A stretch of DNA of 64,000 nt from a virus: positions 1-64,000 of IMG/VR virus record IMGVR_UViG_3300042090_000646; one strand, given 5' to 3'. A program made the translations under genes and the position numbers. Below, one piece after another: positions 1 through 64,000 of the stretch. Under the pieces are notes generated by a model that saw only the letters and a program-made list of their open reading frames with translations, ran no database searches and was not told the origin of the DNA. Position 1 is the first letter of the stretch. Every line of letters begins with the position of its first letter.

Positions 1-97
1 GGTCAGGCCCTCAGCGCTGGTCAGGCCGGAGAGGCGCAGGGATCCGCCCACGGACTGCGGGAGGGTCAGGCCCTCAGCGCTGGTCAGGCCGGAGAGG
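1..97. repeat. 63-bp tandem coding repeat (21-residue unit)
   Basis: Positions 1-34 and 64-97 are identical over 34 bases, giving a 63-bp period in frame with the minus-strand gene. It encodes successive LSGLTSAEGLT units. The array is cut by the window edge, so copy number is unknown. Confidence 0.75.
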
Positions 98-390
98 TCC
101 AGATTAACGTTCCTTCCCCCTTCGGCGATCTGCCGTAGGCATTCGTTGATGCAGAGGATGCGCCGGGGATAGAGCGCCAGGATGGCACTCCAGAATTCGG
201 CGCGGTCCTCACCGGGCAGCACCCGCACATTCAGCGACTCACCGCCGTCCTCACGGGTCCACTCCCATTCGCGGTAGGTTTCGGGGGCGATCCTGAGCGC
301 GTTCACTGTCGCGTCATGGCTGGTGAGGTTCTGGCACAGGATCCGGGGGTGCTTCTCGATGGTCACGAGTCCGGACAAAAAATCGCACAT
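1..390 (-). CDS. Leucine-rich-type repeat protein, partial (3' end beyond window)
   Basis: The frame is open from an ATG at 390 to the window edge (130 codons), with AAGGAG just upstream of the start. The first ~95 residues contain ALYPRRILCINECLRQI and resemble no family I can name. From about residue 96 the protein enters a repeated module, LDLSGLTSAEGLTLPQSVGG then LRLSGLTSAEGLT, with a 21-residue period. Alternating LxLSGLT segments and LPQSVGGSL linkers are typical of small leucine-rich-like repeat proteins. It is probably longer than seen here, since the repeats are still running at position 1. It is the last gene visible of the minus-strand accessory block. Function unknown. Confidence 0.6.
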   Translation of the reverse strand, partial: MCDFLSGLVTIEKHPRILCQNLTSHDATVNALRIAPETYREWEWTREDGGESLNVRVLPGEDRAEFWSAILALYPRRILCINECLRQIAEGGRNVNLDLSGLTSAEGLTLPQSVGGSLRLSGLTSAEGLT

Positions 391-460
391 AGCTGCTCCT
401 TGAGGGGATGTTGTTCAGGCCGAAATGGCCGATTGCTCGATAGGTGGCGAGTGTGTATTC

Positions 461-838
461 TCAGGACCGGTCCCGACTGCCCTTGAATGCAGGGTTGGTG
501 AGAAATTCTCGGAAGGTCAGGTCCGGAGCAACGTCGGAGGCGTTCAAGAAGGCCCGGTAAACCCGCTTCCCCTTGGAGAGTTGGATAGTTTTGAAACTGG
601 CGATGGCCGCCGCCGTCCCCGCCTCGGTGCATTCGTAATAGATCAGGTCCCAGCGGGTGCCCGTCATCTTGACGGCTCCCAACCGCTCCAACTCGGCCAT
701 GTGCTCGTCGCCGGGGTTCGCGGCGTAATAGTTCCGGTAGGGTTTGGGGACGGCCAAGCTTGGGTCGGTGATCCCCAGCATGTGGCGGAGGGTGTGGAGC
801 TGGTCCGGAGAGAGGGAAAGGGTATCCTGGTTCGTCAT
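461..838 (-). CDS. Hypothetical phage protein, 125 aa
   Basis: The start overlaps the stop of the upstream gene at 835-838 (ATGA), indicating translational coupling. The protein begins MTNQDTLSLSPDQLHTLRHML and is soluble, with no membrane segment or clear domain. The central part (WDLIYYECTEAG) resembles short phage proteins of unknown role, but I cannot assign a family. It belongs to the minus-strand accessory operon running from about 4155 to 1. Confidence 0.65.
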   Translation of the reverse strand: MTNQDTLSLSPDQLHTLRHMLGITDPSLAVPKPYRNYYAANPGDEHMAELERLGAVKMTGTRWDLIYYECTEAGTAAAIASFKTIQLSKGKRVYRAFLNASDVAPDLTFREFLTNPAFKGSRDRS

Positions 839-1440
839 GAGGCCACCGCTTGGGTCCGGGGATCCGGCACTTCCTTGATGGCCCAGGCCGCAAGAGACGA
901 CGTCTTGACCCGCTTTCGCTCACCCAAGGCAAGAGACGCGGTATGGTTGGGAGTGATGATGCCGCGGTCAACGACCTCGATAAGGGCCATCTCGGCGGTC
1001 TGGTGAAGGACATGGCGGATCTGGCCGCTGGGGCCTTGGTAGAAGCCATCTTCGTGTATCAGGTGCAGCTTCATGGCGGCCTCCTCAAGCTTGGACTGTG
1101 TTCGTTCTGCCTTGGATGTGTTCTGCTGCTCGGCACATGCGCCGCACCGGCTAGCGAATCCGGTCGGGCTGGTAGTGCTGGGCTCGGCCTGGCGGCATCC
1201 GCAGATTTGACAGATGCCCAACTTCTTTAGGGCCGGGCGCAGCCTGGAGGCCGACTCATGCGTCCGTTTGGCTGCGATCCGGGCGCAGGCCACACACCGG
1301 CTTGCCAGCCCGGTTGGACTATTTTTGCTGGGCTTGGCCGGGTGCTTCCCGCAGACCTGGCACTTGCCCTTGCGCTTCCTGTCGGCCCGTTCTTTGGCCT
1401 TGCGCTTCCGGTCGAGGGCCCTTCTGGTTTGTGGGGCCAT
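835..1440 (-). CDS. Tandem zinc-finger protein with C-terminal domain
   Basis: There are two near-duplicate zinc-binding units: CQVCGKHPAKPSKNSPTGLA ending in CVAC (about residues 28-53), then CQICGCRQAEPS ending in CGAC (about 76-102). Each has a CxxC-x20-CxxC pattern, linked by basic helices. The first 25 residues are very Lys/Arg-rich, so nucleic-acid binding is likely. The last 80 residues, from an internal Met (MKLHLIHEDGFYQG), look like a separate domain. A GAGGAG motif lies 6 bases before that Met, so an 80-aa product could also be made. Inferred role: regulator or DNA-binding accessory factor. Confidence 0.65.
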   Translation of the reverse strand: MAPQTRRALDRKRKAKERADRKRKGKCQVCGKHPAKPSKNSPTGLASRCVACARIAAKRTHESASRLRPALKKLGICQICGCRQAEPSTTSPTGFASRCGACAEQQNTSKAERTQSKLEEAAMKLHLIHEDGFYQGPSGQIRHVLHQTAEMALIEVVDRGIITPNHTASLALGERKRVKTSSLAAWAIKEVPDPRTQAVAS

Positions 1441-1442
1441 GG

Positions 1443-1688
1443 CTACCTCGCCAGGGGAATTTTTGGGTAGCCAAAGCCCAGCTCGGCCGCCTTCTTAGCG
1501 GTGTCCATGTCAGTGTAAGGGCCATGCACGGGAGGAGTGGTGTTGCGGTCGGGTGCCTCGCACATGAGGGACATCCAAGCTTTGCCGTGGGAATCCCAGA
1601 CATGGGCCAGGACCAGCCGGCCCTTCATGAGGTGCTGGCCGATGGATCCAGGAATGCCCATCCAGCTACTGGTCGTTGGCTTTGCCAT
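1443..1688 (-). CDS. Hypothetical protein, 81 aa
   Basis: The start is supported by AAGGAGG with about 6 bases of spacing. The protein contains RLVLAHVWDSHGKAWMSLMC and then GPYTDMDTAKKAAELGFGYP, a layout common in small phage proteins of unknown function. The gene overlaps the 3' end of the upstream membrane-protein gene by 23 bases. No family recognised. Confidence 0.65.
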   Translation of the reverse strand: MAKPTTSSWMGIPGSIGQHLMKGRLVLAHVWDSHGKAWMSLMCEAPDRNTTPPVHGPYTDMDTAKKAAELGFGYPKIPLAR

Positions 1689-1860
1689 GGCTTGCCTCCT
1701 TATATGCCGAATGGTCCTTAACCGCCTTGTCGAGCTGCCTGTCGGACCAGATATTGAAAAGCATGAGGACGGCCAGGAGTGCGCCCAGGATCAGAAAGAT
1801 TTTTGCCCGGATGGCAGATATCTCGTCGTCGGTGAAGGGAGGAATCGCCTCGAAGCTCAT
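1666..1860 (-). CDS. Small single-pass membrane protein, 64 aa
   Basis: ATG at 1860 overlaps the upstream stop (ATGA). A short acidic N-terminus (MSFEAIPPFTDDEISAIRAK) precedes one hydrophobic segment, IFLILGALLAVLMLFNIW (about residues 21-38), and a charged Lys-rich tail. It is probably inserted in the inner membrane. No family recognised; it lies in the accessory operon, not the lysis cluster. Confidence 0.65.
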   Translation of the reverse strand: MSFEAIPPFTDDEISAIRAKIFLILGALLAVLMLFNIWSDRQLDKAVKDHSAYKEASHGKANDQ

Positions 1861-2075
1861 GCTGCGGCATCCTTCCTGGCCAGCTCCTGGCGGATGGCCC
1901 TCCGCTTGGCCCAGTCTTCCAATTGGGCGAAGAGGATGATGTCCTGCATTCGCCCGGAAGTAACGCGGGGCATTCGGGGAACCCGGTGGGGGTGATGGAT
2001 CAGCTTCAGAATAATTGCGAGCATCTCGGCTCCGGAAATGGACGGGCCCCCGGAGGGGCCCGCGGTTGCGCTCAT
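1857..2075 (-). CDS. Hypothetical protein, 72 aa
   Basis: An ATG at 2102 would give a longer form. I chose ATG 2075 because it overlaps the stop of the DUF932 gene (ATGA), the coupling used throughout this operon. The protein has a Gly/Ser-rich start and then a helical region, MLAIILKLIHHPHRVPRMPR, followed by a charged helix (LEDWAKRRAIRQELARKD). No family recognised. Confidence 0.6.
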   Translation of the reverse strand: MSATAGPSGGPSISGAEMLAIILKLIHHPHRVPRMPRVTSGRMQDIILFAQLEDWAKRRAIRQELARKDAAA

Positions 2076-3133
2076 TGCCCCCTGGAGACGAGGGACGTCC
2101 ACTCGGAGCCCTGGAGGGCCATGATGTCTCCGCCCATACCCTGAAGCTCAATGGCGCGGTCGTAGGACGGGTGCGCGTTGGCGACCTGAGTCATCGCATT
2201 CGCCAGTCCCCATCTGGTATGGTCCCGCTCTCCCAGGTAGGAATACAGAACCGACTTCTTCTCGGCCTCCCGGAGCTGGAAGCGGCTGGCCACTTCCTCC
2301 ACCACGAGTCCAGGATCGCCGGGAACGGCGTCGTTGGCCTTCTCGCGGATGTCCTGGAGGATCTTCTTGAATCCTTCCTCACTGGTCAGGGTGTTCAGGT
2401 GGTCCCGCATTTCCAGCCAGAACGCCTGGTTCTTGGCTTGGATGGTCTCATCCTTCAGCACAGTGAAGGAGTCGTCGTTGCCAAGGAGACTTCCGCCAAG
2501 ATGGGCCCGCTTCTTCCCGTAGTCGAACCCCATCATGCCGTTGGTGCAGCGGAGCCGCTTAAGGAAAGGATCAATCTCGATCTTGCCAAGGCCGATCTCG
2601 GAATTTTTGATGATGAAGCCGCCCTGGATTACATCGCCCACCCGGATCTCGCCGGTCAGGGCCGGGGTGACCACCTGGACGTAGAGAGCCTTGTCCGTCA
2701 CGGTGGCCGACTCGATCTGGAACTGGGGCTGATCCAGGATGACCGGGAACAGATACTCGGCCACTTCCTCGTTCTCGTAGAGCCCGAAGCGGTTGGAGAG
2801 GATGGCTCTGGTGTGGCCATTGAGGGTCCGCACCAACCGCTTTTCGTTCTGGTGGTTGTCCAGGAGGCGGTTGACATTAACGGAGATAAGGTCCGGGGCG
2901 TTCTCCCGGAGCTTCTGCATGAACCCCCTGGGGATGCCCAGGTAGTCGGCGAGCTGATTCCTGGCATGGTCGCTAGGCTCGGTGACGACTGGGCCGGCGG
3001 CGTTCATCCAGGTCAGTTCCTGGTCCTCGGTCATGCGAAGGGTCGTGGCGGGGATGATGTAATCCCGCTTGTTCTTGGCGTTGTCCAGAATGGTCTGGAC
3101 GAGGGTAGGAATGGAGTCGCCTTTGATGGTCAT
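2072..3133 (-). CDS. DUF932 family phage/plasmid protein
   Basis: 353 aa, the usual size for DUF932 proteins, which are widespread on phages and plasmids and of unknown function. Recognisable parts are a central LNGHTRAILSNRFGLYENEE block (about residues 104-123), the GEIRVGDVIQGGFIIKNSE segment, and a following Cys-Asn-Gly motif (RCTNGMMGFDYG). The C-terminal half is helical. The start has GAAAGG 9-10 bases upstream and lies just after the XRE gene. Some members have been linked to DNA metabolism or anti-restriction, but nothing here proves a role. Confidence 0.75.
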   Translation of the reverse strand: MTIKGDSIPTLVQTILDNAKNKRDYIIPATTLRMTEDQELTWMNAAGPVVTEPSDHARNQLADYLGIPRGFMQKLRENAPDLISVNVNRLLDNHQNEKRLVRTLNGHTRAILSNRFGLYENEEVAEYLFPVILDQPQFQIESATVTDKALYVQVVTPALTGEIRVGDVIQGGFIIKNSEIGLGKIEIDPFLKRLRCTNGMMGFDYGKKRAHLGGSLLGNDDSFTVLKDETIQAKNQAFWLEMRDHLNTLTSEEGFKKILQDIREKANDAVPGDPGLVVEEVASRFQLREAEKKSVLYSYLGERDHTRWGLANAMTQVANAHPSYDRAIELQGMGGDIMALQGSEWTSLVSRGQ

Positions 3134-3143
3134 GTGGTGCCTT

Positions 3144-3416
3144 TCAGGCAGGGAGTTGCAGCTCCCGGTTGGGGTTGACGGCCTTGTTGATGCGCTCGTT
3201 GGCGCGGTGGGCCTTGTTGAGCATGGCGATGGCTTCGTTCAGGGCAGAGAGCTGGAGTCCACGAGGAATGTTCTCGCCTCGCTCCCAGCGCCCCGGTGTG
3301 GCGGGGGATACCCGGATAAGCCGGGCGAACGCCGCCTGACTCAATCGGGCGCCCTTGCGGACGGAGCGGATCTCTTGCGGGGTGGGCACTACCGGCCCGG
3401 AGTCAGTTCGTTCCAC
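3144..3416 (-). CDS. XRE-family helix-turn-helix regulator
   Basis: 90 aa with a GTG start. The helix-turn-helix spans about residues 13-55: EIRSVRKGARLSQAAFARLI, then VSPATPGRWERGENIPRG. The W-E-x-G-x-x-x-P signature is typical of Cro/C1 and HigA/MqsA-type regulators. The C-terminal part is a charged helix. It overlaps the 3' end of the upstream gene by 28 bases. It could regulate the promoter at 4217-4245, which has a palindrome over its -35 box, but that pairing is inference. Confidence 0.75.
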   Translation of the reverse strand: MERTDSGPVVPTPQEIRSVRKGARLSQAAFARLIRVSPATPGRWERGENIPRGLQLSALNEAIAMLNKAHRANERINKAVNPNRELQLPA

Positions 3417-3688
3417 GGGGATGCCTCGTCCTTGCGCTGGAGTGCCAGCATGATGGTGGGGGCGCCGAACTCGATCTTGGCAATTGCGATCCCGGGGGCG
3501 ACCTCGACCTTCTGGACGCCGGTAGGCTCAAGAGAGGTGATAACGATGTCGGTTACACCCTCCCGCTCCTTGTAACGGTTGAGCCATTCCCATAGCTCAT
3601 TCAGGTCATCGGTCTGCCGGTGACGGACCAGCTCACCTGGGTTCCCGGCCTTGAGGTCATAGAAGGAGGTCGCAAAGGATACGCTCAT
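3389..3688 (-). CDS. Hypothetical protein, 99 aa
   Basis: Begins MSVSFATSFYDLKAGNPGEL at ATG 3688, three bases after the upstream gene's stop region. The sequence alternates helices and strands (LNELWEWLNRYKEREGVTDI, then VEVAPGIAIAKIEFGAPTIM) and has no membrane segment. It sits between a putative regulator and the XRE gene. No family recognised. Confidence 0.6.
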   Translation of the reverse strand: MSVSFATSFYDLKAGNPGELVRHRQTDDLNELWEWLNRYKEREGVTDIVITSLEPTGVQKVEVAPGIAIAKIEFGAPTIMLALQRKDEASPWNELTPGR

Positions 3689-3690
3689 GG

Positions 3691-4155
3691 TTAGCCGACC
3701 TTCACGCCAAGGTCTTTGATGATGAGGTTGACCAGCCGGGTCAATTCCTTGAGAGCCGCGGTGGTTTCTTCCTGGTAGACCATCAGGCCGCCCAGTCTCG
3801 CATCCAGGCCCTGGACCTGCTGTTCGACGGTGAGGGGATCCAGAGAGGCAACAACCACCTCCGGCTTGGATGCAGGCTTGCCTTGAAGCACCCATCGCCA
3901 GTTTTTGCTGTTCGCCTCGGTGGGGGTGCCCTGGACCAGGCCCACCCCTTTCATAGCCTTCAGAACGCCGTGGATCGACGCCTTGGGCGCATCATACTGG
4001 ATCATGGTCTCAGGGATGGCGTCCGTGAGCAGAGCGAAGATTTCCTTCTCGGTGTATGTGCCGGGACGAAATCCCTGAATCGCCTCCATGAGCCTTCTGG
4101 GCCGCTTGCCATGAAAGGGCGTTTCAGGAGTGGGAACGAACTTCTTGCGTTCCAT
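3691..4155 (-). CDS. Hypothetical protein with winged-helix-like region and C-terminal coiled coil
   Basis: 154 aa; start supported by AAGGAG 8 bases upstream. Residues ~20-90 (RRLMEAIQGFRPGTYTEKEI and the segment ending in WRWVLQG) look like a small winged-helix fold with a C-terminal tryptophan strand. The last ~45 residues (VEQQVQGLDARLGGLMVYQE and on) predict a coiled coil. This is the first gene downstream of the promoter at 4217-4245, so it heads the 4155-to-1 operon. A regulatory role is plausible but unproven. Confidence 0.6.
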   Translation of the reverse strand: MERKKFVPTPETPFHGKRPRRLMEAIQGFRPGTYTEKEIFALLTDAIPETMIQYDAPKASIHGVLKAMKGVGLVQGTPTEANSKNWRWVLQGKPASKPEVVVASLDPLTVEQQVQGLDARLGGLMVYQEETTAALKELTRLVNLIIKDLGVKVG

Positions 4156-4216
4156 CTTGTTGTCTCCTTGCAGGGAGGTTGGAGGGGAGTCACCGTGCCC
4201 GTATCAGGCATACCCC

Positions 4217-4245
4217 AATGTAGCTCCTTGACTGCTGCAAGTCAA
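4217..4245 (-). promoter_or_regulatory. Sigma70-like promoter with palindromic operator
   Basis: On the minus strand TTGACT (4245-4240) and TACATT (4222-4217) are separated by 17 bases, a near-consensus vegetative promoter. The -35 box is one arm of a perfect 6-bp inverted repeat, TTGACT-6-AGTCAA, at 4228-4245, which would suit a repressor. It should drive the gene at 3691-4155 and the operon below. Flanking sequence is AT-rich, unlike the neighbouring coding DNA. Confidence 0.65.
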
Positions 4246-4274
4246 TACGTTTTGCTACAAAAATATTTCTTTTG

Positions 4275-4499
4275 TTACTTTTGTGTCGCAGCGACAATGC
4301 CGGCGGCCTCACGGCACCAGGCGTCCACGTTTCCCTCGTTGAGCCCTTGGTGCCGGGCCCAATCCAGGCGCTCCCGGAAGTGGTCAGCTCCGGATGTCCG
4401 AAGTTGTCGCAATTTGTCTCTGTTCTCTCTTACGTCGGCCTCGATCCCGGCGAGGAGCAGCCGGGCCTCCCCAATGGGGTCTTTCTTGGGTTCAGCCAT
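4275..4499 (-). CDS. Hypothetical helical protein, 74 aa
   Basis: Starts at ATG 4499 with AGGAGGG in good position. It is almost entirely helical and charged (GEARLLLAGIEADVRENRDK, then LDWARHQGLNEGNVDAWCRE), with no recognisable domain. It lies between the giant polyvalent gene and the promoter of the downstream operon, and its last codons fall in an AT-rich patch. Confidence 0.6.
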   Translation of the reverse strand: MAEPKKDPIGEARLLLAGIEADVRENRDKLRQLRTSGADHFRERLDWARHQGLNEGNVDAWCREAAGIVAATQK

Positions 4500-4509
4500 G
4501 GTCGCCCTC

Positions 4510-7500
4510 CTATGCCGCTTTGTTCTGCGCCGCCCTAGCGCGAATAGCTTTTAGATCCCCCGCTAATCCTGCATCATCCAGGTAGTCGGTGGGGTCCTGA
4601 AAAATCTCGCCCAAGACGCCCTTGTGCTTGACCCGCTCCATGTTGTTTTTTTCCCAGGGCGAGTCCGCCATGAGGGTGATACTCTCCACGTTGTCCTTCT
4701 GCCCCACCCGCCAGATCCGGGCCGTCCGTTGGTTGTGGCACATGGCGGTGGCGGGAAGGTCGTGATGGATCAGGCACTTTCCATGCTGGAGGTTCAGGCC
4801 GGTGGCCCCGGCGTCAGACATCACGATGACGTCTGCCTGGCCGCTGTTGAAGGCGGTCGCCTTCGCCGCCTTGTCCTTGGAGCTGTCCTTGCCAGTGAGG
4901 CTAGTGGCCTTGATCCCGGCCTTTTCCATGGCGGCCTGGATGGCTCTCACGGCCTGGAGGTTGTGGGAAAAGATCACGACGGGCTTGCCCTGGGCGATGC
5001 GCTCCTTGGCGATGCGGACATGTTCCGCCATCTTGCCGCCCTCCGGGTCCAGGTTGATGATCCGGTTCATGGCGGATTCCCGCATGGTGCCGACCGCCTT
5101 GCGGACCCTCTCGGCGATGGCGGCGTGGTCCGCCTCCGGCTTGCCCTCGAAACTCTTGGGCGCCAGGATCCGGGCCCACTTCAGGGCGTCGGGCGCCCCC
5201 GTCCGGAGTTTTCCGGAGGCCAGCTCAACCTGGTCGACGGCGGCCTTCTGCTTGTCGGTGAGCGGGACGTCGAGGTTGCTCTTGTAGCAGTCCTTTCCGG
5301 GGTCCACGCGCCCATTGAACCAGTAGCGGGACAGCTCCTGGGCCATGGACTTCTTGGCCAAAGGGGTGTTGTTCTTGAACCGGCGCAGGAACTCGTCCTT
5401 GGACTCGGGCGGGTAGCGGTGCGGGTCGATCTTGTTCAGGTTGGACCAGACCTCGGAGACATCGTTCTTGAGTGGGTCACCGGTGGCCATGGTGACGTAG
5501 TCCGAATTGTGGGAGTGGGCATCCATGACCTTGGACAGGACGCTGTCCACCTTCCCTTCCCTGTCCAGGGCGCCATGAGCCTCGTCCACCATGAGGGCGT
5601 TGAAGTCGATCCCGGCCTTGGTGAACGCCTCCTTTACGGCAGCGGCGGCCTCCTTCGGAGGGGTGTTCATGAGGAAGTCCCTGGCTCCCTCGGGCCCCTT
5701 CCCCAGGTGGTCGCCCAGGATCTGAAGGGTGTCATCCCGGAGGGTCTGATGGGTCACAACGATGGCGTGTTGGTCCGGGTCTCGGTATGCGGCCAGGCGC
5801 TGCTCGTAGGACTCGCCTGGACGTGCATGGACGTGGAAACCTGTGGACGGGTCCACGAACCGAATAGACTCCGCCCCGAATTGCCCCTGGACGACACTGG
5901 GGACCGCCAGGATGGCCTTCTTTAGCTTGCCGTCGTGGTGCAGGGTGGTCAGGGCGCCCAGCATGATTCCGGTCTTGCCGCTATTGTGATTGACCAAACC
6001 CTGCGCAATATATGTGTGGGAATCTGGAACGGTGATATCGAATACTACCTGGAATCCTGCACTTTCAACAGAAAGGACCGAGACCCATGCCAAAAGGCCG
6101 ACCATGCTCGAAGGTTCTGATTTCAGACGAGGAACTTCGTCGCCTCTATCACGATGTAGGGATGAGTTCGACCCAGATTGGACGGCTGTTTGATGTGGAT
6201 GGCTCAGTGATTCTTTACCACCTGAAGCGTCGTGGGATCCCTCGTCGTGAGCCTTCTGCATGTCTGGGCAAGTTGAATGGGTCCTGGAGGGGGGGGCGCA
6301 TTCTCGACAAGAACGGGTATGTCCTGCTCCATACCCCAAATCACCCCGATGCGAACTCTGGGGGGTATGTCCGGGAACATCGCCTTGTGATGGAGGAGAT
6401 TCTTGGCCGTCGCCTTGGGCCCCAAGAGGTTGTCCCTCATCGGGACGGAGACAAGCAGAACAATTCCCCTGAAAATCTGGAGATATATGGCAAAAACTCT
6501 GACCACCTTCGAGAGGAACTGATGGGACGCATCCCAGAATGGACCCCAGAAGGGCTTGCTCGAATCCGTCAGCATATCCCAGCTCCGATGGTATGGACGC
6601 CAGAGCGTCACGAAGCCGCCCGGCAACGAATGAGGGATCGGTGGGCGAAAGGGAAAATTCCTGGACGGGTATGGACGCCGGAGGAGCGAGAGAAACAGGC
6701 AGAGCGAACCCAGAAGCGGGCACGCAAACCGGATGGATCATTCGAGTGATCTGGTCCAGCGTTTCATCCCGGGTTGTATCGCCCCCTTCGGGGGCACCCA
6801 TGATCCTGGATCCACAGATGAGGTCGCCAGCGTGAACCCATCCTGTCACACCCAGGAATAGGTGGCGTGGGGTCACGAAGATTTCAGACCCGTTGCTGCA
6901 TCTGATCCGGAGCATCTCCTCGTATCCCTTGACGAATACGGGCGAGGCTTTCTGTGTGACGACCTGACCATCCTCAGCCATGGATGCAACGACGGGACGC
7001 TCCCCGCTCAACCACCAGTCAAAGAACGTCCTATCCTGCCCTGTGACCTCGCAATGGAGGCGGGTTCCGCCATAGACGCACCCGGCTCCGTAGAAGAGGC
7101 CCATGCGCTTGAGCTGGGTGATCGCCTTCACCGCCCGCTGCTGAGCGGCATACTTCCCGCTCATGTGGATGCCTTCGTCCACCTTCACGGTTCCCTTACG
7201 CCCGGCGAATGGAGCGGCGGCGGCGGGCATGAGGGAGCGGATCTGGTTCTCCAGGGCGGTTCCCAGGCCGGTGCGCTCCCCGACCTTGGCGGTCTGGAGC
7301 TGGCGTCCGGTGACGTGGTGGTAGTGGTCCGCGAACCCTTCGTTGAGCGTGCCCTTCATCTGTTCCTGGATCGCGCCGAGGGCGCCCTTGGTTCCCTGGT
7401 GGTCCTTCACGAACTGGTCCCAGGCGGTCGGCTTGTCGGCGCTCTCCTTATATTCGGCCTCCAGGGCGGCCCGCTGGGCGCTCCACTTCGTCCATTCCGG

Positions 7501-10434
7501 GCTGTCCCCGGCGTCCCCGTCCTCCGGGGCGATCCCGGCGCCGAGGTTGACCGTGGCAATCTCCGGGTCAATCTTGGGCGGCTCGGGGCCCAGCTTGGAC
7601 AGGGCGGCCTCGAACTTGGCCCGGTGGCTGTCGCCCTGCTGCTGGTGCCAGAAGTCCTTGAGCCCCTGGACGTGGCTATGGGTCAGCTCCCCGACCGGAA
7701 TGTAGGCGGCCTGGAGGCGGGGATCCTGGGCCAGGGCCCGGTGCATTGCCTCATGGAAATTGGGATCCTCTTGCACCCGCTGGCCCTGAAGGGTCTGCCC
7801 GGACTCCTCGGGGTTGGCCTTGAAATAGCCGTCCATCATGGGCGCCAGGTAACCGGCCAGGTCGTCGGCGTTGGCGGCAACTCCGTCCTTGTGCAGGGGG
7901 ACCAGCTCGGCCAGAACCTGGTGCAGGGCCTCCGGGTCGGCGACCTGAGTGGAATAGGCGCTGGCCACGATGTCCTCGGGTCTTTCCCCATCGGCGAGCC
8001 GGGCTCCCATCCAGGTCTTGAGCTTGACCTTCATGGCCTCGGGGCCGTCCCCGTCCTGTATGCCATGCTGCCGCTGGAACTCGGGCAGCTCCAGCTCGGG
8101 GTTGGAGTAGCGGTCGGCGAGCCGGTTGGCGAACCCCGGTGGAATCCAGTTCTCCTCATCCTGCTGGCCACCCTTGATGGACAGGGCCGCCTCCCGCTCG
8201 CCCAGGGCCGCGCAGTCGACCGGATGGATCAGCGCGTCCATGGCTTCGCCTTTGGCGGTCAGGATCGCCTCGCCGTCCTCATGCTCAATGGTGTAGCTGC
8301 CCTCGGGCATCCCCAGGGCGGCGGCGGTGAGGATGGCCTTCTCCGGGGTCATCCGGCCAAGGGGGATGCTCTGCTCGTTCCGGGGGGTGCCCTCGAGGGC
8401 GGCGATCAGGGCGGCGCGGGCTTCCAGGCGCCCCAGGGCGCCCCCCAGCATCCGCCGGGCCTCCTCTAGGGCGCCCACCTTGTTCTTCTGGATCTCGACG
8501 GCGGTGGGGAGGTCGTGGGCCACCTCCACCAACTCCTGGTCGTATTCGGCGGCCTTGGCGCGGAGGGCCTGGGCGTCCTCGGTTACCTTAGGCAATACCT
8601 CCTCCTGCTCCTTGAGATGGTGATGCTCCAGGGCCTCCAGGACCGCTTGCTGGTCCTCATGGCTGAAGTTCTGCCGGATGCCCCTGGCGACGATCTGCGC
8701 GGCGGCCTCCGGCCCCAGGCACTCGACCACGTCCCGGTCGATCAGGCCCTGTCCCAGGGCCGCCAGCCCAACATCGTGGAGGAGGTCGAAGGCCCCGGCC
8801 CCCCGGCTCTGGTGCATCCCTTCCAGTTCATTGCTTTTGAATGGGTCGATCTCGCTGTTCTCTGGCCACCGCTCGCCGACCTCCTCCAGGAATCCCCGGA
8901 CATGGTCGGTCAGGAGCTGTTCGTGGAGGGACTGGACCAGGGCCTCATGCTCGTCCGGGGTGGAGACTGCCATCTGGTAGCCGGGCTCGAAGGTGATCCC
9001 CTTGCGTTTGGCGAGCTGCTCCTTGTAGACGCCCCGGAGGGCCTGGCGGGCCTTCAGGATGCGGGCGTAGTCCTTGTTGGCATCCAGGGCGGCCTTGACC
9101 GCCTCCACGGCGGCGGCGGTCTTCTGCGCGGCCAGCTCCTTGGTCGCCTTGTGAACCTCCATGTTGGCTGCCAGGGCCTCCGGGGTCTGCCCGGCCTTGG
9201 CGCCCTTGGGCGCCTTTCCCAGGAGCGCCCGGACCTCATCCACCTTGGCCATAAGCTTCTCGGTGGTCATCCCGGCCTTGGCCGCCCGCTCCGCCAACTT
9301 CTGGTCATAGCCGGGGCCGCCCTTGGGACCGGCCTCGGCCAGGATCTGTTCCAGGTCCATGGGCGCGGAGGAGCCCACCACAGAGAGCCCTGCGGCACCC
9401 CTGGCCTCGGCGTCCAGCATGACCTTCTTCTCGACGTCGGCGGCGACCTTTTTGGCCTCCCGGAGGAGGGTCCGGTGCAGCTCGGCCTGGGCCTTCGGGT
9501 CCTCGGCCTGGCCGTCCTGGGCGGCCTCGGGGCCCAATGTCTCCTTGATGAAATCCTTCTCGGCCTTTCTGCGCTCCGCCCGGCCGCCCTCGGTGGCCTC
9601 CTTCTCCTTGGCCAGCTCGTCCGGGGTCAGGCTGGCCTTGCGCTTCATTTCTGCCTCGCGCCTCATCTTGGCGTTGGCCTTGGAAGTCTCCTTCCACTTA
9701 GCCGGGTCCAGCTTGTTGAGTCGGAGCCCGTTGAGCTTCCCTTTGGCCCCGCCGATCACCCGCGCAGTTCCATGGCTGCCGGGGATCATGTGGATCAGGA
9801 CCGGGGTGGCCTTGCCGTCGCCGTGGTGCATGGCGATCCAGTGGTCTCCCGGCTGGAGCGGGGGATGGTCTCCGCCCTTGGCGATGGTCCGGGTGGAATT
9901 CTCGTCGGAAAGCCATTCCTTGAATTCATCAATCGAGTGTTCGGCGATAGAGCCCAGCCCGCGCCAGCCCGGAGAGTAGTTGTCCAGGTAGCCACCGGCC
10001 GCCTCGGGCGCGGAGTCCCAGCCAAGCATGACCTTGTGCTCATCAAATTCGCCAGAAGTGGGGTCCACTTGGTTGACGATAAACACGCGGTCGCTAGCCG
10101 TATTGGGGCCGATGAAGACGTCCACCCCATCCCCGTCCGCCCCAATCCGGCGTTCGCAGAATCCGTAATGATTGACCATTCTTACGGACCATTTGGTCCC
10201 GTTTGGATCCACCCCGCTCCGGATACTCCCAGCGGGGTTCTCAATGGCAATGGGGATACCCTGAACGACCAGGTGCCCCCGTTTGCCGCCCTCCCATGGC
10301 TCGGCCTTGGCCGCCTGGGCGTCGATGTCCGGAGAGGTGAATGGCTTGGGCTTGATCTCCGGGAACCACCCCACCGGCATCATCCAGCCGGTCTCTCCGG
10401 TGTCCTGGTCGGTGAAGGCGATGCCGGTGGTCAT
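4510..10434 (-). CDS. Giant phage polyvalent protein: pyrophosphatase-like domain plus SNF2-type helicase, interrupted by an intein
   Basis: 1,974-residue precursor, predicted to be 1,608 residues after splicing. Residues ~50-185 carry ENPAGSIRSGVDPNGTKW, GADGDGVDVFIGP and FDEHKVMLGWDS, matching the inorganic-pyrophosphatase-like domain described in phage polyvalent proteins. A long charged helical region follows (about 230-1110). The helicase begins with Walker A, GAG|SGKT, split by an intein after GAG (residues 1119-1484). It continues with Walker B DEAH (1617-1620), an SAT-like TGDP motif, and SNF2 motifs V/VI (SDAGATGLNLQHG, then QRTARIWRVGQ near 1902). Proteins of this architecture are thought to be packaged and injected with phage DNA; here that is inference. 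GAGG precedes the start. Confidence 0.85.
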   Translation of the reverse strand: MTTGIAFTDQDTGETGWMMPVGWFPEIKPKPFTSPDIDAQAAKAEPWEGGKRGHLVVQGIPIAIENPAGSIRSGVDPNGTKWSVRMVNHYGFCERRIGADGDGVDVFIGPNTASDRVFIVNQVDPTSGEFDEHKVMLGWDSAPEAAGGYLDNYSPGWRGLGSIAEHSIDEFKEWLSDENSTRTIAKGGDHPPLQPGDHWIAMHHGDGKATPVLIHMIPGSHGTARVIGGAKGKLNGLRLNKLDPAKWKETSKANAKMRREAEMKRKASLTPDELAKEKEATEGGRAERRKAEKDFIKETLGPEAAQDGQAEDPKAQAELHRTLLREAKKVAADVEKKVMLDAEARGAAGLSVVGSSAPMDLEQILAEAGPKGGPGYDQKLAERAAKAGMTTEKLMAKVDEVRALLGKAPKGAKAGQTPEALAANMEVHKATKELAAQKTAAAVEAVKAALDANKDYARILKARQALRGVYKEQLAKRKGITFEPGYQMAVSTPDEHEALVQSLHEQLLTDHVRGFLEEVGERWPENSEIDPFKSNELEGMHQSRGAGAFDLLHDVGLAALGQGLIDRDVVECLGPEAAAQIVARGIRQNFSHEDQQAVLEALEHHHLKEQEEVLPKVTEDAQALRAKAAEYDQELVEVAHDLPTAVEIQKNKVGALEEARRMLGGALGRLEARAALIAALEGTPRNEQSIPLGRMTPEKAILTAAALGMPEGSYTIEHEDGEAILTAKGEAMDALIHPVDCAALGEREAALSIKGGQQDEENWIPPGFANRLADRYSNPELELPEFQRQHGIQDGDGPEAMKVKLKTWMGARLADGERPEDIVASAYSTQVADPEALHQVLAELVPLHKDGVAANADDLAGYLAPMMDGYFKANPEESGQTLQGQRVQEDPNFHEAMHRALAQDPRLQAAYIPVGELTHSHVQGLKDFWHQQQGDSHRAKFEAALSKLGPEPPKIDPEIATVNLGAGIAPEDGDAGDSPEWTKWSAQRAALEAEYKESADKPTAWDQFVKDHQGTKGALGAIQEQMKGTLNEGFADHYHHVTGRQLQTAKVGERTGLGTALENQIRSLMPAAAAPFAGRKGTVKVDEGIHMSGKYAAQQRAVKAITQLKRMGLFYGAGCVYGGTRLHCEVTGQDRTFFDWWLSGERPVVASMAEDGQVVTQKASPVFVKGYEEMLRIRCSNGSEIFVTPRHLFLGVTGWVHAGDLICGSRIMGAPEGGDTTRDETLDQITRMIHPVCVPASGFALPVSLAPPASIPVQEFSLSPTDPSFVAGRLRDALASIPSELGYADGFEQALLGSILGCVPSVPLEGGQSFCHISPDFQGNCSACLRPDEGQPLGAQGDGQESPPSQGDVPGHTPQSSHRGDLGYGAGHTRSCRECAPPSRTHSTCPDMQKAHDEGSHDASGGKESLSHPHQTAVQSGSNSSLHRDRGDEVPRLKSEPSSMVGLLAWVSVLSVESAGFQVVFDITVPDSHTYIAQGLVNHNSGKTGIMLGALTTLHHDGKLKKAILAVPSVVQGQFGAESIRFVDPSTGFHVHARPGESYEQRLAAYRDPDQHAIVVTHQTLRDDTLQILGDHLGKGPEGARDFLMNTPPKEAAAAVKEAFTKAGIDFNALMVDEAHGALDREGKVDSVLSKVMDAHSHNSDYVTMATGDPLKNDVSEVWSNLNKIDPHRYPPESKDEFLRRFKNNTPLAKKSMAQELSRYWFNGRVDPGKDCYKSNLDVPLTDKQKAAVDQVELASGKLRTGAPDALKWARILAPKSFEGKPEADHAAIAERVRKAVGTMRESAMNRIINLDPEGGKMAEHVRIAKERIAQGKPVVIFSHNLQAVRAIQAAMEKAGIKATSLTGKDSSKDKAAKATAFNSGQADVIVMSDAGATGLNLQHGKCLIHHDLPATAMCHNQRTARIWRVGQKDNVESITLMADSPWEKNNMERVKHKGVLGEIFQDPTDYLDDAGLAGDLKAIRARAAQNKAA
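6071..6077 (+). promoter_or_regulatory. Ribosome binding site of the antisense HNH gene
   Basis: GAAAGGA lies 9 bases before ATG 6087. It falls within DNA that on the other strand encodes the C-terminal splicing part of the intein, and supports independent translation of the plus-strand gene. I see no convincing promoter between 5986 and 6070. Confidence 0.6.
6087..6749 (+). CDS. HNH homing endonuclease-like protein encoded antisense within the intein
   Basis: 220 aa with its own Shine-Dalgarno. An N-terminal helix-turn-helix (ISDEELRRLYHDVGMSSTQI, residues ~12-50) precedes an HNH core: NGYVLLHTPNHPDANSGGYV, EHRLVMEEILGRRL, PHRDGDKQNNSPENLEIY and a final H140. The C-terminus has three WTPE-type repeats resembling NUMOD DNA-binding modules. 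The fold and order match phage HNH_3 homing endonucleases. The usual HH pair is P117-H118 here; the first His normally helps bind the metal, and a CAT-to-CCT change would explain the proline. The gene lies wholly inside the intein-coding segment, on the opposite strand, where intein endonuclease domains normally sit. Expression and activity are unproven. Confidence 0.85.
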   Translation: MPKGRPCSKVLISDEELRRLYHDVGMSSTQIGRLFDVDGSVILYHLKRRGIPRREPSACLGKLNGSWRGGRILDKNGYVLLHTPNHPDANSGGYVREHRLVMEEILGRRLGPQEVVPHRDGDKQNNSPENLEIYGKNSDHLREELMGRIPEWTPEGLARIRQHIPAPMVWTPERHEAARQRMRDRWAKGKIPGRVWTPEEREKQAERTQKRARKPDGSFE

Positions 10435-10604
10435 GGGTGCCTCAAAAATTAGGCTTGAAAATTCAGGGGGGAGATAGCATCCTTCTGGTCAGGGAACCCG
10501 GCCTGAAGACTAGAAAAACGCCGGGCTGGTCGGGAGGGTCACCCAAGGGTGGCTATTCTATGTGGGGGAGCCGGAGGTCGATCCGGGTTGGCGTCCCACC
10601 AGGT

Positions 10605-11222
10605 TCATGGGTTCCCACTGATTTTCAAATAACGCCCAAGGTTGAGCGTAGTTGAATCGACCAAGCCGCCGCTTCGGAGTGAGTTCAGGGTGCCCATACC
10701 TTTCTCCGTGAAGTTGACCCGCACCACGAACTTCTGCCTGACGGTGTCACCTGCCTCGTAGACATAGATCAGGCTGGGATCTTCCTTATCCCACAGGATG
10801 GCCTTCGGGTTGGCCAGGGTTGTAGGCAGTCCCTTGATGGCCTCCAGTCCGACTCCACGGCCTTTGGACGCCTTCCATTCGCTCAGGATATGTTGGATCC
10901 GGCTCCTGGTTGCCACAATGTCATTCGTGGCCAAAGGGGCCTTCTTGTTATTGGCCATCCAGGAACGGACAATCTCGTTCACTTCTCCGATCACCGCTGC
11001 GTCTTTCATGCCTGCCGTCCCGGTGGCAACCTGATCTACCCATCTTTCCCATTCGGCTTGGTGCTGCGGAATGGTGTGGTGGGGCTGGACCTTGTTATGG
11101 ACCCAGACGATGGCTCCGCGTCGATGCTGGGTGTAATCCGACTTGGCCACAGGTCGGCTACCTGTGGATGACATGTGCGCCTCCGTGGCGAGCTGCCAGA
11201 GCAGGAACCCTGCCGGTTCCAT
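10605..11222 (-). CDS. Hypothetical protein, possible PBECR-type nuclease-like domain
   Basis: 205 aa; ATG at 11222 overlaps the upstream stop (TGATG). The C-terminal half reads ILSEWKASKG, LPTTLANPKAILWDKEDPSL, IYVYEAGDTVRQKFVVRVNF. This pattern (Leu-Pro, Asn-Pro-x-x-Ile, then two strands) resembles the barnase/EndoU/colicin-like nuclease fold often found as a module of phage polyvalent and head proteins. The match is weak and no catalytic residue is certain. An internal ATG at residue 17 is an alternative start. Neighbours are polyvalent and hypothetical genes. Confidence 0.55.
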   Translation of the reverse strand: MEPAGFLLWQLATEAHMSSTGSRPVAKSDYTQHRRGAIVWVHNKVQPHHTIPQHQAEWERWVDQVATGTAGMKDAAVIGEVNEIVRSWMANNKKAPLATNDIVATRSRIQHILSEWKASKGRGVGLEAIKGLPTTLANPKAILWDKEDPSLIYVYEAGDTVRQKFVVRVNFTEKGMGTLNSLRSGGLVDSTTLNLGRYLKISGNP

Positions 11223-11776
11223 CAGTCCACCAGGTCGGTCTTGGGATCGACTTTCCTCCGCTTGGGTTCGTCGTGCCCCGGGAGAGTCAGTTCCTTGCCG
11301 GGAAGCCTGAAGCCGTTTCTCTTGTGGGGGACGTCGGTGCCCTGAGAGAAAGGTGGATCGTCCCCCTCCTCCAGAAGGCCCTGGCGCGTGGCCTGCCCAT
11401 AAGCATCCGTGGCCTCCTGCCAGTTAAGAAATCCGTCCGGCATCTTGCCGACCCGACCCGGAGTTTCGGGGTCCAGGATGCTGGCCTTCAGGATGGTGCG
11501 CTCGGACTCGGGGACTGGACGACCGTCGTCCATCCATTCCAGGAGCCGGGTAGCCATGGCACGGCCGCGCTTGCTGTCGCCCTGGCTGGACTTAAGGATG
11601 GTGCGGAGACGGTCCATGGGCATCCCTGCCATCACGGCGCCATGGATGGCCTCGGCGGCACCGGCACTCTCCGGGAGGTCCTGGAGGGCCTTGAGCATGG
11701 TCCTGGGCGTTTGGGTAGCCATGGCCAGGGCGCGAATGGCTGCAAGAAATCGGATTTCGAGAGAACGGGTATCCAT
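11222..11776 (-). CDS. Hypothetical protein, 184 aa
   Basis: Mostly helical first 90 residues (LEIRFLAAIRALAMATQTPR, and on), then a disordered charged tail (GKELTLPGHDEPKRRKVDPK). Its stop overlaps the start of the next gene. No domain recognised. It lies between a tail/virion-like DUF2793 protein and the nuclease-like protein, so a virion-associated role is possible. Confidence 0.6.
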   Translation of the reverse strand: MDTRSLEIRFLAAIRALAMATQTPRTMLKALQDLPESAGAAEAIHGAVMAGMPMDRLRTILKSSQGDSKRGRAMATRLLEWMDDGRPVPESERTILKASILDPETPGRVGKMPDGFLNWQEATDAYGQATRQGLLEEGDDPPFSQGTDVPHKRNGFRLPGKELTLPGHDEPKRRKVDPKTDLVD

Positions 11777-11806
11777 GGTGTCTCCGGATGCTGCGGGGCT
11801 GCTGGC

Positions 11807-12331
11807 TTAGAAGGTGGAGCAGGAGACCCTGTGCCAGAGGTTGGTTCCGTAGCAGAAGTAGAGGTAGCTAGCGTCCGCCGCCATCTGCCCCCTCACTCCC
11901 GAGGAAGTGGCCGTGGTGGGGGGAGTGGTGAGGAAGGAGACGGTGGCCTGCTGCCACGTCCCGGAGGACTGATAGGTCATCTCGGCACCGATGTCCTGGA
12001 CGTAGAACTGCATCCCTACCTTGGGCATCACGAAATCCCATTCATTCTGGTAGGGGCAGGGCACACCATCCTTGACGATGGCCGGATTGCAGATGGCCAG
12101 ATTCCCGGCCTGCCCGGACCAGACGCCCGTGGCACCCGTGGGGACGATATACATATCGCCCTGGTTGGGACCGACGGGGGGAGTGACGGTTGAGGCACTC
12201 TTGGGGCCGCCGTGCAGGATGGCGTCCAGGAGCATCATGGCGGAAGAGATGTCGCCGTTGGCTCCGACCATGGTGGGGAGTTTCAGGGAGGGAGTGACCT
12301 TGTTGGGGGTCTGGGTGGCAAGAATAGGCAT
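11807..12331 (-). CDS. DUF2793-like phage structural protein
   Basis: 174 aa from ATG 12331, chosen because AAGGAG lies 7 bases upstream; the frame is open 13 codons further. The middle has the DUF2793-type pattern: PPVGPNQGDMYIVPTGATGV, WSGQAGNLAICN and NEWDFVMPKVGMQFYVQD. Proteins of this family occur in tail-fibre/virion regions. The C-terminus, GVRGQMAADASYLYFCYGTN, then LWHRV, matches a short beta unit common at the ends of phage fibre-type proteins. It is likely a virion surface or tail component, although it lies away from the main tail block. Confidence 0.65.
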   Translation of the reverse strand: MPILATQTPNKVTPSLKLPTMVGANGDISSAMMLLDAILHGGPKSASTVTPPVGPNQGDMYIVPTGATGVWSGQAGNLAICNPAIVKDGVPCPYQNEWDFVMPKVGMQFYVQDIGAEMTYQSSGTWQQATVSFLTTPPTTATSSGVRGQMAADASYLYFCYGTNLWHRVSCSTF

Positions 12332-12421
12332 GGGCGGCTCCTTGGCGGGTTCGGGTCCTAGAATCCTCACCGTGCCAGGGAGTCCGCCCTGTTCCGTGTC
12401 TGGCCCAGCCCTATCCGGCCC

Positions 12422-12814
12422 CTATCGCCGCATAAAACTGCCCTCATCCCATTCATCCCAAGGGAGAAACTCGGCACCGGCCGAGGGACTGGGAAACAGC
12501 CTCGATCTCTGGAGGGCGTTCATTGCGGACCAGCATCGCAGATAGGCATCGTGGCGATCACCCTCCCGCACACTCGATTTAAAATTGCAGTAATCGATGT
12601 TCATGACTTCCTCAGCCATGACACTGGCGATGATCTTGCGCGGAATTAGACTGCGGAATCGGTAATCTCGGTTGGGTGTCTCCTTCACCCTGGCCTTTGG
12701 AAACACGCGCTCGATATCTCCCTTTACCCGCGCCCGCACCAGGAGTCTCCCCTTGGGGTCCGGGATCGTGGTCTCCACGATAGATAGGAACGCTCGATTA
12801 AGACACACCCACAT
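12422..12814 (-). CDS. Hypothetical protein, 130 aa
   Basis: Start supported by GGAGGTG 4-5 bases upstream of ATG 12814. The N-terminal half is strand-rich (MWVCLNRAFLSIVETTIPDP, LLVRARVKGDIERVFP). The centre holds basic segments (RDYRFRSLIPRKIIA) and the end is acidic and aromatic (LPWDEWDEGSFMRR). No family recognised. It is the first gene behind the promoter at 12850-12877. Confidence 0.6.
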   Translation of the reverse strand: MWVCLNRAFLSIVETTIPDPKGRLLVRARVKGDIERVFPKARVKETPNRDYRFRSLIPRKIIASVMAEEVMNIDYCNFKSSVREGDRHDAYLRCWSAMNALQRSRLFPSPSAGAEFLPWDEWDEGSFMRR

Positions 12815-12849
12815 TCACACCTCCACAAAGCGGTTGCAGCCGCACAACC

Positions 12850-12877
12850 AATATGTGCCATTTGGCCCTAAAGTCAA
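12850..12877 (-). promoter_or_regulatory. Sigma70-like promoter for the minus-strand block
   Basis: TTGACT (12877-12872) and CATATT (12855-12850) are 16 bases apart on the minus strand, upstream of the 12422-12814 gene. The -35 box is identical to that at 4245-4240. It lies in a low-GC gap between divergent genes. Confidence 0.5.
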
Positions 12878-12901
12878 GGGGTTGATTTAGAGGCTTGCCA
12901 G

Positions 12902-12921
12902 GGATCACCCATGGGGGATCC
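12902..12921. repeat. 20-bp near-perfect palindrome between divergent genes
   Basis: GGATC-A-CCCATGGG-G-GATCC pairs with itself except for one A/G mismatch. It lies 21 bases before the plus-strand gene at 12943, so it could be an operator or a leader hairpin. Confidence 0.45.
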
Positions 12922-12942
12922 TGTCCTTTTCGGAGGTGTCAC

Positions 12943-13113
12943 ATGCTGAACTTCTTCTATGGTGTCATCGCTGGCCTGGTCGTGGGCATCCCTGCCGGCG
13001 GCTTCATCTTGCGCCGGAACCCGGCCAAGGCCGGTGCGGTCCTGACTGGCATCCAGGCAGCCGGAGCCCAGGCCCAGGCGGATACCGCCAAGATCGAGGC
13101 TGCCGCCAAGTAG
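12943..13113 (+). CDS. Small membrane protein, 56 aa
   Basis: ATG 12943 has GGAGGTG upstream. One N-terminal transmembrane segment (FFYGVIAGLVVGIPAGGFIL) is followed by a basic boundary (RRNPAKAG) and an Ala/Gln-rich helix. It resembles the small single-pass proteins common in phages. It is the only plus-strand gene in the left 21 kb apart from the HNH gene, and forms a single-gene unit with its own terminator. Function unknown. Confidence 0.7.
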   Translation: MLNFFYGVIAGLVVGIPAGGFILRRNPAKAGAVLTGIQAAGAQAQADTAKIEAAAK

Positions 13114-13157
13114 ATCACCGGGGCGTCTGCCCCATTCCCCGCCAGAGGATCTCTGGT

Positions 13158-13186
13158 GCCCCTGGGGCTCTACAGGGGCTTTTTTA
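13158..13186 (+). terminator. Rho-independent terminator
   Basis: Stem GCCCCTG/CAGGGGC with an 8-base loop, followed by TTTTTT. It lies 45 bases after the small membrane-protein gene and before the end of the convergent NUDIX gene. Confidence 0.85.
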
Positions 13187-13189
13187 TGC

Positions 13190-14317
13190 CTAGAACCCCA
13201 GTTCCTCCCACCAGTTGGCTGGTTCCGTGAAGTCACCGGAGGAAGTGCCCTTGGGTAGTGGGATGGTCCATTTCGGTTTGGGCGCGGGCCCGGCGCCAAG
13301 GGCCTCCGCGAGACCATAATCTGGGTCCTTGTGCAAAACGTTATAGAGCAGACTTCGGGGCACCAGGGAAACGGCCTGGGTTTCCCAGCCACAGTCGGAG
13401 GGGGTCCCTCCAACCCGCTTGGCTGTGTAGTATCGGGCGGTGGTGGTGGAGCGTTCCACATCCATGAGCCAGCCGGTGATCTGGACCTTCAGGCCGCTCT
13501 CCTCGAAGGCTTCACGGATGGCGGTTGCCTGGAGTGGGTCGTCGGCATCGACATGGCCCTTGGGAAATGTCGCTCTATATCCCCCAAAGCCGTTGGAGGG
13601 GTGGATGATCCAAATCCGACCATCCGGTTCTTCGATAATGACTCCAGCAGCGGGAGCCTTCTTGGCGTCAAGGGCCGGCTCATCCAGCCAGGGGTCCTGG
13701 CCGTCGACTTCAGCCCATGCCTCGTCTGTGGTGGGATGGTCCGTCCAAGGAGCCAGCTTCACCTTGTTGAGGGTCTTGGGCGCGTCTCCGCCAGGAAGGA
13801 AGGTGGCAATGGCATCCTTGTCCTTCCAGGTATCGTCTCCGGTGGCTTGTGAAGGTTCCCTGATGTAGGCGTCGTTTCCGTGTTCGTCCTTCTTGGGGTG
13901 CAGCTTGGCATGGGGGTTGTTTTTCAGAAACAGATCCAGCTTCTCTTCGTGGGTCAGTTTGGGAAGAAGGGGCGCTTGGGAATGGTCTTCCTTGTGCCAG
14001 ACCCAGGGCTTCTTGGGAGCGGGCTGGGCCGGGGTTTCGCTCACCTTGCCGTATTTGTTGGGCGCCTTGAATGGTTCAGACCAGGCTCCCGGTTTGGTGG
14101 TGCCGAAATGGTTGTCCTTCCATGGCTGATCCGGATGATGGTGAATTTTGTCGTCTGGGTTCTTGATGACCGGCACGGGCCCGGGGTTGATTGGCTTGAG
14201 CTGCTTAGGGGCGTTCTTGAGTGGCTCCGGAGCGGCTGCTGCCCGCTTGTCATCATGCTCCGGAACCCACACCCGCTTGCCATTGAAGTTGCGAAAGAAC
14301 CCTTTGACTTCCCTCAT
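13190..14317 (-). CDS. NUDIX hydrolase-domain phage protein
   Basis: 375 aa from ATG 14317, which overlaps the upstream stop (TGATG). The first residues, EVKGFFRNFNGKRVWVPEH, carry the R-x-x-NGK-x-V module shared with neighbouring large proteins. A Pro/Lys-rich linker follows (about 30-190). The NUDIX domain lies near residues 225-330, with the Nudix box GHVDADDPLQATAIREAFEE then SGL at ~254-276. It fits Gx5Ex7REUxEExGU except that the first Glu is Asp. NUDIX enzymes cleave nucleoside diphosphate-linked substrates such as ADP-ribose or NAD(H). The next-but-one gene carries ADP-ribosyltransferase features, which suggests but does not prove an ADP-ribose substrate. Confidence 0.8.
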   Translation of the reverse strand: MREVKGFFRNFNGKRVWVPEHDDKRAAAAPEPLKNAPKQLKPINPGPVPVIKNPDDKIHHHPDQPWKDNHFGTTKPGAWSEPFKAPNKYGKVSETPAQPAPKKPWVWHKEDHSQAPLLPKLTHEEKLDLFLKNNPHAKLHPKKDEHGNDAYIREPSQATGDDTWKDKDAIATFLPGGDAPKTLNKVKLAPWTDHPTTDEAWAEVDGQDPWLDEPALDAKKAPAAGVIIEEPDGRIWIIHPSNGFGGYRATFPKGHVDADDPLQATAIREAFEESGLKVQITGWLMDVERSTTTARYYTAKRVGGTPSDCGWETQAVSLVPRSLLYNVLHKDPDYGLAEALGAGPAPKPKWTIPLPKGTSSGDFTEPANWWEELGF

Positions 14318-14775
14318 CACCCCTCCCCAGTCAGGAGGAACTTCACAGCACTCTGGGTCACCGTCTGGAGCTGGGCGCCGACCTGGCCCTTCCAGGTTCC
14401 GGTGTGGAGATCGTTGGCGGCCTGGATGACCTGGGTGGAGAGCCAGAGGAAAAACGCTTCTCCAGGATCCTGATTGCCGTTCTCGAACTTGACGGCGGCC
14501 CGGATGTGGGCGCCCAGGCGGTTGGGGGAGTTCCATTCGGTAACGTAGTAGGCTGGGTCGTTGCCCATAAAGGCCCGGCCCAGGGCTGTGGCCTTGGCCC
14601 GGATGGCGTCCATGGATGCCTCCCTGGTGGCCTCCTCGCGCCCGAAGGCTTCGTAGTCCTTTAGAACATCCATGATGAATTTCTGGACCAGGACGGTCAC
14701 GTCACCAAGGGTGCAGAGTGCGACCTTGCCCCCGGGTTCGTGCTGGAAATTGAGCCCTTCGCGGAACTCGCTCAT
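14317..14775 (-). CDS. Hypothetical helical protein, 152 aa
   Basis: ATG 14775 overlaps the stop of the 993-aa gene (ATGA). The sequence is almost all helical (VTVLVQKFIMDVLKDYEAFG, ATREASMDAIRAKATALGRA) with a conserved-looking NSPNRLGAHIRAAVKFENGN segment. No family recognised. Tight coupling to the kinase/ADP-ribosyltransferase protein and the NUDIX protein suggests a shared role or co-packaging. Confidence 0.6.
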   Translation of the reverse strand: MSEFREGLNFQHEPGGKVALCTLGDVTVLVQKFIMDVLKDYEAFGREEATREASMDAIRAKATALGRAFMGNDPAYYVTEWNSPNRLGAHIRAAVKFENGNQDPGEAFFLWLSTQVIQAANDLHTGTWKGQVGAQLQTVTQSAVKFLLTGEG

Positions 14776-17753
14776 GCGGCTTTCCCCTTCTTGTGCTGGT
14801 CCACTGATTCGATAAAGGTGGGATCAGGAGGAAGCATTAGCAACTCCAGTTCCATTACGCCATTATATGCCTTCCCCTTGTTGAGAATCATGAACCGTTG
14901 CCCAGGAAGGGTGGTTATCTCGCCCTCGGATCCGACCAAGTGGCCAGACCCGAAGGTATCCACGGCCTTCGCGCCATCGGCATAGTGAATCTTTAAGAGG
15001 AGATCGTGGCCGAAATGGGTATGTTCGTTCCACTCAGGTTTCTTGGAGCAGCACATGGAGTCGGTGTTCTGGAACACCAGCCCCGGCTCAGCCTGTTCAA
15101 GTTGCTTCTTCATGGTGCTGGGGATATCCATCCACCGCCAGAGGCGCGTCCCCTCCGGCTTGGTGACGGCATGGGCGTAAGCCTGCTTGACTGCGTCCTT
15201 TATGTTGACGTTGTAGTACGTCTCGTCGTTTCCCTTGAAATGATGGTTGACGGCTCCATCCCCCTGAACCTGACTGATGTAGTTTTTGAGGTTCTGCGGC
15301 ATAGTGAGGTATAGATCATGCGCCTTTGCGGTGTCGGCGCTGGTCACATTGCGCCCCGCGTTCTTCGGCGTGAAATCCTGCGGATTGCCGACGCTGCCCA
15401 GGGTCATGAAGTAGCCCAGCACCTCGGAACTATCGATATTCTCAGTATTCTTGCCAAATGGTTTGGAGGGAAAGGCTTCCGACAACCCCGAGACGTCTTC
15501 GGCGGTGGCCAGAGAATAGGTTTTAAGCTTCTCGGAGCCAGGATTGGCGACCACGTTCAGGTAGCCGACTAACCCGGACCAGTATTGTTTGACGTGTGTG
15601 CTGGGATGTTCCTTGATGGGGATCAGCTTGGATTCCCCTGTATTTTTGTCGATCTCATGGACCTGTAGATTCTCCAGATCCACCAGATCCCCGCGCATGG
15701 CTGCCTGGTGGACTTCCTCGGCGGCGGCTTGGTTGGCCTGGTTGACCTTCTCGTTGCCAGAGAGACCTTTGCCCTGCCCATTCCAGTCCATGAAGTTGGG
15801 CGGCTGTGGGATCTGCGCCTTGTCGACAGGGAGGTGCTTCGGGTCCGGCTTGGGCGGATGGACGATGGCCTCTGCCTCCGGGAACTGCTTCGCCAGATAG
15901 TGTTTTCTGGCGATGAGCTTTGCAGCCAGCGCGTTCTTCTTGTTGTCATCGCCGGGGCCGAACATCTGGACGGCCTTCTGGATGATGTCGTCGGGCAGTT
16001 CCAGGACCGGGATCATGCTCTTGCTGATTTCATCCTGGGTCATGGTCCCGAATACGGAGGCCGCCTGGGGGTTCTTGGATGCGTCCCGAAGGGTATGGAT
16101 TTCGGATACGGCATTGCCGAAGGCGTCACCCTTGAGTCCACCCTGGGCCCGGTAATCGAGGGCACCTCCGGGGTCGATGCGCTTGGCCTTCCCATCGTTG
16201 CCTACGAGGAGGTTGTCAAAGCCCAGGCCCACCACGTCCCAGTTGGCCAGCCATGCATCCGCGCCGAATCCCTCCTTGACCCCATCCTGCTTGGCCAGAA
16301 GGCTACCGTCGGTGACCTTGGAGAGCCCTTCCTGGTAGGCCGAGGCAATGCCCAGCTTGCCGTCCTTCATGACCATCTTGGTCTTGGGCGCCCCGACCCC
16401 CATGAGGTCATAGAGCTTGGCCGCCAACATCTCGCTCTTGGCCTGGTCCTCATCCGCGGGGAACTTGATATACCACTTCTTCCCGAAGGCGTCCTCGTAA
16501 AGACCGCCAGGGTTGGATCCGCCCTGAGGCCCGATCTGTTTGAAAGGGAAATTCTTGGGGAGGGACGGCGTAGCTACTTTGGGTGCCGCCGGCTTCTTCT
16601 CCTCCACCAGCTCCCAGTGGTGGTTGGCGTTCAGGATATAGGTCTTGCCGTTCTCGACCTTGGTATCACCAACTTTGAGGCCATCTGGTCCCGTAGCCAT
16701 GCCTGTGAACTTGAGCGCGTTCTTCCACGCTTTCCCGTTCCAGCTCTTTGGGGTGGTAGAGAGCGTATGCCCGCCAGGTTCCTCCATGGTGAGCCAGCCA
16801 TCCGGGGTATTGGGCAGCATCGTGTAGACCTTCCCGTTGTAGCCAAACTGCATCCCTTCCTTGACCTGAGAGAAGGGCGGATGGGAACCCACCTCCGGGA
16901 TCTTGAACTTGGGTGCCTTGGGCAGCGGGCCTTTGCTGATCTGATCCAGGACCATGGCCAGCTTTGCGTCGTCGCCGCCCTTCACCAGGAACGCCTGTTG
17001 CTTCTTCTTGTAGCCCGGGGGGTGCAGCTCTGCCAGGACCTTCTTGGCGGCGGCATTCAGGGGGACGCCGTCGTTGCCGGTCTTGTTAACCATGAAGAAG
17101 CCTCCGCTGGACTTGGAGACATGGATGTTCCCGATGTCCGCGCTTCCCCAATAGCTCATGTTCTGGAGCTTGGTCAGGATGTCGCTGGCGGAATCGCTGG
17201 TTGGAGTGAGTGGCGCTGCCGGTGCTTCCGTGGCAGGTTCCTCGGGACTTCCAGGTCTTTCCATGCCCGCATAGAGCAAGGACTTCTGGTCATTCCACAG
17301 CTTGCTGCCGAAGTCCTTCAGGCTGGTAGTGCCATCTGCGGCGTAGGTCTTCAGGAGGTGAACGCCGTCGCCGTTCGTGGAGATCGCCTTGAGTGTGTTC
17401 CCGGATGGATATTTGAACACCATGCCTGGCTTGAGCTGGTCGAATGGGACCTTCTGGCCCTCAAGTGGTCCGACACTCTCTGTTTTGGGCGCTTCCCCGA
17501 ACATCTTGTCGAACTCCCGATCCACCCCCGAGAGGTCGTATTCGGGGGCTGCCGCAGGGGCGTGGGGTGCGGGTTCGATCTTGGCCGGTGCGGTGGTGGC
17601 CGGTGCGGTGGTGGCCGGTGCGGCCTCCGGCGCCTCCTGGGACCCACCAAAGAGGTTGTCGAACTCCCGGTCCACGTTGTAGGTGTGCCCGCTGGTGTGG
17701 ACCAGCTTGCCGTTGACAACCCGGTAGTAGTCCTTTGAATGCTTGGTGGTCAT
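14772..17753 (-). CDS. Large polyvalent protein with HipA-like kinase and ADP-ribosyltransferase features
   Basis: 993 aa. The N-terminus has an NGK module (YYRVVNGKLVHTSGH) and a duplicated VDREFDNLFGG / VDREFDKMFGE motif. Residues ~415-620 resemble HipA-like kinases of phage polyvalent proteins: GGSNPGGLYEDAFGKKWYIK (nucleotide-binding loop and Lys), FDNLLVG and RIDPGGALDYRAQG (catalytic and metal-binding region, ~513-531). Residues ~860-975 resemble an R-S-E ADP-ribosyltransferase: TRLWRWMD (Arg), FQNTDSMCC (Ser/Thr strand) and SEGEITTLPGQRFMIL (E-x-E then Pro-Gly). Such proteins are thought to enter the host with phage DNA. Catalytic assignments rest on motif reading only. Confidence 0.7.
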   Translation of the reverse strand: MTTKHSKDYYRVVNGKLVHTSGHTYNVDREFDNLFGGSQEAPEAAPATTAPATTAPAKIEPAPHAPAAAPEYDLSGVDREFDKMFGEAPKTESVGPLEGQKVPFDQLKPGMVFKYPSGNTLKAISTNGDGVHLLKTYAADGTTSLKDFGSKLWNDQKSLLYAGMERPGSPEEPATEAPAAPLTPTSDSASDILTKLQNMSYWGSADIGNIHVSKSSGGFFMVNKTGNDGVPLNAAAKKVLAELHPPGYKKKQQAFLVKGGDDAKLAMVLDQISKGPLPKAPKFKIPEVGSHPPFSQVKEGMQFGYNGKVYTMLPNTPDGWLTMEEPGGHTLSTTPKSWNGKAWKNALKFTGMATGPDGLKVGDTKVENGKTYILNANHHWELVEEKKPAAPKVATPSLPKNFPFKQIGPQGGSNPGGLYEDAFGKKWYIKFPADEDQAKSEMLAAKLYDLMGVGAPKTKMVMKDGKLGIASAYQEGLSKVTDGSLLAKQDGVKEGFGADAWLANWDVVGLGFDNLLVGNDGKAKRIDPGGALDYRAQGGLKGDAFGNAVSEIHTLRDASKNPQAASVFGTMTQDEISKSMIPVLELPDDIIQKAVQMFGPGDDNKKNALAAKLIARKHYLAKQFPEAEAIVHPPKPDPKHLPVDKAQIPQPPNFMDWNGQGKGLSGNEKVNQANQAAAEEVHQAAMRGDLVDLENLQVHEIDKNTGESKLIPIKEHPSTHVKQYWSGLVGYLNVVANPGSEKLKTYSLATAEDVSGLSEAFPSKPFGKNTENIDSSEVLGYFMTLGSVGNPQDFTPKNAGRNVTSADTAKAHDLYLTMPQNLKNYISQVQGDGAVNHHFKGNDETYYNVNIKDAVKQAYAHAVTKPEGTRLWRWMDIPSTMKKQLEQAEPGLVFQNTDSMCCSKKPEWNEHTHFGHDLLLKIHYADGAKAVDTFGSGHLVGSEGEITTLPGQRFMILNKGKAYNGVMELELLMLPPDPTFIESVDQHKKGKAA

Positions 17754-17756
17754 GGC

Positions 17757-20375
17757 CTATCCTTTCTTTGCCAGGGCGGCCATGCCCTTCTTCGCTTGTT
17801 CAGCCCAGCTCTTGGCGATGTCCTCCCAGGGAGTATCCCCGTTGTCGAAGGTGCCCATCCCGGCTTTGCTCTTATGCATGGCCACGACGGCTAGGTGCTT
17901 GGTTCTGGCCACGAACTCCTCCAGATCCTCCTTGGAGACATCCACCGTGTGACCGCTGTTCACCGCAGCCTTGACTGCGCCCATCTTCCCAGAAATAACC
18001 TTGGTGGCTATGTCCTGGAAATCATGTTCATGCCATGGCTTCTTGGGCACCTGGGGCTTCGGCACCTCATCCTTGGGGGCTGCATCCAGCTTGGAAGCCT
18101 CCGCCAGGTGCCATTTGGAAAGGTGCGCATGACCCTTGGCTGCCCAGGCATGGGCCTCCTGAAGGTGGGACGGTGCCGGGGGAGGCATCAACTTCATGAC
18201 GTCCTCGGGGAGGGTATTCCCAAGCTGACCATGAATAACAGTGGCCTTGGCATGAGCCGCGGCTGCCTTCTTATGGGCCTCGGCGCTCCCATCCGGACCT
18301 CCTGACCCCAAGGAGGCGTTCTCTGCGCCAATGCTTTGCAGCGCAGCCGTGTGGGCCTGGGGGTCTTCCCCGGCGTGGTGGAGATCGATCCCCATGGAAT
18401 GATCGGTCAGGGAGTGGGCGAGCGCACCGGCAGAAGCTTGGGTCGCGCCACCCTTGAAGCTCCGAATGGACTCTTTGATGTCATGGGTCATAGCCTGGAC
18501 CGCGGCCGACGCCTTGGGCTCATATTTGGCAGCCGGAGCTTCCGGTTCGGCCATGGTCTGCTCGTGCTCTGCTCCCCACTCCTTGGCCTTGGCCTTGATG
18601 CCCTCGATCACCTTGGGTTCTGCCGTCACATATATGCCTTCCGTGTGGATCTGCTGGTCCTTGTAGTCATACCAAGCCTTCCCTTTGAATGCAGATTTGG
18701 GTAGGCCCGTGTCGGGACAGAACTGTTCCAGATCATTGAAATAAATCCGGTGCTTCCCGTTCTTCTCCCACTCCTTGCCGCCGATGCCGACCAGCTCGGC
18801 CACGGTGGGCATGGAGCCGGTGCTTTCGGACCCTTTGGCCTCATTCTCGCCCGGCTTATCGTTGTGCCAGCGCCCGTCGTGGAAGGTGAGGCCATCTTTC
18901 AGATCGCCTTCCTTGGGACCATCCTCGGGGACCCGGGAGGCGAGGTTCGCCTCAGTCCATCCCTTGGTGTATGCCGCCAGGGCCAATTTGATTTCGCTTC
19001 CGGTCTTTCCAAGGAGGTGATCGTGACTGAATTTCGTGTTCATCAAGGGCGCACTCATTTGCCCATTTTCGTGAGCCTCTTTCCCCATCTCGTAGGGGGA
19101 TTTAATGCTGGCAGCAGCCTTCATCTCCTTCAGCTCGCCGCCCTGGTCTTTGATCTCCTCCGCCACCTTATCCGGGGTCGGATGTTCCAGCGTATCCACC
19201 AGCTCCTGGTGTTCCTTGGTGGCGGCAGGAAGGGTCATCTCAACCCCGGACGGGGTAATGGACTCTCCTTTTTCGGCATTCTCGCCTTCCAGGGACTTCT
19301 GCACCGGATACATCCTGTGGACCTCAGCCAGCACCTGGACTGCCAGCTTCTTGGCGTCCTCGCCCTGGCCGAAGAAGATGTGAGGAAAGGAGCCCTCCTT
19401 GCCGAAGTGGTTGGAGGCGCCGATTTTCTCGGATGCCGGGGCCTCGTCTCCGGTGATGTTGTGGTAGGCGCCCCGGATGATGTTGGCGTGGGCGGCGTTG
19501 GTGGCCCGGAGATACCATCCCTTGTTCTTGTTCTCACCCAGGGCGACCTGGTGCCCCACGGAGGCAAGGTGGGCCCCGTCGGGGGCTTCGCCTGGAACGT
19601 ATTTGGCTTTCCCTTTTTCCATGGCGAAGTGGCCACTGCCCTTCTGTGGACCGCCATGCAACTTGTCCGGAGAATGCATGGCTTCGATGGCGCCGTCGTG
19701 GATCCCCTCCCAGTGCTTCTTGAGCATCTCCATATGTTCGAGTCCTGGGGAGTAGTCCGCTCCGGGCTTGCCATCCGCCTCGGTGGCGTGGCTGTGCTTC
19801 ATAAGGTTGATAGAGGTCTGGACGGCGTGGATGGCGTCCTTGGCATATGTAGCCTGAACCGACGGGTCCTCTCCGTTGACGGCATTGAGATCGCCATAGT
19901 CGGCCAGAGCCTGGGAGGTGACTACTCCAGCCTCATCCATGGCGGCGTCGGAACCGGCGAGGTGCTGGGGGCCAGGCAGCTTCTTGGTGTTGTATTGACC
20001 AATGACGATGACCTTGCCGTTCTTTAGAGTCCGAGTATGGGTGTGGACGTAGGACTTCATGAGGCGCCGCTCCGGGTTCTGTCCCTCCATGACCGTGCCG
20101 TCCGCCAACTTCTTGACTGGCCTGGTGGCAAGGGTGGCAGCCAAGGGCCCGGCCATGGCGCCTCCCATGGCCCCGGCGCATTTGCAGATCAGGCTGGAAC
20201 CATCATCGGGGTCCATGCCGTCATCGACCGCGTCGTCGAAGGCTTTCAGGAGGTCGCGCCCCTCATCCACATCCTCGGGCTTCTTGCAGAAATTCTTGGG
20301 GTGACTCTTGGCCCTGAAGTAAGCCGATGCGGTCCTGACCAGAGCATCCGCATGGGCCTTGGCGATACGAGACAT
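17757..20375 (-). CDS. Large helical virion/polyvalent-like protein, 872 aa
   Basis: Start supported by AAGGAG. N-terminal helices include a Cys-rich patch (NFCKKPEDVDEG, LICKCAGAMGGAMAG). Around residue 110 is a TRTLKNGKVIVIGQYNTKK module common in phage head-associated proteins. Residues ~310-380 contain WYLRATNAAHANII, GASNHFGKEGSFPH, a domain that reappears in the next gene upstream. The remainder is long Ala/Lys/Glu/His-rich helix, with a middle ASRVPEDGPKEGDL linker. No catalytic domain recognised. Neighbours suggest it is an internal virion or injected protein. Confidence 0.6.
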   Translation of the reverse strand: MSRIAKAHADALVRTASAYFRAKSHPKNFCKKPEDVDEGRDLLKAFDDAVDDGMDPDDGSSLICKCAGAMGGAMAGPLAATLATRPVKKLADGTVMEGQNPERRLMKSYVHTHTRTLKNGKVIVIGQYNTKKLPGPQHLAGSDAAMDEAGVVTSQALADYGDLNAVNGEDPSVQATYAKDAIHAVQTSINLMKHSHATEADGKPGADYSPGLEHMEMLKKHWEGIHDGAIEAMHSPDKLHGGPQKGSGHFAMEKGKAKYVPGEAPDGAHLASVGHQVALGENKNKGWYLRATNAAHANIIRGAYHNITGDEAPASEKIGASNHFGKEGSFPHIFFGQGEDAKKLAVQVLAEVHRMYPVQKSLEGENAEKGESITPSGVEMTLPAATKEHQELVDTLEHPTPDKVAEEIKDQGGELKEMKAAASIKSPYEMGKEAHENGQMSAPLMNTKFSHDHLLGKTGSEIKLALAAYTKGWTEANLASRVPEDGPKEGDLKDGLTFHDGRWHNDKPGENEAKGSESTGSMPTVAELVGIGGKEWEKNGKHRIYFNDLEQFCPDTGLPKSAFKGKAWYDYKDQQIHTEGIYVTAEPKVIEGIKAKAKEWGAEHEQTMAEPEAPAAKYEPKASAAVQAMTHDIKESIRSFKGGATQASAGALAHSLTDHSMGIDLHHAGEDPQAHTAALQSIGAENASLGSGGPDGSAEAHKKAAAAHAKATVIHGQLGNTLPEDVMKLMPPPAPSHLQEAHAWAAKGHAHLSKWHLAEASKLDAAPKDEVPKPQVPKKPWHEHDFQDIATKVISGKMGAVKAAVNSGHTVDVSKEDLEEFVARTKHLAVVAMHKSKAGMGTFDNGDTPWEDIAKSWAEQAKKGMAALAKKG

Positions 20376-20389
20376 GGCCTCTCCTTGTG

Positions 20390-21643
20390 CTATTTGAGCT
20401 GGTCCCGCAGGGCGTCCTGGCGCATCTGGAGGGCGTCCAGGGCAATCTTGTCGCCGCCGACCTTGCCCTTCTGCTGCTCGATATGAGAGATATGCCGCTC
20501 GATGATGGACTTCTGGATGGCCCGGCCCTCCTCATCCATGCTGGCCTGGGCGTCATCGTATTTCTTCGCTTCCCCAAGGTGATACTTGGCTTGGGTGGCA
20601 TGGGTGGCAGACGCGCCTCGTCCCTCATCCATCCCTACCTTGTGGGCAAGGGCTGATTTCGACGCTTTGCTGTGGGCCTCGGCAGCCTGACGGTGAAGTT
20701 CGGCTTTTTCCCCATAGGTGGCGACGGCGTTGGTTGCTTTATAGCTGGCAGCCGAAGCTTGTGCCCTTACCGCTTCGTGCCCTTCCTCGGGCTGTGCGCC
20801 CTTGTCCAGGGGATCCTTGCCATGTTCATCTCCGCTCGGCTGGCCAGCATCTTCACCCTTGTCGGGCCATTCCTCGTTCTTGTGACCCGGGTCCGAGGCA
20901 ACCTTTCCCGGGTCAACCGGCTTCTTCTCGCGGGCCTCGACGGGCAGCTCAGGGGGAATCTCGGAGCCGGCGCCCTTGTCGGGTTGGGTCATGTGGGGGG
21001 CCAACCGCTTGGCTTCGGCTCCGTGCGCGGCCGACCATTTGCGGTGGTAGTCCTCCGCCTCCTGATACTTCGGCTTATCGGCGTGGCCCTCCGGGAGGGA
21101 TTCGTGGTGGCGCTTCATCACGTCAGCCGCCTCCTGGTGCAGCCCTTCGGCTTCCTTGTGGGCCTTGAACTGCGCCTCATGGCCCATGACTTGGTGAGCC
21201 CTGACCGTCGCCTCGGTGGCCTTGTTGATGGTCTCTGCCTTCCGGGTGTCATGTTCTCGCACCTGGACTAGCTTCCCGTTTACGTTCCTGACGTGGCCCT
21301 TGACATGGCCCTTGAGAAGCTCGCGCTGTTCCGGGTCCAGGGCGGCATGGACCATAGCTGCCTCCTCAAGAGTGGAGGCGTGGAAGTGATCGTAGGCTCC
21401 GATGCGCCCGAAGTGGGCGGCCCCCGCCCTACGCTTCTGGAGTGGAATGCCCAGTTCCTGGGCTGCCTTGCAAATCATGCGGCCGTCCTCTGCGTCCGTG
21501 GCACGGAGGTAGCTGGAGCCGTCGCGGAACTTCCCGATTGCGGTGCGCTCGCGCACTCCGGCTTCCGGAGCATCCGCAGTGGAGGGGTCGGCGACGTAGA
21601 CGGTCTTGCCATTGATGACTCGGTAATGCGGATTGGCGGTCAC
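20390..21643 (-). CDS. Helical polyvalent-like protein, 417 aa
   Basis: I chose GTG 21643 because AGGAGG lies 5-6 bases upstream; an ATG 13 codons earlier lacks such a site. It begins with NPHYRVINGKTVYVAD, an NGK module, and has a second copy at ~127 (HVRNVNGKLVQVREHDTRK). Residues ~40-110 hold SSYLRATDAEDGRMICKAAQ and GAAHFGRIGAYDHFH, matching the domain in the 872-aa neighbour. The rest is a charged Ala/His/Lys helix, probably coiled coil. It is the first gene of the minus-strand block that diverges from the capsid operon. Role inferred as virion-associated. Confidence 0.6.
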   Translation of the reverse strand: MTANPHYRVINGKTVYVADPSTADAPEAGVRERTAIGKFRDGSSYLRATDAEDGRMICKAAQELGIPLQKRRAGAAHFGRIGAYDHFHASTLEEAAMVHAALDPEQRELLKGHVKGHVRNVNGKLVQVREHDTRKAETINKATEATVRAHQVMGHEAQFKAHKEAEGLHQEAADVMKRHHESLPEGHADKPKYQEAEDYHRKWSAAHGAEAKRLAPHMTQPDKGAGSEIPPELPVEAREKKPVDPGKVASDPGHKNEEWPDKGEDAGQPSGDEHGKDPLDKGAQPEEGHEAVRAQASAASYKATNAVATYGEKAELHRQAAEAHSKASKSALAHKVGMDEGRGASATHATQAKYHLGEAKKYDDAQASMDEEGRAIQKSIIERHISHIEQQKGKVGGDKIALDALQMRQDALRDQLK

Positions 21644-21726
21644 GGGGTCCTCCTGGATTCCCCGATTGGAACCAGGACACAAGCCCTTGTCCGTTCAACG
21701 CATAGCAATAGGTGGCAGGTAGCGCC

Positions 21727-22647
21727 ATGCCCAGGCCCTTTTGGAAGGGGCCGGACGGAGATTCTCACGCCATGGGCACGTCGGTCCTCACTCCCGGATT
21801 GGAGACTCGCGGCAGCGGGGGAGCCCCAGTCTGCCTGCGTTTTGACCGACCCATCTTCAAGGCCCAGGCCGAGACAGAGGGTGGCCAGAGGATCGTGTAT
21901 ATGGAGGCGTCCACAGAGATCCGGGACGTCCAGGGCGACAAAGTCCTGCTCTCTGCCCTGGAAGCCTCCATCCCCTACTTCCTGAAATATGGTCGGCTCG
22001 ACCTGGACCACGCCTCTGTGCTGGGCCAGATCCGGGGCGCCAAGGTCAATCCCTATGCGTTCGAGATCGGAAAACCCCTGGCCGTCAAAGTCCAGGACAG
22101 CTCGGTCTGGGTCAAGGCCGCCATTTTCTCCGGGACCGAATATGACTTGACCGGGAAACGCAACTCCTTCACCGAGGCCGCCGACCTGTTCTGGGATTCG
22201 CTTCATACCACCCCACCGGTCATCTGGTTTCCCTCTATCGCCGGTGACGTCTATTCCGAACAGACCACGTCCGAGAACGGCCTCCCCACCCAGGAAGTCC
22301 GAGGCATACGCTGGCATTCCATCGGCCTATCGCGGACCCCCGTGAACATGAATATCGGCGCCGTGACGACCATGCCTGTGCGGGCCTTCGCCAAGGCGTT
22401 CTCTGGGCTCGCGGACCTCAAGGACACTCTTGGGGAACTGGCCCCGAGCCTGCCCCAGAGGGGGTTCCCCGCGACCATTCAGGTCAAGGGAGCCGAAGAT
22501 CCTATGCTCCTCCGTCTTGCCATGGACGCCCTTCTGGAAGCCCAGGAGGAGGGCGGCATTGATGGCTACCTGACCCTCGCCACCGAGCGGGGAGTGCCGG
22601 CCGATGTGGCCATGGCCCTCCTTGTCGTCCTTCTCTCTCGCCGTTGA
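21727..22647 (+). CDS. Putative prohead protease / head-maturation protein
   Basis: 306 aa from ATG 21727; GTG 21712 and ATG 21772 are alternative starts. After ~45 residues comes EIRDVQGDKVLLSALEASIP, then GRLDLDHASVLGQIRGAKVN, and IRWHSIGLSRTPVNMN. The order (GD strand, a His in LDLDHA, a later Ser strand) resembles caudoviral Ser-His head proteases. No family match is certain. Position supports it: first of three consecutive genes before an acidic scaffold-like protein and the major capsid protein. It could instead be another head protein. Confidence 0.5.
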   Translation: MPRPFWKGPDGDSHAMGTSVLTPGLETRGSGGAPVCLRFDRPIFKAQAETEGGQRIVYMEASTEIRDVQGDKVLLSALEASIPYFLKYGRLDLDHASVLGQIRGAKVNPYAFEIGKPLAVKVQDSSVWVKAAIFSGTEYDLTGKRNSFTEAADLFWDSLHTTPPVIWFPSIAGDVYSEQTTSENGLPTQEVRGIRWHSIGLSRTPVNMNIGAVTTMPVRAFAKAFSGLADLKDTLGELAPSLPQRGFPATIQVKGAEDPMLLRLAMDALLEAQEEGGIDGYLTLATERGVPADVAMALLVVLLSRR

Positions 22648-22661
22648 AAGGAGACCCTCCC

Positions 22662-23483
22662 ATGAGTGTCTTGTCTACCCTCCAAACTCAGGTGCGCCTC
22701 CTGCTCAAGGCGGCCACCGAGGAGAAGCCCGCGAAGGGCAGGAAGCCTGCCGTCCCCACTGATCCCGGCGACCCCGACGAGCTTCAGCCGGATTACCGGG
22801 TCGACGGCGCCCAGCCCTCCAAGAAAGACCTGGCCGATGACCCCGACGGCGATGGCGACAAGGATGGCAACGAGGTCGAGGCCGACGAGGAGGACGGGGG
22901 TGCCCCCCCTGAGACCACCGGAGAGGAGGAAGAAGAGGAGGACGAAAAGCCTACCGTCGACGAGGAGGAAGGTGCCGACAGCCAGCGCCCCATGGCCAAG
23001 TCCTTCGACGATTTTGGCAATGCCGACCTGTCCGCCGAAGAGACCCGAAACCTCCTCAAGGCCCTGGACTATGGCGTCACGCCGCCCATGGCCGAGGACA
23101 AGCTCCTGGATGGCGGAGACGACCTCAAGGGAATCCTGGACGACATCCTGGTCCTCCTGACGCACACCACGCAGAAGCAGGAGCGTCAGGACGCCATCAT
23201 GAACGAACTCCTGACTGAGATCGACCGGCTCAAGAAGGGGGCAGCCAAACAGGATCGGGAGATCACCAAGGCCATGGCCGCCCTGGGCGATCCCACCCGC
23301 GCACCCGCCGCTGCGCCTCGGGCCATCTCCAAGTCTTTCGTCAACCCCGGAATCCCTCCGGAAGTCGCTCCCGTCGTCGACGGGGGGGCCCTGGCCAACG
23401 AAATCTTCTTCGCCCTGAAGGCGGGAAAGATGACGCCCGCCGAGGCCACCCAGAAGTGCCGTGCCGCTCACGCCTCCGTATAA
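22662..23483 (+). CDS. Acidic scaffold-like head protein
   Basis: 273 aa; ATG 22662 preceded by AAAGGAGA. A highly acidic, disordered region spans ~55-120 (DDPDGDGDKDGNEVEADEED, TGEEEEEEDEKPTVDEEEGA). It is followed by a helical coiled-coil part (TTQKQERQDAIMNELLTEID, RLKKGAAKQDREITKAMAAL). The C-terminus is a short basic/hydrophobic helix (MTPAEATQKCRAAHASV). Charge-rich coiled-coil proteins directly before the capsid gene are usually scaffolds or protease-removed delta domains; this assignment rests on composition and position. Confidence 0.6.
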   Translation: MSVLSTLQTQVRLLLKAATEEKPAKGRKPAVPTDPGDPDELQPDYRVDGAQPSKKDLADDPDGDGDKDGNEVEADEEDGGAPPETTGEEEEEEDEKPTVDEEEGADSQRPMAKSFDDFGNADLSAEETRNLLKALDYGVTPPMAEDKLLDGGDDLKGILDDILVLLTHTTQKQERQDAIMNELLTEIDRLKKGAAKQDREITKAMAALGDPTRAPAAAPRAISKSFVNPGIPPEVAPVVDGGALANEIFFALKAGKMTPAEATQKCRAAHASV

Positions 23484-23543
23484 CAGCCCCTCCACCAACC
23501 CCACCCCTTTCGGCCGTTAGGCCCTATCAAGGAGGTCCATCAA

Positions 23544-24983
23544 ATGGACGTCATCTCGATCCTCGGCCAACTCGCCGAAACTTCTGCGGATCCTCGAATC
23601 CGCACCCTGGTCAAGTCCCTGACCAGCACCCAGGCGGGCACCAACCTCTCTGCCCTGACCGGTGGCGGGGCGATGCGCGTGGAAGCTCTGGAACCGGAAC
23701 TCGCAACTGCGACCGTCCAGAACCCCCATTTCGTGCTGTTCAACCTGCTGTTCCCCAACCGGCATACCTCCTGGTCCCTGATCGACCAGCAGGTCGTTCA
23801 GGACGGCATCGGCGGCTACCCGGGCTCCGCGATCTCCAACGAGACCGGCAGCAACCTGAACCAGAGGAACGGTGCCTATCACCGCGCCATCACCGAGCTG
23901 AAAGTCATGGCTGAATTCGGTGGCGTGACCGTTCCCACCGCCATGCAGGGCGCCCTCCAGCAGGCTGCTGGGGCGGCCGACTTCAACTCGGCGGAACAGG
24001 AAATCTTCTCCGCTCTTTCCCGGGTCCTCCAGACCATCGAGTGGCAGCTCCTCTATGGTGATCCCACGATGACCAATCTGGAGTTCCAGGGCCTGATCCC
24101 CGGACTCCTGGCCAACAGCCCCAACATCACCAACCTGGGCGGTATCGCGCTCAATACCGGAGCCGCCGTGGCACCGATCTGCGCGCGCCTTGCCGGCTTC
24201 GGCAACTGGGGCTCTCCCGACGCCCTGATCTGCTCTCCTGCGGTCAAAGCCGATTATGACGGGCACTTGGAGGCCGGGTATCGCGTGAACCTAGACGCGA
24301 ATGTGCCGAACACCACGCTCGGCGCCCTGGTGAAGGCCATCAAGTACAACGGCCTGGGCGTGGGCAATGGGGTTCTCGACCTCTATCCCCATCCCTTCCT
24401 GGACGAAAACATGCGGCAGCCGGTGGAGAACTACGCCCCGACTGAAACCAGCGGCTCCGCCCCTGGCGCCATCGCTGGCGTGGCCTCCGGGACCACCGGA
24501 TCGATCCCTGCGGGGACCTATTTCTACCGGGCTGAAGCGGCTGGTCCCGGCTTCGTCTCCACCTCTGTCGCCTCGGCCTCCGTCACCGTGGCGGCCACCA
24601 ACATCGTGACCCTGACCATCACTGCCTCCGGCGGCCAGGCCGAGAGCTACTACAACATCTACCGCAGCTCCAAGAACGGTGCCGTCACCTCAAGCCTGAC
24701 CCGATTCATTACTCGCGTGGCCAGGACCGGTGGCTCCACGACCTTCGTGGATACCAATGCCAGCATCCCCGGCACCTCAAGCGCCCTCATCCTGACCACG
24801 GCGCCCCAGTTCGACGCCCTGCGCCTGGTCCAGATGGCGCCCCCCAGCAAGATCCCCCTCGCCATGACCCAGCTCCAGTACAACTTCGCGGTCATGTATA
24901 TCGCGTGCCTCCGGCTTTCCCTGCCGAAAAAGCACGCCCTGATCACCAACATCCTGCCCTCCAACGCGACCTGGCTGCCCTGA
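23544..24983 (+). CDS. Major capsid protein with Ig-like insertion
   Basis: 479 aa; strong AAGGAGG site. The protein has an N-terminal helical arm, then features of caudoviral capsids: AMRVEALEPELATATVQNPH, FVLFNLLFPNRHTSWSLIDQ, AYHRAITELKVMAEFGGVTV and EWQLLYGDP. Residues ~297-420 form a Gly/Ser/Thr-rich beta domain (GSIPAGTYFYRAEAAGPGFV, ESYYNIYRSS), resembling Ig/FN3-type surface domains seen inserted in phage capsid proteins. The C-terminus returns to the capsid fold (FDALRLVQMAPPSKIPLAMT). A terminator follows. It is the most abundant virion protein if the assignment is right. Confidence 0.8.
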   Translation: MDVISILGQLAETSADPRIRTLVKSLTSTQAGTNLSALTGGGAMRVEALEPELATATVQNPHFVLFNLLFPNRHTSWSLIDQQVVQDGIGGYPGSAISNETGSNLNQRNGAYHRAITELKVMAEFGGVTVPTAMQGALQQAAGAADFNSAEQEIFSALSRVLQTIEWQLLYGDPTMTNLEFQGLIPGLLANSPNITNLGGIALNTGAAVAPICARLAGFGNWGSPDALICSPAVKADYDGHLEAGYRVNLDANVPNTTLGALVKAIKYNGLGVGNGVLDLYPHPFLDENMRQPVENYAPTETSGSAPGAIAGVASGTTGSIPAGTYFYRAEAAGPGFVSTSVASASVTVAATNIVTLTITASGGQAESYYNIYRSSKNGAVTSSLTRFITRVARTGGSTTFVDTNASIPGTSSALILTTAPQFDALRLVQMAPPSKIPLAMTQLQYNFAVMYIACLRLSLPKKHALITNILPSNATWLP

Positions 24984-24998
24984 GCCCTGACGCAATCC

Positions 24999-25034
24999 GG
25001 TCCAGGTGGTCTTTCGGGCCACCTGGACCTTTTT
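24999..25034 (+). terminator. Rho-independent terminator after the capsid gene
   Basis: Perfect 11-bp stem GGTCCAGGTGG/CCACCTGGACC with a 9-base loop, followed by TTTTT. It would separate high-level capsid expression from the genes downstream. Confidence 0.9.
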
Positions 25035-25047
25035 GAAAGGAGATTCC

Positions 25048-25449
25048 GTGGATCAGAAGATCATAATGTGCCACACCGGACGCCCCTGCGATCCGCCCAT
25101 CATCAACATGCCGCACGGGGACCCCATCGTTTTCGAGCCGAACCCTAATGGCGGCCCACTCTGGATCGCCTACTGCACTGCCGAACAGGTGGAGGACATG
25201 GCCAGGTTCGACTTCTTCCGGAAGTTCACCGAGGAGCTTCCGGAGGAAAAGATCGAGAAGGGGAATATCCCCGACGAGACCTGGACCCGCGCCGGAATCG
25301 CCGAGTGGGCCCTGGAGGAGCTGGATATCGTCATCGACCTGAAGCTCAAGGCAGACATGCTCGCCGAGCTGAATGCTGCCGTCGCCAAGGCCGAGGCCGA
25401 GAAGGCCAGCCTGCCTCCCTTCGTTTCGGGTGAACCCGTCACCGACTAA
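25048..25449 (+). CDS. Head-associated hypothetical protein, 133 aa
   Basis: GTG start with AAAGGAGA 6 bases upstream; the site lies just after the terminator T-run. The sequence begins MDQKIIMCHTGRPCDPPIIN and continues DPIVFEPNPNGGPLWIAYCT. This compact strand-rich start is followed by helices rich in Glu/Lys. No family recognised. The position directly after the capsid gene suggests a head-completion or decoration role. Confidence 0.55.
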   Translation: MDQKIIMCHTGRPCDPPIINMPHGDPIVFEPNPNGGPLWIAYCTAEQVEDMARFDFFRKFTEELPEEKIEKGNIPDETWTRAGIAEWALEELDIVIDLKLKADMLAELNAAVAKAEAEKASLPPFVSGEPVTD

Positions 25450-25460
25450 GGACTACGCTC

Positions 25461-26234
25461 ATGCCGTTTGAGGTCACCCCAGACTATCTCCTGGCCACCT
25501 ATCTGTCTGGGCTAGTGACGCGTCTGCCTCGGCTTGCGGAATCCCCCTGCGCTGACTTCCTTGTGGATGCCATCGCAGAGGGATCCTGGAAGGTCCAGCG
25601 AGACCTTGGGACCCGTTTCGTGCCGACGACATTCATTCCCCAATTCGACACCGGAAACGACGGATATCCTCCGCAAACCTCGGGCCCTGCTGAATTCGAG
25701 CCATATTACCAGTGGCCCGGCGTCCTCCCGGGGGATGGATTCCCCCTTCTCAAGACCCGCATCCGCCCCATCCAGCAGATTGTGTCCCTGGTCCTGACGG
25801 TGCCCGGCACGATCATCTCCCAATTCACCTTCGACAATTCGTGGCTGCGGACGGATCGGAAATCCAACCAGATCATGATCTCCCCGACGGGATCCAATGC
25901 TATCTATGCCCTGGCCTATGCCATGGGCGGATTGGCCTGGCGCACCGCCCAGTCGGCGGCCCTGACCTATCTGGCCGGACTCGACGCGCAGAATCCGGAC
26001 TGGCCCAAGGTCAACCGGCTTACGGCCATGCGGTCCACACTGGCCCTTCTCCCCATGCTCTCCGGGTGGCTCAATCCCACCGCCCTATCATCAATCTCCG
26101 CGGACGGCCTGACCCAATCCCGCAAGACGGGATATGTGTTCTCCGACTGGGCCGAGACCTTGGAAAAGGATTGCGAGAAGCTTACCAACGAGCTGCTGGG
26201 CGCCTGGGACGGCCCCGGTCTGTTCGTCCTGTGA
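25461..26234 (+). CDS. Putative neck/tail-completion protein, 257 aa
   Basis: AAGGA precedes ATG 25461. The N-terminal 45 residues are helical (YLLATYLSGLVTRLPRLAES). Then come aromatic, Pro/Gly-rich strands (FEPYYQWPGVLPGDGFPLLK, RPIQQIVSLVLTVPGTIISQ) and a C-terminal helix. No family recognised. It is placed between capsid and baseplate genes, where head-tail connectors usually lie. Confidence 0.5.
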   Translation: MPFEVTPDYLLATYLSGLVTRLPRLAESPCADFLVDAIAEGSWKVQRDLGTRFVPTTFIPQFDTGNDGYPPQTSGPAEFEPYYQWPGVLPGDGFPLLKTRIRPIQQIVSLVLTVPGTIISQFTFDNSWLRTDRKSNQIMISPTGSNAIYALAYAMGGLAWRTAQSAALTYLAGLDAQNPDWPKVNRLTAMRSTLALLPMLSGWLNPTALSSISADGLTQSRKTGYVFSDWAETLEKDCEKLTNELLGAWDGPGLFVL

Positions 26235-26246
26235 TGGGAGGCATCC

Positions 26247-27779
26247 GTGTCTCTCCATGACGTCGCCTTCTATACCTTCGAGATTTGGAAGTCCGATCTG
26301 TCGCAAAAGGCAGATTATGGGGATGTTGTTGACCTATCCTCGATCTCGGCCACCTTGCGCTTGGCGCCCCAGGCCCTCACCATCGAGACCGGCTACCGTG
26401 CTGATTTTGGTCTGGATCTTAATGGGGATCCGGTGATCGCCGAAGCCGGGTTTGGGCCGGGCCGGTGGACCATTCGGGGCAACTATGGCGTCGGTTCCCA
26501 AGGACTGAAGACACTCGCCAACAACTCCGACCAGGGCATGATCACCCTGGGCCTAGACAACCGCCTGGCCATCCTCGCGGTCCTCCAGAACTATGCCGAT
26601 ACCAACGCTTTCAACCTCACCTATGGCAAACCCCTCCTGAAGTTGGTCTTCAAGGTCCTGTCGGGGGGTCCCAGCGAGTTCAAGAACCAGGTTTGGTGGA
26701 TCCTCCCGCTAGGAATGCCCACCGATGAGCGGAGTGCCACTCGTCCCCTGGACTGGTCCTATAGCATGACCTTCTGGGCCCTCAAACGGGTGGATCAGCA
26801 GGTATCGGCGACGGACATGCTCAACGGGCTCTCTCTCACAAGCTTGATGGCAATAATCAGCCAGATTAAGGGCGACATTCAGGCAATCCAGCAGCTCCTC
26901 AACTTTAGCCAGTGGCCCATCGTCCAGACGATTCAGGGCGTCATCACGGGGGTCCAGTCTGCGGTCAACTCGGCCAATAACCTGGTGGGCATGGTCAATG
27001 CCGATTTCCAGGGCGCCTCGGACCTCCTGCGTTCTGCCAGTTTTGCCTTGACCTCCCTGATCGGGACGGTAGAGGCCACTGCTAACCTCCCGGCTCAGGC
27101 CCAGCAGGACCTCATCCAGTCCCTGACTTATGCCCGGGTGAGCATCGGCCAATCCCTCCTGTCGATCACTGCCAATGGCGAATTGACCTCCACGCCTCCG
27201 GCCCCGGCGCCGATTCCGGTCATCCCAAACCGCGATCTCCGCATGATCGCCGCTACGGTCCTAGGGGACGCATCCCTGTGGACCACTATCGCCGCGCAGA
27301 ATGACCTGGTCTACCCGTTCGTCTCCTGGCCTGCCGGTGGCCCAGCAGCCTCTCCAAGCGGTTTGATCCCAGGGACGGTCGCAGCACCCGGCGGCTTACT
27401 CACGGCAACCCCTGGAGCCTCGCAGGCCATCCTGGACCCCGCCGGGATGGATCTCGACCCCAGCGGTGGGGACTTCCTGGTGGGTGGGATCCAGAATATC
27501 GTCAACGCCCTTAACCGGCGGTTGAACACCCCCTTGGGCTATCTACCTCAGCACCCCAATTACGGGTCCTCCCTGAACAAGTGGCTGGGCGAGCCCCTTA
27601 CGGTGGACAACGCCCTGGCCATCCGGGGGGAAGTCTCGCGGGTCCTCCTTTCAGACCCTAGGGTGACAACCATTACCGCCATCACCCTGGAGACGGATGG
27701 GGAGCAGTCGGTCTCGGTCAATGCCATTGCCCAGACCATCCTCGGCCCTGCCGCATTCGCTGTTACCGGAGGCTCCTAA
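26247..27779 (+). CDS. Baseplate protein: hub-like N-terminus, LysM and gp25 wedge domain in one chain
   Basis: 510 aa; GTG start with GGGAGG. The N-terminal ~170 residues are strand-rich (FYTFEIWKSDLSQKADYGDV, WWILPLGMPTDERS). A helical middle follows (AIISQIKGDIQAIQQLLNFS). LysM-type sequence lies at ~325-370 (NRDLRMIAATVLGDASLWTT, IAAQNDLVYPF). The C-terminal ~100 residues fit the GPW/gp25 family: GIQNIVNALNRRLNTPLGYL, HPNYGSSLNKWLG, DPRVTTITAITL. gp25-like proteins are core wedge components of contractile tails, and LysM-type proteins such as T4 gp53 sit beside them. A fused version is unusual. The stop abuts the next start (TAAATG). Confidence 0.75.
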   Translation: MSLHDVAFYTFEIWKSDLSQKADYGDVVDLSSISATLRLAPQALTIETGYRADFGLDLNGDPVIAEAGFGPGRWTIRGNYGVGSQGLKTLANNSDQGMITLGLDNRLAILAVLQNYADTNAFNLTYGKPLLKLVFKVLSGGPSEFKNQVWWILPLGMPTDERSATRPLDWSYSMTFWALKRVDQQVSATDMLNGLSLTSLMAIISQIKGDIQAIQQLLNFSQWPIVQTIQGVITGVQSAVNSANNLVGMVNADFQGASDLLRSASFALTSLIGTVEATANLPAQAQQDLIQSLTYARVSIGQSLLSITANGELTSTPPAPAPIPVIPNRDLRMIAATVLGDASLWTTIAAQNDLVYPFVSWPAGGPAASPSGLIPGTVAAPGGLLTATPGASQAILDPAGMDLDPSGGDFLVGGIQNIVNALNRRLNTPLGYLPQHPNYGSSLNKWLGEPLTVDNALAIRGEVSRVLLSDPRVTTITAITLETDGEQSVSVNAIAQTILGPAAFAVTGGS

Positions 27780-29081
27780 ATGGGCTCATCCCTCGGCTTC
27801 CAAGTCCGTGATTGGACCAGCTACACCCAGACGATGGCATCCTGGATCGCCTCCAACCCCTCCTTAGTGCCAGGATTCAATCTGCCCAGCGACATGATCG
27901 AGGGTTCCTTGGAACGGGCCCACCTTGAGGCCCTGGCCATGGTCATGGAGGACTATGACATCCGGGCCCAGAAGGCCGTCGACTATGCAGCCAACAACGC
28001 GGTCTACAATGCCTTTGGCTTCCCCTACCTTTCGGCGAGCCCGTCCCTGGGCCAGGTGACCTTTACCGCTCTGGTCGCCCCGGCCGCCAATATCGACATC
28101 CCCACGGGAACCAAGCTCGGGACCAGCACCGGGGTCCAGTTCGTCACCACCCAAGACGCCACCTTGGAGGCCGGTTCCTTCACAGTGGTCTCCGTCCCGG
28201 TTCAGGCAGCAACCACCGGAACTGCCACCAACGTCCCGGCCTCGTCCATCAGTCGGATCCTCTACCCCATCGCTGGGGTGGACCAGGTGACCAATCCCCA
28301 GGCAACCTGCGGCGGGACTGATCCGGAAACTCCTGCCGCCCGTCAGACCCGGTTTCAATCCTGGGTCAATACCCTGACGAGGGGGACCCTTCAGGCTCTG
28401 GAATATGCGTCCGTTTCGGTCGCCCAATGCGGCGTGATCGATGCCCTGGCGGTCGAGCCGTTCAATATGACTCCTCCGCAAGGCTCCGTGGGTAACGTGT
28501 GGGTGTTCCTGGACAACGGACTCGGCTCGGCAGTCGTGCCGGGTGCCATCGCCTCAGCTATCAACGGGACTGGCGGGGTCGGCGGGGTCATGAACGGCTA
28601 TCCTGGTCCCAATAATACCTTCGTCCCTGGCTGGGCCGCCGCGGGGATACAGGTGATCCTGAAGCCGGTCCTCTATGCCAACGTGTTCTTGACGGCTGCC
28701 GTCGTCACGAATTCCCACGGGAAAGGCCGGTTCGGTGATATCCAGGCAGCTCTTTCTGCCGCCGCGACCACCTATTTCAATGCCGTGACCATCGGCCAGC
28801 CGGTGATCTATCACGAGTTGTTGGTGGCCCTCTCCCTGGCCGACCCGGACATCCAGAGCATCACGCTCCAGATGGGTCTGGAATCGACCCCTGGCACCCT
28901 CGCAAGCCTGATCTGGAACCCATCCGCGGGAGGAATGGACAACACCGTCTATGCCACCCTGGCGAGCCACCCAATCCTATTTGGCTCTGACTTCACCTGG
29001 AACCAGAATGACCCGGTCCAGGTCGGTTCGCGGTATGTCCTCCAGAACGATGCCACCTATCCCATCTGGAACCTTTCATGA
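27780..29081 (+). CDS. Baseplate wedge protein, gpJ/gp6-like
   Basis: 433 aa, typical for the baseplate J family (P2 gpJ, Mu gp47, T4 gp6 core). Diagnostic stretches are DYAANNAVYNAFGFPYLSAS (start of the J fold), IPTGTKLGTSTGVQFVTTQD, then TGTATNVPASSISRI and the domain containing GGTDPETPAARQTRFQSWVN. The product forms the wedge ring around the hub and triggers sheath contraction. It is translationally coupled to the gp25-fusion gene upstream and the hub gene downstream (ATGA at 29078-29081). Confidence 0.85.
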   Translation: MGSSLGFQVRDWTSYTQTMASWIASNPSLVPGFNLPSDMIEGSLERAHLEALAMVMEDYDIRAQKAVDYAANNAVYNAFGFPYLSASPSLGQVTFTALVAPAANIDIPTGTKLGTSTGVQFVTTQDATLEAGSFTVVSVPVQAATTGTATNVPASSISRILYPIAGVDQVTNPQATCGGTDPETPAARQTRFQSWVNTLTRGTLQALEYASVSVAQCGVIDALAVEPFNMTPPQGSVGNVWVFLDNGLGSAVVPGAIASAINGTGGVGGVMNGYPGPNNTFVPGWAAAGIQVILKPVLYANVFLTAAVVTNSHGKGRFGDIQAALSAAATTYFNAVTIGQPVIYHELLVALSLADPDIQSITLQMGLESTPGTLASLIWNPSAGGMDNTVYATLASHPILFGSDFTWNQNDPVQVGSRYVLQNDATYPIWNLS

Positions 29082-31120
29082 CGACTCATTATGGCATCCA
29101 GGTCCGGGTCTACCTGGATTCAGTGGGTCCAATGGTCCAGTCCGGGGTCACCCGGACCTATTCGGTCAAGATGCTGGAGACCGGGACTATTTTCAATGAC
29201 CTGGCCAACAGCAAGGTCTATACGGACCCCATCGGCATCGTCGCCATCGAGACAAGCGAGACAATGCGTGGGCACTCGGGGGCACTGAGCCTCCTGGTCG
29301 GGGCGGTTGGGGCGATCCTCCGCACCCGGATAGAGGCGCAGGACTGCCTACGAATCGAGGCCAATACCGGAAGTGGATGGCATTGCCTGTTCGACGGCTT
29401 CGTGTCCCTCGTCTCCTGGTCCCGGTTCTCCTCCGTCCGGGGCTTTTCCTGGCGGCTTCAAGTCCATGCCGAAGGGCTCTCGCGGATCTTCCAGCAGGCG
29501 TGGCTGAACTGGCGCATGGCGGTCATGCAGGGGCCGATTGCCGACTTGATGACCGCCAATGGCCGACGGATCATGAACAACCTGTCCAGCAACGGCGGCT
29601 ATTTCACTGATCCCCAGCAGTTCATCGGGATGCTCTTGAATTTCGGGGTGAGCGACATCATGGGGCTCACGGGTAGGGATGGAATACCCATTGCCATCAA
29701 CGATTATTGGCAGATAGGGAATTTGGGCTCAATGATTGGGGATCAGCCGGATTTCGGCTCATGGGCGCCGAATTGGCACAATGCCATGGGCCTACAAGTC
29801 GGGGCGGCATTGGACTCTTATCTCCAGATGGAGGGCCCGCTCATGCAGACCATCACCTCCATCTCGGAACCGACCTTGCATGAGTTCTTTATCACATATC
29901 AGGTCAAGGGCGGGATCGAAGGGAACCCTGAAATTCCGACCGTTGTTTTCCGGCCCATCCCTTTCCCAGGACCTGGCATCGATCCCGCTCCGCTCCGGCC
30001 ATCGGCTCCCGGTGTTTCCTATCCAGACGATACCGAATGGATGGCATTGCCGGTCCTTAAGCTCGGAAATGCCAATAACATGCCGTCCCCAGTGAGCATC
30101 TCCGCCAGCAAAAACGACGGCGAACGAAAAAACATGTTCGTGTGGGCCATGTCCTCTGCCTTGGATGGGAGTCCGGAATCGCTCATGGGATCCAAACAGA
30201 GGATGGGGTATTGGCTGGACATGACCTCCCTCCAGCGGTATGGCTATGCCACGGAGCAGGTGACCACCTCGGTTTTCAACCGCCAGAACACGGATTGGAT
30301 GGAGGATTTGATTCCGCGTGTTCTGGGACGGGTCGCCTTCCAGAAGGCGGCCGTGCCTTATTTGTGGAACCATCAGCGGAATTATCCCCTCCTGCTAGGC
30401 TCTCACCCGGGCATGGTCCTCCAGGATTCCACAGATGGGGCCTGCGGCTATATCAATGCCGTATCTCACCAAATCCAGGCCGGAGATCCAGGTGTTTTCC
30501 GGGCCGCGACCACCATCCAGGTTGAACGGGTTGTGGAAAACGCTTCGAGTCCTGTCACCCAGGAGAGCTATCCGGGCAGTGTCCGATCCTATCTGTTCGC
30601 CCTTCAACACTACTTCCCGGCCCCCGATCAGAACCTGGCCCTGGAAACCATCCATACCGCCATGCATGGGGTTCCTCCGCCTGCAAGCGGGTTCGTTCGG
30701 GTCCAACCTTGGACCGGGGCGATGGTCGAAACTTCGGGCATCGGAGCCACCCGGAGGTGCGGGGTCCACAAAGCCGTGGATTATGCTCTGGCCGTTGGGA
30801 CCCCGCTGGTTGCTCCATGCGATGGGAAATTCCTTTATCAGCGGACCCAGGTGGATGCATTGGGCCACGTCGTGGGAGCTGGCAACTATGTCAAATTCCA
30901 GGGAGACGATGGTTCCGTCCATATGTTCGCCCATCTCTCGTCCTTCCCATATCCGGCCCTCGCGGTGAATCAGCGGATCCGTGCTGGCTCAACGCCAATG
31001 GGCGTCACTGGCATTTCTGGCCATACCACCGGACCCCATCTTCACTGGCAAATTCTCATGGGCAAAGATCGAATCCTGGACCCCCAGGTATGGATCGCCA
31101 ACGGAGGGTCACCGCTATGA
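29078..31120 (+). CDS. Baseplate hub protein with C-terminal M23 peptidase
   Basis: 680 aa. Residues 1-550 are a hub-type beta structure (GIQVRVYLDSVGPMVQSGVT, FDGFVSLVSWSRFSSVRGFS). From ~555 there is a LytM/M23 zinc metallopeptidase: H564 in GVHKAVDYA with D568, MFAHLSS, and the H-x-H pair (H654, H656) in GHTTGPHLHWQI. It would cleave peptidoglycan cross-links locally when the tail penetrates the wall. The gene sits between the wedge and spike genes and overlaps both neighbours by four bases. Confidence 0.8.
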   Translation: MTTHYGIQVRVYLDSVGPMVQSGVTRTYSVKMLETGTIFNDLANSKVYTDPIGIVAIETSETMRGHSGALSLLVGAVGAILRTRIEAQDCLRIEANTGSGWHCLFDGFVSLVSWSRFSSVRGFSWRLQVHAEGLSRIFQQAWLNWRMAVMQGPIADLMTANGRRIMNNLSSNGGYFTDPQQFIGMLLNFGVSDIMGLTGRDGIPIAINDYWQIGNLGSMIGDQPDFGSWAPNWHNAMGLQVGAALDSYLQMEGPLMQTITSISEPTLHEFFITYQVKGGIEGNPEIPTVVFRPIPFPGPGIDPAPLRPSAPGVSYPDDTEWMALPVLKLGNANNMPSPVSISASKNDGERKNMFVWAMSSALDGSPESLMGSKQRMGYWLDMTSLQRYGYATEQVTTSVFNRQNTDWMEDLIPRVLGRVAFQKAAVPYLWNHQRNYPLLLGSHPGMVLQDSTDGACGYINAVSHQIQAGDPGVFRAATTIQVERVVENASSPVTQESYPGSVRSYLFALQHYFPAPDQNLALETIHTAMHGVPPPASGFVRVQPWTGAMVETSGIGATRRCGVHKAVDYALAVGTPLVAPCDGKFLYQRTQVDALGHVVGAGNYVKFQGDDGSVHMFAHLSSFPYPALAVNQRIRAGSTPMGVTGISGHTTGPHLHWQILMGKDRILDPQVWIANGGSPL

Positions 31121-32100
31121 TGGGCGCCAATTTCGGAGTCGTTTATGCCCAGGTCCCTACTAGGCACGGGGTCCAGGTTGAGTGGCGCAACCTCCAGTTC
31201 CAGGGGGCTCCAAACCCCACAGAGGATGGCTATGGCTTTTGTCGGGTTGGGTCCCGGAGGGCCCACCCTAGCCTCGGGATGGAGACCGACCTCCCGGCAG
31301 TTGGAGAACTTGGCCTGATCATCTCCTTGGATGACGAGGTGAACGTCTGGGTGTGTTCTATTCCGTGGCAGGACATCAATGCGATCATTCCTGGCTTGAC
31401 ATTGAAGCGGCATGACTCTGGTGTCACCAGCCAGATCAACGCCGATGGCGAGTGCCAATTGGACTTTCCCGGGGGCTCCAGGATCCGATATACGATCAAT
31501 GATGAGCCGATGGCGATTCCGGCAGGACAGCCGAACATCAACGCTCTGGGCGCCCGGGAGGTCAATTGGATGTGCCTTGATCATGCCAGCGGACTCACGC
31601 TCAAGATCAGCCCCCTGGGCGACCTCACCATCAGCGGGGCCAATACGGTGGGCCTGACCGCCGTTGCGCCTATCTCCATCCAGGGCTTCGGGACCTTCAA
31701 CCTTTCCACTCTACCCATGACGGACAACCCAACTGCGGCGCAGGATTGGGGCCCCCTCTATGGCCTGAACCCGCAGCCCTCCCTTGACATCAACATCAAC
31801 GCCGGAGCGGCGGTGAGCGACCCTGGTGCCGGGGAATCAACCATGAATGTCAATATTACGGCCCAACAGAACGTGAACGTATCGGCTCCGGACGGAACGG
31901 TTACGATTTCGGGCCAAAATGTCCAAATCCAGAACGGCTCCAATGGAGCCCGGTTCTGCATGGAGAGTCTGGTCACCTGGGCCAAGAACCACACCCATAC
32001 CAGCGCCGCCAGTGGTTCGCCCACCTCCGCCCCCACGGTAGATCCAACCGGGCAACCCTCGAACTATTCCCCATCCACTCTCCTGGGCCAACACGGATGA
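31117..32100 (+). CDS. Baseplate spike protein, gpV-like
   Basis: 327 aa from ATG 31117 overlapping the hub stop. The N-terminal half looks like the OB fold of gpV/gp5-type spikes (WRNLQFQGAPNPTEDGYGFC, GELGLIISLDDEVNVWVCSI). Beta-helix-like repeats follow (DHASGLTLKISPLGDLTISG, TAQQNVNVSAPDGTVTISGQ). Near the end, KNHTHTSAA has the H-x-H pair that in P2-type spikes binds the tip iron. It would form the trimeric membrane-piercing tip. A Ser/Pro/Thr-rich tail follows that motif. Confidence 0.75.
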   Translation: MMGANFGVVYAQVPTRHGVQVEWRNLQFQGAPNPTEDGYGFCRVGSRRAHPSLGMETDLPAVGELGLIISLDDEVNVWVCSIPWQDINAIIPGLTLKRHDSGVTSQINADGECQLDFPGGSRIRYTINDEPMAIPAGQPNINALGAREVNWMCLDHASGLTLKISPLGDLTISGANTVGLTAVAPISIQGFGTFNLSTLPMTDNPTAAQDWGPLYGLNPQPSLDININAGAAVSDPGAGESTMNVNITAQQNVNVSAPDGTVTISGQNVQIQNGSNGARFCMESLVTWAKNHTHTSAASGSPTSAPTVDPTGQPSNYSPSTLLGQHG

Positions 32101-32936
32101 GCGAATTCTTTCTGACGCTGCCAGGTGGCATCATGGATGACCTCAAGGCAGAGGTCCTGGCCATTGCTACCAAGGTTCCGGACGAATTCAAGAACCTGGG
32201 CCATGCCGTCGGAGTGACGGCCTACGAGGCCAAGGATCTCTATGAGGGATACCTGGCAGACCAGCCCATCCCGGGCAGAGGCCAGCTCAAGAAGCCTGCC
32301 ATCCTAAAGGGCCAGACTATCTGCCGCCCGTTGAGCGCCCTGGCTTGGGCTATTGGCCATGAGGACGACGCCGCCAAGCGAATCGAGGAAGGATCGCCCG
32401 CGCATGACATGAAGCAGGACCTCCGCAAGGCGCCCAAGGCTAGGAGAAGCAAGGACGGGAGCCTCTACCTGATTATTCCGTTCCGGCATAGTAATCCCAA
32501 GGCCCGGGGCATCCAGGCCATGCCCAAGGAGGTCTACAAGCTGGCCAAGGCGATGAGCTTCAGCCATCACCAGGGCGTGATCGGCTCGCGCATGTCGGCA
32601 ACGGGCCATTCGGTCCCATTGTTTGGTTACCAGTGGGGTGACCGTCTTGGCAAAGGCTTAGCGCCCAAAGCCAAATCCTGGCATGTCACCGACTACTACC
32701 AAGGGATGTATCGCTTCCATGACGCCGGGACTACCAAGCAGCAGAAATCTGCCGGCTATATTACCTTCCGAACCATGTCACAGAAATCGGACCCAAGGAG
32801 CTGGATCCGACCGGCGCAGCCCGGACTATTCCCCTTGGACACCGCCATGACCGAGGCATGGAACGCCAATGTCCCGTTCCTAGATGCCGCCCTGTGGGAG
32901 GACATCCAGGTCATGTGGGCCGGAATCAAGTCTTGA
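32097..32936 (+). CDS. Tail-region hypothetical protein, 279 aa
   Basis: ATGA overlap with the spike gene. It opens LTLPGGIMDDLKAEVLAIAT and contains a basic stretch (DLRKAPKARRSKDGSLYLII) and GYITFRTMSQKSDPRSWIRP. The latter resembles the C-terminal WIRPA/G motif of phage minor tail proteins of the HK97-gp10 type. Function not assigned beyond tail assembly. Its last 11 bases overlap the convergent collar-protein gene. Confidence 0.5.
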   Translation: MSEFFLTLPGGIMDDLKAEVLAIATKVPDEFKNLGHAVGVTAYEAKDLYEGYLADQPIPGRGQLKKPAILKGQTICRPLSALAWAIGHEDDAAKRIEEGSPAHDMKQDLRKAPKARRSKDGSLYLIIPFRHSNPKARGIQAMPKEVYKLAKAMSFSHHQGVIGSRMSATGHSVPLFGYQWGDRLGKGLAPKAKSWHVTDYYQGMYRFHDAGTTKQQKSAGYITFRTMSQKSDPRSWIRPAQPGLFPLDTAMTEAWNANVPFLDAALWEDIQVMWAGIKS

Positions 32937-34137
32937 TGATGTAGTTGAAGGTCTGATAAGGGGGCATGTTGTTGTGGGCTGTTCCGCCCCCCGTGTTGCG
33001 AGAAACGTTCGCCGCTGCGTCAGGAAGACCTATGCCGTTATAGGTCATGTTTCCGGTGACAGGGAACGGGCCCTGGACATACTGGCCAGTATTGCTTTCC
33101 ACTGTTCCACTGCCACTGATCCAGACTCCATCGATAAGGTGGCTATGGGAAGGCATTTCAGTGGGTGCCAGGGTGTGGGTTGCCTCACCGACATATCCCG
33201 GAGAACCTGCCGTCTGTGCCAACTGGTAAGGTCCGGTCGTGGGGGCCGTGAAACTGGATGCCCCAAGCGGGAACACCCCTTGCATGTTAGGAAGATTGAA
33301 TGTGGTGCTGCCATCGCCAACCCCATAGGAGGTCCCAATGGCGGCGAACAATGCCGCCGTGGCGCCAACCCTAGGGACCGCCGCACCATTGCAGAATAGG
33401 TATCCTGCCGGAAGGGCGCCCCCGGCAAAGGGGAACAAGACCCCCGTAGGTATGGCGGCAATGCCGGAGAGACGTGTATTCAGGTCAACCTGACCGCCCC
33501 TGGCGTTGAATATTTCCTGGAAATAGCCATAGATGGTGGCCCATCGGGCATCCGTGGGGGTCCATGGGATGATCGTAGGCTGGGCACCCCCGGCGGCTGG
33601 GACATAGACGGCGGCCAGGATTACCGGGGCGCCTCCGGTGCCACTGGGGCCCGAATAGGAGGTGGCCGGAGTGGGGACGCCATTGGCGCCGATTGTGGAC
33701 ATGGGCGTGGGAGCCAGGATCCCTGCGGCAGGGGTGCCCTGGACCACCGTGTAGTACGGGTACATGCTAGCGTCCATGGTCCCATTGGGTTGGCCGGAGG
33801 TCATGCATCCGGGGATCAGCGATCCGTCCACCCATTGGTGGCAGCCCACGAGAAGGTCGATACGGGGATTACTGGCGTTGGCGGCGGCGATTGTGAAGGT
33901 GAGAGGGGCATCCTCCTGAATGGTCATCCGCCCTTGGCCCTCGCTGCCGACCTCGCGCCAGACGATCAGGTCCCGGTCACCGCCAGGGTTGAGAGATACG
34001 GTCCAGGGCCCGCTGCCAGAGAGTGGTGATATGGAGGGGGTGCCCATCTCGAAGACGCCGGCCGGGAGGGCTACCGCATGATGGACAGAGCTGTCAGTGA
34101 TGACCTCTCCAAATTGGACGCTGACTCTGGTGGCCAT
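32926..34137 (-). CDS. Tail fibre/collar protein
   Basis: 403 aa. The C-terminal part is a phage tail-collar domain: GAALPAG-type IPTGVLFPFAGGALPAGYLF, GDGSTTFNLPNMQGVFPLG, APTEMPSHSHLIDGVW and a terminal MPPYQTFNYIIKT. The N-terminal ~200 residues are beta-rich (WTVSLNPGGDRDLIVWREVG), likely attaching the trimer to the baseplate. It would bind the host surface. It is the last gene of an inverted three-gene module, opposite in strand to the rest of the tail genes. Confidence 0.8.
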   Translation of the reverse strand: MATRVSVQFGEVITDSSVHHAVALPAGVFEMGTPSISPLSGSGPWTVSLNPGGDRDLIVWREVGSEGQGRMTIQEDAPLTFTIAAANASNPRIDLLVGCHQWVDGSLIPGCMTSGQPNGTMDASMYPYYTVVQGTPAAGILAPTPMSTIGANGVPTPATSYSGPSGTGGAPVILAAVYVPAAGGAQPTIIPWTPTDARWATIYGYFQEIFNARGGQVDLNTRLSGIAAIPTGVLFPFAGGALPAGYLFCNGAAVPRVGATAALFAAIGTSYGVGDGSTTFNLPNMQGVFPLGASSFTAPTTGPYQLAQTAGSPGYVGEATHTLAPTEMPSHSHLIDGVWISGSGTVESNTGQYVQGPFPVTGNMTYNGIGLPDAAANVSRNTGGGTAHNNMPPYQTFNYIIKT

Positions 34138-34149
34138 GGTGACTCCCTG

Positions 34150-35004
34150 CTACAAGGTCTGATTGGGGTAATCGTTCCGCTCTGCCACCTGGAGCGAGCT
34201 TTGGACGGTCACGGTGAGGTTGGCCGTCACCAGGAAGGCGGGAATCTCAAGGGTCTCGAAATCCTCGCTCTCCTTGTAGGTTGCGACCGGGTCCGCCCAG
34301 CCAATGGCACGGGCCGCATCAAGCACCACCTCCATGGCGCCCCCGAGCCATGCGCCCAGGGCTGACCGTTCCTCAGGGGTGGCACACCACGCGACGATGG
34401 AGAGCTGGAGCGTCCAGAGCTTGCCCTTGGTGAGGCTGGTTTGGAAGTTGCCGCCCATGACTCCCTGCATCATGTTGCCGATGAAGGTGGAACATGGGTT
34501 CAGGCCGTCAACCTGGACATTGATGGCGGGCCAAGCGTGGGTGTCGCGGGGGAAGGCACGGGTCACCCGGACAACCTTGGACGGGAGAGGCTGGATGGTC
34601 GTGGCGACGTCCTGGATCCGGGCCACCACCCAATCGGCGTCCCAAGGGAACTCCCATGAGAAGGCGGCCTGGAGGTTGAACCCGGAGAGGCTGACTCCGG
34701 TGTCCCAGACCCCGGAGGTTTTGGTGAAAACGGTCAGGACCAGGCCGGCGGTCATTGGCGCCCCGAAGAACCCTGCCTGGGTTGTTCCGCCGGTCGGCTC
34801 GTCGCCCCAGGGCGGCGCTGCGAAGGTGGGAAGGGGGAGCGGAACTTGGACCAGGGCCGGGTTGGGGTCGTTGTAGGCGATGGCCGCGTCTGGGCCGACA
34901 AAGGCGGTGATGGCCTGGACCATGGCCGGGAGCAGAACCTCCACGATCCCGGCGCCGCCGATGGCGAGGGGAGTAAGGGTGATGGCGGAGGCTGGAAGGC
35001 TCAT
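34150..35004 (-). CDS. Baseplate/fibre-module hypothetical protein, 284 aa
   Basis: Start overlaps the upstream stop (ATGA). The protein is beta-rich with aromatic and proline content (LVQVPLPLPTFAAPPWGDEP, GFNLQAAFSWEFPWDADWVV), ending in a long strand (FLVTANLTVTVQSSLQVAER). No family recognised. Co-transcription with the collar protein points to the baseplate rim or fibre attachment. Confidence 0.55.
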   Translation of the reverse strand: MSLPASAITLTPLAIGGAGIVEVLLPAMVQAITAFVGPDAAIAYNDPNPALVQVPLPLPTFAAPPWGDEPTGGTTQAGFFGAPMTAGLVLTVFTKTSGVWDTGVSLSGFNLQAAFSWEFPWDADWVVARIQDVATTIQPLPSKVVRVTRAFPRDTHAWPAINVQVDGLNPCSTFIGNMMQGVMGGNFQTSLTKGKLWTLQLSIVAWCATPEERSALGAWLGGAMEVVLDAARAIGWADPVATYKESEDFETLEIPAFLVTANLTVTVQSSLQVAERNDYPNQTL

Positions 35005-35873
35005 TCATACCCCGCGTCGTTGCTGGCATAGATGTCGAGGCATTGGGTCCCGGCAGCCTTTAGCCGATTGATCATGGCAAGGAGGAAGGCGTTGGTGACG
35101 TGGTTGGGGCCGATGGTTCCGTCGCCATTCCGCGTCAAAGGAATGTTGACGATGAAACAGCCCGCCAGGCTGCCGTTGCCAGAGGAGAAACCAGAAGCAC
35201 GGGCATCGGAGGACGGCGTGAAGTTGGCATTGCCGACCCGAAGGGTTTGGCTGCCTTTCTGGTCGTATCGCTTGTATGTTGCGGAGGCCGCATTCAGCAC
35301 CAGGACATGGGTGCTTGTTCCGTTGAGCCCAAAAAAACAGTCGAGGATCGCCGCCATCCCGAAATTGGTAATCGACGGCCGAGCGATGGTGGAGATCAAC
35401 CGCACAGCGTAGGCTGGGTCAGTCTCCGTGGTCCATACAGGAGGGGTGACGGTTGTGTTCCAGAAACTCCAGCGGGCATTGCCCAAGACGCTGCCCCAGG
35501 CATCCAGGTAAGGTCCGGCGGCCCCGGATGCGGTGGAACTGCCAGTCCCGAGGGTGGCCGGGGGTGGGACCAAAGCCGGTGCGGGGTCCAGGCCGGAGGG
35601 GTCGAAAGCCGTCCAGAGCGCGAATCTAGGGTCTGGGTTGGGCGCAGCGTAGGTCGGGCTGGAGGGCGCCTGAAGAGCGGGGGGGACCTTGGCGTTGACG
35701 CAAGCGGCACCTACGAAGAGTTGTTGCTCCAGCGTGGTCGCCTGTGCGTCCTGCCAGTCTCCAAGGAAGTAACTGGCAGCGGTGAGTCGAGCCAGGGCAA
35801 GCCCCGAGGTTGGTTCCGGAGGCGGAATCAACCGGAGGAGCCTGCTTAGGATCAACTGCTGCCCACTCGCCAT
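35001..35873 (-). CDS. Fibre-module protein, weakly DUF2612-like
   Basis: 290 aa from ATG 35873; TTG/GTG starts up to 35912 are possible and the ribosome site is weak. The sequence runs from a helical start (GQQLILSRLLRLIPPPEPTS) to ETDPAYAVRLISTIARPSIT and FGMAAILDCFFGLNGTSTHV. This order resembles DUF2612 proteins found between baseplate and fibre genes in other myophages. The C-terminus has INRLKAAGTQCLDIY. It leads the inverted module and diverges from the sheath gene. Confidence 0.5.
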   Translation of the reverse strand: MASGQQLILSRLLRLIPPPEPTSGLALARLTAASYFLGDWQDAQATTLEQQLFVGAACVNAKVPPALQAPSSPTYAAPNPDPRFALWTAFDPSGLDPAPALVPPPATLGTGSSTASGAAGPYLDAWGSVLGNARWSFWNTTVTPPVWTTETDPAYAVRLISTIARPSITNFGMAAILDCFFGLNGTSTHVLVLNAASATYKRYDQKGSQTLRVGNANFTPSSDARASGFSSGNGSLAGCFIVNIPLTRNGDGTIGPNHVTNAFLLAMINRLKAAGTQCLDIYASNDAGYE

Positions 35874-36000
35874 GAGCCTTAGCGTCGGGGAGGTGGCCAC
35901 ATGTTGGGCCAAACCCCCAGCAGTAGGTGGCCCCTATCCCTGGGCCTGCGAGTCTGCGCCGGGCGTTACCTGCGAAACCTGGACCATCAACGGAGGCGCT

Positions 36001-37785
36001 ATGCCCGGCAACATTGGTATTACCGTGGGCGGGACCCAGGTCGTGCGCCCCTCAGTGGTCAGCCAGATCAACACCTCCGCCATGGTCCCCACCAGCATCG
36101 GATCACCACAGATTCCTGGTGTGATCGGGGCTTTCGATGGTGGCATTCCCGGAATCGTCTACAACTTCACCAGCTACACCCAGGCGGCTGCCACCCTACG
36201 GGCTGGACAGGCTCTCAGCTACCTGAGTCGAATCTTCAATCCTGGTGGCGGCAAGCCAGGGGCCTCTGAGGTCTATGTGGTCAGGGCGGGCACCCCGACC
36301 CAGTCCACCCTGGTTTCCGGGTGCGGGATTACCTTCACCTCCCAGGACTATGGGATCCATACCAACGGCATCTCCATTACGGTGACCGGGGGATATTCAA
36401 CCCCTTGGACCGTCACTGTCGCTAAGCCTGCCGACAATTACCTGCGGACCTATAACGTCGGCAATGCCCTGACCCTGACTTCCTCTGCTGTGCTTCCGGT
36501 TCTCACCTTCAACCACGCGACCTGCCTCGCCACCATGACGGAGAATGGCGTGACGGTATCGACCCTGGCCTATCCCCCGGGAGCAGGCGTGACGGTCGCG
36601 AACCTGGTGTCATGGATCAGTGCCCGTGCTGGATGGACGGCGGTCCTTGCCCCGGGTGCCGATCCCACCATGCCTGTGCAATACATGGATAACCCGGTGG
36701 CCGGGTTCTCCATCCTCAGCACGGCCACCCAGGTCACTGCCTCCCAGGGTATGGCGATCTATGAAATCAATACCAACGACCAGCAAGTCACTGCATCTCT
36801 GACTACCGGAAGCATCTTCGGAACCCTCTCACCCGAGCCCTCGCTCCCCATGGCGGGAGGCACCGGCAACTCCATGACGGCTCTGGCTGTCAGCGGCGGC
36901 GTGACGGGAGGAGGCGATTGGGGCAATGCCCTGGCGGTCATGGATACCGTGGACTGCGCGGCCCTATTCTTTTGTTCATCTCTGGCTGCGGTCCAGGCCC
37001 TTGGCTACAACGATTGCGTCACGGAGCGGTCAATCACGCGCAAGAAATACCGGATCCTCTATACCGGGTCCGCTCCTGCTGGAGGCGTGACCGAGTCAGT
37101 CAACGTGGCCGCTACCACAGCTGAAGCTCCGCTCCTGGCTGGCCCGGTGGTCTATGCCTGGAATGGAACGGCAGGAATCAACCCCATGTCGGGTCTTACC
37201 GAACAGCTCGGCGGTCTGGGAACCGCGGCCCAGCTCTGCGGCCTGGCCTGCGGATCCGGTCCAGCCCAATCCCTGACAGGGCAATACATTTCCTCTTATG
37301 GGTTGGAATTTCCCAACCCTTCCGATCCCGACATCAACACCCTACTCCTGGCTGGCATTACCCCCATTGCCACCGATCCCACCACCGGCAACGCCGTGGT
37401 TGTCCAGGCGATCACTACCTATCAGGGGGGCTCCAATGTGTCCTTCCGCACCCTCACAGGTCTGCGGGTCCAGGACGCCATCTCGCGGATGTTCAACAGC
37501 ATCCTGACCCCCTTTGTCGGCTATCCCCTTGATCTGGTCACCGGCCAGCTCATCTATAGCGCCGCGCAGAAGGCTCTGGATGCCGCCACTGTTTCCGCTC
37601 AGAACCCGGACGGCTTCCTCACGCCGGGCTTCGTGAATGGCGGGGAAGTTCCCTCATGGACCAACCTGACCGTCACCACCGACGGCCTCCAGACCTGGTT
37701 CCTGGCCGTCCAGGCGCATCCGGTCTGCGAATCCGACTACATCAGCGTCCAGGTCAACCTGACTCCCGTCCCCATCAATTTGTGA
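36001..37785 (+). CDS. Tail sheath protein
   Basis: 594 aa; ATG 36001 has GGAGG 5 bases upstream, so the frame before it is not used. The N-terminus PSVVSQINTSAMVPTSIGSP, then IPGVIGAFDGGIPGIVYNFT, and the loop LSYLSRIFNPGGGKPGASEV are typical of contractile sheath monomers. The C-terminal domain has DAISRMFNSILTPFVGYPLD and ends in the strand YISVQVNLTPVPI. It polymerises round the tube and contracts on infection. The tube gene follows after 8 bases. Confidence 0.8.
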   Translation: MPGNIGITVGGTQVVRPSVVSQINTSAMVPTSIGSPQIPGVIGAFDGGIPGIVYNFTSYTQAAATLRAGQALSYLSRIFNPGGGKPGASEVYVVRAGTPTQSTLVSGCGITFTSQDYGIHTNGISITVTGGYSTPWTVTVAKPADNYLRTYNVGNALTLTSSAVLPVLTFNHATCLATMTENGVTVSTLAYPPGAGVTVANLVSWISARAGWTAVLAPGADPTMPVQYMDNPVAGFSILSTATQVTASQGMAIYEINTNDQQVTASLTTGSIFGTLSPEPSLPMAGGTGNSMTALAVSGGVTGGGDWGNALAVMDTVDCAALFFCSSLAAVQALGYNDCVTERSITRKKYRILYTGSAPAGGVTESVNVAATTAEAPLLAGPVVYAWNGTAGINPMSGLTEQLGGLGTAAQLCGLACGSGPAQSLTGQYISSYGLEFPNPSDPDINTLLLAGITPIATDPTTGNAVVVQAITTYQGGSNVSFRTLTGLRVQDAISRMFNSILTPFVGYPLDLVTGQLIYSAAQKALDAATVSAQNPDGFLTPGFVNGGEVPSWTNLTVTTDGLQTWFLAVQAHPVCESDYISVQVNLTPVPINL

Positions 37786-37793
37786 GGTGACCC

Positions 37794-38210
37794 ATGGCCA
37801 ATCTGGCTACGCAGCAAGTTCTTGGTGGCCATACCGCCCGCATCCTCCTCAATGGAGTGGACGTGGGCTTCTGCCAGGGAGTCACCTGGAACGTGGATGA
37901 TGGCGTCCAGGAAGTTTTTGTGCTCGGTTCCGTCGAGGCCCAGGAACACCAGCAGACCCACTATTCCGTCAGCGGGGAGATTAATCGTTACTATATCCGC
38001 TCCAACATTGCCGACAGTTCCGCCCTTGGCGCCAGGACGGCTGCTGACCTGATCCGCACCGGAACCTTCGACCTACAGGTCGTGGACTCCACCAGCGGCC
38101 AGACTGTCGTCACGCTGGAGAGCTGCACCCTGGGGTCTCAGGGCAGCGGGATGCAGGCTGGATCCCTGGTCTCCCAGCGGTATTCCTTCCGCGCCCTTAA
38201 GACGAGGTAA
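37794..38210 (+). CDS. Tail tube protein
   Basis: 138 aa; GAGGTG precedes the start. A small beta-barrel protein: ARILLNGVDVGFCQGVTWNV, FVLGSVEAQEHQQTHYSVSG, and the C-terminal GSLVSQRYSFRALKTR. Size, beta content and location directly after the sheath gene fit the inner tube subunit. Confidence 0.75.
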   Translation: MANLATQQVLGGHTARILLNGVDVGFCQGVTWNVDDGVQEVFVLGSVEAQEHQQTHYSVSGEINRYYIRSNIADSSALGARTAADLIRTGTFDLQVVDSTSGQTVVTLESCTLGSQGSGMQAGSLVSQRYSFRALKTR

Positions 38211-38213
38211 TCC

Positions 38214-38621
38214 ATGGAAGAGATCACCGATCCCATCCTCCGCGAGGCCGCCGGCCTGGAACCCCTCCTGGCCGGAGTGGCCAAGGTGGGCGACAAGGAC
38301 CTCGTCAAGGCTCCCCGCTTCGAGTCGGACTTCGCCAGCCCTGCCTTCCCGCACCTCGACGGGCGGGTGACAATGCGCTATGCCAATGTGGGAGACACCC
38401 TGGCTATTGAGGCTCTGTCTCTCAACGGGGGGCGGTTCGCTGAGGCCATCGCCACGCTCCAGGTATGCATCGAGATCGCCCCGGCCTCCTGGTATCGGGC
38501 TTCTGTGGGAGGGGGGGTTCCCGTCCTGGATCTGTCCAAGATCCAGGACGCCGAAGCCCTGGTCGATCTCTACCAGGCATACTCCGGCTGGAGGGCCACC
38601 TTTCGACGCGGCGGTAAGTAG
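38214..38621 (+). CDS. Tail assembly chaperone, short form
   Basis: 135 aa with GAGGTAATCC before ATG. Helical start (EEITDPILREAAGLEPLLAG), central strands (RVTMRYANVGDTLAIEALSL) and GVPVLDLSKIQDAEALVDLY near the end. Position between the tube and tape-measure genes and length near 135 aa match lambda-G-type chaperones, which bind the tape measure. The stop (TAG 38619) is immediately followed by a second open frame, suggesting a recoded long form. Confidence 0.65.
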   Translation: MEEITDPILREAAGLEPLLAGVAKVGDKDLVKAPRFESDFASPAFPHLDGRVTMRYANVGDTLAIEALSLNGGRFAEAIATLQVCIEIAPASWYRASVGGGVPVLDLSKIQDAEALVDLYQAYSGWRATFRRGGK

Positions 38622-38871
38622 GCTGATCTGGGACGAGCCATCCCCCCGCCTCCGAATGCTGTGGGAGGGCTCCAGGGCCCTGGGCCTTCACCCGTGGCAC
38701 CGGGAAACCCTTTCATTGGCCCCGCACCAGCTCTGGTGGGCCATGGTGCAGGCCCGCGAGGAGAAGGGGCTTGACCCCCGTCGGAAGCATAAGGAAGCCG
38801 TGGCTGACGCCAAGGACAAAGCGGTAGGCGGACTTCTCGCCTGGGCCGACACCCATATCTCCAGGAGGTGA
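38620..38871 (+). CDS. Downstream frame of the tail assembly chaperone, probable frameshift extension
   Basis: Codes for ~83 aa beginning RLIWDEPSPRLRMLWEGSRA and continuing PHQLWWAMVQAREEKGLDPR. It has no ribosome binding site; the only in-frame ATG (38656) is unsupported. It is +1 (or -2) relative to the short form and ends just before the next start, so a shift near GGT-AAG-TAG would give a ~218-aa fusion, as in G/GT pairs. The slip site is not certain: G-runs at 38427-38432 and 38508-38516 are alternatives but would replace much of the short form's C-terminus. Confidence 0.55.
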   Translation, partial: RLIWDEPSPRLRMLWEGSRALGLHPWHRETLSLAPHQLWWAMVQAREEKGLDPRRKHKEAVADAKDKAVGGLLAWADTHISRR

Positions 38872-38873
38872 CC

Positions 38874-39491
38874 ATGTTCGATGCCCTGGCCTTCGACCAA
38901 CTTCTGGGTACTGCCGATTCTGGTTCTAGGCTTCGATGGGCTCAGGCCAGGCGGTGTGTGTGCTTCGACCAGGACGGTGGCACCAACCCATCCTGTCCGG
39001 TATGCAACGGCAATGCCTATGTCTGGGATAGTTGGAGCAAGGAATTCCGAGCCGGAGTCCTCGGGTTGACGGGTAGGCAGATTGAGAACATTTCTCAGCG
39101 TTTCGGGCCTGCTGCGGTGGGGGATGCCACTATCTCCCTGCCTCACACCTGTCCCCCATACCACACGGTCACCCAGCGCGACCGTTTCGTGGCCCTGGAC
39201 GCCACCGACACTGCCGAATGGAGCATAGTCCCCGGTGTGATTCTGACCCTTCCCTTCCAGGCAGTTCTGCTTGAGGCGCGGGTGATGTCCCTCGACGGCC
39301 TCTCGATTATCCCGGCTCCGGTCCCAGTGGCCGATGCCAACTCCCGCATTTCGGTCACCCAGGCTACCGTGGTCCGACTCCGGGCTCCCCGGCGCTACGA
39401 GGTGATCTTCGACCTTTCCCAGACGCGGGCCATCATGCCAGGGCTGCCCCGAAAGATGATGCTGAAGCTGGTCGATCTGAGTTTGAGGTGA
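38874..39491 (+). CDS. Tail-region protein with DnaJ-like zinc motif, 205 aa
   Basis: AGGAGG just upstream of ATG 38874. Residues ~20-60 hold a CxC and CPVC arrangement, RRCVCFDQDGGTNPSCPVCN, as in small zinc-binding head-tail proteins. The rest is strand-rich (TLPFQAVLLEARVMSLDGLS, VVRLRAPRRYEVIFDLS). Between chaperone and tape measure. Probably a tail-assembly or completion factor; no family name is certain. Confidence 0.6.
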   Translation: MFDALAFDQLLGTADSGSRLRWAQARRCVCFDQDGGTNPSCPVCNGNAYVWDSWSKEFRAGVLGLTGRQIENISQRFGPAAVGDATISLPHTCPPYHTVTQRDRFVALDATDTAEWSIVPGVILTLPFQAVLLEARVMSLDGLSIIPAPVPVADANSRISVTQATVVRLRAPRRYEVIFDLSQTRAIMPGLPRKMMLKLVDLSLR

Positions 39492-39494
39492 GCC

Positions 39495-41291
39495 ATGGGT
39501 GAATTCGTAAGAGATCTGAACGTCATGCTCCACATGGACGCCGATGTCTCGGAGGCCGAGAAAAAGGTCAAGGGTCTCCAGCAGCAAGCCAACCAGGGGC
39601 CTCTCACCTCGGCCTTGGGTGGCCTGGGGAATACAGCCACGAATGGAGGCGCCGGAGGCATGACCCAGGAATTGGCCAATGGCCAGATGCGGGATATGTT
39701 CCGGGACCTGATTAAGACCATGAGTGAGTTATCTAGCTCCATCAAGGGCAGGACGGCGAGCGGCGGCGGTGGTGGAGGGACAGGTCCAGAGGTGGAACCA
39801 TCTGGGCCATCCGGCCCGATTGGCGACCTTGGGCTTCCGGGATTGACGGGGAGGAAACAGCTCCAGGGATGGGAAGTCCAGCGCATGATCAACAATCCAG
39901 CGGGTTCCCTCTGGGGAATGGCAAATGCGGGCTGGATGGCCAAGGCCGGACGCTTGGCCATGGGCGAAGCAGGAGAAGGACTTGCCGGGCTTGGCTTGTT
40001 AGGGAGTGCCGCTGTAGCAGGAGGAGCCCTGGTCGGGGGACTGAAGATCGGCGACATGGTCAACCATGGAACTCTGTCGTCGGGGGAAATAGAGGTCCAA
40101 AAGAGGCTGCGGGACGCATCGCTTTCTGCCTCGGTGGGGCTGGACTTCCGTGGCCTAACCTTCAGCGATGACCGACTTCACCCTGGGTCCGGACTCGGCA
40201 CCGACTTCAACTACGAATATGCCCGTAATGGCCTCCAGGGGCTTGGCGTTCATCTCGGCGACATGGCGGATTCCGACCGAAACGGGATGCCTGGATTCAT
40301 GTCGAACATGGGCAGATGGTCGAATCGCATGGGCGTTTCCCAAGAAGGCGCAGCCGGTTTCATGGGACAGCTATGGGCCTCGGGGGCGGGTCCCAAAACC
40401 CTTGAAGGAGGCAATGCCCTCCTGAAAAATATTGAAGAGGCCATTAAGGTTGGGCATAGGATCGGGATTTCTGGCAATGAGACGATGCAGTCCGTTGCCG
40501 CGATGCTCCATATGGAGCAATCCAGGACAGGGACAGTATCGGGATCGGCCTTGAGCCATATTCTCAGCATCCAGGGTGGCCTGGGGTCAATGGATAAGCA
40601 TCTTTTCGGCGGCAGCAAATCCAATGATGTCATCGCCGCCGTGGGCACCAATAAGAACAGCATCCAACGGGCCGGGCTGATGGCCTATCTGATGGGAGCT
40701 GGAAAGGGAGAATGGGAAAATTTCAAGCATAGCCCTGCTTTGGATGGCCTAAACCTTACCGACTATGACAAGGCCACTATTATGGCCGATTCGCCAGATG
40801 TGACCAGGACGTATACCGACAGAATGCTCAGGGGTGACTGGAAAAACATGCCTCTCAGTGCTCAATCCTGGCTTTCTGGCTTGAATTCTGTCGACTCGAT
40901 ACAGAAACGATATGGATATATTGCAGGAGCAAGAGGACAGTTTAGGCATCCAGGTGGAGGTAAAGATGACCTTGGATCCAACTTTGATTCAGAACAGGCT
41001 GCTAGCGAGAACCTTACGGCATTTGGAGGTCAGGTGAAGGAGTATGCTGGATCCGGGGCCAGCACTGAACGACTTATGGGATTACTGCAAGCCGAAGCAG
41101 AAAAATCCAAATTAATCCTAGATGCAAGTATTAATTTCAATAAAGCAGTTCAAAGTTTCGCCAATACTGTAGGAGACTTGGTATTCGGCAGTTTCGTAGA
41201 TAGGGGCAAGGCTTTCTCTGCTATTGCCAATCCAGGAACCACCGTTGCAAATTTGGTAGCAGAGCAAGTGAAGGCGAAGCTGCTTAAATAA
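39495..41291 (+). CDS. Tape measure protein
   Basis: 598 aa, helical, Gly-rich in the first 120 residues. A hydrophobic segment lies near ~170-195 (GLAGLGLLGSAAVAGGALVG), and long helices follow. Its place after the chaperone pair supports the assignment. At about 0.15 nm per residue the tail would be near 90 nm. The last ~130 codons (from ~40,900) are AT-richer and use codons such as TTA, ATA and AGA that are rare elsewhere here. The gene has an upstream GAGGTG site. Confidence 0.7.
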   Translation: MGEFVRDLNVMLHMDADVSEAEKKVKGLQQQANQGPLTSALGGLGNTATNGGAGGMTQELANGQMRDMFRDLIKTMSELSSSIKGRTASGGGGGGTGPEVEPSGPSGPIGDLGLPGLTGRKQLQGWEVQRMINNPAGSLWGMANAGWMAKAGRLAMGEAGEGLAGLGLLGSAAVAGGALVGGLKIGDMVNHGTLSSGEIEVQKRLRDASLSASVGLDFRGLTFSDDRLHPGSGLGTDFNYEYARNGLQGLGVHLGDMADSDRNGMPGFMSNMGRWSNRMGVSQEGAAGFMGQLWASGAGPKTLEGGNALLKNIEEAIKVGHRIGISGNETMQSVAAMLHMEQSRTGTVSGSALSHILSIQGGLGSMDKHLFGGSKSNDVIAAVGTNKNSIQRAGLMAYLMGAGKGEWENFKHSPALDGLNLTDYDKATIMADSPDVTRTYTDRMLRGDWKNMPLSAQSWLSGLNSVDSIQKRYGYIAGARGQFRHPGGGKDDLGSNFDSEQAASENLTAFGGQVKEYAGSGASTERLMGLLQAEAEKSKLILDASINFNKAVQSFANTVGDLVFGSFVDRGKAFSAIANPGTTVANLVAEQVKAKLLK

Positions 41292-41411
41292 GCACATAAA
41301 AAGGTGCAAAACGAGCCGAAAAGGGCAGACCAAGCAATATCGGCCTGATAACCCTTGAGGGGATGCCCTGCTCGACTCTCTGATCCATCAAGGTTGGGGC
41401 TGGAGGGGCCC

Positions 41412-41906
41412 ATGGCCACCATCGAACTGGCAATGCCGTTCCTGAAGAAACACGAGGGGGGATGGTCCAACCGGCGCCAGGACCGAGGTGGACCGACGAT
41501 GGAGGGCCTGACTCTGGCCGTCGCCCAGCGATATGGCATCATGACCGAAGAAGCCCTCCGCAACATCTCCGATGCCGACCTGATGCGGATTTACCGGGAC
41601 GGCTACTGGAAGTTCGACGGGGTCAATGACCAGCGTGTGGCCACCAAGATGTTCGACCTTTGTGTCAACTTCGGGGATGGCACAGAAATCAAGATGATCC
41701 AGGTCATCGTCGGCGTGAGCGCGGACGGTGTCTATGGCCCCGCGACCGAAGCTGCAATCAACGCCATGGATCCGGACCAGCTTATCCAGGATATCTCTGA
41801 TGCCGCCGTGGCGCGGTATGAGGAGATCGAGGGCCGGAACCCCAACGACGAGGAATTCATGCGCGGCTGGCTAATCCGCGCCAAGGATGTGCCCGATGCC
41901 GCCTGA
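41412..41906 (+). CDS. Endolysin, GH108-type muramidase with PG-binding domain
   Basis: 164 aa from ATG 41412 with GGAGGGG upstream. The N-terminus FLKKHEGGWSNRRQDRGGPT has the Glu-Gly-Gly motif of glycoside hydrolase 108 (E15 the probable acid). It is followed by TMEGLTLAVAQRYGI. The C-terminal part has the peptidoglycan-binding-3 pattern: YWKFDGVNDQRVATKMFDLC, VNFGDG, VGVSADGVYGPATEAAINAM. It would cut the glycan backbone at lysis. No signal peptide, so a holin is expected. Confidence 0.85.
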   Translation: MATIELAMPFLKKHEGGWSNRRQDRGGPTMEGLTLAVAQRYGIMTEEALRNISDADLMRIYRDGYWKFDGVNDQRVATKMFDLCVNFGDGTEIKMIQVIVGVSADGVYGPATEAAINAMDPDQLIQDISDAAVARYEEIEGRNPNDEEFMRGWLIRAKDVPDAA

Positions 41907-42246
41907 GACTGATCCGTGTGCAACCCCGACGATTACCTCGACGACCCCTACGGTTACGGCTGGCCCTGGCCTGATCTATCGGATCTACGACGCCATCCGT
42001 GCTGCAATCCTGGGGATCCGAACCGGGTTCCGAACCGCGATGACGGAGCGGGACAATGTGACCCACGATCCCGCGAAGTGGAGCTGGCTCATCTCGACCC
42101 TCTCCGTCCTGGGGCATGATTACTACCAGCTCATCCACAAAGTTCCGGTCAATGTCAAGGATCTAGCCATCGCTCTGGCCGGCATTGCTGCCGCCCATGG
42201 CTTTGCCATCGGGGCAAAATCTTCCAGCGATCATCCACAGGGGTAG
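41896..42246 (+). CDS. Putative holin-like membrane protein
   Basis: 116 aa; ATG 41896 (AAGGA 9 bases upstream) or ATG 41887, both overlapping the end of the endolysin gene. Thr/Pro-rich start, then RIYDAIRAAILGIRTGFRTA and one hydrophobic stretch LAIALAGIAAAHGFAIGA. Being between the endolysin and spanin genes supports a holin or antiholin role, but only one convincing membrane segment is visible. Confidence 0.5.
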   Translation: MPPETDPCATPTITSTTPTVTAGPGLIYRIYDAIRAAILGIRTGFRTAMTERDNVTHDPAKWSWLISTLSVLGHDYYQLIHKVPVNVKDLAIALAGIAAAHGFAIGAKSSSDHPQG

Positions 42247-42248
42247 CC

Positions 42249-42605
42249 ATGCTTCCGCTTAACGTTCTCCTCGCCAACCTCAAGACCTACGCCAATATCA
42301 TTATCGGAACGGTGGTGGTGCTGGCGGTGGTGTCCACCGGGGTCTACATTGCGGTACTCCGGCATGAGCGCAATATGGCCCGCGCCAAGGAGGCTGTCCT
42401 CCAGCAGGTAGTGGCCGGCTATGTCGCCGCATCCAAGGCCCTCCAGGTCAAGCTGGATGCCGCGGATAAGGCCCTGGATGATGAGGACGTTGAAAACAAG
42501 AAGCTCCTGGCCGACCTACAGGCATCCGTCCCCAAGAACCCGGCCGAGGCGAATGCCTGGGCCATTGCCGCCGCCCAGAAGATCGGGAAGGAGGCTCAGA
42601 GGTGA
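42249..42605 (+). CDS. Inner-membrane spanin (Rz-like)
   Basis: 118 aa. N-terminal transmembrane segment IIIGTVVVLAVVSTGVYIAV (~17-36), then a long coiled-coil periplasmic part (HERNMARAKEAVLQQVVAGY, DAADKALDDEDVENKKLLAD). This is the classic i-spanin layout and the next gene is a small lipoprotein. It would fuse inner and outer membranes after peptidoglycan loss, implying a Gram-negative-type envelope. Confidence 0.7.
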   Translation: MLPLNVLLANLKTYANIIIGTVVVLAVVSTGVYIAVLRHERNMARAKEAVLQQVVAGYVAASKALQVKLDAADKALDDEDVENKKLLADLQASVPKNPAEANAWAIAAAQKIGKEAQR

Positions 42606-42608
42606 ACC

Positions 42609-42866
42609 ATGCGCTTATCCGTCCTGATCTTGTCCCTTTCCCTCCTAGCTGGGTGCAGCAAACCCCCGGTGGTATTTCCGTGTCCGCCCCCTCACCCCGT
42701 GACGCGACCTTCCCTGCGTGTCAACGCACTGACTGCCCAAGCTGCCCCAGATGCGGTCCTGGAGGCGTATGTGCTGGACCTCGCCGATTGGGTGGGCTAT
42801 TCCAAGGAGCTGGAGACGCTCTTGGACGCCTATCGCCCAGCACCGACCGTCGCACCCGCAAAGTGA
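42609..42866 (+). CDS. Outer-membrane spanin lipoprotein (Rz1-like)
   Basis: 85 aa; GAGGTG precedes the ATG. Signal peptide MRLSVLILSLSLLAGC ends in the lipobox LAGC, so mature Cys16 would be lipidated. The Pro-rich start (KPPVVFPCPPPHPVTRP) is typical of o-spanins. Placed in tandem with the i-spanin, not nested as in lambda. Confidence 0.75.
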   Translation: MRLSVLILSLSLLAGCSKPPVVFPCPPPHPVTRPSLRVNALTAQAAPDAVLEAYVLDLADWVGYSKELETLLDAYRPAPTVAPAK

Positions 42867-43063
42867 TCGAATGCCCGGAGGAGACCCCAGCGGTTCCCAT
42901 CCGGGTGCTTCTGGCGGCCTCCTATCACGGGGCCGCATTGGAGGCATCAATGGCGATGCCCAAGGTCTCAGAGGTGGGGCTTGAGGCTGCTGTAGCGGCA
43001 ACCCTGAACTTCGCAAGGGGACTTCGGGCCCGCATGGAGGCGGGAATTGTCCGGGGAGTGTGA
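42863..43063 (+). CDS. Hypothetical protein, 66 aa
   Basis: GTG 42863 overlaps the spanin stop (GTGA), suggesting coupling. Helical sequence IRVLLAASYHGAALEASMAM then GLEAAVAATLNFARGLRARM. No domain recognised. End of the lysis cassette. Confidence 0.5.
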   Translation: MIECPEETPAVPIRVLLAASYHGAALEASMAMPKVSEVGLEAAVAATLNFARGLRARMEAGIVRGV

Positions 43064-43625
43064 GAGGGAGCACCAGGAAATGCGCCAGGCCGCGACCGCT
43101 ACCCAGGTGGCATTAGCTGGCATGGGCAAAGAATTGGAGATGGTTCGCTCTATCCTCTCGGGCATGACCGGCATCCTCCAGGAGAATCTGGTCACCGTGG
43201 CCAGCCATGATAAGGCATCGCAAGACTGGCGGGAGACGCTTTTGGCCAAGGCTGAGAGTGCAGTTGCACGCATTGACCAGATCGAGCAGTCCCTGGTGGA
43301 AAGCAACCGCTTCCATGAGGAACAGGGGACCCTGGTAAGGGGCCTCCTTGGCCTGGAACAGGTCTCTAATCCCACTCCTCTAGCTCGGGACATTAAGGAA
43401 GTCCTGGCCATCGTTCGGGGAGCAAACGATCTTGACCCGGATACCGGTCGGAACACCTCCGGCTGGACATGGTGGGCTCCACGGTTCAAGGATGCCCTGG
43501 CGCATGGCGTAGCTCTGGCCGTGTTGGCCCTGGCTATTAATCTCCTCTTGCCGTATTTGAAGGAGGAGATCGGTTCGGGTCCCCATTTGGCGGTCCCAAC
43601 GGTGGCAAGTCCTTCTTCTCGGTGA
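43047..43625 (+). CDS. Coiled-coil protein with C-terminal membrane anchor
   Basis: 192 aa; TTG 43047 follows GGAGG; ATG 43080 is an alternative. Long helices (LEMVRSILSGMTGILQENLV, SAVARIDQIEQSLVESNRFH) lead to a C-terminal hydrophobic segment, GVALAVLALAINLLLPYL (~155-172). The last 89 bases overlap, antisense, the 3' end of the XRE repressor gene. Could be a lysis or exclusion component; no family recognised. Confidence 0.55.
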   Translation: MSGECEREHQEMRQAATATQVALAGMGKELEMVRSILSGMTGILQENLVTVASHDKASQDWRETLLAKAESAVARIDQIEQSLVESNRFHEEQGTLVRGLLGLEQVSNPTPLARDIKEVLAIVRGANDLDPDTGRNTSGWTWWAPRFKDALAHGVALAVLALAINLLLPYLKEEIGSGPHLAVPTVASPSSR

Positions 43626-44043
43626 TGCCAAGGGCATCTAGAGCATCGACAGTATCTTTGAGCCGATGTGAGTAGTCAATGGCTTTGGCAAGCTGACCAA
43701 GGGTAATTTCATTAGCCGTGAGAACTTCCCAGCCAACTATTAGATTGGCTAGGTCCCTGGATTGGGACAACAGGTGTTCCATGGCGTCCTCTTGGTCGGG
43801 AGCGATTTCATCCAGGAGACCGGGCGGGCCACCCAAAGATCCCGTCTCTCCTGTGAGAACAGAGTATTCAACTTTTAAAGCGTCGGCAATGGCATAAAGG
43901 GTTCCTTGATTGATCGGGTTCCCTGTTTCGAGCCGTGCGATAGTTGCTCGATGTTTTGATGTTGCAGCAGCAAGATCGTCCTGCGTCATGTTGCGACGAG
44001 TTCTCGCTAGCTTCACTTGTTTTGAGACATATTTCCAATCCAT
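43537..44043 (-). CDS. XRE-family transcriptional regulator, repressor candidate
   Basis: 168 aa; ATG 44043 with AAGGAGG. N-terminal helix-turn-helix VKLARTRRNMTQDDLAAATS, KHRATIARLETGNPINQGT (~10-50), then a linker and an extended C-terminal domain with a helical stretch (AMEHLLSQSRDLANLIVGWE). No LexA-type protease motif is visible. It faces the early operon across an AT-rich gap, the usual position of a phage repressor. That it controls lysogeny is inference. Confidence 0.7.
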   Translation of the reverse strand: MDWKYVSKQVKLARTRRNMTQDDLAAATSKHRATIARLETGNPINQGTLYAIADALKVEYSVLTGETGSLGGPPGLLDEIAPDQEDAMEHLLSQSRDLANLIVGWEVLTANEITLGQLAKAIDYSHRLKDTVDALDALGITEKKDLPPLGPPNGDPNRSPPSNTARGD

Positions 44044-44268
44044 CCTCGCCTCCTTGTGGCATAAATGTGGCAATGTGAAAAATAAGTTGTTGCTTTGTGT
44101 CGCATTGTGCTTAAACTTGTCGGTGTAGCACCTGTAACAGTTCCCCATTGGTGGCGGGACATTGTCCCACGAAAGTCCCCCGCCGTCGCTCTGGCGGTTA
44201 TGAAGCCGCCTCAAACAACAAAAAAGCCGCCCCTCTGCAAAGGGGCGGCAACTACAAGGAGGTGTTTG
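44044..44268. promoter_or_regulatory. Divergent control region between repressor and early operon
   Basis: 225 bases, AT-rich on the repressor side. Features: direct repeats TGTGGCA-4-TGTGGCA at 44055-44072, a 13-bp palindrome GGGACATTGTCCC at 44156-44168, and TTTGTGTCGCA at 44094-44104, which also occurs at 4280-4290. I could not place -35/-10 boxes with confidence on either strand. The repeats are candidate operators for the XRE protein. Confidence 0.5.
44219..44249 (-). terminator. Minus-strand terminator hairpin ahead of the early operon
   Basis: Perfect 9-bp stem GCCGCCCCT/AGGGGCGGC with a 6-base loop. It is followed on the minus strand by TTTTTTG. It would stop leftward transcripts before the repressor gene; read rightward it is only a leader hairpin before GTG 44269. 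Confidence 0.6.
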
Positions 44269-44535
44269 GTGACTCCACTGAAAGAATACAGCAAGGACAA
44301 GGCTCCGGCAAGGGGAGCCCGCAAAAGAGGTCCGGTTTTCGCTTCTCGCCAAGGTGTCATTGGCGTCGAATACGGATGCGGCCATTTCGTTCCTGGCCCC
44401 ATCTCTGGTGAGGCAGGCGCCCGAGTTAAGGACACTTTGGTCCGCATGTCGCGTTGCCCGGTTTGTTTCCCGGGGGGTGCCCATTTCCACAAGGAAATGC
44501 TGGATCTGGCGGTTCTTCCTGAGCCTGCGATATGA
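44269..44535 (+). CDS. Small zinc-binding protein, 88 aa
   Basis: GTG start with AAGGAGGTG upstream. Basic N-terminus (KDKAPARGARKRGP), then GVIGVEYGCGHFVPGPISGE and RMSRCPVCFPGG, giving Cys/His ligands C-G-H and CPVC. Probably binds zinc and nucleic acid. First gene of the rightward early block. Confidence 0.6.
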   Translation: MTPLKEYSKDKAPARGARKRGPVFASRQGVIGVEYGCGHFVPGPISGEAGARVKDTLVRMSRCPVCFPGGAHFHKEMLDLAVLPEPAI

Positions 44536-44783
44536 CGAGTGCTGCCCTTCTTAAGCTACTGGAACGTGCTACCAAGCGATTCCAGAACTTCCGGGGCATT
44601 GGAGAGCAGGCTGCTGCCATGAAAAGCGACGTGGTGCTGCATCCGCTCGAATGGTGGGAGCCCGAGGATGAGGCCCTCCTGAAAGAAATGACCCAGGCCA
44701 TCAACCAAAACCGGGGGTGCGAACCGCTCCCCCTTGAGGCGGCTGCAACCGCCGATGACGATGAGGAGGCAAGCAATGAGTGA
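44532..44783 (+). CDS. Hypothetical protein, 83 aa
   Basis: ATGA overlap with the previous gene. Helical and acidic: SAALLKLLERATKRFQNFRG, LHPLEWWEPEDEALLKEMTQ, with a poly-acidic end (TADDDEEASNE). No family recognised. Confidence 0.6.
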   Translation: MTSAALLKLLERATKRFQNFRGIGEQAAAMKSDVVLHPLEWWEPEDEALLKEMTQAINQNRGCEPLPLEAAATADDDEEASNE

Positions 44784-45600
44784 ATCCGTCGAGGGCACGT
44801 CTGCCCTCAACCAAGTGTCCTCCGAGGGGCCGGAGGTCCTGGCCGCCAGCAAGGTGGCCCTGGTGGAAATCCAAGCCTTGGAGGTCATCAACGCCCCGAA
44901 GATGGTCATCCGCACCGACGCTGAATACAAGGCCGCCGGGGCCCAATTTGCTCTCATCAACGAGCGGCTCAAGAGCCTGGAAACCGAGCGGGATGGTCTG
45001 GTCAGGCCGCTCAACGGCGTGGTGGACCGCATCAATGCCCTTTTCCGGGGAGCCAGGGAACAACTCCTGAGGGCCCGGTCTTTCCCCGAGGCGGCCATGA
45101 AGGGGTGGGTCACCGAACAGGACCGGCTCCGCAAGGAGGCCCTGGAGAAGGCCCGTCAGGAGGCCGAGGCTGAACGCCTGCGCCTCGAAAAGGAACGCAT
45201 TGAGGCTGAGGCAGAGATGCAACGCGTCAAGGATGCACAGATGGAGGCCGAGCGTCTGGCCCAGGCTGAGACCAACCCATTTATGCGGGCCATTCGACAG
45301 GCCACCGTGGTCCAAAATGCCACCGCCGCGGCCGAAGTCACCCAGGCGTGGAAGGGGACCGTCCTGGAGGAGCGGCGGCTGGAGGCTGCTGTCAACAACG
45401 TCCCCATCCCATTAGTTCGCGCCAGCGGGACCAAGGTCAACCGGCCTTGGAAATGGCGTTATGTGAACAAGGCCATCATCCCGGACCAATACAAGCTCAT
45501 CAACGAACAGCTCATCAGTGCGACCGTCCGCACTCTGAAGGGCGATACCAAAATCGACGGGATCGAAGTCTACCAAGACATCGCCATCGGAGGCATGTAA
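44776..45600 (+). CDS. Coiled-coil protein upstream of the annealase, 274 aa
   Basis: Overlaps the preceding gene by 8 bases. Residues ~40-180 form a long coiled coil (ALINERLKSLETERDGLVRP, AEAERLRLEKERIEAEAEMQ). The C-terminal ~80 residues, RPWKWRYVNKAIIPDQYKLI then GIEVYQDIAIGG, form a compact motif common in phage proteins encoded beside RecT/Erf genes. Likely a recombination accessory protein; function unproven. Confidence 0.6.
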   Translation: MSESVEGTSALNQVSSEGPEVLAASKVALVEIQALEVINAPKMVIRTDAEYKAAGAQFALINERLKSLETERDGLVRPLNGVVDRINALFRGAREQLLRARSFPEAAMKGWVTEQDRLRKEALEKARQEAEAERLRLEKERIEAEAEMQRVKDAQMEAERLAQAETNPFMRAIRQATVVQNATAAAEVTQAWKGTVLEERRLEAAVNNVPIPLVRASGTKVNRPWKWRYVNKAIIPDQYKLINEQLISATVRTLKGDTKIDGIEVYQDIAIGGM

Positions 45601-45604
45601 AGCC

Positions 45605-46681
45605 ATGTCCACGGAACCTAACTCCCAACTCCCCGCCAGTATCCCCCCTCCGCAAGAGGTTCGTATGTGCATGGACACCGTCCAGGGCATGGAGGCTCTT
45701 CAGCGGGGTGGGAACTTACTCTCCAGCTCCAGCCTCGTCCCCGAGGTCTACCGTCGCTGGAAGGTAGAAAAGGACGGCACCCGCTCTGAGAACCCCTCCG
45801 GGCTCGCCAACTGCGTGGTCGCCCTCAATATGGCCACCCGTATTGGCATGGACCCGATCATGTGCATGCAGAACCTTAATGTGATCGAAGGGCGTCCGAG
45901 CTGGTCCAGCGTGTTCATCATCGCCAGCATCAACCAGTGCGGGAAATTCAGCCCCCTTCGGTTCGACCTCTCCCCCCTTGGGGATGAGACCGAGGCCAAC
46001 TTCAAATACACCGAATGGGAGCCTAATCCCGCCAATCCTGGCAAGAATCGCCCTGTAGAGAAGACAGGCACCCTCAAGGTGAAACATCAGAGCTGCCGGG
46101 CGTGGGCAATTGAGAAGGCCACTGGTCAGCGTTTGGATGGCCCGGAGATCACCATTCAGATGGCATTGGATGAGGGGTGGATCCAGAAGAGGGGATCCAA
46201 ATGGCGGACCATGCAGGAAGTTATGCTTCGCTACCGTGCTGCCAGCATGTTCGGCAAGCTCTATGCCCCCGAGTTGCTCTTGGGGCTCCAGTCCGCCGAA
46301 GAGGTCCAGGACGTCGTCGACGTCGAGGTAATCGAGGAGGATGAGCCGCGCCAACGTCCGCCCCAACGCACCACCAAACAGGCAAACCACACCGGATGGA
46401 CCATTGAGGCCATGGAGGCGTGGGACGGCCTCATGGAGAATGCCTATGGAGCCTTCAAGGATGCCGGATACCAGGCCGAATATCAGGCGTTCCATGACAT
46501 CTGGCATCCCAAGCGGGGCAAGAGCCTGGCGGAGCCCGCCATTGCTGAGCTGAAGGCTGCTGTGGACGGTCTGGTTGCTGCCGCTGCCGACTCCGACTCC
46601 AAGAACAAGAAGGGCCCGGCACAAGAACAGCCCACTGGAAAGAATCCCGACGAGAAACTTCGTTCCCAGGTCGCTGAATGA
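45605..46681 (+). CDS. RecT-like single-strand annealing protein
   Basis: 358 aa. Core pattern: NCVVALNMATRIGMDPIMCM, QNLNVIEGRPSWSSVFIIAS, INQCGKFSPLRF, and MLRYRAASMFGKLYAPELLL before the acidic linker EEVQDVVDVEVIEED. These are the Leu/Gly/Pro stations of the RecT/Bet superfamily. The C-terminal ~100 residues form a separate helical region. It would anneal single strands during phage recombination. No matching exonuclease gene is obvious nearby. Confidence 0.7.
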   Translation: MSTEPNSQLPASIPPPQEVRMCMDTVQGMEALQRGGNLLSSSSLVPEVYRRWKVEKDGTRSENPSGLANCVVALNMATRIGMDPIMCMQNLNVIEGRPSWSSVFIIASINQCGKFSPLRFDLSPLGDETEANFKYTEWEPNPANPGKNRPVEKTGTLKVKHQSCRAWAIEKATGQRLDGPEITIQMALDEGWIQKRGSKWRTMQEVMLRYRAASMFGKLYAPELLLGLQSAEEVQDVVDVEVIEEDEPRQRPPQRTTKQANHTGWTIEAMEAWDGLMENAYGAFKDAGYQAEYQAFHDIWHPKRGKSLAEPAIAELKAAVDGLVAAAADSDSKNKKGPAQEQPTGKNPDEKLRSQVAE

Positions 46682-46902
46682 ACGCCATCAATGATGCCGC
46701 CAGGGTCCTCGGCCTGATCCGTCAGGCTGGGTCCCTGGGGGCTACTGCCTCAGAACTGGCCGGATGGACCGGTAAGACCCTGACCGGGATCGAGACTCAT
46801 CTCCGGACGCTCAGGCGCCAGGGCCTCATCACTCGAACCAAGGTAACCCGGTCCACCGGCAACGGAACAGATTCCCCCGTCTACCAAGAGAAGGGCGCAT
46901 GA
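46678..46902 (+). CDS. Winged helix-turn-helix protein, 74 aa
   Basis: ATGA overlap. DAARVLGLIRQAGSLGATAS, ELAGWTGKTLTGIETHLRTL, RRQGLITRTK fits a MarR/winged-helix fold with wing residues after RQGLI. DNA-binding regulator or replication accessory. Confidence 0.65.
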   Translation: MNAINDAARVLGLIRQAGSLGATASELAGWTGKTLTGIETHLRTLRRQGLITRTKVTRSTGNGTDSPVYQEKGA

Positions 46903-47297
46903 GTCACGACGAAAACACCTATGAACTGACTATCTGGCGGTTCAATCACCCCCTCCACGCCACCAAGACCATTTCCTCCATTGTCCCGATCACCGAGGCC
47001 GGGGCCCGTGCCGCAGCTGCCCGCAAGGGCTGGAACGTGGAAGGCTGGATGGCCTCGTCCGGGACCGAGAACGTGGCCGTGCTTCCCCCCGAGGCTCCAG
47101 CGCCCGACGGCGAGACCCTCCACCTGTTCGCCGTGACCCTATTGCGGATACAACGAGGCGAGATTGAAGTGGAGGCAGTGGACGAGGGAGAAGCCACGAG
47201 GATGGCCTTGGACCAAGTCCACAAGGTCGACTGGATCGAGTTTGACCCCGCCGAAGTTGACGAAGTCCGCGACGATGGCCTCGTCGAGGGCACCTAG
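46899..47297 (+). CDS. Hypothetical acidic protein, 132 aa
   Basis: ATGA overlap with the winged-helix gene. Alternating strands and helices (TYELTIWRFNHPLHATKTIS, EAGARAAAARKGWNVEGWMA) and a C-terminal acidic region (DWIEFDPAEVDEVRDDGLVE). No family recognised. Confidence 0.6.
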   Translation: MSHDENTYELTIWRFNHPLHATKTISSIVPITEAGARAAAARKGWNVEGWMASSGTENVAVLPPEAPAPDGETLHLFAVTLLRIQRGEIEVEAVDEGEATRMALDQVHKVDWIEFDPAEVDEVRDDGLVEGT

Positions 47298-47306
47298 GAG
47301 CCAACC

Positions 47307-47612
47307 ATGAACACCGCCGACGAAGTCAACCCCCTCATTCCCAAAGCGAAGACCCTGAACCTGGCCCGGCTCCGGCTGGCCCTGGCGGACTACCTGCCGC
47401 GGACTCCAGGCTACCGGACCATCCTGGCGGCCATTGAGGCCGGGATGCCCTATATCCCCGATCCCCTGGGCCGGGAGCGGTTCCGCACCTTCGAGTTGGA
47501 CAAGGTCCTGAACTGGTGGTTCACCAACCGGGCCCCCAAACCCCTTCTCAATTCCGCCACCGATGCCGCCATCCGGGTCTCTCGCGCCCGGCGGAAGCCT
47601 AAATCCGCTTAA
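47307..47612 (+). CDS. Excisionase-like/HTH hypothetical protein, 101 aa
   Basis: AGGAG precedes ATG 47307. YLPRTPGYRTILAAIEAGMP, YIPDPLGRERFRTFELDKVL reads like a MerR/Xis-type helix-turn-helix in which the wing specifies a target, ending in a basic tail (RVSRARRKPKSA). The next gene has a similar layout, suggesting a pair of related DNA-binding proteins. Confidence 0.5.
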   Translation: MNTADEVNPLIPKAKTLNLARLRLALADYLPRTPGYRTILAAIEAGMPYIPDPLGRERFRTFELDKVLNWWFTNRAPKPLLNSATDAAIRVSRARRKPKSA

Positions 47613-47627
47613 AGGAGCCCCAGCAAT

Positions 47628-47918
47628 ATGTGCCCCATATCGCAAAGCGCGTCCAATAACCACGAAAACGGCAGCAATACCCTGGTCTCTCATTCCAAGG
47701 AGAACCCCTTGATTGAGGACCCCTGGCTCAACACCGCCTTGCTCTGCCGTGCCATGACCGACCATTTCGGCGGCCGAAAAATCTGCCGTGACTCCATCCG
47801 GAAGGCGGTCAAGATGGGCCTCCCCCACCAAATCAACCGCTTGAACGGCAGGAAAGAATTCCAACTCACGGTCGTCCTTTCCTGGTGGATCAAGTCACCC
47901 CTGGCCAAGGCGTCCTGA
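47628..47918 (+). CDS. HTH/excisionase-like protein, 96 aa
   Basis: Ser/Asn-rich first 25 residues, then LCRAMTDHFGGRKICRDSIR, KAVKMGLPHQINRLNGRKEF, QLTVVLSWW. The R-x-x-I-R-K-A-V-x-x-G-L-P order parallels the preceding gene's AIEAGMPYIPDPLGRERFRT. DNA-binding is likely; role unknown. AAAGGAG lies 12 bases upstream, a long spacing. Confidence 0.5.
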   Translation: MCPISQSASNNHENGSNTLVSHSKENPLIEDPWLNTALLCRAMTDHFGGRKICRDSIRKAVKMGLPHQINRLNGRKEFQLTVVLSWWIKSPLAKAS

Positions 47919-47976
47919 CCTCCGTAACCGCACCATTCAAGGTGGGCCGATGGGCCCGCCGTCCGTAAGGACTGCC

Positions 47977-48159
47977 ATGAACCGCCTGGTGATCAAATAT
48001 TCGCGTTTCAACGACCTTCTCCGGGACCTGGCATATTTCGCAGGATCCATGGCCTACATTGGCCCCAGGTCCGACCTGTTCATCTCTCGATTCACCCTTG
48101 AGAACTTGGAGTCCGTGCCCCGGTCGGCTCGGCTGTTCCGTCCCAAGGCGGTAGCCTAG
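47977..48159 (+). CDS. Hypothetical protein, 60 aa
   Basis: ATG 47977 follows TAAGGA; ATG 47950 with AGGTGG is also possible. Sequence MNRLVIKYSRFNDLLRDLAY, FAGSMAYIGPRSDLFISRFT. No family recognised. Its stop abuts the next start. Confidence 0.5.
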   Translation: MNRLVIKYSRFNDLLRDLAYFAGSMAYIGPRSDLFISRFTLENLESVPRSARLFRPKAVA

Positions 48160-48597
48160 ATGGTCTGGGCTCTCACCATTCACGCCTATCCCCAATCGGG
48201 CAACGTAACGATGAGGATGCACTGGACCCGTTACAAGGCCCTACTCAAGGTTTGGTTCTGGCTGGTCCGCACTGCACCTGGCTTCCTCGCTGTCTCCAAA
48301 CCGAGCGGGCGGCGCCGCGTGACGATCCAGCTCCACGGTAGCCGGGCCATCGATAAGGTGAATCGCTATTTCGCTGTCAAACCAATTGAGGACGTTCTAC
48401 GCCCTCCCAAGCATGAAACCGGAATCTATAAAACCGGCAAGAAAAAGGGCCAGCCCTGGAAACGGGATCGACTTGGCCACGGTTTGATTCTGGAAGACAA
48501 CGACCCCAATGTCGACCTTCAAGTGCCGCCCGTCCTGAAGTTGGGAAAGGGCGAATCTCCCTTCATCGTCATCACTCTTGAGGACATCGCATCATGA
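48160..48597 (+). CDS. Possible RusA-like Holliday junction resolvase
   Basis: 145 aa. The order GRRRVTIQLHGSRAIDKVNR, YFAVKPIEDVLRP, GLILEDNDPNVDLQVPPVLK, ESPFIVITLEDI parallels RusA-type enzymes, where a D-x-x-N helix, a K-P-x-x-D segment and a DD/ED-N strand carry the catalytic acids. The first Asp region (IDKVN) departs from the common D-x-DN. The recombination/replication neighbourhood fits. Confidence 0.5.
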   Translation: MVWALTIHAYPQSGNVTMRMHWTRYKALLKVWFWLVRTAPGFLAVSKPSGRRRVTIQLHGSRAIDKVNRYFAVKPIEDVLRPPKHETGIYKTGKKKGQPWKRDRLGHGLILEDNDPNVDLQVPPVLKLGKGESPFIVITLEDIAS

Positions 48598-48842
48598 AAA
48601 TGGTCAAGCGTTACGTCTGCTCCTTCTGCTCCGCTTCCCCTCTCGCCAAGGCTCACGCCTACGCCAAGCCCGCGGATGCGCTGGCTCATGAGGGAAAGTG
48701 CTTCTACAACCCGGAGACGCATTCCTGTGGCACATGCGCCTATCTGGGCCGCCAGCGGAAGACCTGTTCCGCGCCCAAGCCTGGCCCCGGTCGCCCCTTC
48801 ACCACCAACTGCAAGCATTGGAAACTGCGGGGCTCGAAATGA
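48594..48842 (+). CDS. Cysteine-rich zinc-finger protein, 82 aa
   Basis: ATGA overlap. CSFC at residues ~9-12, an SH-type spacing, then CGTCAYLGRQRKTC and a final CKHWKLRG. Two probable zinc sites; small basic protein likely to bind nucleic acid. ATG 48600 is an alternative start. Confidence 0.6.
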   Translation: MKMVKRYVCSFCSASPLAKAHAYAKPADALAHEGKCFYNPETHSCGTCAYLGRQRKTCSAPKPGPGRPFTTNCKHWKLRGSK

Positions 48843-48973
48843 TGGCCCCGGATGAGGTCGCCGCTGCCCTAAAGGCCATATCCAAGGCCCTGGACGGGTC
48901 GCCTACCGGAGAGACGGTCTATGGCTGCCAGATCCTCCTGGAGTCCCTTGCAGCCGCACAGGTGGCCTCCTAG
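48839..48973 (+). CDS. Small hypothetical protein, 44 aa
   Basis: ATGATGA overlap with the previous stop. MMAPDEVAAALKAISKALDG, SPTGETVYGCQILLESLAAA. Helical; no function seen. Confidence 0.5.
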   Translation: MMAPDEVAAALKAISKALDGSPTGETVYGCQILLESLAAAQVAS

Positions 48974-49075
48974 ATGAGCTTCCGGACCTTCATCCTCCTC
49001 GCTATGGCCACCCTGACTACCCTGAACCTGGCGGGTGGAATCCATTGGCTCATCAAGGAGAAACCATGGCGATAA
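48974..49075 (+). CDS. Small membrane protein, 33 aa
   Basis: ATG directly after the previous TAG. One hydrophobic segment, FILLAMATLTTLNLAGGI, then HWLIKEKPWR. Its last 10 bases overlap the J-domain gene start, and it contains that gene's ribosome site. Single-pass membrane peptide, function unknown. Confidence 0.5.
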   Translation: MSFRTFILLAMATLTTLNLAGGIHWLIKEKPWR

Positions 49076-49557
49076 ATCCTGTCGCTGTCTCCGGCATCTC
49101 TCCCTGGGAAATCCTAGGATTGCACCCTGGCGCCTCTCCGGAGGAGGTATCCGGGGCAAAGCGGATCCTGGCCAAACTGGTTCACCCGGACGTCCTGGCC
49201 AGGGGGAAAGCCATCTTCCAGATCGTTGAGGCAGCGCCAGAGGCTTGCCTAAATGGCGGCCGGTGGCCTGATGGGGTGAACTTCCAGGCCATTCCTCCGG
49301 GCTCATTCACCCCTTCCCCGCCACCACCGCCCCGGCCGTCACGCCCTCAGAATGCGGGCTGGTTTAAAACCAAGAAGGGCGGCTGGAGCCGGCGAATTGG
49401 GGCGACTTCCTGGATCAACGTCTACTTCGCCAAAGATGGCTCAGGTTGGCGGTTCCTGGGCCCCGATGCCAATGGAATGACCTACTTCGATACCGAGAGC
49501 CACCCTACCCCTGAAGATGCCATGGCGGGGGCCGATGAATATTTCCGAGGCATGTGA
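49066..49557 (+). CDS. J-domain (DnaJ-like) phage protein
   Basis: 163 aa; AAGGAG upstream of ATG 49066. Residues ~11-60 form a compact J domain: SPWEILGLHPGASPEEVSGA, KRILAKLVHPDVLARG with the HPD triad at H40-D42. A Pro-rich linker (PSPPPPPRPSRPQ) and a C-terminal domain with many aromatics (GWFKTKKGGWSRRIGATSWI) follow. J domains stimulate DnaK ATPase. Next to the replication initiator and DnaB, it may recruit host DnaK for primosome remodelling, as lambda P uses host chaperones. That link is inference. Confidence 0.7.
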   Translation: MAINPVAVSGISPWEILGLHPGASPEEVSGAKRILAKLVHPDVLARGKAIFQIVEAAPEACLNGGRWPDGVNFQAIPPGSFTPSPPPPPRPSRPQNAGWFKTKKGGWSRRIGATSWINVYFAKDGSGWRFLGPDANGMTYFDTESHPTPEDAMAGADEYFRGM

Positions 49558-50501
49558 TGGCTACTACTGCGCTGGGCCCCTTCGTTGCTCTCTATTGCCG
49601 GGAGATCCTGGGGGACCCCGACATCGCATCGCTTAATGACGACCAATTTGGTCGTCTTGTGCGTTACTGGTTAGTTATGTCGGAGATGGGCGGTAGATTG
49701 CCCGGAGATCCTCAAGAGATCGCCAAGAGATCGAGGCTAGATGTCAGGAAAGTAAGACATGACGTTCTATGGTTTCCCCGGTTCTTTGTAAAGGACATCT
49801 TCGACGGTTCGTGGCGGTCGGAAAGGCTCGAAAAGCAGGCGGCCAAATACAGCAGAAAGATTGATACCGCAAGGCAGAACGGGAAATTATCCAACCCCGA
49901 AATGGGGGAGTTGCCCCCGTTGGATTTGACCCCCGAAATGGGGGGGATTATTCCCCCCGAATTAGGGGATGGAGGGAACCCCCATATCGGGGATTACACG
50001 CGCGGATCTCAAACTCAAACTCAAACTCAAGAAAAGAGTACCTCCCCTACCCCTCCGCAAGCGGAGGGAGGGCAGCGGGGGAAGGGCAAGAAGCCCAGGA
50101 CATCTCGCAAGTCCAAGGCCGAAAATGCGGACCCGTTCGTGGCCTACTCGCTTGAGGTATCCAGAGCCACCATCGAGGTCGTCAATGCCTGCCCCCTGGA
50201 GGACTATGCCGACGGCCGAAAGATCACCGTGGATCCAGGGAAAGTCGCTGATCGGATTGACGGGATCTTGAAGGCTCACCCCAAACTCGACGGCGCCATC
50301 CTGGTCGAAGCCTGGAAGTCATACCTTCTCCGGAAACCCAAGCAGATCAAGGCTCCTCAGTATTATTTCGGCGCCTTGGAGCATCAGTCCAACGGCGAGG
50401 GTGCCAACTGGCTACCCGACGTCAGGCTACTGTGGCACCTGAGGCAGACCCACCCCCCACCCCAGGAGCCCGAATCCAACTCGGACCCTAAAGCCTCGTG
50501 A
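49557..50501 (+). CDS. Replication initiator/primosomal protein (DUF1376-like)
   Basis: 314 aa from ATG 49557 (TGATG overlap). The N-terminus LYCREILGDPDIASLNDDQF, GRLVRYWLVMSEMGGRLPGD is the DUF1376-type winged-helix head of phage replication proteins. A low-complexity linker (~115-165) is encoded by the inverted-repeat array at 49895-49992. The C-terminus has GILKAHPKLDGAILVEAWKS, like DnaD/primosomal domains. DnaB follows after 14 bases. It probably loads the helicase at the origin, as lambda O does. Confidence 0.65.
   Translation: MATTALGPFVALYCREILGDPDIASLNDDQFGRLVRYWLVMSEMGGRLPGDPQEIAKRSRLDVRKVRHDVLWFPRFFVKDIFDGSWRSERLEKQAAKYSRKIDTARQNGKLSNPEMGELPPLDLTPEMGGIIPPELGDGGNPHIGDYTRGSQTQTQTQEKSTSPTPPQAEGGQRGKGKKPRTSRKSKAENADPFVAYSLEVSRATIEVVNACPLEDYADGRKITVDPGKVADRIDGILKAHPKLDGAILVEAWKSYLLRKPKQIKAPQYYFGALEHQSNGEGANWLPDVRLLWHLRQTHPPPQEPESNSDPKAS
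49895..49992. repeat. Iteron-like inverted-repeat array, candidate replication origin
   Basis: Four G/C-armed palindromic units lie inside the initiator gene: CCCCGAAATGGGG at 49895 and 49931, a CCCC-GAATTA-GGGG unit at ~49955-49968, and CCCC-ATATC-GGGG at 49979-49992. They are followed by ACTCAA direct repeats and an A-rich stretch (50010-50040). An iteron array plus an AT-rich tract within the initiator gene mirrors lambdoid origins. Confidence 0.5.
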
Positions 50502-50515
50502 ATGGAAGGAACCCA

Positions 50516-51907
50516 ATGAATTCTCGAATCCCTGAAGACATTGAATCCGAACGGTCCCTGCTGGCAACTCTGGGCGCCTCTGGCACCCTGGATCCTGGCA
50601 GCGAAAATGCCGACGCGCACCAAGCCGTGCTGGACATGCGCCCCGAGTTCTTCATCCACCGGGGCCACCAGGCAGTCTGCAAGGCCATCCAGGCGATCTA
50701 CGCCGAGGGAGGCGACTTCAGTTCCATCACACTGAAGGCCAAACTGGAAGCACAGGGAACCCTGCATCGGATCAATGGTCTGACCGGCCTGATCGAGTTG
50801 TTGGGCGCCGAGGAGGTCCACCGTCCCACAGCCCTGGTCACGAGGCTGGCCGACCTTTGGCGGGCCCGGCAAATCATCCGACTTGGAGCCACCGCCCAGC
50901 GCCTGGGCCAGGACCCGATGGAGCCAGTGGCCGACGTGATCTCTGCCCTGGCCACCGAACTGTCCAACCTTCAAACAGGAGCCACGGCGATCCGGCTTCG
51001 CAAAGGGACGGCCATCCTGGACAAGCTCGTCTCAGGGCTGGCCTTCCGTGACCCCATCCACGGCGGGGCCAAGCTGGTTCGATTCGGCCTGGATGTGATG
51101 GATGAGGTCCTGGAGGCTTCGGCTGGCCACGTCATCACCATCGGGGCCCGTCCTGGCGTGGGCAAGACGGCACTCCAGGTCCAGGGCGCTTGGAAGACGG
51201 CCCAGGCTGGCCAGCGTCCGTTCCTGGCTTCCCTGGAACTGGACGAGGATGAGGTCGACGCCCGCCTCGCAGCATGGAAGACCGGGGTGCCCTACAAGGT
51301 TTTCCGGGAGGGCACCTGGAACGCCCAGGCAGTGACCGACATGATTGGCGAAGCTGCAACCTTGGAGCGCATCACCACCTGGAGCCATGCCTCCGGTGTG
51401 GCTTGGGCCACCATTGAGGCCGCGATTCGGGATGCCGTCCGTGTGGAGGGCTCCACCAGCGCCTGGATCGATCATGCCTTGCTGGTGGGCAAGCCTGTCC
51501 TGGGAAAGAACACCACTGATGCAGCGGCTTGGGCCTCCCTGTCTCATGCCATCAAACGGCTTGCCCAGGAGCTGAGAATCTGCATCGTGGTGTTGATCCA
51601 GCTCAACCGGGTCAATGCCGTTGGCGAACCCAACCTGTCCGACCTGAAGGAGTCCGGGGCCTGGGAGGAAGATGCCAATGCCGTATTCCTGCTCTGGGAC
51701 AAGAACCAGGCTTCCGAGGAAGGCGCCCTCGCGGAAACCAAGGAAGTCTACGTCAAGGCAGCCAAGATGCGCTCCGGTGCTTCCGGGTGGAAGCGGCTCT
51801 TGGAGTTTCGTGGCGCTCTGAATCGCTTCCGGGTGTTCGTCAATGAGACCGAAGGAACCTCCTCCGACGGAGTCCCAATTGGGGTTCAGGGTCGCTTCCA
51901 CATGTAG
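50516..51907 (+). CDS. dnaB: Replicative DNA helicase, DnaB family
   Basis: 463 aa; GGAAGGAA precedes ATG 50516. N-terminal domain: IPEDIESERSLLATLGASGT, EFFIHRGHQAVCKAIQAIY. The RecA-like C-terminal domain has Walker A GARPGVGKTAL (~209-217), a Walker B-like SAWIDHALLVGKP, and the DnaB QLNR-type motif VVLIQLNRVNAVGEPNLSDL, KESGAWEEDAN. Ring helicase for phage replication forks, loaded by the gene upstream. Confidence 0.85.
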   Translation: MNSRIPEDIESERSLLATLGASGTLDPGSENADAHQAVLDMRPEFFIHRGHQAVCKAIQAIYAEGGDFSSITLKAKLEAQGTLHRINGLTGLIELLGAEEVHRPTALVTRLADLWRARQIIRLGATAQRLGQDPMEPVADVISALATELSNLQTGATAIRLRKGTAILDKLVSGLAFRDPIHGGAKLVRFGLDVMDEVLEASAGHVITIGARPGVGKTALQVQGAWKTAQAGQRPFLASLELDEDEVDARLAAWKTGVPYKVFREGTWNAQAVTDMIGEAATLERITTWSHASGVAWATIEAAIRDAVRVEGSTSAWIDHALLVGKPVLGKNTTDAAAWASLSHAIKRLAQELRICIVVLIQLNRVNAVGEPNLSDLKESGAWEEDANAVFLLWDKNQASEEGALAETKEVYVKAAKMRSGASGWKRLLEFRGALNRFRVFVNETEGTSSDGVPIGVQGRFHM

Positions 51908-51936
51908 CCGAGAACCCGATCCGCTGGTCCTTGGCG

Positions 51937-51959
51937 GCCGGGGAACGGGTAGCCCCGGC
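51937..51959. other. GC-rich hairpin after dnaB
   Basis: Stem GCCGGGG/CCCCGGC with a 9-base loop, 30 bases after the helicase stop. There is no T-run, so it is not a classical terminator; it may be a regulatory or transcript-stabilising hairpin. Confidence 0.4.
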
Positions 51960-52060
51960 ATGGTTCCATGACCGCGGTTTACTTCCTGCCCTTAAACTGC
52001 GAGAATCTGTCGCAAAAATAACATTTAGCACAAGATGTTCGGCTCGATTTCCAGACCAGT

Positions 52061-52100
52061 TTCAAAGCACGTCAAAGCACGCCAAAGATCGTTGAAAATA
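52061..52100. repeat. Four imperfect 10-bp tandem repeats in the intergenic region
   Basis: Successive 10-mers TTCAAAGCAC, GTCAAAGCAC, GCCAAAGATC, GTTGAAAATA have A-tracts at a helical period. They lie in a 259-base non-coding gap (51908-52166) that is AT-rich from 52010. This could be bent DNA, protein-binding iterons or promoter-proximal operators. Confidence 0.5.
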
Positions 52101-52166
52101 GCGTGAAATAATGCCTTGAACCTAAACACCCCCGGCAGGAACCTGCGGTATCGCCGAGGTATTCCA

Positions 52167-52559
52167 GTGGGTCAACCGATCAACAGGTCCATCGAGCTGC
52201 TCCTGGGAGCCTGTGAGGACGCCAGTGGGATCAGACCGGATGCCGCTCGTTTTTTGGGCGCTCTTATTACCCGGTGTGAAGAAGCTGGTATTCAGTCTGA
52301 GTATCTGGCCATCGCCATTGGATACCGACGCCTCAAGGTGAGCTATGCCAGAGCCCTGAATCTTGCTCTGGCTCAGGGCGTCTCCCGATGGGCTCTCCGG
52401 GCTTTGGGCCCCGACGCACCGTTACGAGAGTCCTACCCCCTCTATCGCCGACTCGCTGAAGCCCAAGGGATCACGCCCTGGGGCTTCGTCTGGTATCAGA
52501 CCCACGCCTACGGTGGGGGGCTCCTGAAGCCGACCCCTACGCTGGAGGCTGGGGCATGA
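52167..52559 (+). CDS. Hypothetical regulatory-type protein, 130 aa
   Basis: I chose GTG 52167 (GAGGT 6 bases upstream); a TTG at 52116 would extend it by 17 residues. Helical: NRSIELLLGACEDASGIRPD, AARFLGALITRCEEAGIQSE, YLAIAIGYRRLKVSYARALN, then LAEAQGITPWGFVWYQTHAY. The middle may be a helix-turn-helix. No family recognised. First gene after the intergenic repeats. Confidence 0.5.
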   Translation: MGQPINRSIELLLGACEDASGIRPDAARFLGALITRCEEAGIQSEYLAIAIGYRRLKVSYARALNLALAQGVSRWALRALGPDAPLRESYPLYRRLAEAQGITPWGFVWYQTHAYGGGLLKPTPTLEAGA

Positions 52560-53233
52560 AGACTACTCCGCTGCGGCGCAAGAAGCCGCTGACACACCAC
52601 CCTGCACCGAAGCGCAAGACCCCGCTGAAGGCGTCCTCGTTCGTTTCCAAGGCGCACCTGATTGCGACCTTGGCGGGGGCGCCGCGGCGGGCACCCATCA
52701 AGCGCAAGCCCCGGCCCAAGCACTCCGTCGGGGACCAGGACCACCTGGATGCCGTGGCCGCCCAGGGGTGCATCGCATGTCTCATGGATGGCAACCCTGG
52801 CGTCACTTCCTGCATCCACCACGTCAAACGTAGGCCCGATGGTCAGAAATACGGTTACGGGCAACGGTCCATCCACAAGCGGGTCCTTCCCCTTTGCGAG
52901 GGTCATCACCAGGGCCAACTGGACATCTCCAAGGTGGCCTTCCACAGGAATCCTGGAGCCTTTGAATTCCGGTATGGAAGTGAGCTTGGGCTGCTTGTCT
53001 TGGTAGACGCTCTGCTTGCCCGTGGGAATGCGAATGAAATTCCCGCTTGGGATGACTGCGACCAATGCGCCGAACTGTTCTGCAACATCCACGGCTGCGA
53101 CGTAGGCGACCCTCACTGTCTTTGCCCCTCTATTGAATTCTGGGAGTCCGTCGGTGTGGACCCCTACTTCGGGGGTGCCCTGATGTCGCCCCTCGACCTT
53201 ACTGATCTGGAAAGGATGGCTCCCAGTGCATAA
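52556..53233 (+). CDS. Ref-like HNH nuclease with cysteine-rich C-terminus
   Basis: 225 aa, ATGA overlap. The very basic first 60 residues are followed by GCIAC (C72, C75), TSCIHHV (H88-H89), LPLCEGHHQG (C114, H117, H118) and AFHRNPGAFEFRYG. This is the signature of the P1 Ref/RecA-dependent nuclease group. The C-terminal 60 residues add six Cys (CDQC, FCNIHGCD, HCLCPS) and end IEFWESVGVDPYFGG, an extra domain not in classical Ref. Probably cuts DNA at RecA-bound displacement loops. Confidence 0.65.
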   Translation: MKTTPLRRKKPLTHHPAPKRKTPLKASSFVSKAHLIATLAGAPRRAPIKRKPRPKHSVGDQDHLDAVAAQGCIACLMDGNPGVTSCIHHVKRRPDGQKYGYGQRSIHKRVLPLCEGHHQGQLDISKVAFHRNPGAFEFRYGSELGLLVLVDALLARGNANEIPAWDDCDQCAELFCNIHGCDVGDPHCLCPSIEFWESVGVDPYFGGALMSPLDLTDLERMAPSA

Positions 53234-53525
53234 ACCCAAAAACGAATTGGAAGCCCGGGCCGCTGAATGGATGGCCAGCAACCCCGATGCCATGCTCCAC
53301 CTGGAACGCATGGCCCTCCAGCTTTGGCGAGATGGCAAAAAATTCGGAGTCAAACGACTGGTGGAACAGATTCGCTGGGACCTGTGCGGGATCCAGAACG
53401 CGGCCATGTTCAAGATCAACAACAGCCACACCGCCTATATCGCCCGCGAGCTGCTGCTCCGCCGCCCCGTCCTCCGGGACTTCATCGAGCTGCGGGTGGT
53501 CAAGTGCGAGAAAGTGGCAGCTTGA
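53226..53525 (+). CDS. Conserved phage hypothetical protein, 99 aa
   Basis: GTG 53226 overlaps the previous gene by 8 bases. RAAEWMASNPDAMLHLERMA, LQLWRDGKKFGVKRLVEQIR, then INNSHTAYIARELLLRRPVL and FIELRVVK are arranged like small phage proteins of replication regions. It resembles a DNA-binding helical fold; function unknown. Confidence 0.6.
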   Translation: MHKPKNELEARAAEWMASNPDAMLHLERMALQLWRDGKKFGVKRLVEQIRWDLCGIQNAAMFKINNSHTAYIARELLLRRPVLRDFIELRVVKCEKVAA

Positions 53526-53566
53526 GCCATCCCAACTATGCATGGCCAACCCCAAAGGAGACCCCT

Positions 53567-53860
53567 ATGAAATCATCTTCTCCTCTCAAGAATGCCAACG
53601 TCTGCTGCGACGACTCTGGCAAATTGCAGGTCGACCGCGAAATGGAGTTTCTTGAAGGGGCGATCCGAAACCTGACCGGCACTCTCCAGGTTCTCCTCTC
53701 CCGGATCCAGCCCGTCCTGCGACCTATTCCTCCCGATGGTAAAGAAGAGGTTCCTGAAGATTTCCTTGTGCCCCTCGCTGACTCAATCCGTGCCCGTCGA
53801 TGGGGAATAGAGGCGATCAATAATCGTCTTAACGTGGTCCTGGATCACCTGGAAATCTGA
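53567..53860 (+). CDS. Hypothetical protein, 97 aa
   Basis: AAAGGAG precedes ATG 53567. Helical with an N-terminal CC pair (NANVCCDDSGKLQVDREMEF), then GAIRNLTGTLQVLLSRIQPV and a C-terminal helix. No family recognised. Confidence 0.6.
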   Translation: MKSSSPLKNANVCCDDSGKLQVDREMEFLEGAIRNLTGTLQVLLSRIQPVLRPIPPDGKEEVPEDFLVPLADSIRARRWGIEAINNRLNVVLDHLEI

Positions 53861-54540
53861 TGGCCAAGCATCCCACCTCCGGGTCCAAAGTGCCCCCAAC
53901 CCTCGCCGAGCCGAAGCTCATCCGACTCAAGGTTTCCGAGATCCTCCCCTTCAAGGAAAATCCTCGATCCCATGGTGCCGAGCAGCTCCGCCTCCTCCGA
54001 AAGTCCATGGAGCATTATGGACTGGTCTCGCTGCCTGTGGTCCAGGCTGGCACAAGGCGCCTGATCGCCGGTCATGGGCGGATCGATGCGCTCCGGTCGG
54101 CAGGGTTCAAGGACAGGGAAATCCCCGTCCTTGAAGTCGAAATGAACGACCAAGACGCCCTGGCCTACACCGTGATCGACAACCGCACAGTGGACTTATC
54201 TGCCTGGAAGATGCCCGAACTGAAGTCGGCCATGGCCGAACTGGACGACGGTGCCTTCGACATGGAACTGACCGGATTCGATGCTGATGCCATCTCCGAG
54301 ATGTTTCCCTTGGAGGAAGGTCCGGTAGACCTAGAGAAGGAGCCCAAGCCGAAGGATCCCCAGACCCAGATCCGTCCAGGCGACATGATCCTGCTTGGGG
54401 AGCATTGCCTTCATATCGGCGAGGCCACCGGAGTCGACGACCTGGACCGAGTGGCCACCTGGGTTGGAGAGTGGAAGGCCGTGGGTGGCTCCAAGCCCAA
54501 AGTCCTCCGGTCCGGCAAGGAGGTGAGCTGTGGCCTTTGA
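53860..54540 (+). CDS. ParB-like nuclease-domain protein with residual methyltransferase N-terminus
   Basis: 226 aa. ParB/Srx-type domain: KVSEILPFKENPRSHGAEQL, RLLRKSMEHYGLVSLPVVQA, RRLIAGHGRIDALRSAG, with DALAYTVIDNRTVDLS. Proteins of this kind are often fused to DNA methyltransferases. Here IRPGDMILLGEHCLHIGEAT, matching the usual junction, appears at ~167-186, but the chain ends ~40 residues later without a PPY motif. The true methyltransferase is a separate gene at 55583. It starts one base before the previous stop ends. Confidence 0.7.
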   Translation: MAKHPTSGSKVPPTLAEPKLIRLKVSEILPFKENPRSHGAEQLRLLRKSMEHYGLVSLPVVQAGTRRLIAGHGRIDALRSAGFKDREIPVLEVEMNDQDALAYTVIDNRTVDLSAWKMPELKSAMAELDDGAFDMELTGFDADAISEMFPLEEGPVDLEKEPKPKDPQTQIRPGDMILLGEHCLHIGEATGVDDLDRVATWVGEWKAVGGSKPKVLRSGKEVSCGL

Positions 54541-54838
54541 GCGGAATTTCCCTGGCGGCCTTCCCCACGATGCCCCTGGCGTCAACCCCCGCGACCCCCT
54601 CCTGTCCCTGTTGGCTATCGCGGTCCAGCAGGCTGGGGGCCTGATCCAGGTCACTGAACGGGAAATGGCAGAAGCCCAGGATCTCCGGCACTCCCTGACC
54701 ATCGAGCGGTGTCCCTCCATCTTCGGATGGGCTCTCCATCTGGGCAAAGCCACTCCTCTCGCAGGGGACGGCGTCCTTGACGCCGAAATGGTCCCTGCGG
54801 CCAAGTCCACCCTCACAGCCAAGCCAGAACTGTCATGA
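54530..54838 (+). CDS. Hypothetical protein, 102 aa
   Basis: GTG 54530, overlapping the ParB-like gene. DPLLSLLAIAVQQAGGLIQV, TEREMAEAQDLRHSLTIERC and SIFGWALHLG. No family recognised; coupled to the next gene (ATGA). Confidence 0.55.
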   Translation: MAFERNFPGGLPHDAPGVNPRDPLLSLLAIAVQQAGGLIQVTEREMAEAQDLRHSLTIERCPSIFGWALHLGKATPLAGDGVLDAEMVPAAKSTLTAKPELS

Positions 54839-55068
54839 AGCACTCTTTCGCTGCCCTTCACCGCAACATCCTGGTTGCCGAGGCTCACGGCCTGAACGTG
54901 GTCGGCATTGAAGTGGGGAAGAATGCCTCGAAGGATCTATTGGCCGAATGCGAGGGTATTGCGGCCGATTCGAAGGAGGTGCTTTATCCCACCCGCCTCC
55001 TGGACCTCCCGGTAACCCTGACCCACCAGGCGGACGCCCTCCACCTCATCGTCGACTTTCCGGAGTAG
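54835..55068 (+). CDS. Hypothetical protein, 77 aa
   Basis: ATGA overlap. HRNILVAEAHGLNVVGIEVG, NASKDLLAECEGIAADSKEV. Compact alpha/beta sequence; no family recognised. Confidence 0.55.
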   Translation: MKHSFAALHRNILVAEAHGLNVVGIEVGKNASKDLLAECEGIAADSKEVLYPTRLLDLPVTLTHQADALHLIVDFPE

Positions 55069-55070
55069 CT

Positions 55071-55346
55071 ATGAAGAAGTCCGAGCGTATTGCCGCCCCG
55101 GAGCGAAACGTCAAACGGCTTGAGGACACCGTCCTCCGCCAGAGTGCCGACATCGACTTCCTGATTCAGTTCATCAAGGCCGACAGGATCACCCAGGATC
55201 ACCTCCTTGAGGGATACCTGGCGGCCCGTGAGATGGCAGCGAAGCTCAAACGCGACATGGAGGACACCATGTTCCGAGTCTCTGCCTGGTCCCATCTCAA
55301 TTCCTTCACCGGCCTCACCCCAGGAGCCTCGCATGGCCAATCTTAA
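55071..55346 (+). CDS. Coiled-coil hypothetical protein, 91 aa
   Basis: ATG 55071 directly after the previous stop. ERNVKRLEDTVLRQSADIDF, LIQFIKADRITQDHLLEGYL and further helix. Its 3' end overlaps the next gene by 14 bases. No function seen. Confidence 0.55.
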   Translation: MKKSERIAAPERNVKRLEDTVLRQSADIDFLIQFIKADRITQDHLLEGYLAAREMAAKLKRDMEDTMFRVSAWSHLNSFTGLTPGASHGQS

Positions 55347-55590
55347 AGACCTTCCTCCGACTATGGACTATGCCCTCCCGACTGGCTCGACGGAGGTCGA
55401 CCTCCGTGCCGAGGTGGTTGCCCTCCGTATCCTGATCGCCACCCTCGTTTGGAAGGCGGGCGGACACGTCGACGTCTACCAGGGGGACGTGGAGCTGGCC
55501 ACATCCTCCTGCCAGCTCCATGCCATCCCACTACCCACTGGCAACGGAACCCGCTGGTTCGTGGACGAGGAGGCCAAGGGCCATGGCTGA
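55333..55590 (+). CDS. Hypothetical protein, 85 aa
   Basis: ATG 55333 within the previous gene's end. MDYALPTGSTEVDLRAEVVA, LRILIATLVWKAGGHVDVYQ. It overlaps the methyltransferase start by 8 bases, so the two are probably coupled. No family recognised. Confidence 0.55.
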   Translation: MANLKDLPPTMDYALPTGSTEVDLRAEVVALRILIATLVWKAGGHVDVYQGDVELATSSCQLHAIPLPTGNGTRWFVDEEAKGHG

Positions 55591-56485
55591 AATGTTCCGC
55601 CTCATGGCGGGAGACGCCCTTGCTCTGCTGCCTGACCTCCCCGAGGCCAGCATGGACTGCATCGTGACATCGCCGCCCTATTTTGGCAGACGGAACCGCA
55701 ACTACGGCCCCGGGGTCTCCCTTGGGATGGAGCCCGACCCGGACGATTACATCTTCCTGCTGGTCATGATCATGAGAGAGGTTCTCCGCGTCCTGAGAGC
55801 GGAGGGAACCTGCTGGCTGAACATAGCCGACAGCTTCCTGCACAAGGAGCCATTGGGCATCCCCTGGAGGGTCGCCATGGCCCTCAAGCGTTCCGGGTGG
55901 CACATCCGGCAGGAATGCATCTGGGCGAAGCCCAACCCCCTCCCGGAGCCCGTGAAGGACCGCTTTGTGCGCTCCCATGAGTCCCTCTTTCTATTAACGA
56001 AGGGCCCGAAGTATTTCTGGGACCATGAGGCAACCCGCGAGCAAGGAGTGACTACTTCTGCCGGATCGGACCAGAGGGATACTCGGCTCACCCATGAGGC
56101 CGGGGGTGGCAACGGCGGGCTGAATGCTGCCAAGGCCAAGATGCGGGAGCAGCTCGCCGAGCAGGGCTTCGTCACCAGGACGCGCCGAGACGTCTGGACC
56201 ATCCCTACCCAACCTGGTGGTGGACACTTTGCCGTGATGCCCGAGGCTCTCGTGGAAGGTTGCATCCTACCCGGCTGCCCCAAGGATGGCATCGTCCTTG
56301 ACCCCTTCATGGGGTCTGGCACGACTGGTGCCGTCGCCATTATGCATGGACGTCGGTTCATAGGGATCGACCAGAACCCTTCCTATGTCGACCTCGCAGG
56401 AGAGCGCCTGGCCGTTCTGGCCAAACAGGTCCGCGCCGTCCCCTTCCAACACCCTGCCCTTTTCCCGGGTGAGGTGAGCGCATGA
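55583..56485 (+). CDS. DNA methyltransferase, N4-cytosine/N6-adenine type
   Basis: 300 aa, ATG 55583. Motif IV TSPPY (29-33) precedes motif I DPFMGSGTTGAVAIMHGRRF (~238-257), the permuted beta-class order. EGTCWLNIADSFLHK and RQECIWAKPNPLPEPVKDRF match motifs V-VIII. It would modify the phage genome, probably against restriction. No endonuclease gene is adjacent, so it looks like an orphan enzyme. Confidence 0.85.
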   Translation: MAEMFRLMAGDALALLPDLPEASMDCIVTSPPYFGRRNRNYGPGVSLGMEPDPDDYIFLLVMIMREVLRVLRAEGTCWLNIADSFLHKEPLGIPWRVAMALKRSGWHIRQECIWAKPNPLPEPVKDRFVRSHESLFLLTKGPKYFWDHEATREQGVTTSAGSDQRDTRLTHEAGGGNGGLNAAKAKMREQLAEQGFVTRTRRDVWTIPTQPGGGHFAVMPEALVEGCILPGCPKDGIVLDPFMGSGTTGAVAIMHGRRFIGIDQNPSYVDLAGERLAVLAKQVRAVPFQHPALFPGEVSA

Positions 56486-56703
56486 CCGCCATGAACCGCT
56501 TCCGGCGCAGAAGAATCTACAAAGAGAACACGCCGGATCCTCGGATCATGCGGGGCTGCCCCCAGCGGAAATTGGGGTATCAGACCAAGGCCGTGGCCAA
56601 GAGCGCCGCCGCCAAGGGACTCCGATTTGGAGCCCTGCCGCTTTATCCCTACAAATGCCCCTATTGCAAATATTGGCATTTAACTGAGCAGGTGCAGGGA
56701 TGA
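56482..56703 (+). CDS. Basic zinc-ribbon-like protein, 73 aa
   Basis: ATGA overlap with the methyltransferase. Arg/Lys-rich front (RFRRRRIYKEN), then KSAAAKGLRFGALPLYPYKC, CPYCKYWHLTEQ with one CPYC and a following His. It resembles small phage zinc-binding proteins near packaging genes. Confidence 0.55.
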   Translation: MTAMNRFRRRRIYKENTPDPRIMRGCPQRKLGYQTKAVAKSAAAKGLRFGALPLYPYKCPYCKYWHLTEQVQG

Positions 56704-57404
56704 GGAAGAAGGCCGTCAAGCGGCTCATCCCGGTAGCCTCCAATGTTGAATCTGGTAAACCGTCCAAAACCAGGAAGATAACGGTTAAACCTGCCGAGAA
56801 GCCTGCATCCAAGAAGCGGATTCTGGCGAAGAACCGACGCACTCCAAAGATTGCATGGAATATCGTTAGAGACACTTACGTCCAAGGATTTTTTGACGAG
56901 AACGCTGAAAACCCGCAACCGCGCCGTTGGCTGAACAACGCCGAAATTGCGAGGATGTATAACATTCATGAATCCAGCGTTTCCGTGCATGTGCGCGATG
57001 AAAAATGGGCGGCCCAGCGCGAGGCATTTCAGAAGGACCTCAGGGCCCAGGAGGACGCCCGCCTGGCCTCCGAACTCGCTGACCGCCGGGTCCGTTCCCA
57101 GGTCGCCTTTGCCACCGTGGGACAGAACCTCGCCTCCCAGGTGCAGGCCCATGTTCGGGTCGCTCAAGAGAAGCAGCGTCCCATTGACCCCAAGAGCCTG
57201 CGGGCCCTGGCCGGGACCCTCCGCACCTCCCAGCAAGTCGTCGAGGTGGCCTTTGGGAAGCCTGCTGATGGGGAAGGTTCCGTCCATGTGGACTGGGCTG
57301 TATTCCTGACACCTCCGCCACCCCCTGTCCGCGAAGCCTTGCCCGACATTGACGCCGACGCTCCCGAGTTTGGCGGCGTCGTCACCCCTCCCAGGAGCGC
57401 CTGA
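56700..57404 (+). CDS. Putative small terminase subunit
   Basis: 234 aa. Basic N-terminal 55 residues; helix-turn-helix RRWLNNAEIARMYNIHESSV, SVHVRDEKWAAQREAF (~80-115). A long helix follows (LASELADRRVRSQVAFATVG), with a Pro-rich tail (VFLTPPPPPVREALPDIDAD). HTH plus oligomerising helix is the layout of TerS and related terminase-associated proteins. TerL lies 5.5 kb downstream, so the assignment is tentative. Confidence 0.5.
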   Translation: MRKKAVKRLIPVASNVESGKPSKTRKITVKPAEKPASKKRILAKNRRTPKIAWNIVRDTYVQGFFDENAENPQPRRWLNNAEIARMYNIHESSVSVHVRDEKWAAQREAFQKDLRAQEDARLASELADRRVRSQVAFATVGQNLASQVQAHVRVAQEKQRPIDPKSLRALAGTLRTSQQVVEVAFGKPADGEGSVHVDWAVFLTPPPPPVREALPDIDADAPEFGGVVTPPRSA

Positions 57405-57405
57405 G

Positions 57406-57609
57406 ATGCATACCGAGCCCAACGATCCCCGCCAGGTATGGGTCGCTGACGACCCCAACGACTTCAATGGCTGGGAGATTCTCGCCATGGAGTTGGTCAA
57501 GGACGGTGTGGGTCGGGTTGACTGCCGCCGGCATCTGCCCGAAGGGAACGGCATGGTGTTCCGCCAGATTTTCTGCTCTGTCGACGTCTTCAACCGGATA
57601 GGTGCCTAG
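57406..57609 (+). CDS. Hypothetical protein, 67 aa
   Basis: ATG 57406 two bases after the previous stop. VWVADDPNDFNGWEILAMEL, GRVDCRRHLPEGNGMVFRQI. No family recognised. Stop abuts the next start. Confidence 0.5.
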   Translation: MHTEPNDPRQVWVADDPNDFNGWEILAMELVKDGVGRVDCRRHLPEGNGMVFRQIFCSVDVFNRIGA

Positions 57610-58212
57610 ATGCTCCGTGGAACCATCATCCCCCGCTTCCCCTGGGGTATCCCTCCTGACGCCATCAAGGGCGTCCCAGGAGCCCCCTACCTGGCCCCGA
57701 TCCCCCTTCCTCCTGTCGCCGAGGAAATGGAGCCGGTCACGCTCTGCTGGTCGTGCGCTCTGGCCCACCTAATGGCCCTCCATTGCCTCTACATCCACGC
57801 GGGCCACTCCAGGGTTACCGAGCGGCTCCTGGAGATGGCCCGTGAGATCGCCAACGTCCTGGTGAGGCGTGACATGCCCTTTGCGGGCCCTCCCCTCTGC
57901 GGCGCCGCAGCCACCGCGGCCACGGCCATCTATGAGGAGCGGGGGCCCATGGTCGCCACCTCAGAGGCGGGTTGGTGGGCCGTCGCCGCCCAGGCCAGCT
58001 TTGCCCTCTCAGCTTGGTATGGGCTCAACCACGAAGACCATTCCGATGAGGCGCCTTTGGCCACCAAGCTGCACCGATCCATTCGGGCCGGGATGGTCTG
58101 CATGTATGGGGACGCCCCCGCCTCCCGGCTTCTGGACTTCGCCACGGGGGACGGCGCCGGGGACCTCCTGAAGATGATCGCAAAGGTGCATGTTGAGCTG
58201 GAGAGATCCTGA
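57610..58212 (+). CDS. Hypothetical Ala-rich helical protein, 200 aa
   Basis: ATG follows TAG directly. Helical, with CWSCALAHLMALHCLYIHAG (a CxxC and His cluster), AATAATAIYEERGPMVATSE and WWAVAAQASFALSAWYGLN. It may bind metal. Its stop overlaps the next start. No family recognised. Confidence 0.55.
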   Translation: MLRGTIIPRFPWGIPPDAIKGVPGAPYLAPIPLPPVAEEMEPVTLCWSCALAHLMALHCLYIHAGHSRVTERLLEMAREIANVLVRRDMPFAGPPLCGAAATAATAIYEERGPMVATSEAGWWAVAAQASFALSAWYGLNHEDHSDEAPLATKLHRSIRAGMVCMYGDAPASRLLDFATGDGAGDLLKMIAKVHVELERS

Positions 58213-59267
58213 TGCCCAAATTCCGCCCCCTCAATACCATGAGCCTTGATGACGCCGTTGACGAGCTGGCTGGTCTCATGGACGCCAAGCCCGCCCAGGA
58301 AGGTGACCCGGTGGACCTCCTGCACTGGAACCAGGACTTCTTCGTCCGCTGCCAGGAGTTGGAAAACCGGATCCGCTACCTCCAAAGCCAAACCCACCAG
58401 GGGCCCATTATGGATCCTGGCTCCGACACCCCCATGGGCGCCCCAGAAGCCGCTCCAGAAACGCCCGCGCCCAAGACCATGGCGGAGCGCATCCAAACCC
58501 GGACCGATGCCTTCCGCGACCTCCTGCGGCGCCTCCAGACCAATCCGCACGACCGGAGACTACGGAAGAACACCCAAACCACTCGCTGGCACATCCAGAC
58601 CATGGCTCGGGAAGGCGGCTTGCCCTTGCCCGAGCTGCCAGAGCTTCCGCCGTTGCCGGGATTTGTTCCCAAAACTTCCGCCGGGCCCGTCGCCGTCCTA
58701 TCTGCCGAAGAGGCCAAGCGCAAGGGTATCCCTCTACCGAAAGGCGCTACTGGAGCCTGCCTCTATGGCCAGGTCCCCCCAGGTCTCATGCCCGACGCCA
58801 AAGCAGCCCCGCACAGGTGCTGCAAGACCGACAATGAGAAGCTCCAGACGCTCAGGGATCGCTACCTCTTGATGCTGGAGGTGCTGGACAAGATGCCCAA
58901 TGATCTAAATGCCAGGCAAAACGCCAGTAAAGCTCATGGGAGGCTCCGGGGTGCCTATGAAGCCAGGCATCTCCCTATCGACTTCCCGCCCTTCCCTTAT
59001 CGTAAAGCCAATTGCGGAGAGGGACAGATCCTGCCTCTGCCAAAGCCTCCGGGTACTACTTGCCCCGCCATCGAGGCGGCGAAGACTCAAGGCGAGACGC
59101 TCCCTGTCCTGCACCGCAAGATCATCAGGGTGACGGTTGCCGCGCACGGCCGGGACTGCGAGGTGGTCCTGGACGACGGTTCGGTAATCATCGGCCTCAC
59201 TAGTATTTCGGCCGAGGCCAACATGAAAGACCTTGCCTCGTTTTCCCTCATGGGGAGGCTGGCATGA
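58212..59267 (+). CDS. Hypothetical multi-domain protein, 351 aa
   Basis: Begins MPKFRPLNTMSLDDAVDELA. A helical front is followed by a Pro-rich linker (LPLPELPELPPLPGFVP), a Cys patch (PHRCCKTDNEKLQTLRDRYL) and a compact strand-rich end (IIRVTVAAHGRDCEVVLDDG, SVIIGLTSISAEAN). That end resembles the end of the gene at 60175. Function not recognised. Confidence 0.55.
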   Translation: MPKFRPLNTMSLDDAVDELAGLMDAKPAQEGDPVDLLHWNQDFFVRCQELENRIRYLQSQTHQGPIMDPGSDTPMGAPEAAPETPAPKTMAERIQTRTDAFRDLLRRLQTNPHDRRLRKNTQTTRWHIQTMAREGGLPLPELPELPPLPGFVPKTSAGPVAVLSAEEAKRKGIPLPKGATGACLYGQVPPGLMPDAKAAPHRCCKTDNEKLQTLRDRYLLMLEVLDKMPNDLNARQNASKAHGRLRGAYEARHLPIDFPPFPYRKANCGEGQILPLPKPPGTTCPAIEAAKTQGETLPVLHRKIIRVTVAAHGRDCEVVLDDGSVIIGLTSISAEANMKDLASFSLMGRLA

Positions 59268-59455
59268 GCGGAGAGATCATCCCCTTCGATATGCACGACG
59301 ATGCTCATCCCCGCATCCATCACTCGGATGATGATGAGGTGGACATGGACCGCCTGCTCCAGACCATGAGCGACTGGTCCGCCACCTTCCACTCCATCGC
59401 CAACGGACCTGAGCCCCTGGCTGCCGCCCTGGCACGGGAGGCCCTGACCCGATGA
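59264..59455 (+). CDS. Hypothetical acidic/His-rich protein, 63 aa
   Basis: ATGA overlap. IIPFDMHDDAHPRIHHSDDD then DRLLQTMSDWSATFHSIANG. Possible metal-binding front; function unknown. Confidence 0.5.
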   Translation: MSGEIIPFDMHDDAHPRIHHSDDDEVDMDRLLQTMSDWSATFHSIANGPEPLAAALAREALTR

Positions 59456-59691
59456 TCGCGTTCATCTTCTTTACGAGATTCCCTTTGCCTTTCATCCCGC
59501 AAATGGCTCGGCTGGTGAGGCCAGCCTACGCCCGCGTTATGGAATGCAGGGAACCATTATCCCGGGACGATGGGCCGTCCCGTGACCCCCGCTTCAAGGT
59601 GGATTGGCTCGCGCGGCGGGAGGCCGCCTTGGAGTGGGAACGCCCACTCCAGGGCAGGAGGCATACGGAACCGCAACCCCTCCTGTCCTGA
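59452..59691 (+). CDS. Hypothetical protein, 79 aa
   Basis: ATGA overlap. Hydrophobic start FIFFTRFPLPFIPQMARLVR then charged RDPRFKVDWLARREAALEWE. No family recognised. Confidence 0.45.
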   Translation: MIAFIFFTRFPLPFIPQMARLVRPAYARVMECREPLSRDDGPSRDPRFKVDWLARREAALEWERPLQGRRHTEPQPLLS

Positions 59692-59709
59692 TCTCCTGAA
59701 ACCCGTGTG

Positions 59710-59731
59710 GGGAGGGCGCCCTTGCCCTCCC
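59710..59731 (+). terminator. Possible terminator hairpin
   Basis: Stem GGGAGGGC/GCCCTCCC with a 6-base loop, followed by TGCTTTC. It lies in the only clear gap (59692-59760) of this gene block. The weak T-run makes termination uncertain. Confidence 0.4.
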
Positions 59732-59760
59732 TGCTTTCACCACCACCCGAGGACACCGCC

Positions 59761-60171
59761 ATGCAAGAAGTCACTGTCGGCACCCGCGCATTGATTGCCA
59801 CCATCCAAGCCAACCGAGAACGCCACTCCAGCGCCTTCGGCGAAGCCACCATCGGCTACCAGAACGCCGTCAAGGACCTCCTGGAGAAGTGGGACGAATG
59901 CCTGAACCATCACCGCTGCAACAAGAAGTCCCCCCTATTCGGGCGCCCCCCGGACTCCGACGCCTTCTTCTCTGAGGCTGTCCGGGAGATCGGTGAGCTG
60001 CGGGCGCCGAAGCACCACCTAGACGAATACGACCGCGCCCTGGCCATGCTCCAGATGAGCGTGAACGCGGAGGTAACTCTCCAGGAACACGAATTCCAGC
60101 AGCTCGTCATGGACGAGTGGGGCTGGAAGCGGGAGTTCCAGGCCATCACCTCCAGCTATGGCGTGAGGTAG
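59761..60171 (+). CDS. Hypothetical helical protein, 136 aa
   Basis: Starts MQEVTVGTRALIATIQANRE, continuing YQNAVKDLLEKWDECLNHHR and HLDEYDRALAMLQMSVNAEV. Four-helix-like; no family recognised. No clear Shine-Dalgarno, though GAGGACACC lies upstream. Confidence 0.55.
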   Translation: MQEVTVGTRALIATIQANRERHSSAFGEATIGYQNAVKDLLEKWDECLNHHRCNKKSPLFGRPPDSDAFFSEAVREIGELRAPKHHLDEYDRALAMLQMSVNAEVTLQEHEFQQLVMDEWGWKREFQAITSSYGVR

Positions 60172-60174
60172 GCG

Positions 60175-60525
60175 ATGTGCTGGTGTGACCCCAATCTCCG
60201 GGATGGATGCTGTGGCAAGCTGGGATGCTTTCCCAAGGAGGCAGGGCTTGCCGATATGCTACGTCATATCACTGCTTCCAACCCGTCCACTGTTCCTGAG
60301 CTGCCCAAGGGTATCACCGTTTGTATGGCCTTAGACGAAGCCACCGAGTTCACGAGGCTTTGGAAAGAAACCGAGGGCAGGCCCACGGAGCCGCCCGTCA
60401 CCCTCATGGGTATGGAGATAAGGGTCAGCTTCGCCGTCCCGCCCAACACCGTCTTCATCAAAAATGCGGCCGGCGCCACCGTCGGCATGGTTACCAACAT
60501 CTCGCTGAATGGAGAACTGGCATGA
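60175..60525 (+). CDS. Cys-rich hypothetical protein, 116 aa
   Basis: N-terminal Cys cluster (MCWCDPNLRDGCCGKLGCFP). The C-terminal strands MGMEIRVSFAVPPNTVFIKN, GATVGMVTNISLNGELA look like a small domain also seen at the end of the protein at 58212. Function unknown. Confidence 0.5.
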   Translation: MCWCDPNLRDGCCGKLGCFPKEAGLADMLRHITASNPSTVPELPKGITVCMALDEATEFTRLWKETEGRPTEPPVTLMGMEIRVSFAVPPNTVFIKNAAGATVGMVTNISLNGELA

Positions 60526-60770
60526 AACGCTTCCTTTTCGCCTCCGCCATCCTCCTCGCTCTGGTCGGCTGCACCCGCGAGGACGCCACCCGCCGGATCC
60601 TGATCCAGTCCGGCTACTCCCAGGTGGAGATCACCGGCTGGCGCCCCTTCGCTGCCGGGAAGGACGACACTTTCAGCACCGGCTTCCGAGCCAAGGCGCC
60701 CAACGGCCAGGTTGTCACCGGTGCGGTGACCTCCGGGCTGCTCAAGGGCTGGACTGTGAGGCTCGACTAG
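60522..60770 (+). CDS. Small lipoprotein, 82 aa
   Basis: ATGA overlap. Signal peptide MKRFLFASAILLALVGC with lipobox LVGC, then a small domain RRILIQSGYSQVEITGWRPF, APNGQVVTGAVTSGLLKGWT. Likely exported and lipid-anchored; possible superinfection-exclusion type protein, inferred only from class. Confidence 0.6.
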   Translation: MKRFLFASAILLALVGCTREDATRRILIQSGYSQVEITGWRPFAAGKDDTFSTGFRAKAPNGQVVTGAVTSGLLKGWTVRLD

Positions 60771-60771
60771 C

Positions 60772-61131
60772 ATGGAACCCACGTTCCAATTCACCCGACT
60801 AGGGGACCAAGTGGTCCCTGGGAAGCTCTGGCTCCGGGCCAGCCGCACCCCATGGCGGATGTACAACGAGATAGAACTACGCCTGGCCGTGGTGGACGGG
60901 GAGAAGGTGACCGTGGCCACCAACCTCTGCCTGACCACCCAGGACCAGAATGCCAATGTACCTCCGCTCATGTCCCTGGGCTTCAACATGGCCCAGCAGC
61001 TCATGGATCAGCTCTGGGACTGCGGGCTACGGCCCTCCGAGGGCGCCGGGTCCGTCGGGCAGATGGCCGCCGTCCAAGCCCACCTCGCTGATATGCGGGC
61101 CCTTGTGCCCGGCCTGAAAGGGAAGCCATGA
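60772..61131 (+). CDS. Hypothetical protein, 119 aa
   Basis: ATG 60772. Strand-rich front (QFTRLGDQVVPGKLWLRASR, NEIELRLAVVDGEKVTVATN), helical back. No family recognised; coupled to the next gene (ATGA). Confidence 0.55.
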   Translation: MEPTFQFTRLGDQVVPGKLWLRASRTPWRMYNEIELRLAVVDGEKVTVATNLCLTTQDQNANVPPLMSLGFNMAQQLMDQLWDCGLRPSEGAGSVGQMAAVQAHLADMRALVPGLKGKP

Positions 61132-61613
61132 TCGCCATCCACTGCCGCTCCAATACCCCCAGCTCCTGGCTGGTTCGGTTCTTCTGCTGGTCCCCATGGA
61201 GCCATCTGGTCCTCCTGCACCCCAACGGGATCGACACCTACGAGGCTGTCTGGCCTCGGGTGAAGCGGTCCACCCTCCTGGATGTGCTTGAGCGGAACGG
61301 GACCTGTCATCCGGTGGACTATGAGTGCAAAGACCCCGAAGCGGCCATGGCCTGGTGCGCCTCCCAGCTTGGCAAGCCCTATGACCTGTCCGCGCTGTTC
61401 GGCTTCCTGATCCATCGGGACTGGCATCATGCCGGCAAGTGGTTCTGCACCGAGTTCGGCGCCGTCGCCTTCGAGATGGGGGGATCGCCCAAATTCCGTC
61501 CCGAGGTGGACGACAGGATCACCCCATGGGACTGGTGGACGCTGCCCGGCCAGGACGTAACCCTCCAATCGCTCATCCGTCGGGCCATCAATCTCCCAAG
61601 AAAGGAATTCTAA
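61128..61613 (+). CDS. Permuted NlpC/P60-like (YiiX-type) cysteine hydrolase
   Basis: 161 aa. WSHLVLLHPNGIDTYEAVWP supplies the His of the permuted papain fold. LGKPYDLSALFGFLIHRDWH and KWFCTEFGAVAFEMG supply the Tyr-Asp and the Cys-x-Glu (WFCTEF). The order His...Cys is the permuted version. Such enzymes cleave peptide, amide or thioester bonds. It lies just before the nucleotide-pool gene, far from the lysis cluster. Confidence 0.65.
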   Translation: MIAIHCRSNTPSSWLVRFFCWSPWSHLVLLHPNGIDTYEAVWPRVKRSTLLDVLERNGTCHPVDYECKDPEAAMAWCASQLGKPYDLSALFGFLIHRDWHHAGKWFCTEFGAVAFEMGGSPKFRPEVDDRITPWDWWTLPGQDVTLQSLIRRAINLPRKEF

Positions 61614-62065
61614 TGGACCCCGAAGCCCAGGTTCCTGTCCCAATGCGCCGCCGCCTTGCGGATCGACGCGGCAATCCGACCATCGACGCAGGCCCTCTGC
61701 CGGTGGACTTTATGAGCCATCCGCCCGAGATCGACCCCAATGGCATTGGCCAGCACGAACCAGGAGCCAAGCTGGACGCTGGGAAGCTCCGGCCCTGGCT
61801 CTGCATCGGTGGCTTCAGCCGGGCCCTGGAGGAGGTGGCCAAGGTCACCACGGTCGGGGCACGGAAGTATTCCCCCAATGGTTGGAAGGCAGTCCCCGAC
61901 GGCAAGGACCGATACATGGACGCTGCTGTGCGCCATATGATCAAGTGCGGCCAGGGCGAGAAGGTGGACCGGGACACCGGATGCCTCCACCATGCCCAGG
62001 TGATCTGGAATCTCCTCGCAAGCCTTGAGCTGGAGCTTCAGGAGCGAGAGGAGAAGGCTGGATGA
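61613..62065 (+). CDS. dATP/dGTP pyrophosphohydrolase-like protein (DUF5664)
   Basis: 150 aa; AAAGGA precedes ATG 61613. The core HEPGAKLDAGKLRPWLCIGG, FSRALEEVAKVTTVGARKYS, NGWKAVPDGKDRYMDAAVRH, GEKVDRDTGCLHHAQVIWNL matches the DUF5664/MazG-like group. Characterised members hydrolyse dATP and dGTP, and some serve 2-aminoadenine phages. No PurZ-type gene is visible in this window, so a general dNTP-pool role is as likely. Confidence 0.75.
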   Translation: MDPEAQVPVPMRRRLADRRGNPTIDAGPLPVDFMSHPPEIDPNGIGQHEPGAKLDAGKLRPWLCIGGFSRALEEVAKVTTVGARKYSPNGWKAVPDGKDRYMDAAVRHMIKCGQGEKVDRDTGCLHHAQVIWNLLASLELELQEREEKAG

Positions 62066-62373
62066 GCCGCCTTCCGAAGGCCCAGGTCCAGCGCCACGCC
62101 CGCGCCAAGGCCCGACGTGTTGCTGCCGCCCGGGCATCAAAGTGTGGCCTGCTCGCCATCCTGGGGCGGATCTGCGATGGGGTCCGCATCCCCCTGGTCG
62201 GGGATCCCGCATCGCCTTGGGTCGGCACCAGGACCCCGATGGCTCATGGCCGGGTCCAGATCACCGTGAGCGGCCCATATGGCCTTGGCCCAGAAATGAC
62301 CTGGATCGCTCCCTACGACGGATACCCCTATCGTCCCTGGATCCCCAAGAGAAGGCGGAGAGGCCGGTTATGA
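62062..62373 (+). CDS. Hypothetical basic protein, 103 aa
   Basis: ATGA overlap. Basic front (RHARAKARRVAAARASKCGL) and back (WIPKRRRRGRL), with a central WVGTRTPMAHGRVQITVSGP. May bind nucleic acid; no family recognised. Confidence 0.5.
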   Translation: MSRLPKAQVQRHARAKARRVAAARASKCGLLAILGRICDGVRIPLVGDPASPWVGTRTPMAHGRVQITVSGPYGLGPEMTWIAPYDGYPYRPWIPKRRRRGRL

Positions 62374-62696
62374 AGAATCCCAACGCTGCCCCGGGCTACG
62401 TGGCCATGTATCCCATCCTCTGCGAGGTTGCGAGGGCCCACGGCTACGCCCTTGCGATCCACGGCACCGTCCAGCGCGACCTGGACCTGGTGGCCATCCC
62501 ATGGATGGAGGAGGCCGCTGCGCCCGAGATGCTGGTGGCAGCTCTGCGCAAGCGGTGCCAGTTGTTCCTGTTCGCCCCAGACCACCCCATCATGCAGCCC
62601 ATGGAGAAGCCCCATGGCCGACGTGCCTGGACCATCCCCCTCATGGGTGAGACCTTCATCGACCTGTCTGTCATGCCCCGGAGCACCCATGAATAG
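62370..62696 (+). CDS. Hypothetical phage protein, 108 aa
   Basis: ATGA overlap. APGYVAMYPILCEVARAHGY, ALAIHGTVQRDLDLVAIPWM, ending RRAWTIPLMGETFIDLSVMP. The GTVQRDLDLVAIPW block resembles the D-x-D face of nucleotidyltransferase-like folds seen in phage proteins. That match is only suggestive. Confidence 0.55.
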   Translation: MKNPNAAPGYVAMYPILCEVARAHGYALAIHGTVQRDLDLVAIPWMEEAAAPEMLVAALRKRCQLFLFAPDHPIMQPMEKPHGRRAWTIPLMGETFIDLSVMPRSTHE

Positions 62697-62958
62697 ACCA
62701 CTCTCCTTGCATGGGGACCTAAACCGGCATGGGCGCAAGGCCATCCAAATGAGGCTGAAGGCGGCCATCAAGGAATCCCTCCGCCCTTTGATAGGCCAGG
62801 AAATCAACCAGAGCCTCATCCAAAACATTCGGGAGTGCCTGGATCCCAGATGCACGCTGGAGGTTGTTGGCGATCAAATCCACGTCATGGGCCCTCCGAT
62901 CCCCTACATCAGCATCAGCTACGTCCTCACCCCGGACCCCGACCATGACCCTGCTTGA
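62689..62958 (+). CDS. Hypothetical protein, 89 aa
   Basis: Overlaps the previous gene by 8 bases and the terminase start by 14. RKAIQMRLKAAIKESLRPLI then CTLEVVGDQIHVMGPPIPYI. No family recognised. Confidence 0.5.
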   Translation: MNRPLSLHGDLNRHGRKAIQMRLKAAIKESLRPLIGQEINQSLIQNIRECLDPRCTLEVVGDQIHVMGPPIPYISISYVLTPDPDHDPA

Positions 62959-64000
62959 AGACCAGACAGCCCGCGCCGCGGCCATCCTGGCGCCCCTGAA
63001 TGCCCTGGACCGGGACTCCCGTATCCAGATGCTTGGGGCTCGCCTAGACCTGTTCGCGGCGGCCACACTGAAGATCCGGACCAAGCAGGGCGGCCCGCTC
63101 CTGCCCTTCGCCGTCAACCCGATCCAGATGGACTACCTCCGAACCATCCGGAGGCGCCATGCCGTAGAGAAGGGGATCGACAAGTTCCGAGGGATACGGG
63201 ATGCCATCGTCAAGCCGAGGCAGCTTGGCTTCTCAACTTTTATTGCTGCTTTGTTTTTCATGGATGGAATCAAGAACCCTGGCCGCGTCACGGTCGTCTT
63301 AAGCCACGACAAAGACATTTCTGAGATTCTCCTTGAAACATATCGATTATTTTTCGAGCATCTCCCGGCAAATCTCCAGGGAGCCCTGACCCTAGAATCC
63401 GATACCAAATATGAATTCGAGGTGGTATTTCCTGGGGATCAGGCGGTCAACCCGCCGTCTAAGTTCATCATCGACACCGAGGCCGGGCATCCCTGGCGCG
63501 GCGGGGTGATCCACAACCTCCACGCATCTGAAGCCGCCTTCTACCGCAACTTCCCAGGATTCATGGCCAGCTACGTCCAGGGCGTCGGCGCCGATGGGAA
63601 CATCCTGCTGGAAACCACGGCCAACGGCCAGAACGACTACTACCGGTTGGTCATGCAGGCCATGGAGGGTGCCAGTCCCTACGACGTTGTCTTCTACCCA
63701 TGGTTCAGGCACCCTGAGTATCGGCTGCCCTGGACCAGCGACCAAGCTCCGATCCAATGTCGAAACGAGATGGAGCGAGGGCACGAGGAAGAGTCCGAGC
63801 AGGCCCTAATGGAGCGCGAGGGCCTGGACCTCCAGCAAATCGCATGGCGCCGGAACAAGATGAAGGAACTGGGAGACCTGTTCATGCAGGAATACCCAGA
63901 GAGCCTCCTGGGTGCCTTCCTATCGACCGGCAGGCCGTTCTTCGATGCCAAAATCGTCAACACCCAGATGGAAGCTGCCCGCAAGCTGCCCCGCCCCCAA
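62945..64000 (+). CDS. Terminase large subunit, partial (continues beyond window)
   Basis: 352 codons from ATG 62945 with no stop by the window end. Walker A-type motif KPRQLGFST (residues 90-98) in the form usual for phage TerL; Walker B region KFIIDTEAGHPWRGGVIHNL then HASEAAF (E196), followed by the coupling motif LLETTANGQ. The ATPase domain is nearly complete; the nuclease domain should lie beyond. It powers DNA packaging into the prohead. It overlaps the previous gene by 14 bases. Confidence 0.85.
   Translation, partial: MTLLEDQTARAAAILAPLNALDRDSRIQMLGARLDLFAAATLKIRTKQGGPLLPFAVNPIQMDYLRTIRRRHAVEKGIDKFRGIRDAIVKPRQLGFSTFIAALFFMDGIKNPGRVTVVLSHDKDISEILLETYRLFFEHLPANLQGALTLESDTKYEFEVVFPGDQAVNPPSKFIIDTEAGHPWRGGVIHNLHASEAAFYRNFPGFMASYVQGVGADGNILLETTANGQNDYYRLVMQAMEGASPYDVVFYPWFRHPEYRLPWTSDQAPIQCRNEMERGHEEESEQALMEREGLDLQQIAWRRNKMKELGDLFMQEYPESLLGAFLSTGRPFFDAKIVNTQMEAARKLPRPQ

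What the first reader, a model, noticed from the sequence alone, without database searches (positions are those of the whole stretch)
5983..7080. Intein whose homing endonuclease-like gene is encoded on the opposite strand
The sequence shows a complete intein (Cys1, TxxH block B, C-terminal HN|S) inside a helicase Walker A motif. The region between its splicing blocks is the reverse complement of a complete HNH gene (6087-6749, plus strand) with its own ribosome site. Normal inteins carry the endonuclease as a fused, same-strand domain between blocks B and F. Here the same place is occupied by an antisense gene, so about 663 bp code for splicing-protein filler on one strand and for a putative homing enzyme on the other. 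I know of no described intein with this layout. A caution: long antisense frames are common in this GC-rich sequence, which may be what made the arrangement possible.
Basis: partly seen in the sequence, partly recalled or inferred. Interest (0 to 1): 0.93.

Follow-up and report, generated by a model that had tools for sequence, protein, structure and literature searches.

The report
Inteins with a backwards homing gene
A self-splicing protein insert in a phage helicase carries its probable DNA-cutting homing gene on the opposite DNA strand, and this proves to be one example of a large, widespread family of such inserts, which shows that a mobile intein and its endonuclease can be two overlapping genes with opposite directions rather than one fused protein.

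Summary
Window 5983-7080 (-) is a complete intein in the Walker A motif of a SNF2-type helicase. Window 6087-6749 (+) is an HNH endonuclease gene opposite the stretch between the splicing blocks. Relatives show at least 159 inteins with the same layout, all in one relative reading phase, in terminases and several other P-loop ATPase families, including cultured Pectobacterium, Dickeya and Pseudoalteromonas phages. Both strands are real genes: in 35 of 35 disjoint pairs substitutions pile up at HNH third codon positions, while the opposite frame is kept stop-free (0 stops against 195 expected). The splicing domain is intact around a disordered filler. A sigma-70-like promoter signal for the HNH gene sits inside the intein's C-terminal splicing block. 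Empty, full and HNH-deleted alleles coexist in closely related terminase genes, and split-intein versions exist. Best reading: a mobile intein whose homing endonuclease is an autonomous antisense gene. The window's own HNH has lost a metal-ligand residue (P117), lacks a recognisable promoter and may be inactive. Activity is untested. I found no published description, but one relevant 2025 preprint could not be read.

The parts
4510..10434 (-). Host gene: 1974-aa protein with N-terminal InPase-type domain and C-terminal SNF2-type helicase, interrupted in Walker A by the intein
   Evidence: ORF; Pfam InPase 1.5e-46, Helicase_C 2.3e-13; phrog_62 DNA helicase 2e-49
5983..7080 (-). Complete intein (366 aa), Cys1 ... 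HN|S, between GAG and SGKT of the P-loop
   Evidence: Translation, Pfam/NCBIfam, intein-free orthologues with an uninterrupted P-loop, AF2 model
6781..7080 (-). N-terminal splicing half (residues 1-100; blocks A, N2, B with TPRH)
   Evidence: IntN profile hit 6793-7080, E 6.5e-20; block pLDDT 85-98
5983..6090 (-). C-terminal splicing half (residues 331-366; blocks F, G)
   Evidence: IntC profile hit 5971-6099, E 3.9e-16; block pLDDT 95-98
6091..6780 (-). Filler of the intein reading frame: mostly antisense translation of the HNH gene, predicted largely disordered
   Evidence: Block pLDDT 35-64; no domain hits; codon-position GC atypical for the minus frame
6087..6749 (+). HNH endonuclease gene (220 aa): N-terminal helix-turn-helix-like region, HNH_3 core, charged C-terminal tail
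   Evidence: AF2 model mean pLDDT 84, best PDB match I-HmuI, probability 0.99
6072..6077 (+). Shine-Dalgarno-like AAAGGA, 9 nt before the HNH ATG
   Evidence: Sequence; SD-like cores precede 45 of 110 HNH starts against a 0.21 control rate
6435..6440 (+). HNH residues P117-H118: H118 is the presumed general base; P117 replaces the H/D metal ligand
   Evidence: Alignment of 47 HNHs; alignment to I-HmuI VVDH
5971..5982 (-). C-extein start SGKT of the Walker A motif (right half of the insertion site)
7081..7089 (-). N-extein end GAG (left half of the insertion site)

Best explanation
It is a mobile intein whose homing endonuclease is a separate gene on the opposite strand. The minus-strand precursor is translated straight through. 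The N- and C-terminal splicing halves fold together (Hint fold) with the antisense-encoded filler looped out, and the intein excises, restoring the P-loop ATPase (motifs, fold and empty alleles shown here; splicing inferred from family knowledge). The plus-strand HNH gene is transcribed on its own, in many family members from a sigma-70-like promoter embedded in the DNA that encodes the intein's C-terminal splicing block (statistical signal shown; transcription inferred). It is translated from its own start. The HNH protein cleaves intein-free Walker A DNA, and recombination copies in the whole cassette (inferred from coexisting empty, full and mini alleles). The HNH protein is the conserved product of the overlap; the intein frame there mainly has to stay open. 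The window carries a member of this family whose endonuclease may have begun to decay (P117, no recognisable promoter).
For: Recurrence: the 38 best HNH relatives of the first scan, 68 of 71 new loci of the second, and 46 full plus 4 partial loci of the next two scans all lie antisense in an intein in one relative phase. There are 110 complete inteins in 65 clusters at 70% nt identity, and the HNH start lies a median 125 nt (IQR 119-131) from the intein C end. Stop avoidance: 0 antisense stops against 194.7 expected; free-standing HNH controls have 254 against 275.5. HNH identity exceeds antisense identity in 1030 of 1030 distant pairs. HNH codon-position-3 substitutions are 2321 against 769 at position 2, in 35 of 35 disjoint pairs; the intein ends follow the intein frame instead. 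Splicing halves pLDDT 85-98, filler mostly below 65. HNH model resembles I-HmuI. Promoter signal: 22 of 65 loci at p<0.05 against 3.2 expected, Fisher 9e-13, absent from three controls. Exact empty sites for the window and for Pectobacterium phage Ymer. Terminase genes sharing 97% of C-extein DNA are empty, full or mini; one mini-intein is an HNH-deleted member.
Against: No transcript, protein, splicing or cleavage data. The window's HNH lacks the usual metal ligand and has no promoter-like signal. The promoter test assumes an E. coli-type consensus while most hosts are unknown. Mini-inteins without HNH exist at the same sites, so persistence does not require the HNH gene.
Confidence: 0.82

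Rival explanations
1. The HNH gene is real, but in this window it is a decaying passenger: the intein still splices, the endonuclease no longer works, and only the need for an open precursor frame preserves the DNA. (A refinement for this copy, compatible with the family-level explanation.)
For: P117 in place of H/D at the metal-ligand position, unique among 47; no promoter-like signal in the window; an HNH-deleted mini-intein occurs in the family.
Against: The other invariant HNH motif residues are intact; the ORF is full length with an SD-like site; codon-position GC fits the HNH frame. It does not apply to the family as a whole.
Confidence: 0.4
2. The HNH product or its antisense transcript has been co-opted for regulation, for example damping the host gene, rather than homing.
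For: A promoter-like signal facing into the host gene's antisense strand lies inside the intein, so antisense interference is possible.
Against: Patchy presence and absence at closely related loci and spread over unrelated P-loop genes are typical of mobility, not of a fixed regulatory role.
Confidence: 0.07
3. The intein-frame filler is the functional domain and the plus-strand HNH ORF is only a shadow of it.
For: The minus frame is nearly always open.
Against: Filler has no domain hit and low pLDDT; identity is higher in the HNH frame in every distant pair; substitutions follow HNH codons in 35 of 35 pairs; HNH motif residues are invariant.
Confidence: 0.01
4. Chance: a long antisense ORF in GC-rich DNA.
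For: Other long plus-strand ORFs lie opposite this helicase.
Against: Profile hits, fixed phase in 159 or more inteins at 35-69% GC, 0 against 195 stops, and free-standing HNH genes that have no flanking intein and almost never a long open antisense frame.
Confidence: 0.005
5. The layout arose several times, by free-standing HNH genes landing antisense in different mini-inteins, rather than once.
For: Deep branches of the HNH tree are unresolved; the antisense label needs 5 changes at the fewest. Free-standing cousins and unrelated mini-inteins at the same site exist.
Against: Every case has the same relative phase, although another phase could avoid stops by synonymous choice more easily; HNH placement is nearly constant; the label is strongly clustered (5 changes against 30 shuffled).
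Confidence: 0.2

Closest known systems
Canonical endonuclease-bearing inteins
   Same: Hint splicing domain, insertion in conserved motifs of ATPases, endonuclease information between blocks B and F, patchy allele distribution
   Different: Here the endonuclease is not a domain of the spliced protein but a separate gene on the opposite strand with its own start and often a promoter-like signal
P-loop (TerL1-a/b) inteins of mycobacteriophage terminases (Kelley et al. 2016, PMC5050341)
   Same: Same insertion neighbourhood (Walker A of terminase large subunit)
   Different: No antisense endonuclease is mentioned there (searched)
'Hidden' out-of-frame HNH insertion, ShiLan domain (Arsenault, Gosselin and Gogarten 2025, PMC11855218)
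   Same: HNH gene inside an insertion that keeps the host frame open
   Different: Same strand, different frame, no splicing domain and no detectable RBS; the present elements are antisense and lie inside true inteins
Fractured genes with split inteins and endonuclease genes (Dassa et al. 2009, not readable here; from memory)
   Same: Endonuclease as a separate gene between splicing halves; L125 is arranged this way with an antisense HNH
   Different: The window and at least 159 relatives keep one continuous precursor; as I recall, the 2009 work reported another nuclease family
Group I introns with homing endonuclease gene on the complementary strand (Porphyra rDNA; PMC2585584)
   Same: Homing gene antisense to the element that carries it
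   Different: RNA intron outside protein-coding sequence, so no double-coding constraint; His-Cys box enzyme; no Rfam match in the window region
I-HmuI (PDB 1u3e), phage HNH homing endonuclease
   Same: Best structural match (probability 0.99) and shared VV-D/H-H motif
   Different: Intron-encoded, sense strand (from memory); the window enzyme has P at the metal-ligand position

Membership tests
Intein (splicing domain) | Nucleophile at position 1 and block B TxxH | tested here: met
   C1 and TPRH; C1 and the block B His invariant in 39 aligned inteins
Intein (splicing domain) | C-terminal HN followed by S/T/C | tested here: met
   ...GLVNHN|SGKT; family-wide
Intein (splicing domain) | Hint fold / curated intein profiles | tested here: met
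   Pfam 43.1 bits vs 35.8 cutoff; both NCBIfam splicing models above cutoff; AF2 ends pLDDT 85-98, all-beta (model not searched against structures)
Intein (splicing domain) | Precise presence/absence at a conserved site | tested here: met
   P-loop uninterrupted in L094-L096
Intein (splicing domain) | Protein splicing activity | not testable with these tools
   Needs expression of the precursor
Canonical endonuclease-bearing intein | Endonuclease domain in frame between blocks B and F | tested here: not met
   In-frame filler has no domain and low pLDDT; the HNH is on the other strand
HNH homing endonuclease | HNH fold and motif | tested here: met
   HNH_3 above cutoff; I-HmuI best fold match
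HNH homing endonuclease | Metal-ligand H/D before the general-base His | tested here: not met
   P117 in the window; H (39) or D (7) in the other 46
HNH homing endonuclease | Cleaves the vacant allele and drives super-Mendelian inheritance | not testable with these tools
   Only indirect: empty, full and mini alleles coexist
Split intein / fractured gene | Two separately translated splicing halves | tested here: not met
   Window precursor is one ORF; met in L125, probable in L099
Group I/II intron with antisense endonuclease | Recognisable catalytic intron RNA | tested here: not met
   No Rfam match in 5500-7500 at E<=1
ShiLan-type hidden HNH insertion | Same-strand out-of-frame HNH without splicing domain | tested here: not met
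   Opposite strand, splicing domain present
Antisense-HNH intein lineage described here | HNH antisense between IntN and IntC, fixed phase, P-loop site | tested here: met

The most novel reading that the evidence does not exclude
A globally distributed lineage of P-loop inteins carries its homing endonuclease as an autonomous antisense gene with its own promoter inside the splicing domain's coding DNA. This uncouples endonuclease expression from the host gene and provides a ready route to split inteins, because the filler frame can break without harming the endonuclease. It would be an undescribed architecture and an evolutionary intermediate between one-piece and split inteins.
Probability: 0.5. 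Interest if true: 0.92.

Novelty: new variant of a known kind. Interest (0 to 1): 0.87.

Why it matters
Textbook inteins fuse the endonuclease into the splicing protein, so both share one promoter and one frame. Here the two are separate genes on opposite strands of the same DNA, recurring in well over a hundred loci and in cultured phages. It shows long antisense double coding under selection on both strands, gives an intein endonuclease its own expression control, and links continuous inteins to split inteins, whose origin is an open question. Current annotation hides it: the cultured Pectobacterium phages list only a 'hypothetical protein', and Pseudoalteromonas phage PHS3 lists the HNH gene beside a truncated terminase.

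Tried and rejected
Chance antisense ORF: rejected by phase constancy, stop counts and controls. Catalytic intron: no Rfam match. Filler as a hidden in-frame domain: no profile hit, disordered model. Target-site logo from 52 junctions: conservation is explained by the P-loop codons and third positions carry little information, so no recognition sequence could be read. First promoter comparison against extein windows was confounded by local AT content and was replaced by synonymous-recoding controls. Window promoter scan with the simple tool: none. Further cultured-phage hits of the HNH (Mycobacterium, Gordonia, Pseudomonas, Halobacterium, one uncultured phage): in the records opened, the HNH lies on the same strand as its neighbours or the record is unannotated; not pursued. 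L240, flagged for a sense-strand intein hit, is a radical SAM protein with its own in-frame HNH-like intein beside a free-standing HNH. The HNH tree is too short to resolve deep branching, and one row (L100) has a suspiciously long branch, probably a misplaced core window. Literature: ten searches found no antisense endonuclease in an intein; the preprint 10.1101/2025.01.02.630785 and Dassa et al. 2009 are not held.

Full report
1. What is in the window. The window lies in a 78.6-kb virus record with contractile-tail genes and a RecT-like annealing protein. ORF 4510-10434 (-) encodes 1974 aa with an InPase-type domain and a SNF2-type helicase. Between GAG and SGKT of the helicase Walker A motif sit 366 residues that begin with Cys, hold TPRH and end in HN before Ser. 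Pfam and NCBIfam splicing models match above their cutoffs. On the other strand 6087-6749 encodes a 220-aa HNH_3 protein. Its ATG is preceded by AAAGGA at 9 nt. Three intein-free orthologues, 84, 73 and 66% identical over the C-extein, read GAG|SGKT (or GPG|SGKT) without interruption, so the insertion is exact.

2. It is a family. A search of IMG/VR with the HNH protein gave 80 loci. The 38 best, and two further down the list, lie antisense inside a 601-1063 aa open frame that is an intein in a P-loop gene. Two more searches added 46 full and 4 partial cases. Cultured Pectobacterium phages (Ymer, Sabo and Koroua read in full; Abuela, Amona, Taid and Pappous by the same hit), Dickeya phage Setonix, Pseudoalteromonas phage PHS3 and one Opitutae MAG carry it too. 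In every one of the loci tested the relative phase is the same: codon position 1 faces position 1, and position 3 of the HNH faces position 2 of the intein frame. I count 159 loci with both splicing halves flanking the HNH in one open frame (113, 46).

3. Both strands are genes. Within the best-matching part of 47 HNH genes there are no stops in the intein frame, against 194.7 expected when synonymous codons are shuffled; the two other antisense phases are near expectation, and 39 free-standing HNH genes show 254 against 275.5. The 47 were grouped by an open frame, but they include every one of the 38 best-ranked relatives, so the openness is not a product of selection by me. HNH amino-acid identity exceeds antisense identity in all 1030 distant pairs, 0.38 against 0.18 on average. 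In 35 disjoint pairs the overlap has 2321 changes at HNH position 3 and 769 at position 2, in all 35 pairs in the same direction; in the flanking splicing blocks the excess is at position 3 of the intein frame instead. The selected strand thus switches at the block boundaries. The AF2 model of the window intein is confident for residues 1-100 and 331-366 (pLDDT 85-98) and mostly disordered between. The HNH model is confident (mean 84) and its best PDB match is the homing endonuclease I-HmuI, by probability 0.99 though with a modest E-value of 0.07.

4. Placement and expression. In 110 complete inteins (65 clusters at 70% nucleotide identity) the HNH start lies a median 125 nt (IQR 119-131) inside the intein's C end, just past the C-terminal splicing block. 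SD-like cores precede 45 of 110 starts against a control rate of 0.21. A sigma-70-like signal is enriched in the 159 nt upstream of the HNH start on the HNH strand: 22 of 65 loci at p<0.05 against synonymous recoding with a local codon pool (3.2 expected, Fisher 9e-13). The same window on the other strand, the intein's N block and the C-extein show none. The strongest sites end 6-57 nt before the ATG, hence inside the intein. This is statistical evidence for an internal antisense promoter, not proof of transcription. The window itself shows no such signal.

5. Mobility. Host genes include terminase large subunits, SMC/RecF-like AAA_23, DEAD/ResIII helicases, AAA_24, AAA_33, TraD/HerA-like proteins and (split form) an AAA+ protein, always at the P-loop. 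In two terminase families fetched by their C-extein alone, 119 alleles are empty, 22 hold an antisense-HNH intein and 3 hold mini-inteins of 131-136 aa; 16 were unresolved or cut. L271 (full), L272 (an unrelated mini-intein) and L273 (empty) share 97% of the C-extein DNA. Mini-intein L313 matches residues 1-98 and 282-315 of the L025 intein at 82 and 94%, with the HNH part gone. Escherichia phage KW1E_UTAR shows the empty site of the Ymer terminase. Occurrence in unrelated P-loop genes and presence/absence in closely related genes are what homing predicts; homing itself was not shown.

6. Split versions. L125 (an AAA+ gene) has stops in the filler; its C half starts at an ATG preceded by AAAGAGG, and the antisense HNH gene starts from its own AGGAG site close by, on the other strand. 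L099, a helicase with the window's insertion site, has a stop after its N half but is cut by the contig end. Both fall near the window in the HNH tree, though support is modest. An antisense endonuclease does not depend on the filler frame, so breaking that frame and gaining a start yields a split intein at no cost to the endonuclease. This route is inference from two cases.

7. The window's own endonuclease. Position 117 is Pro, while 39 of the other 46 panel members have His and 7 Asp. It aligns with the Asp of VVDH in I-HmuI, which from my knowledge of that enzyme is a metal ligand. With the absent promoter signal this suggests a weakened or dead enzyme in this particular phage, although the reading frame and the other invariant motif residues are kept.

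8. Known or new. Ten full-text searches found no antisense endonuclease in an intein. The nearest published cases are the same-strand out-of-frame HNH insertions without a splicing domain (PMC11855218) and antisense endonuclease genes in Porphyra group I introns (PMC2585584). PMC11855218 cites a 2025 preprint on actinobacteriophage inteins with 'non-canonical architecture' in connection with overlapping frames; it is not held, so prior description cannot be excluded. I file the find as a new variant of a known kind: it works like a mobile intein, but fails the canonical in-frame endonuclease criterion.

Noticed in passing
window 6435-6437 (+): HNH residue P117 replaces the H/D metal ligand found in all other panel members, so the window's endonuclease may be inactive.
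   Followed up: yes
L125:2796-4802 and L099:2-4484: Split-intein versions: antisense HNH between IntN and IntC with stop codon(s) in the filler; L125 IntC has its own ATG and RBS-like sequence.
   Followed up: partly
L313, L272, L352: Mini-inteins (131-136 aa) at the same terminase P-loop site; L313 is an antisense-HNH intein with the HNH deleted, L272 belongs to another lineage.
   Followed up: partly
L038, minus-strand terminase ORF downstream of the first intein: The same terminase appears to hold a second intein-like insertion ahead of its DEEC (Walker B) region.
   Followed up: no
L240:5245-7500: Radical SAM protein with an intein carrying an HNH-like stretch in frame, next to a free-standing HNH gene.
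   Followed up: no
window 4624-5925, 6862-8469, 8515-10452 (+): Very long plus-strand ORFs opposite the helicase outside the HNH gene; no support sought, probably composition artefacts.
   Followed up: no
window 4510-10434 (-): An InPase-type pyrophosphatase domain is fused well over 1000 residues ahead of a SNF2-type helicase in one phage protein; relatives L094-L096 share the long fusion.
   Followed up: no
L091:2661-4639 (Pseudoalteromonas phage PHS3): Record annotates the HNH gene and a terminase cut at the intein; the minus frame is in fact open across both.
   Followed up: yes
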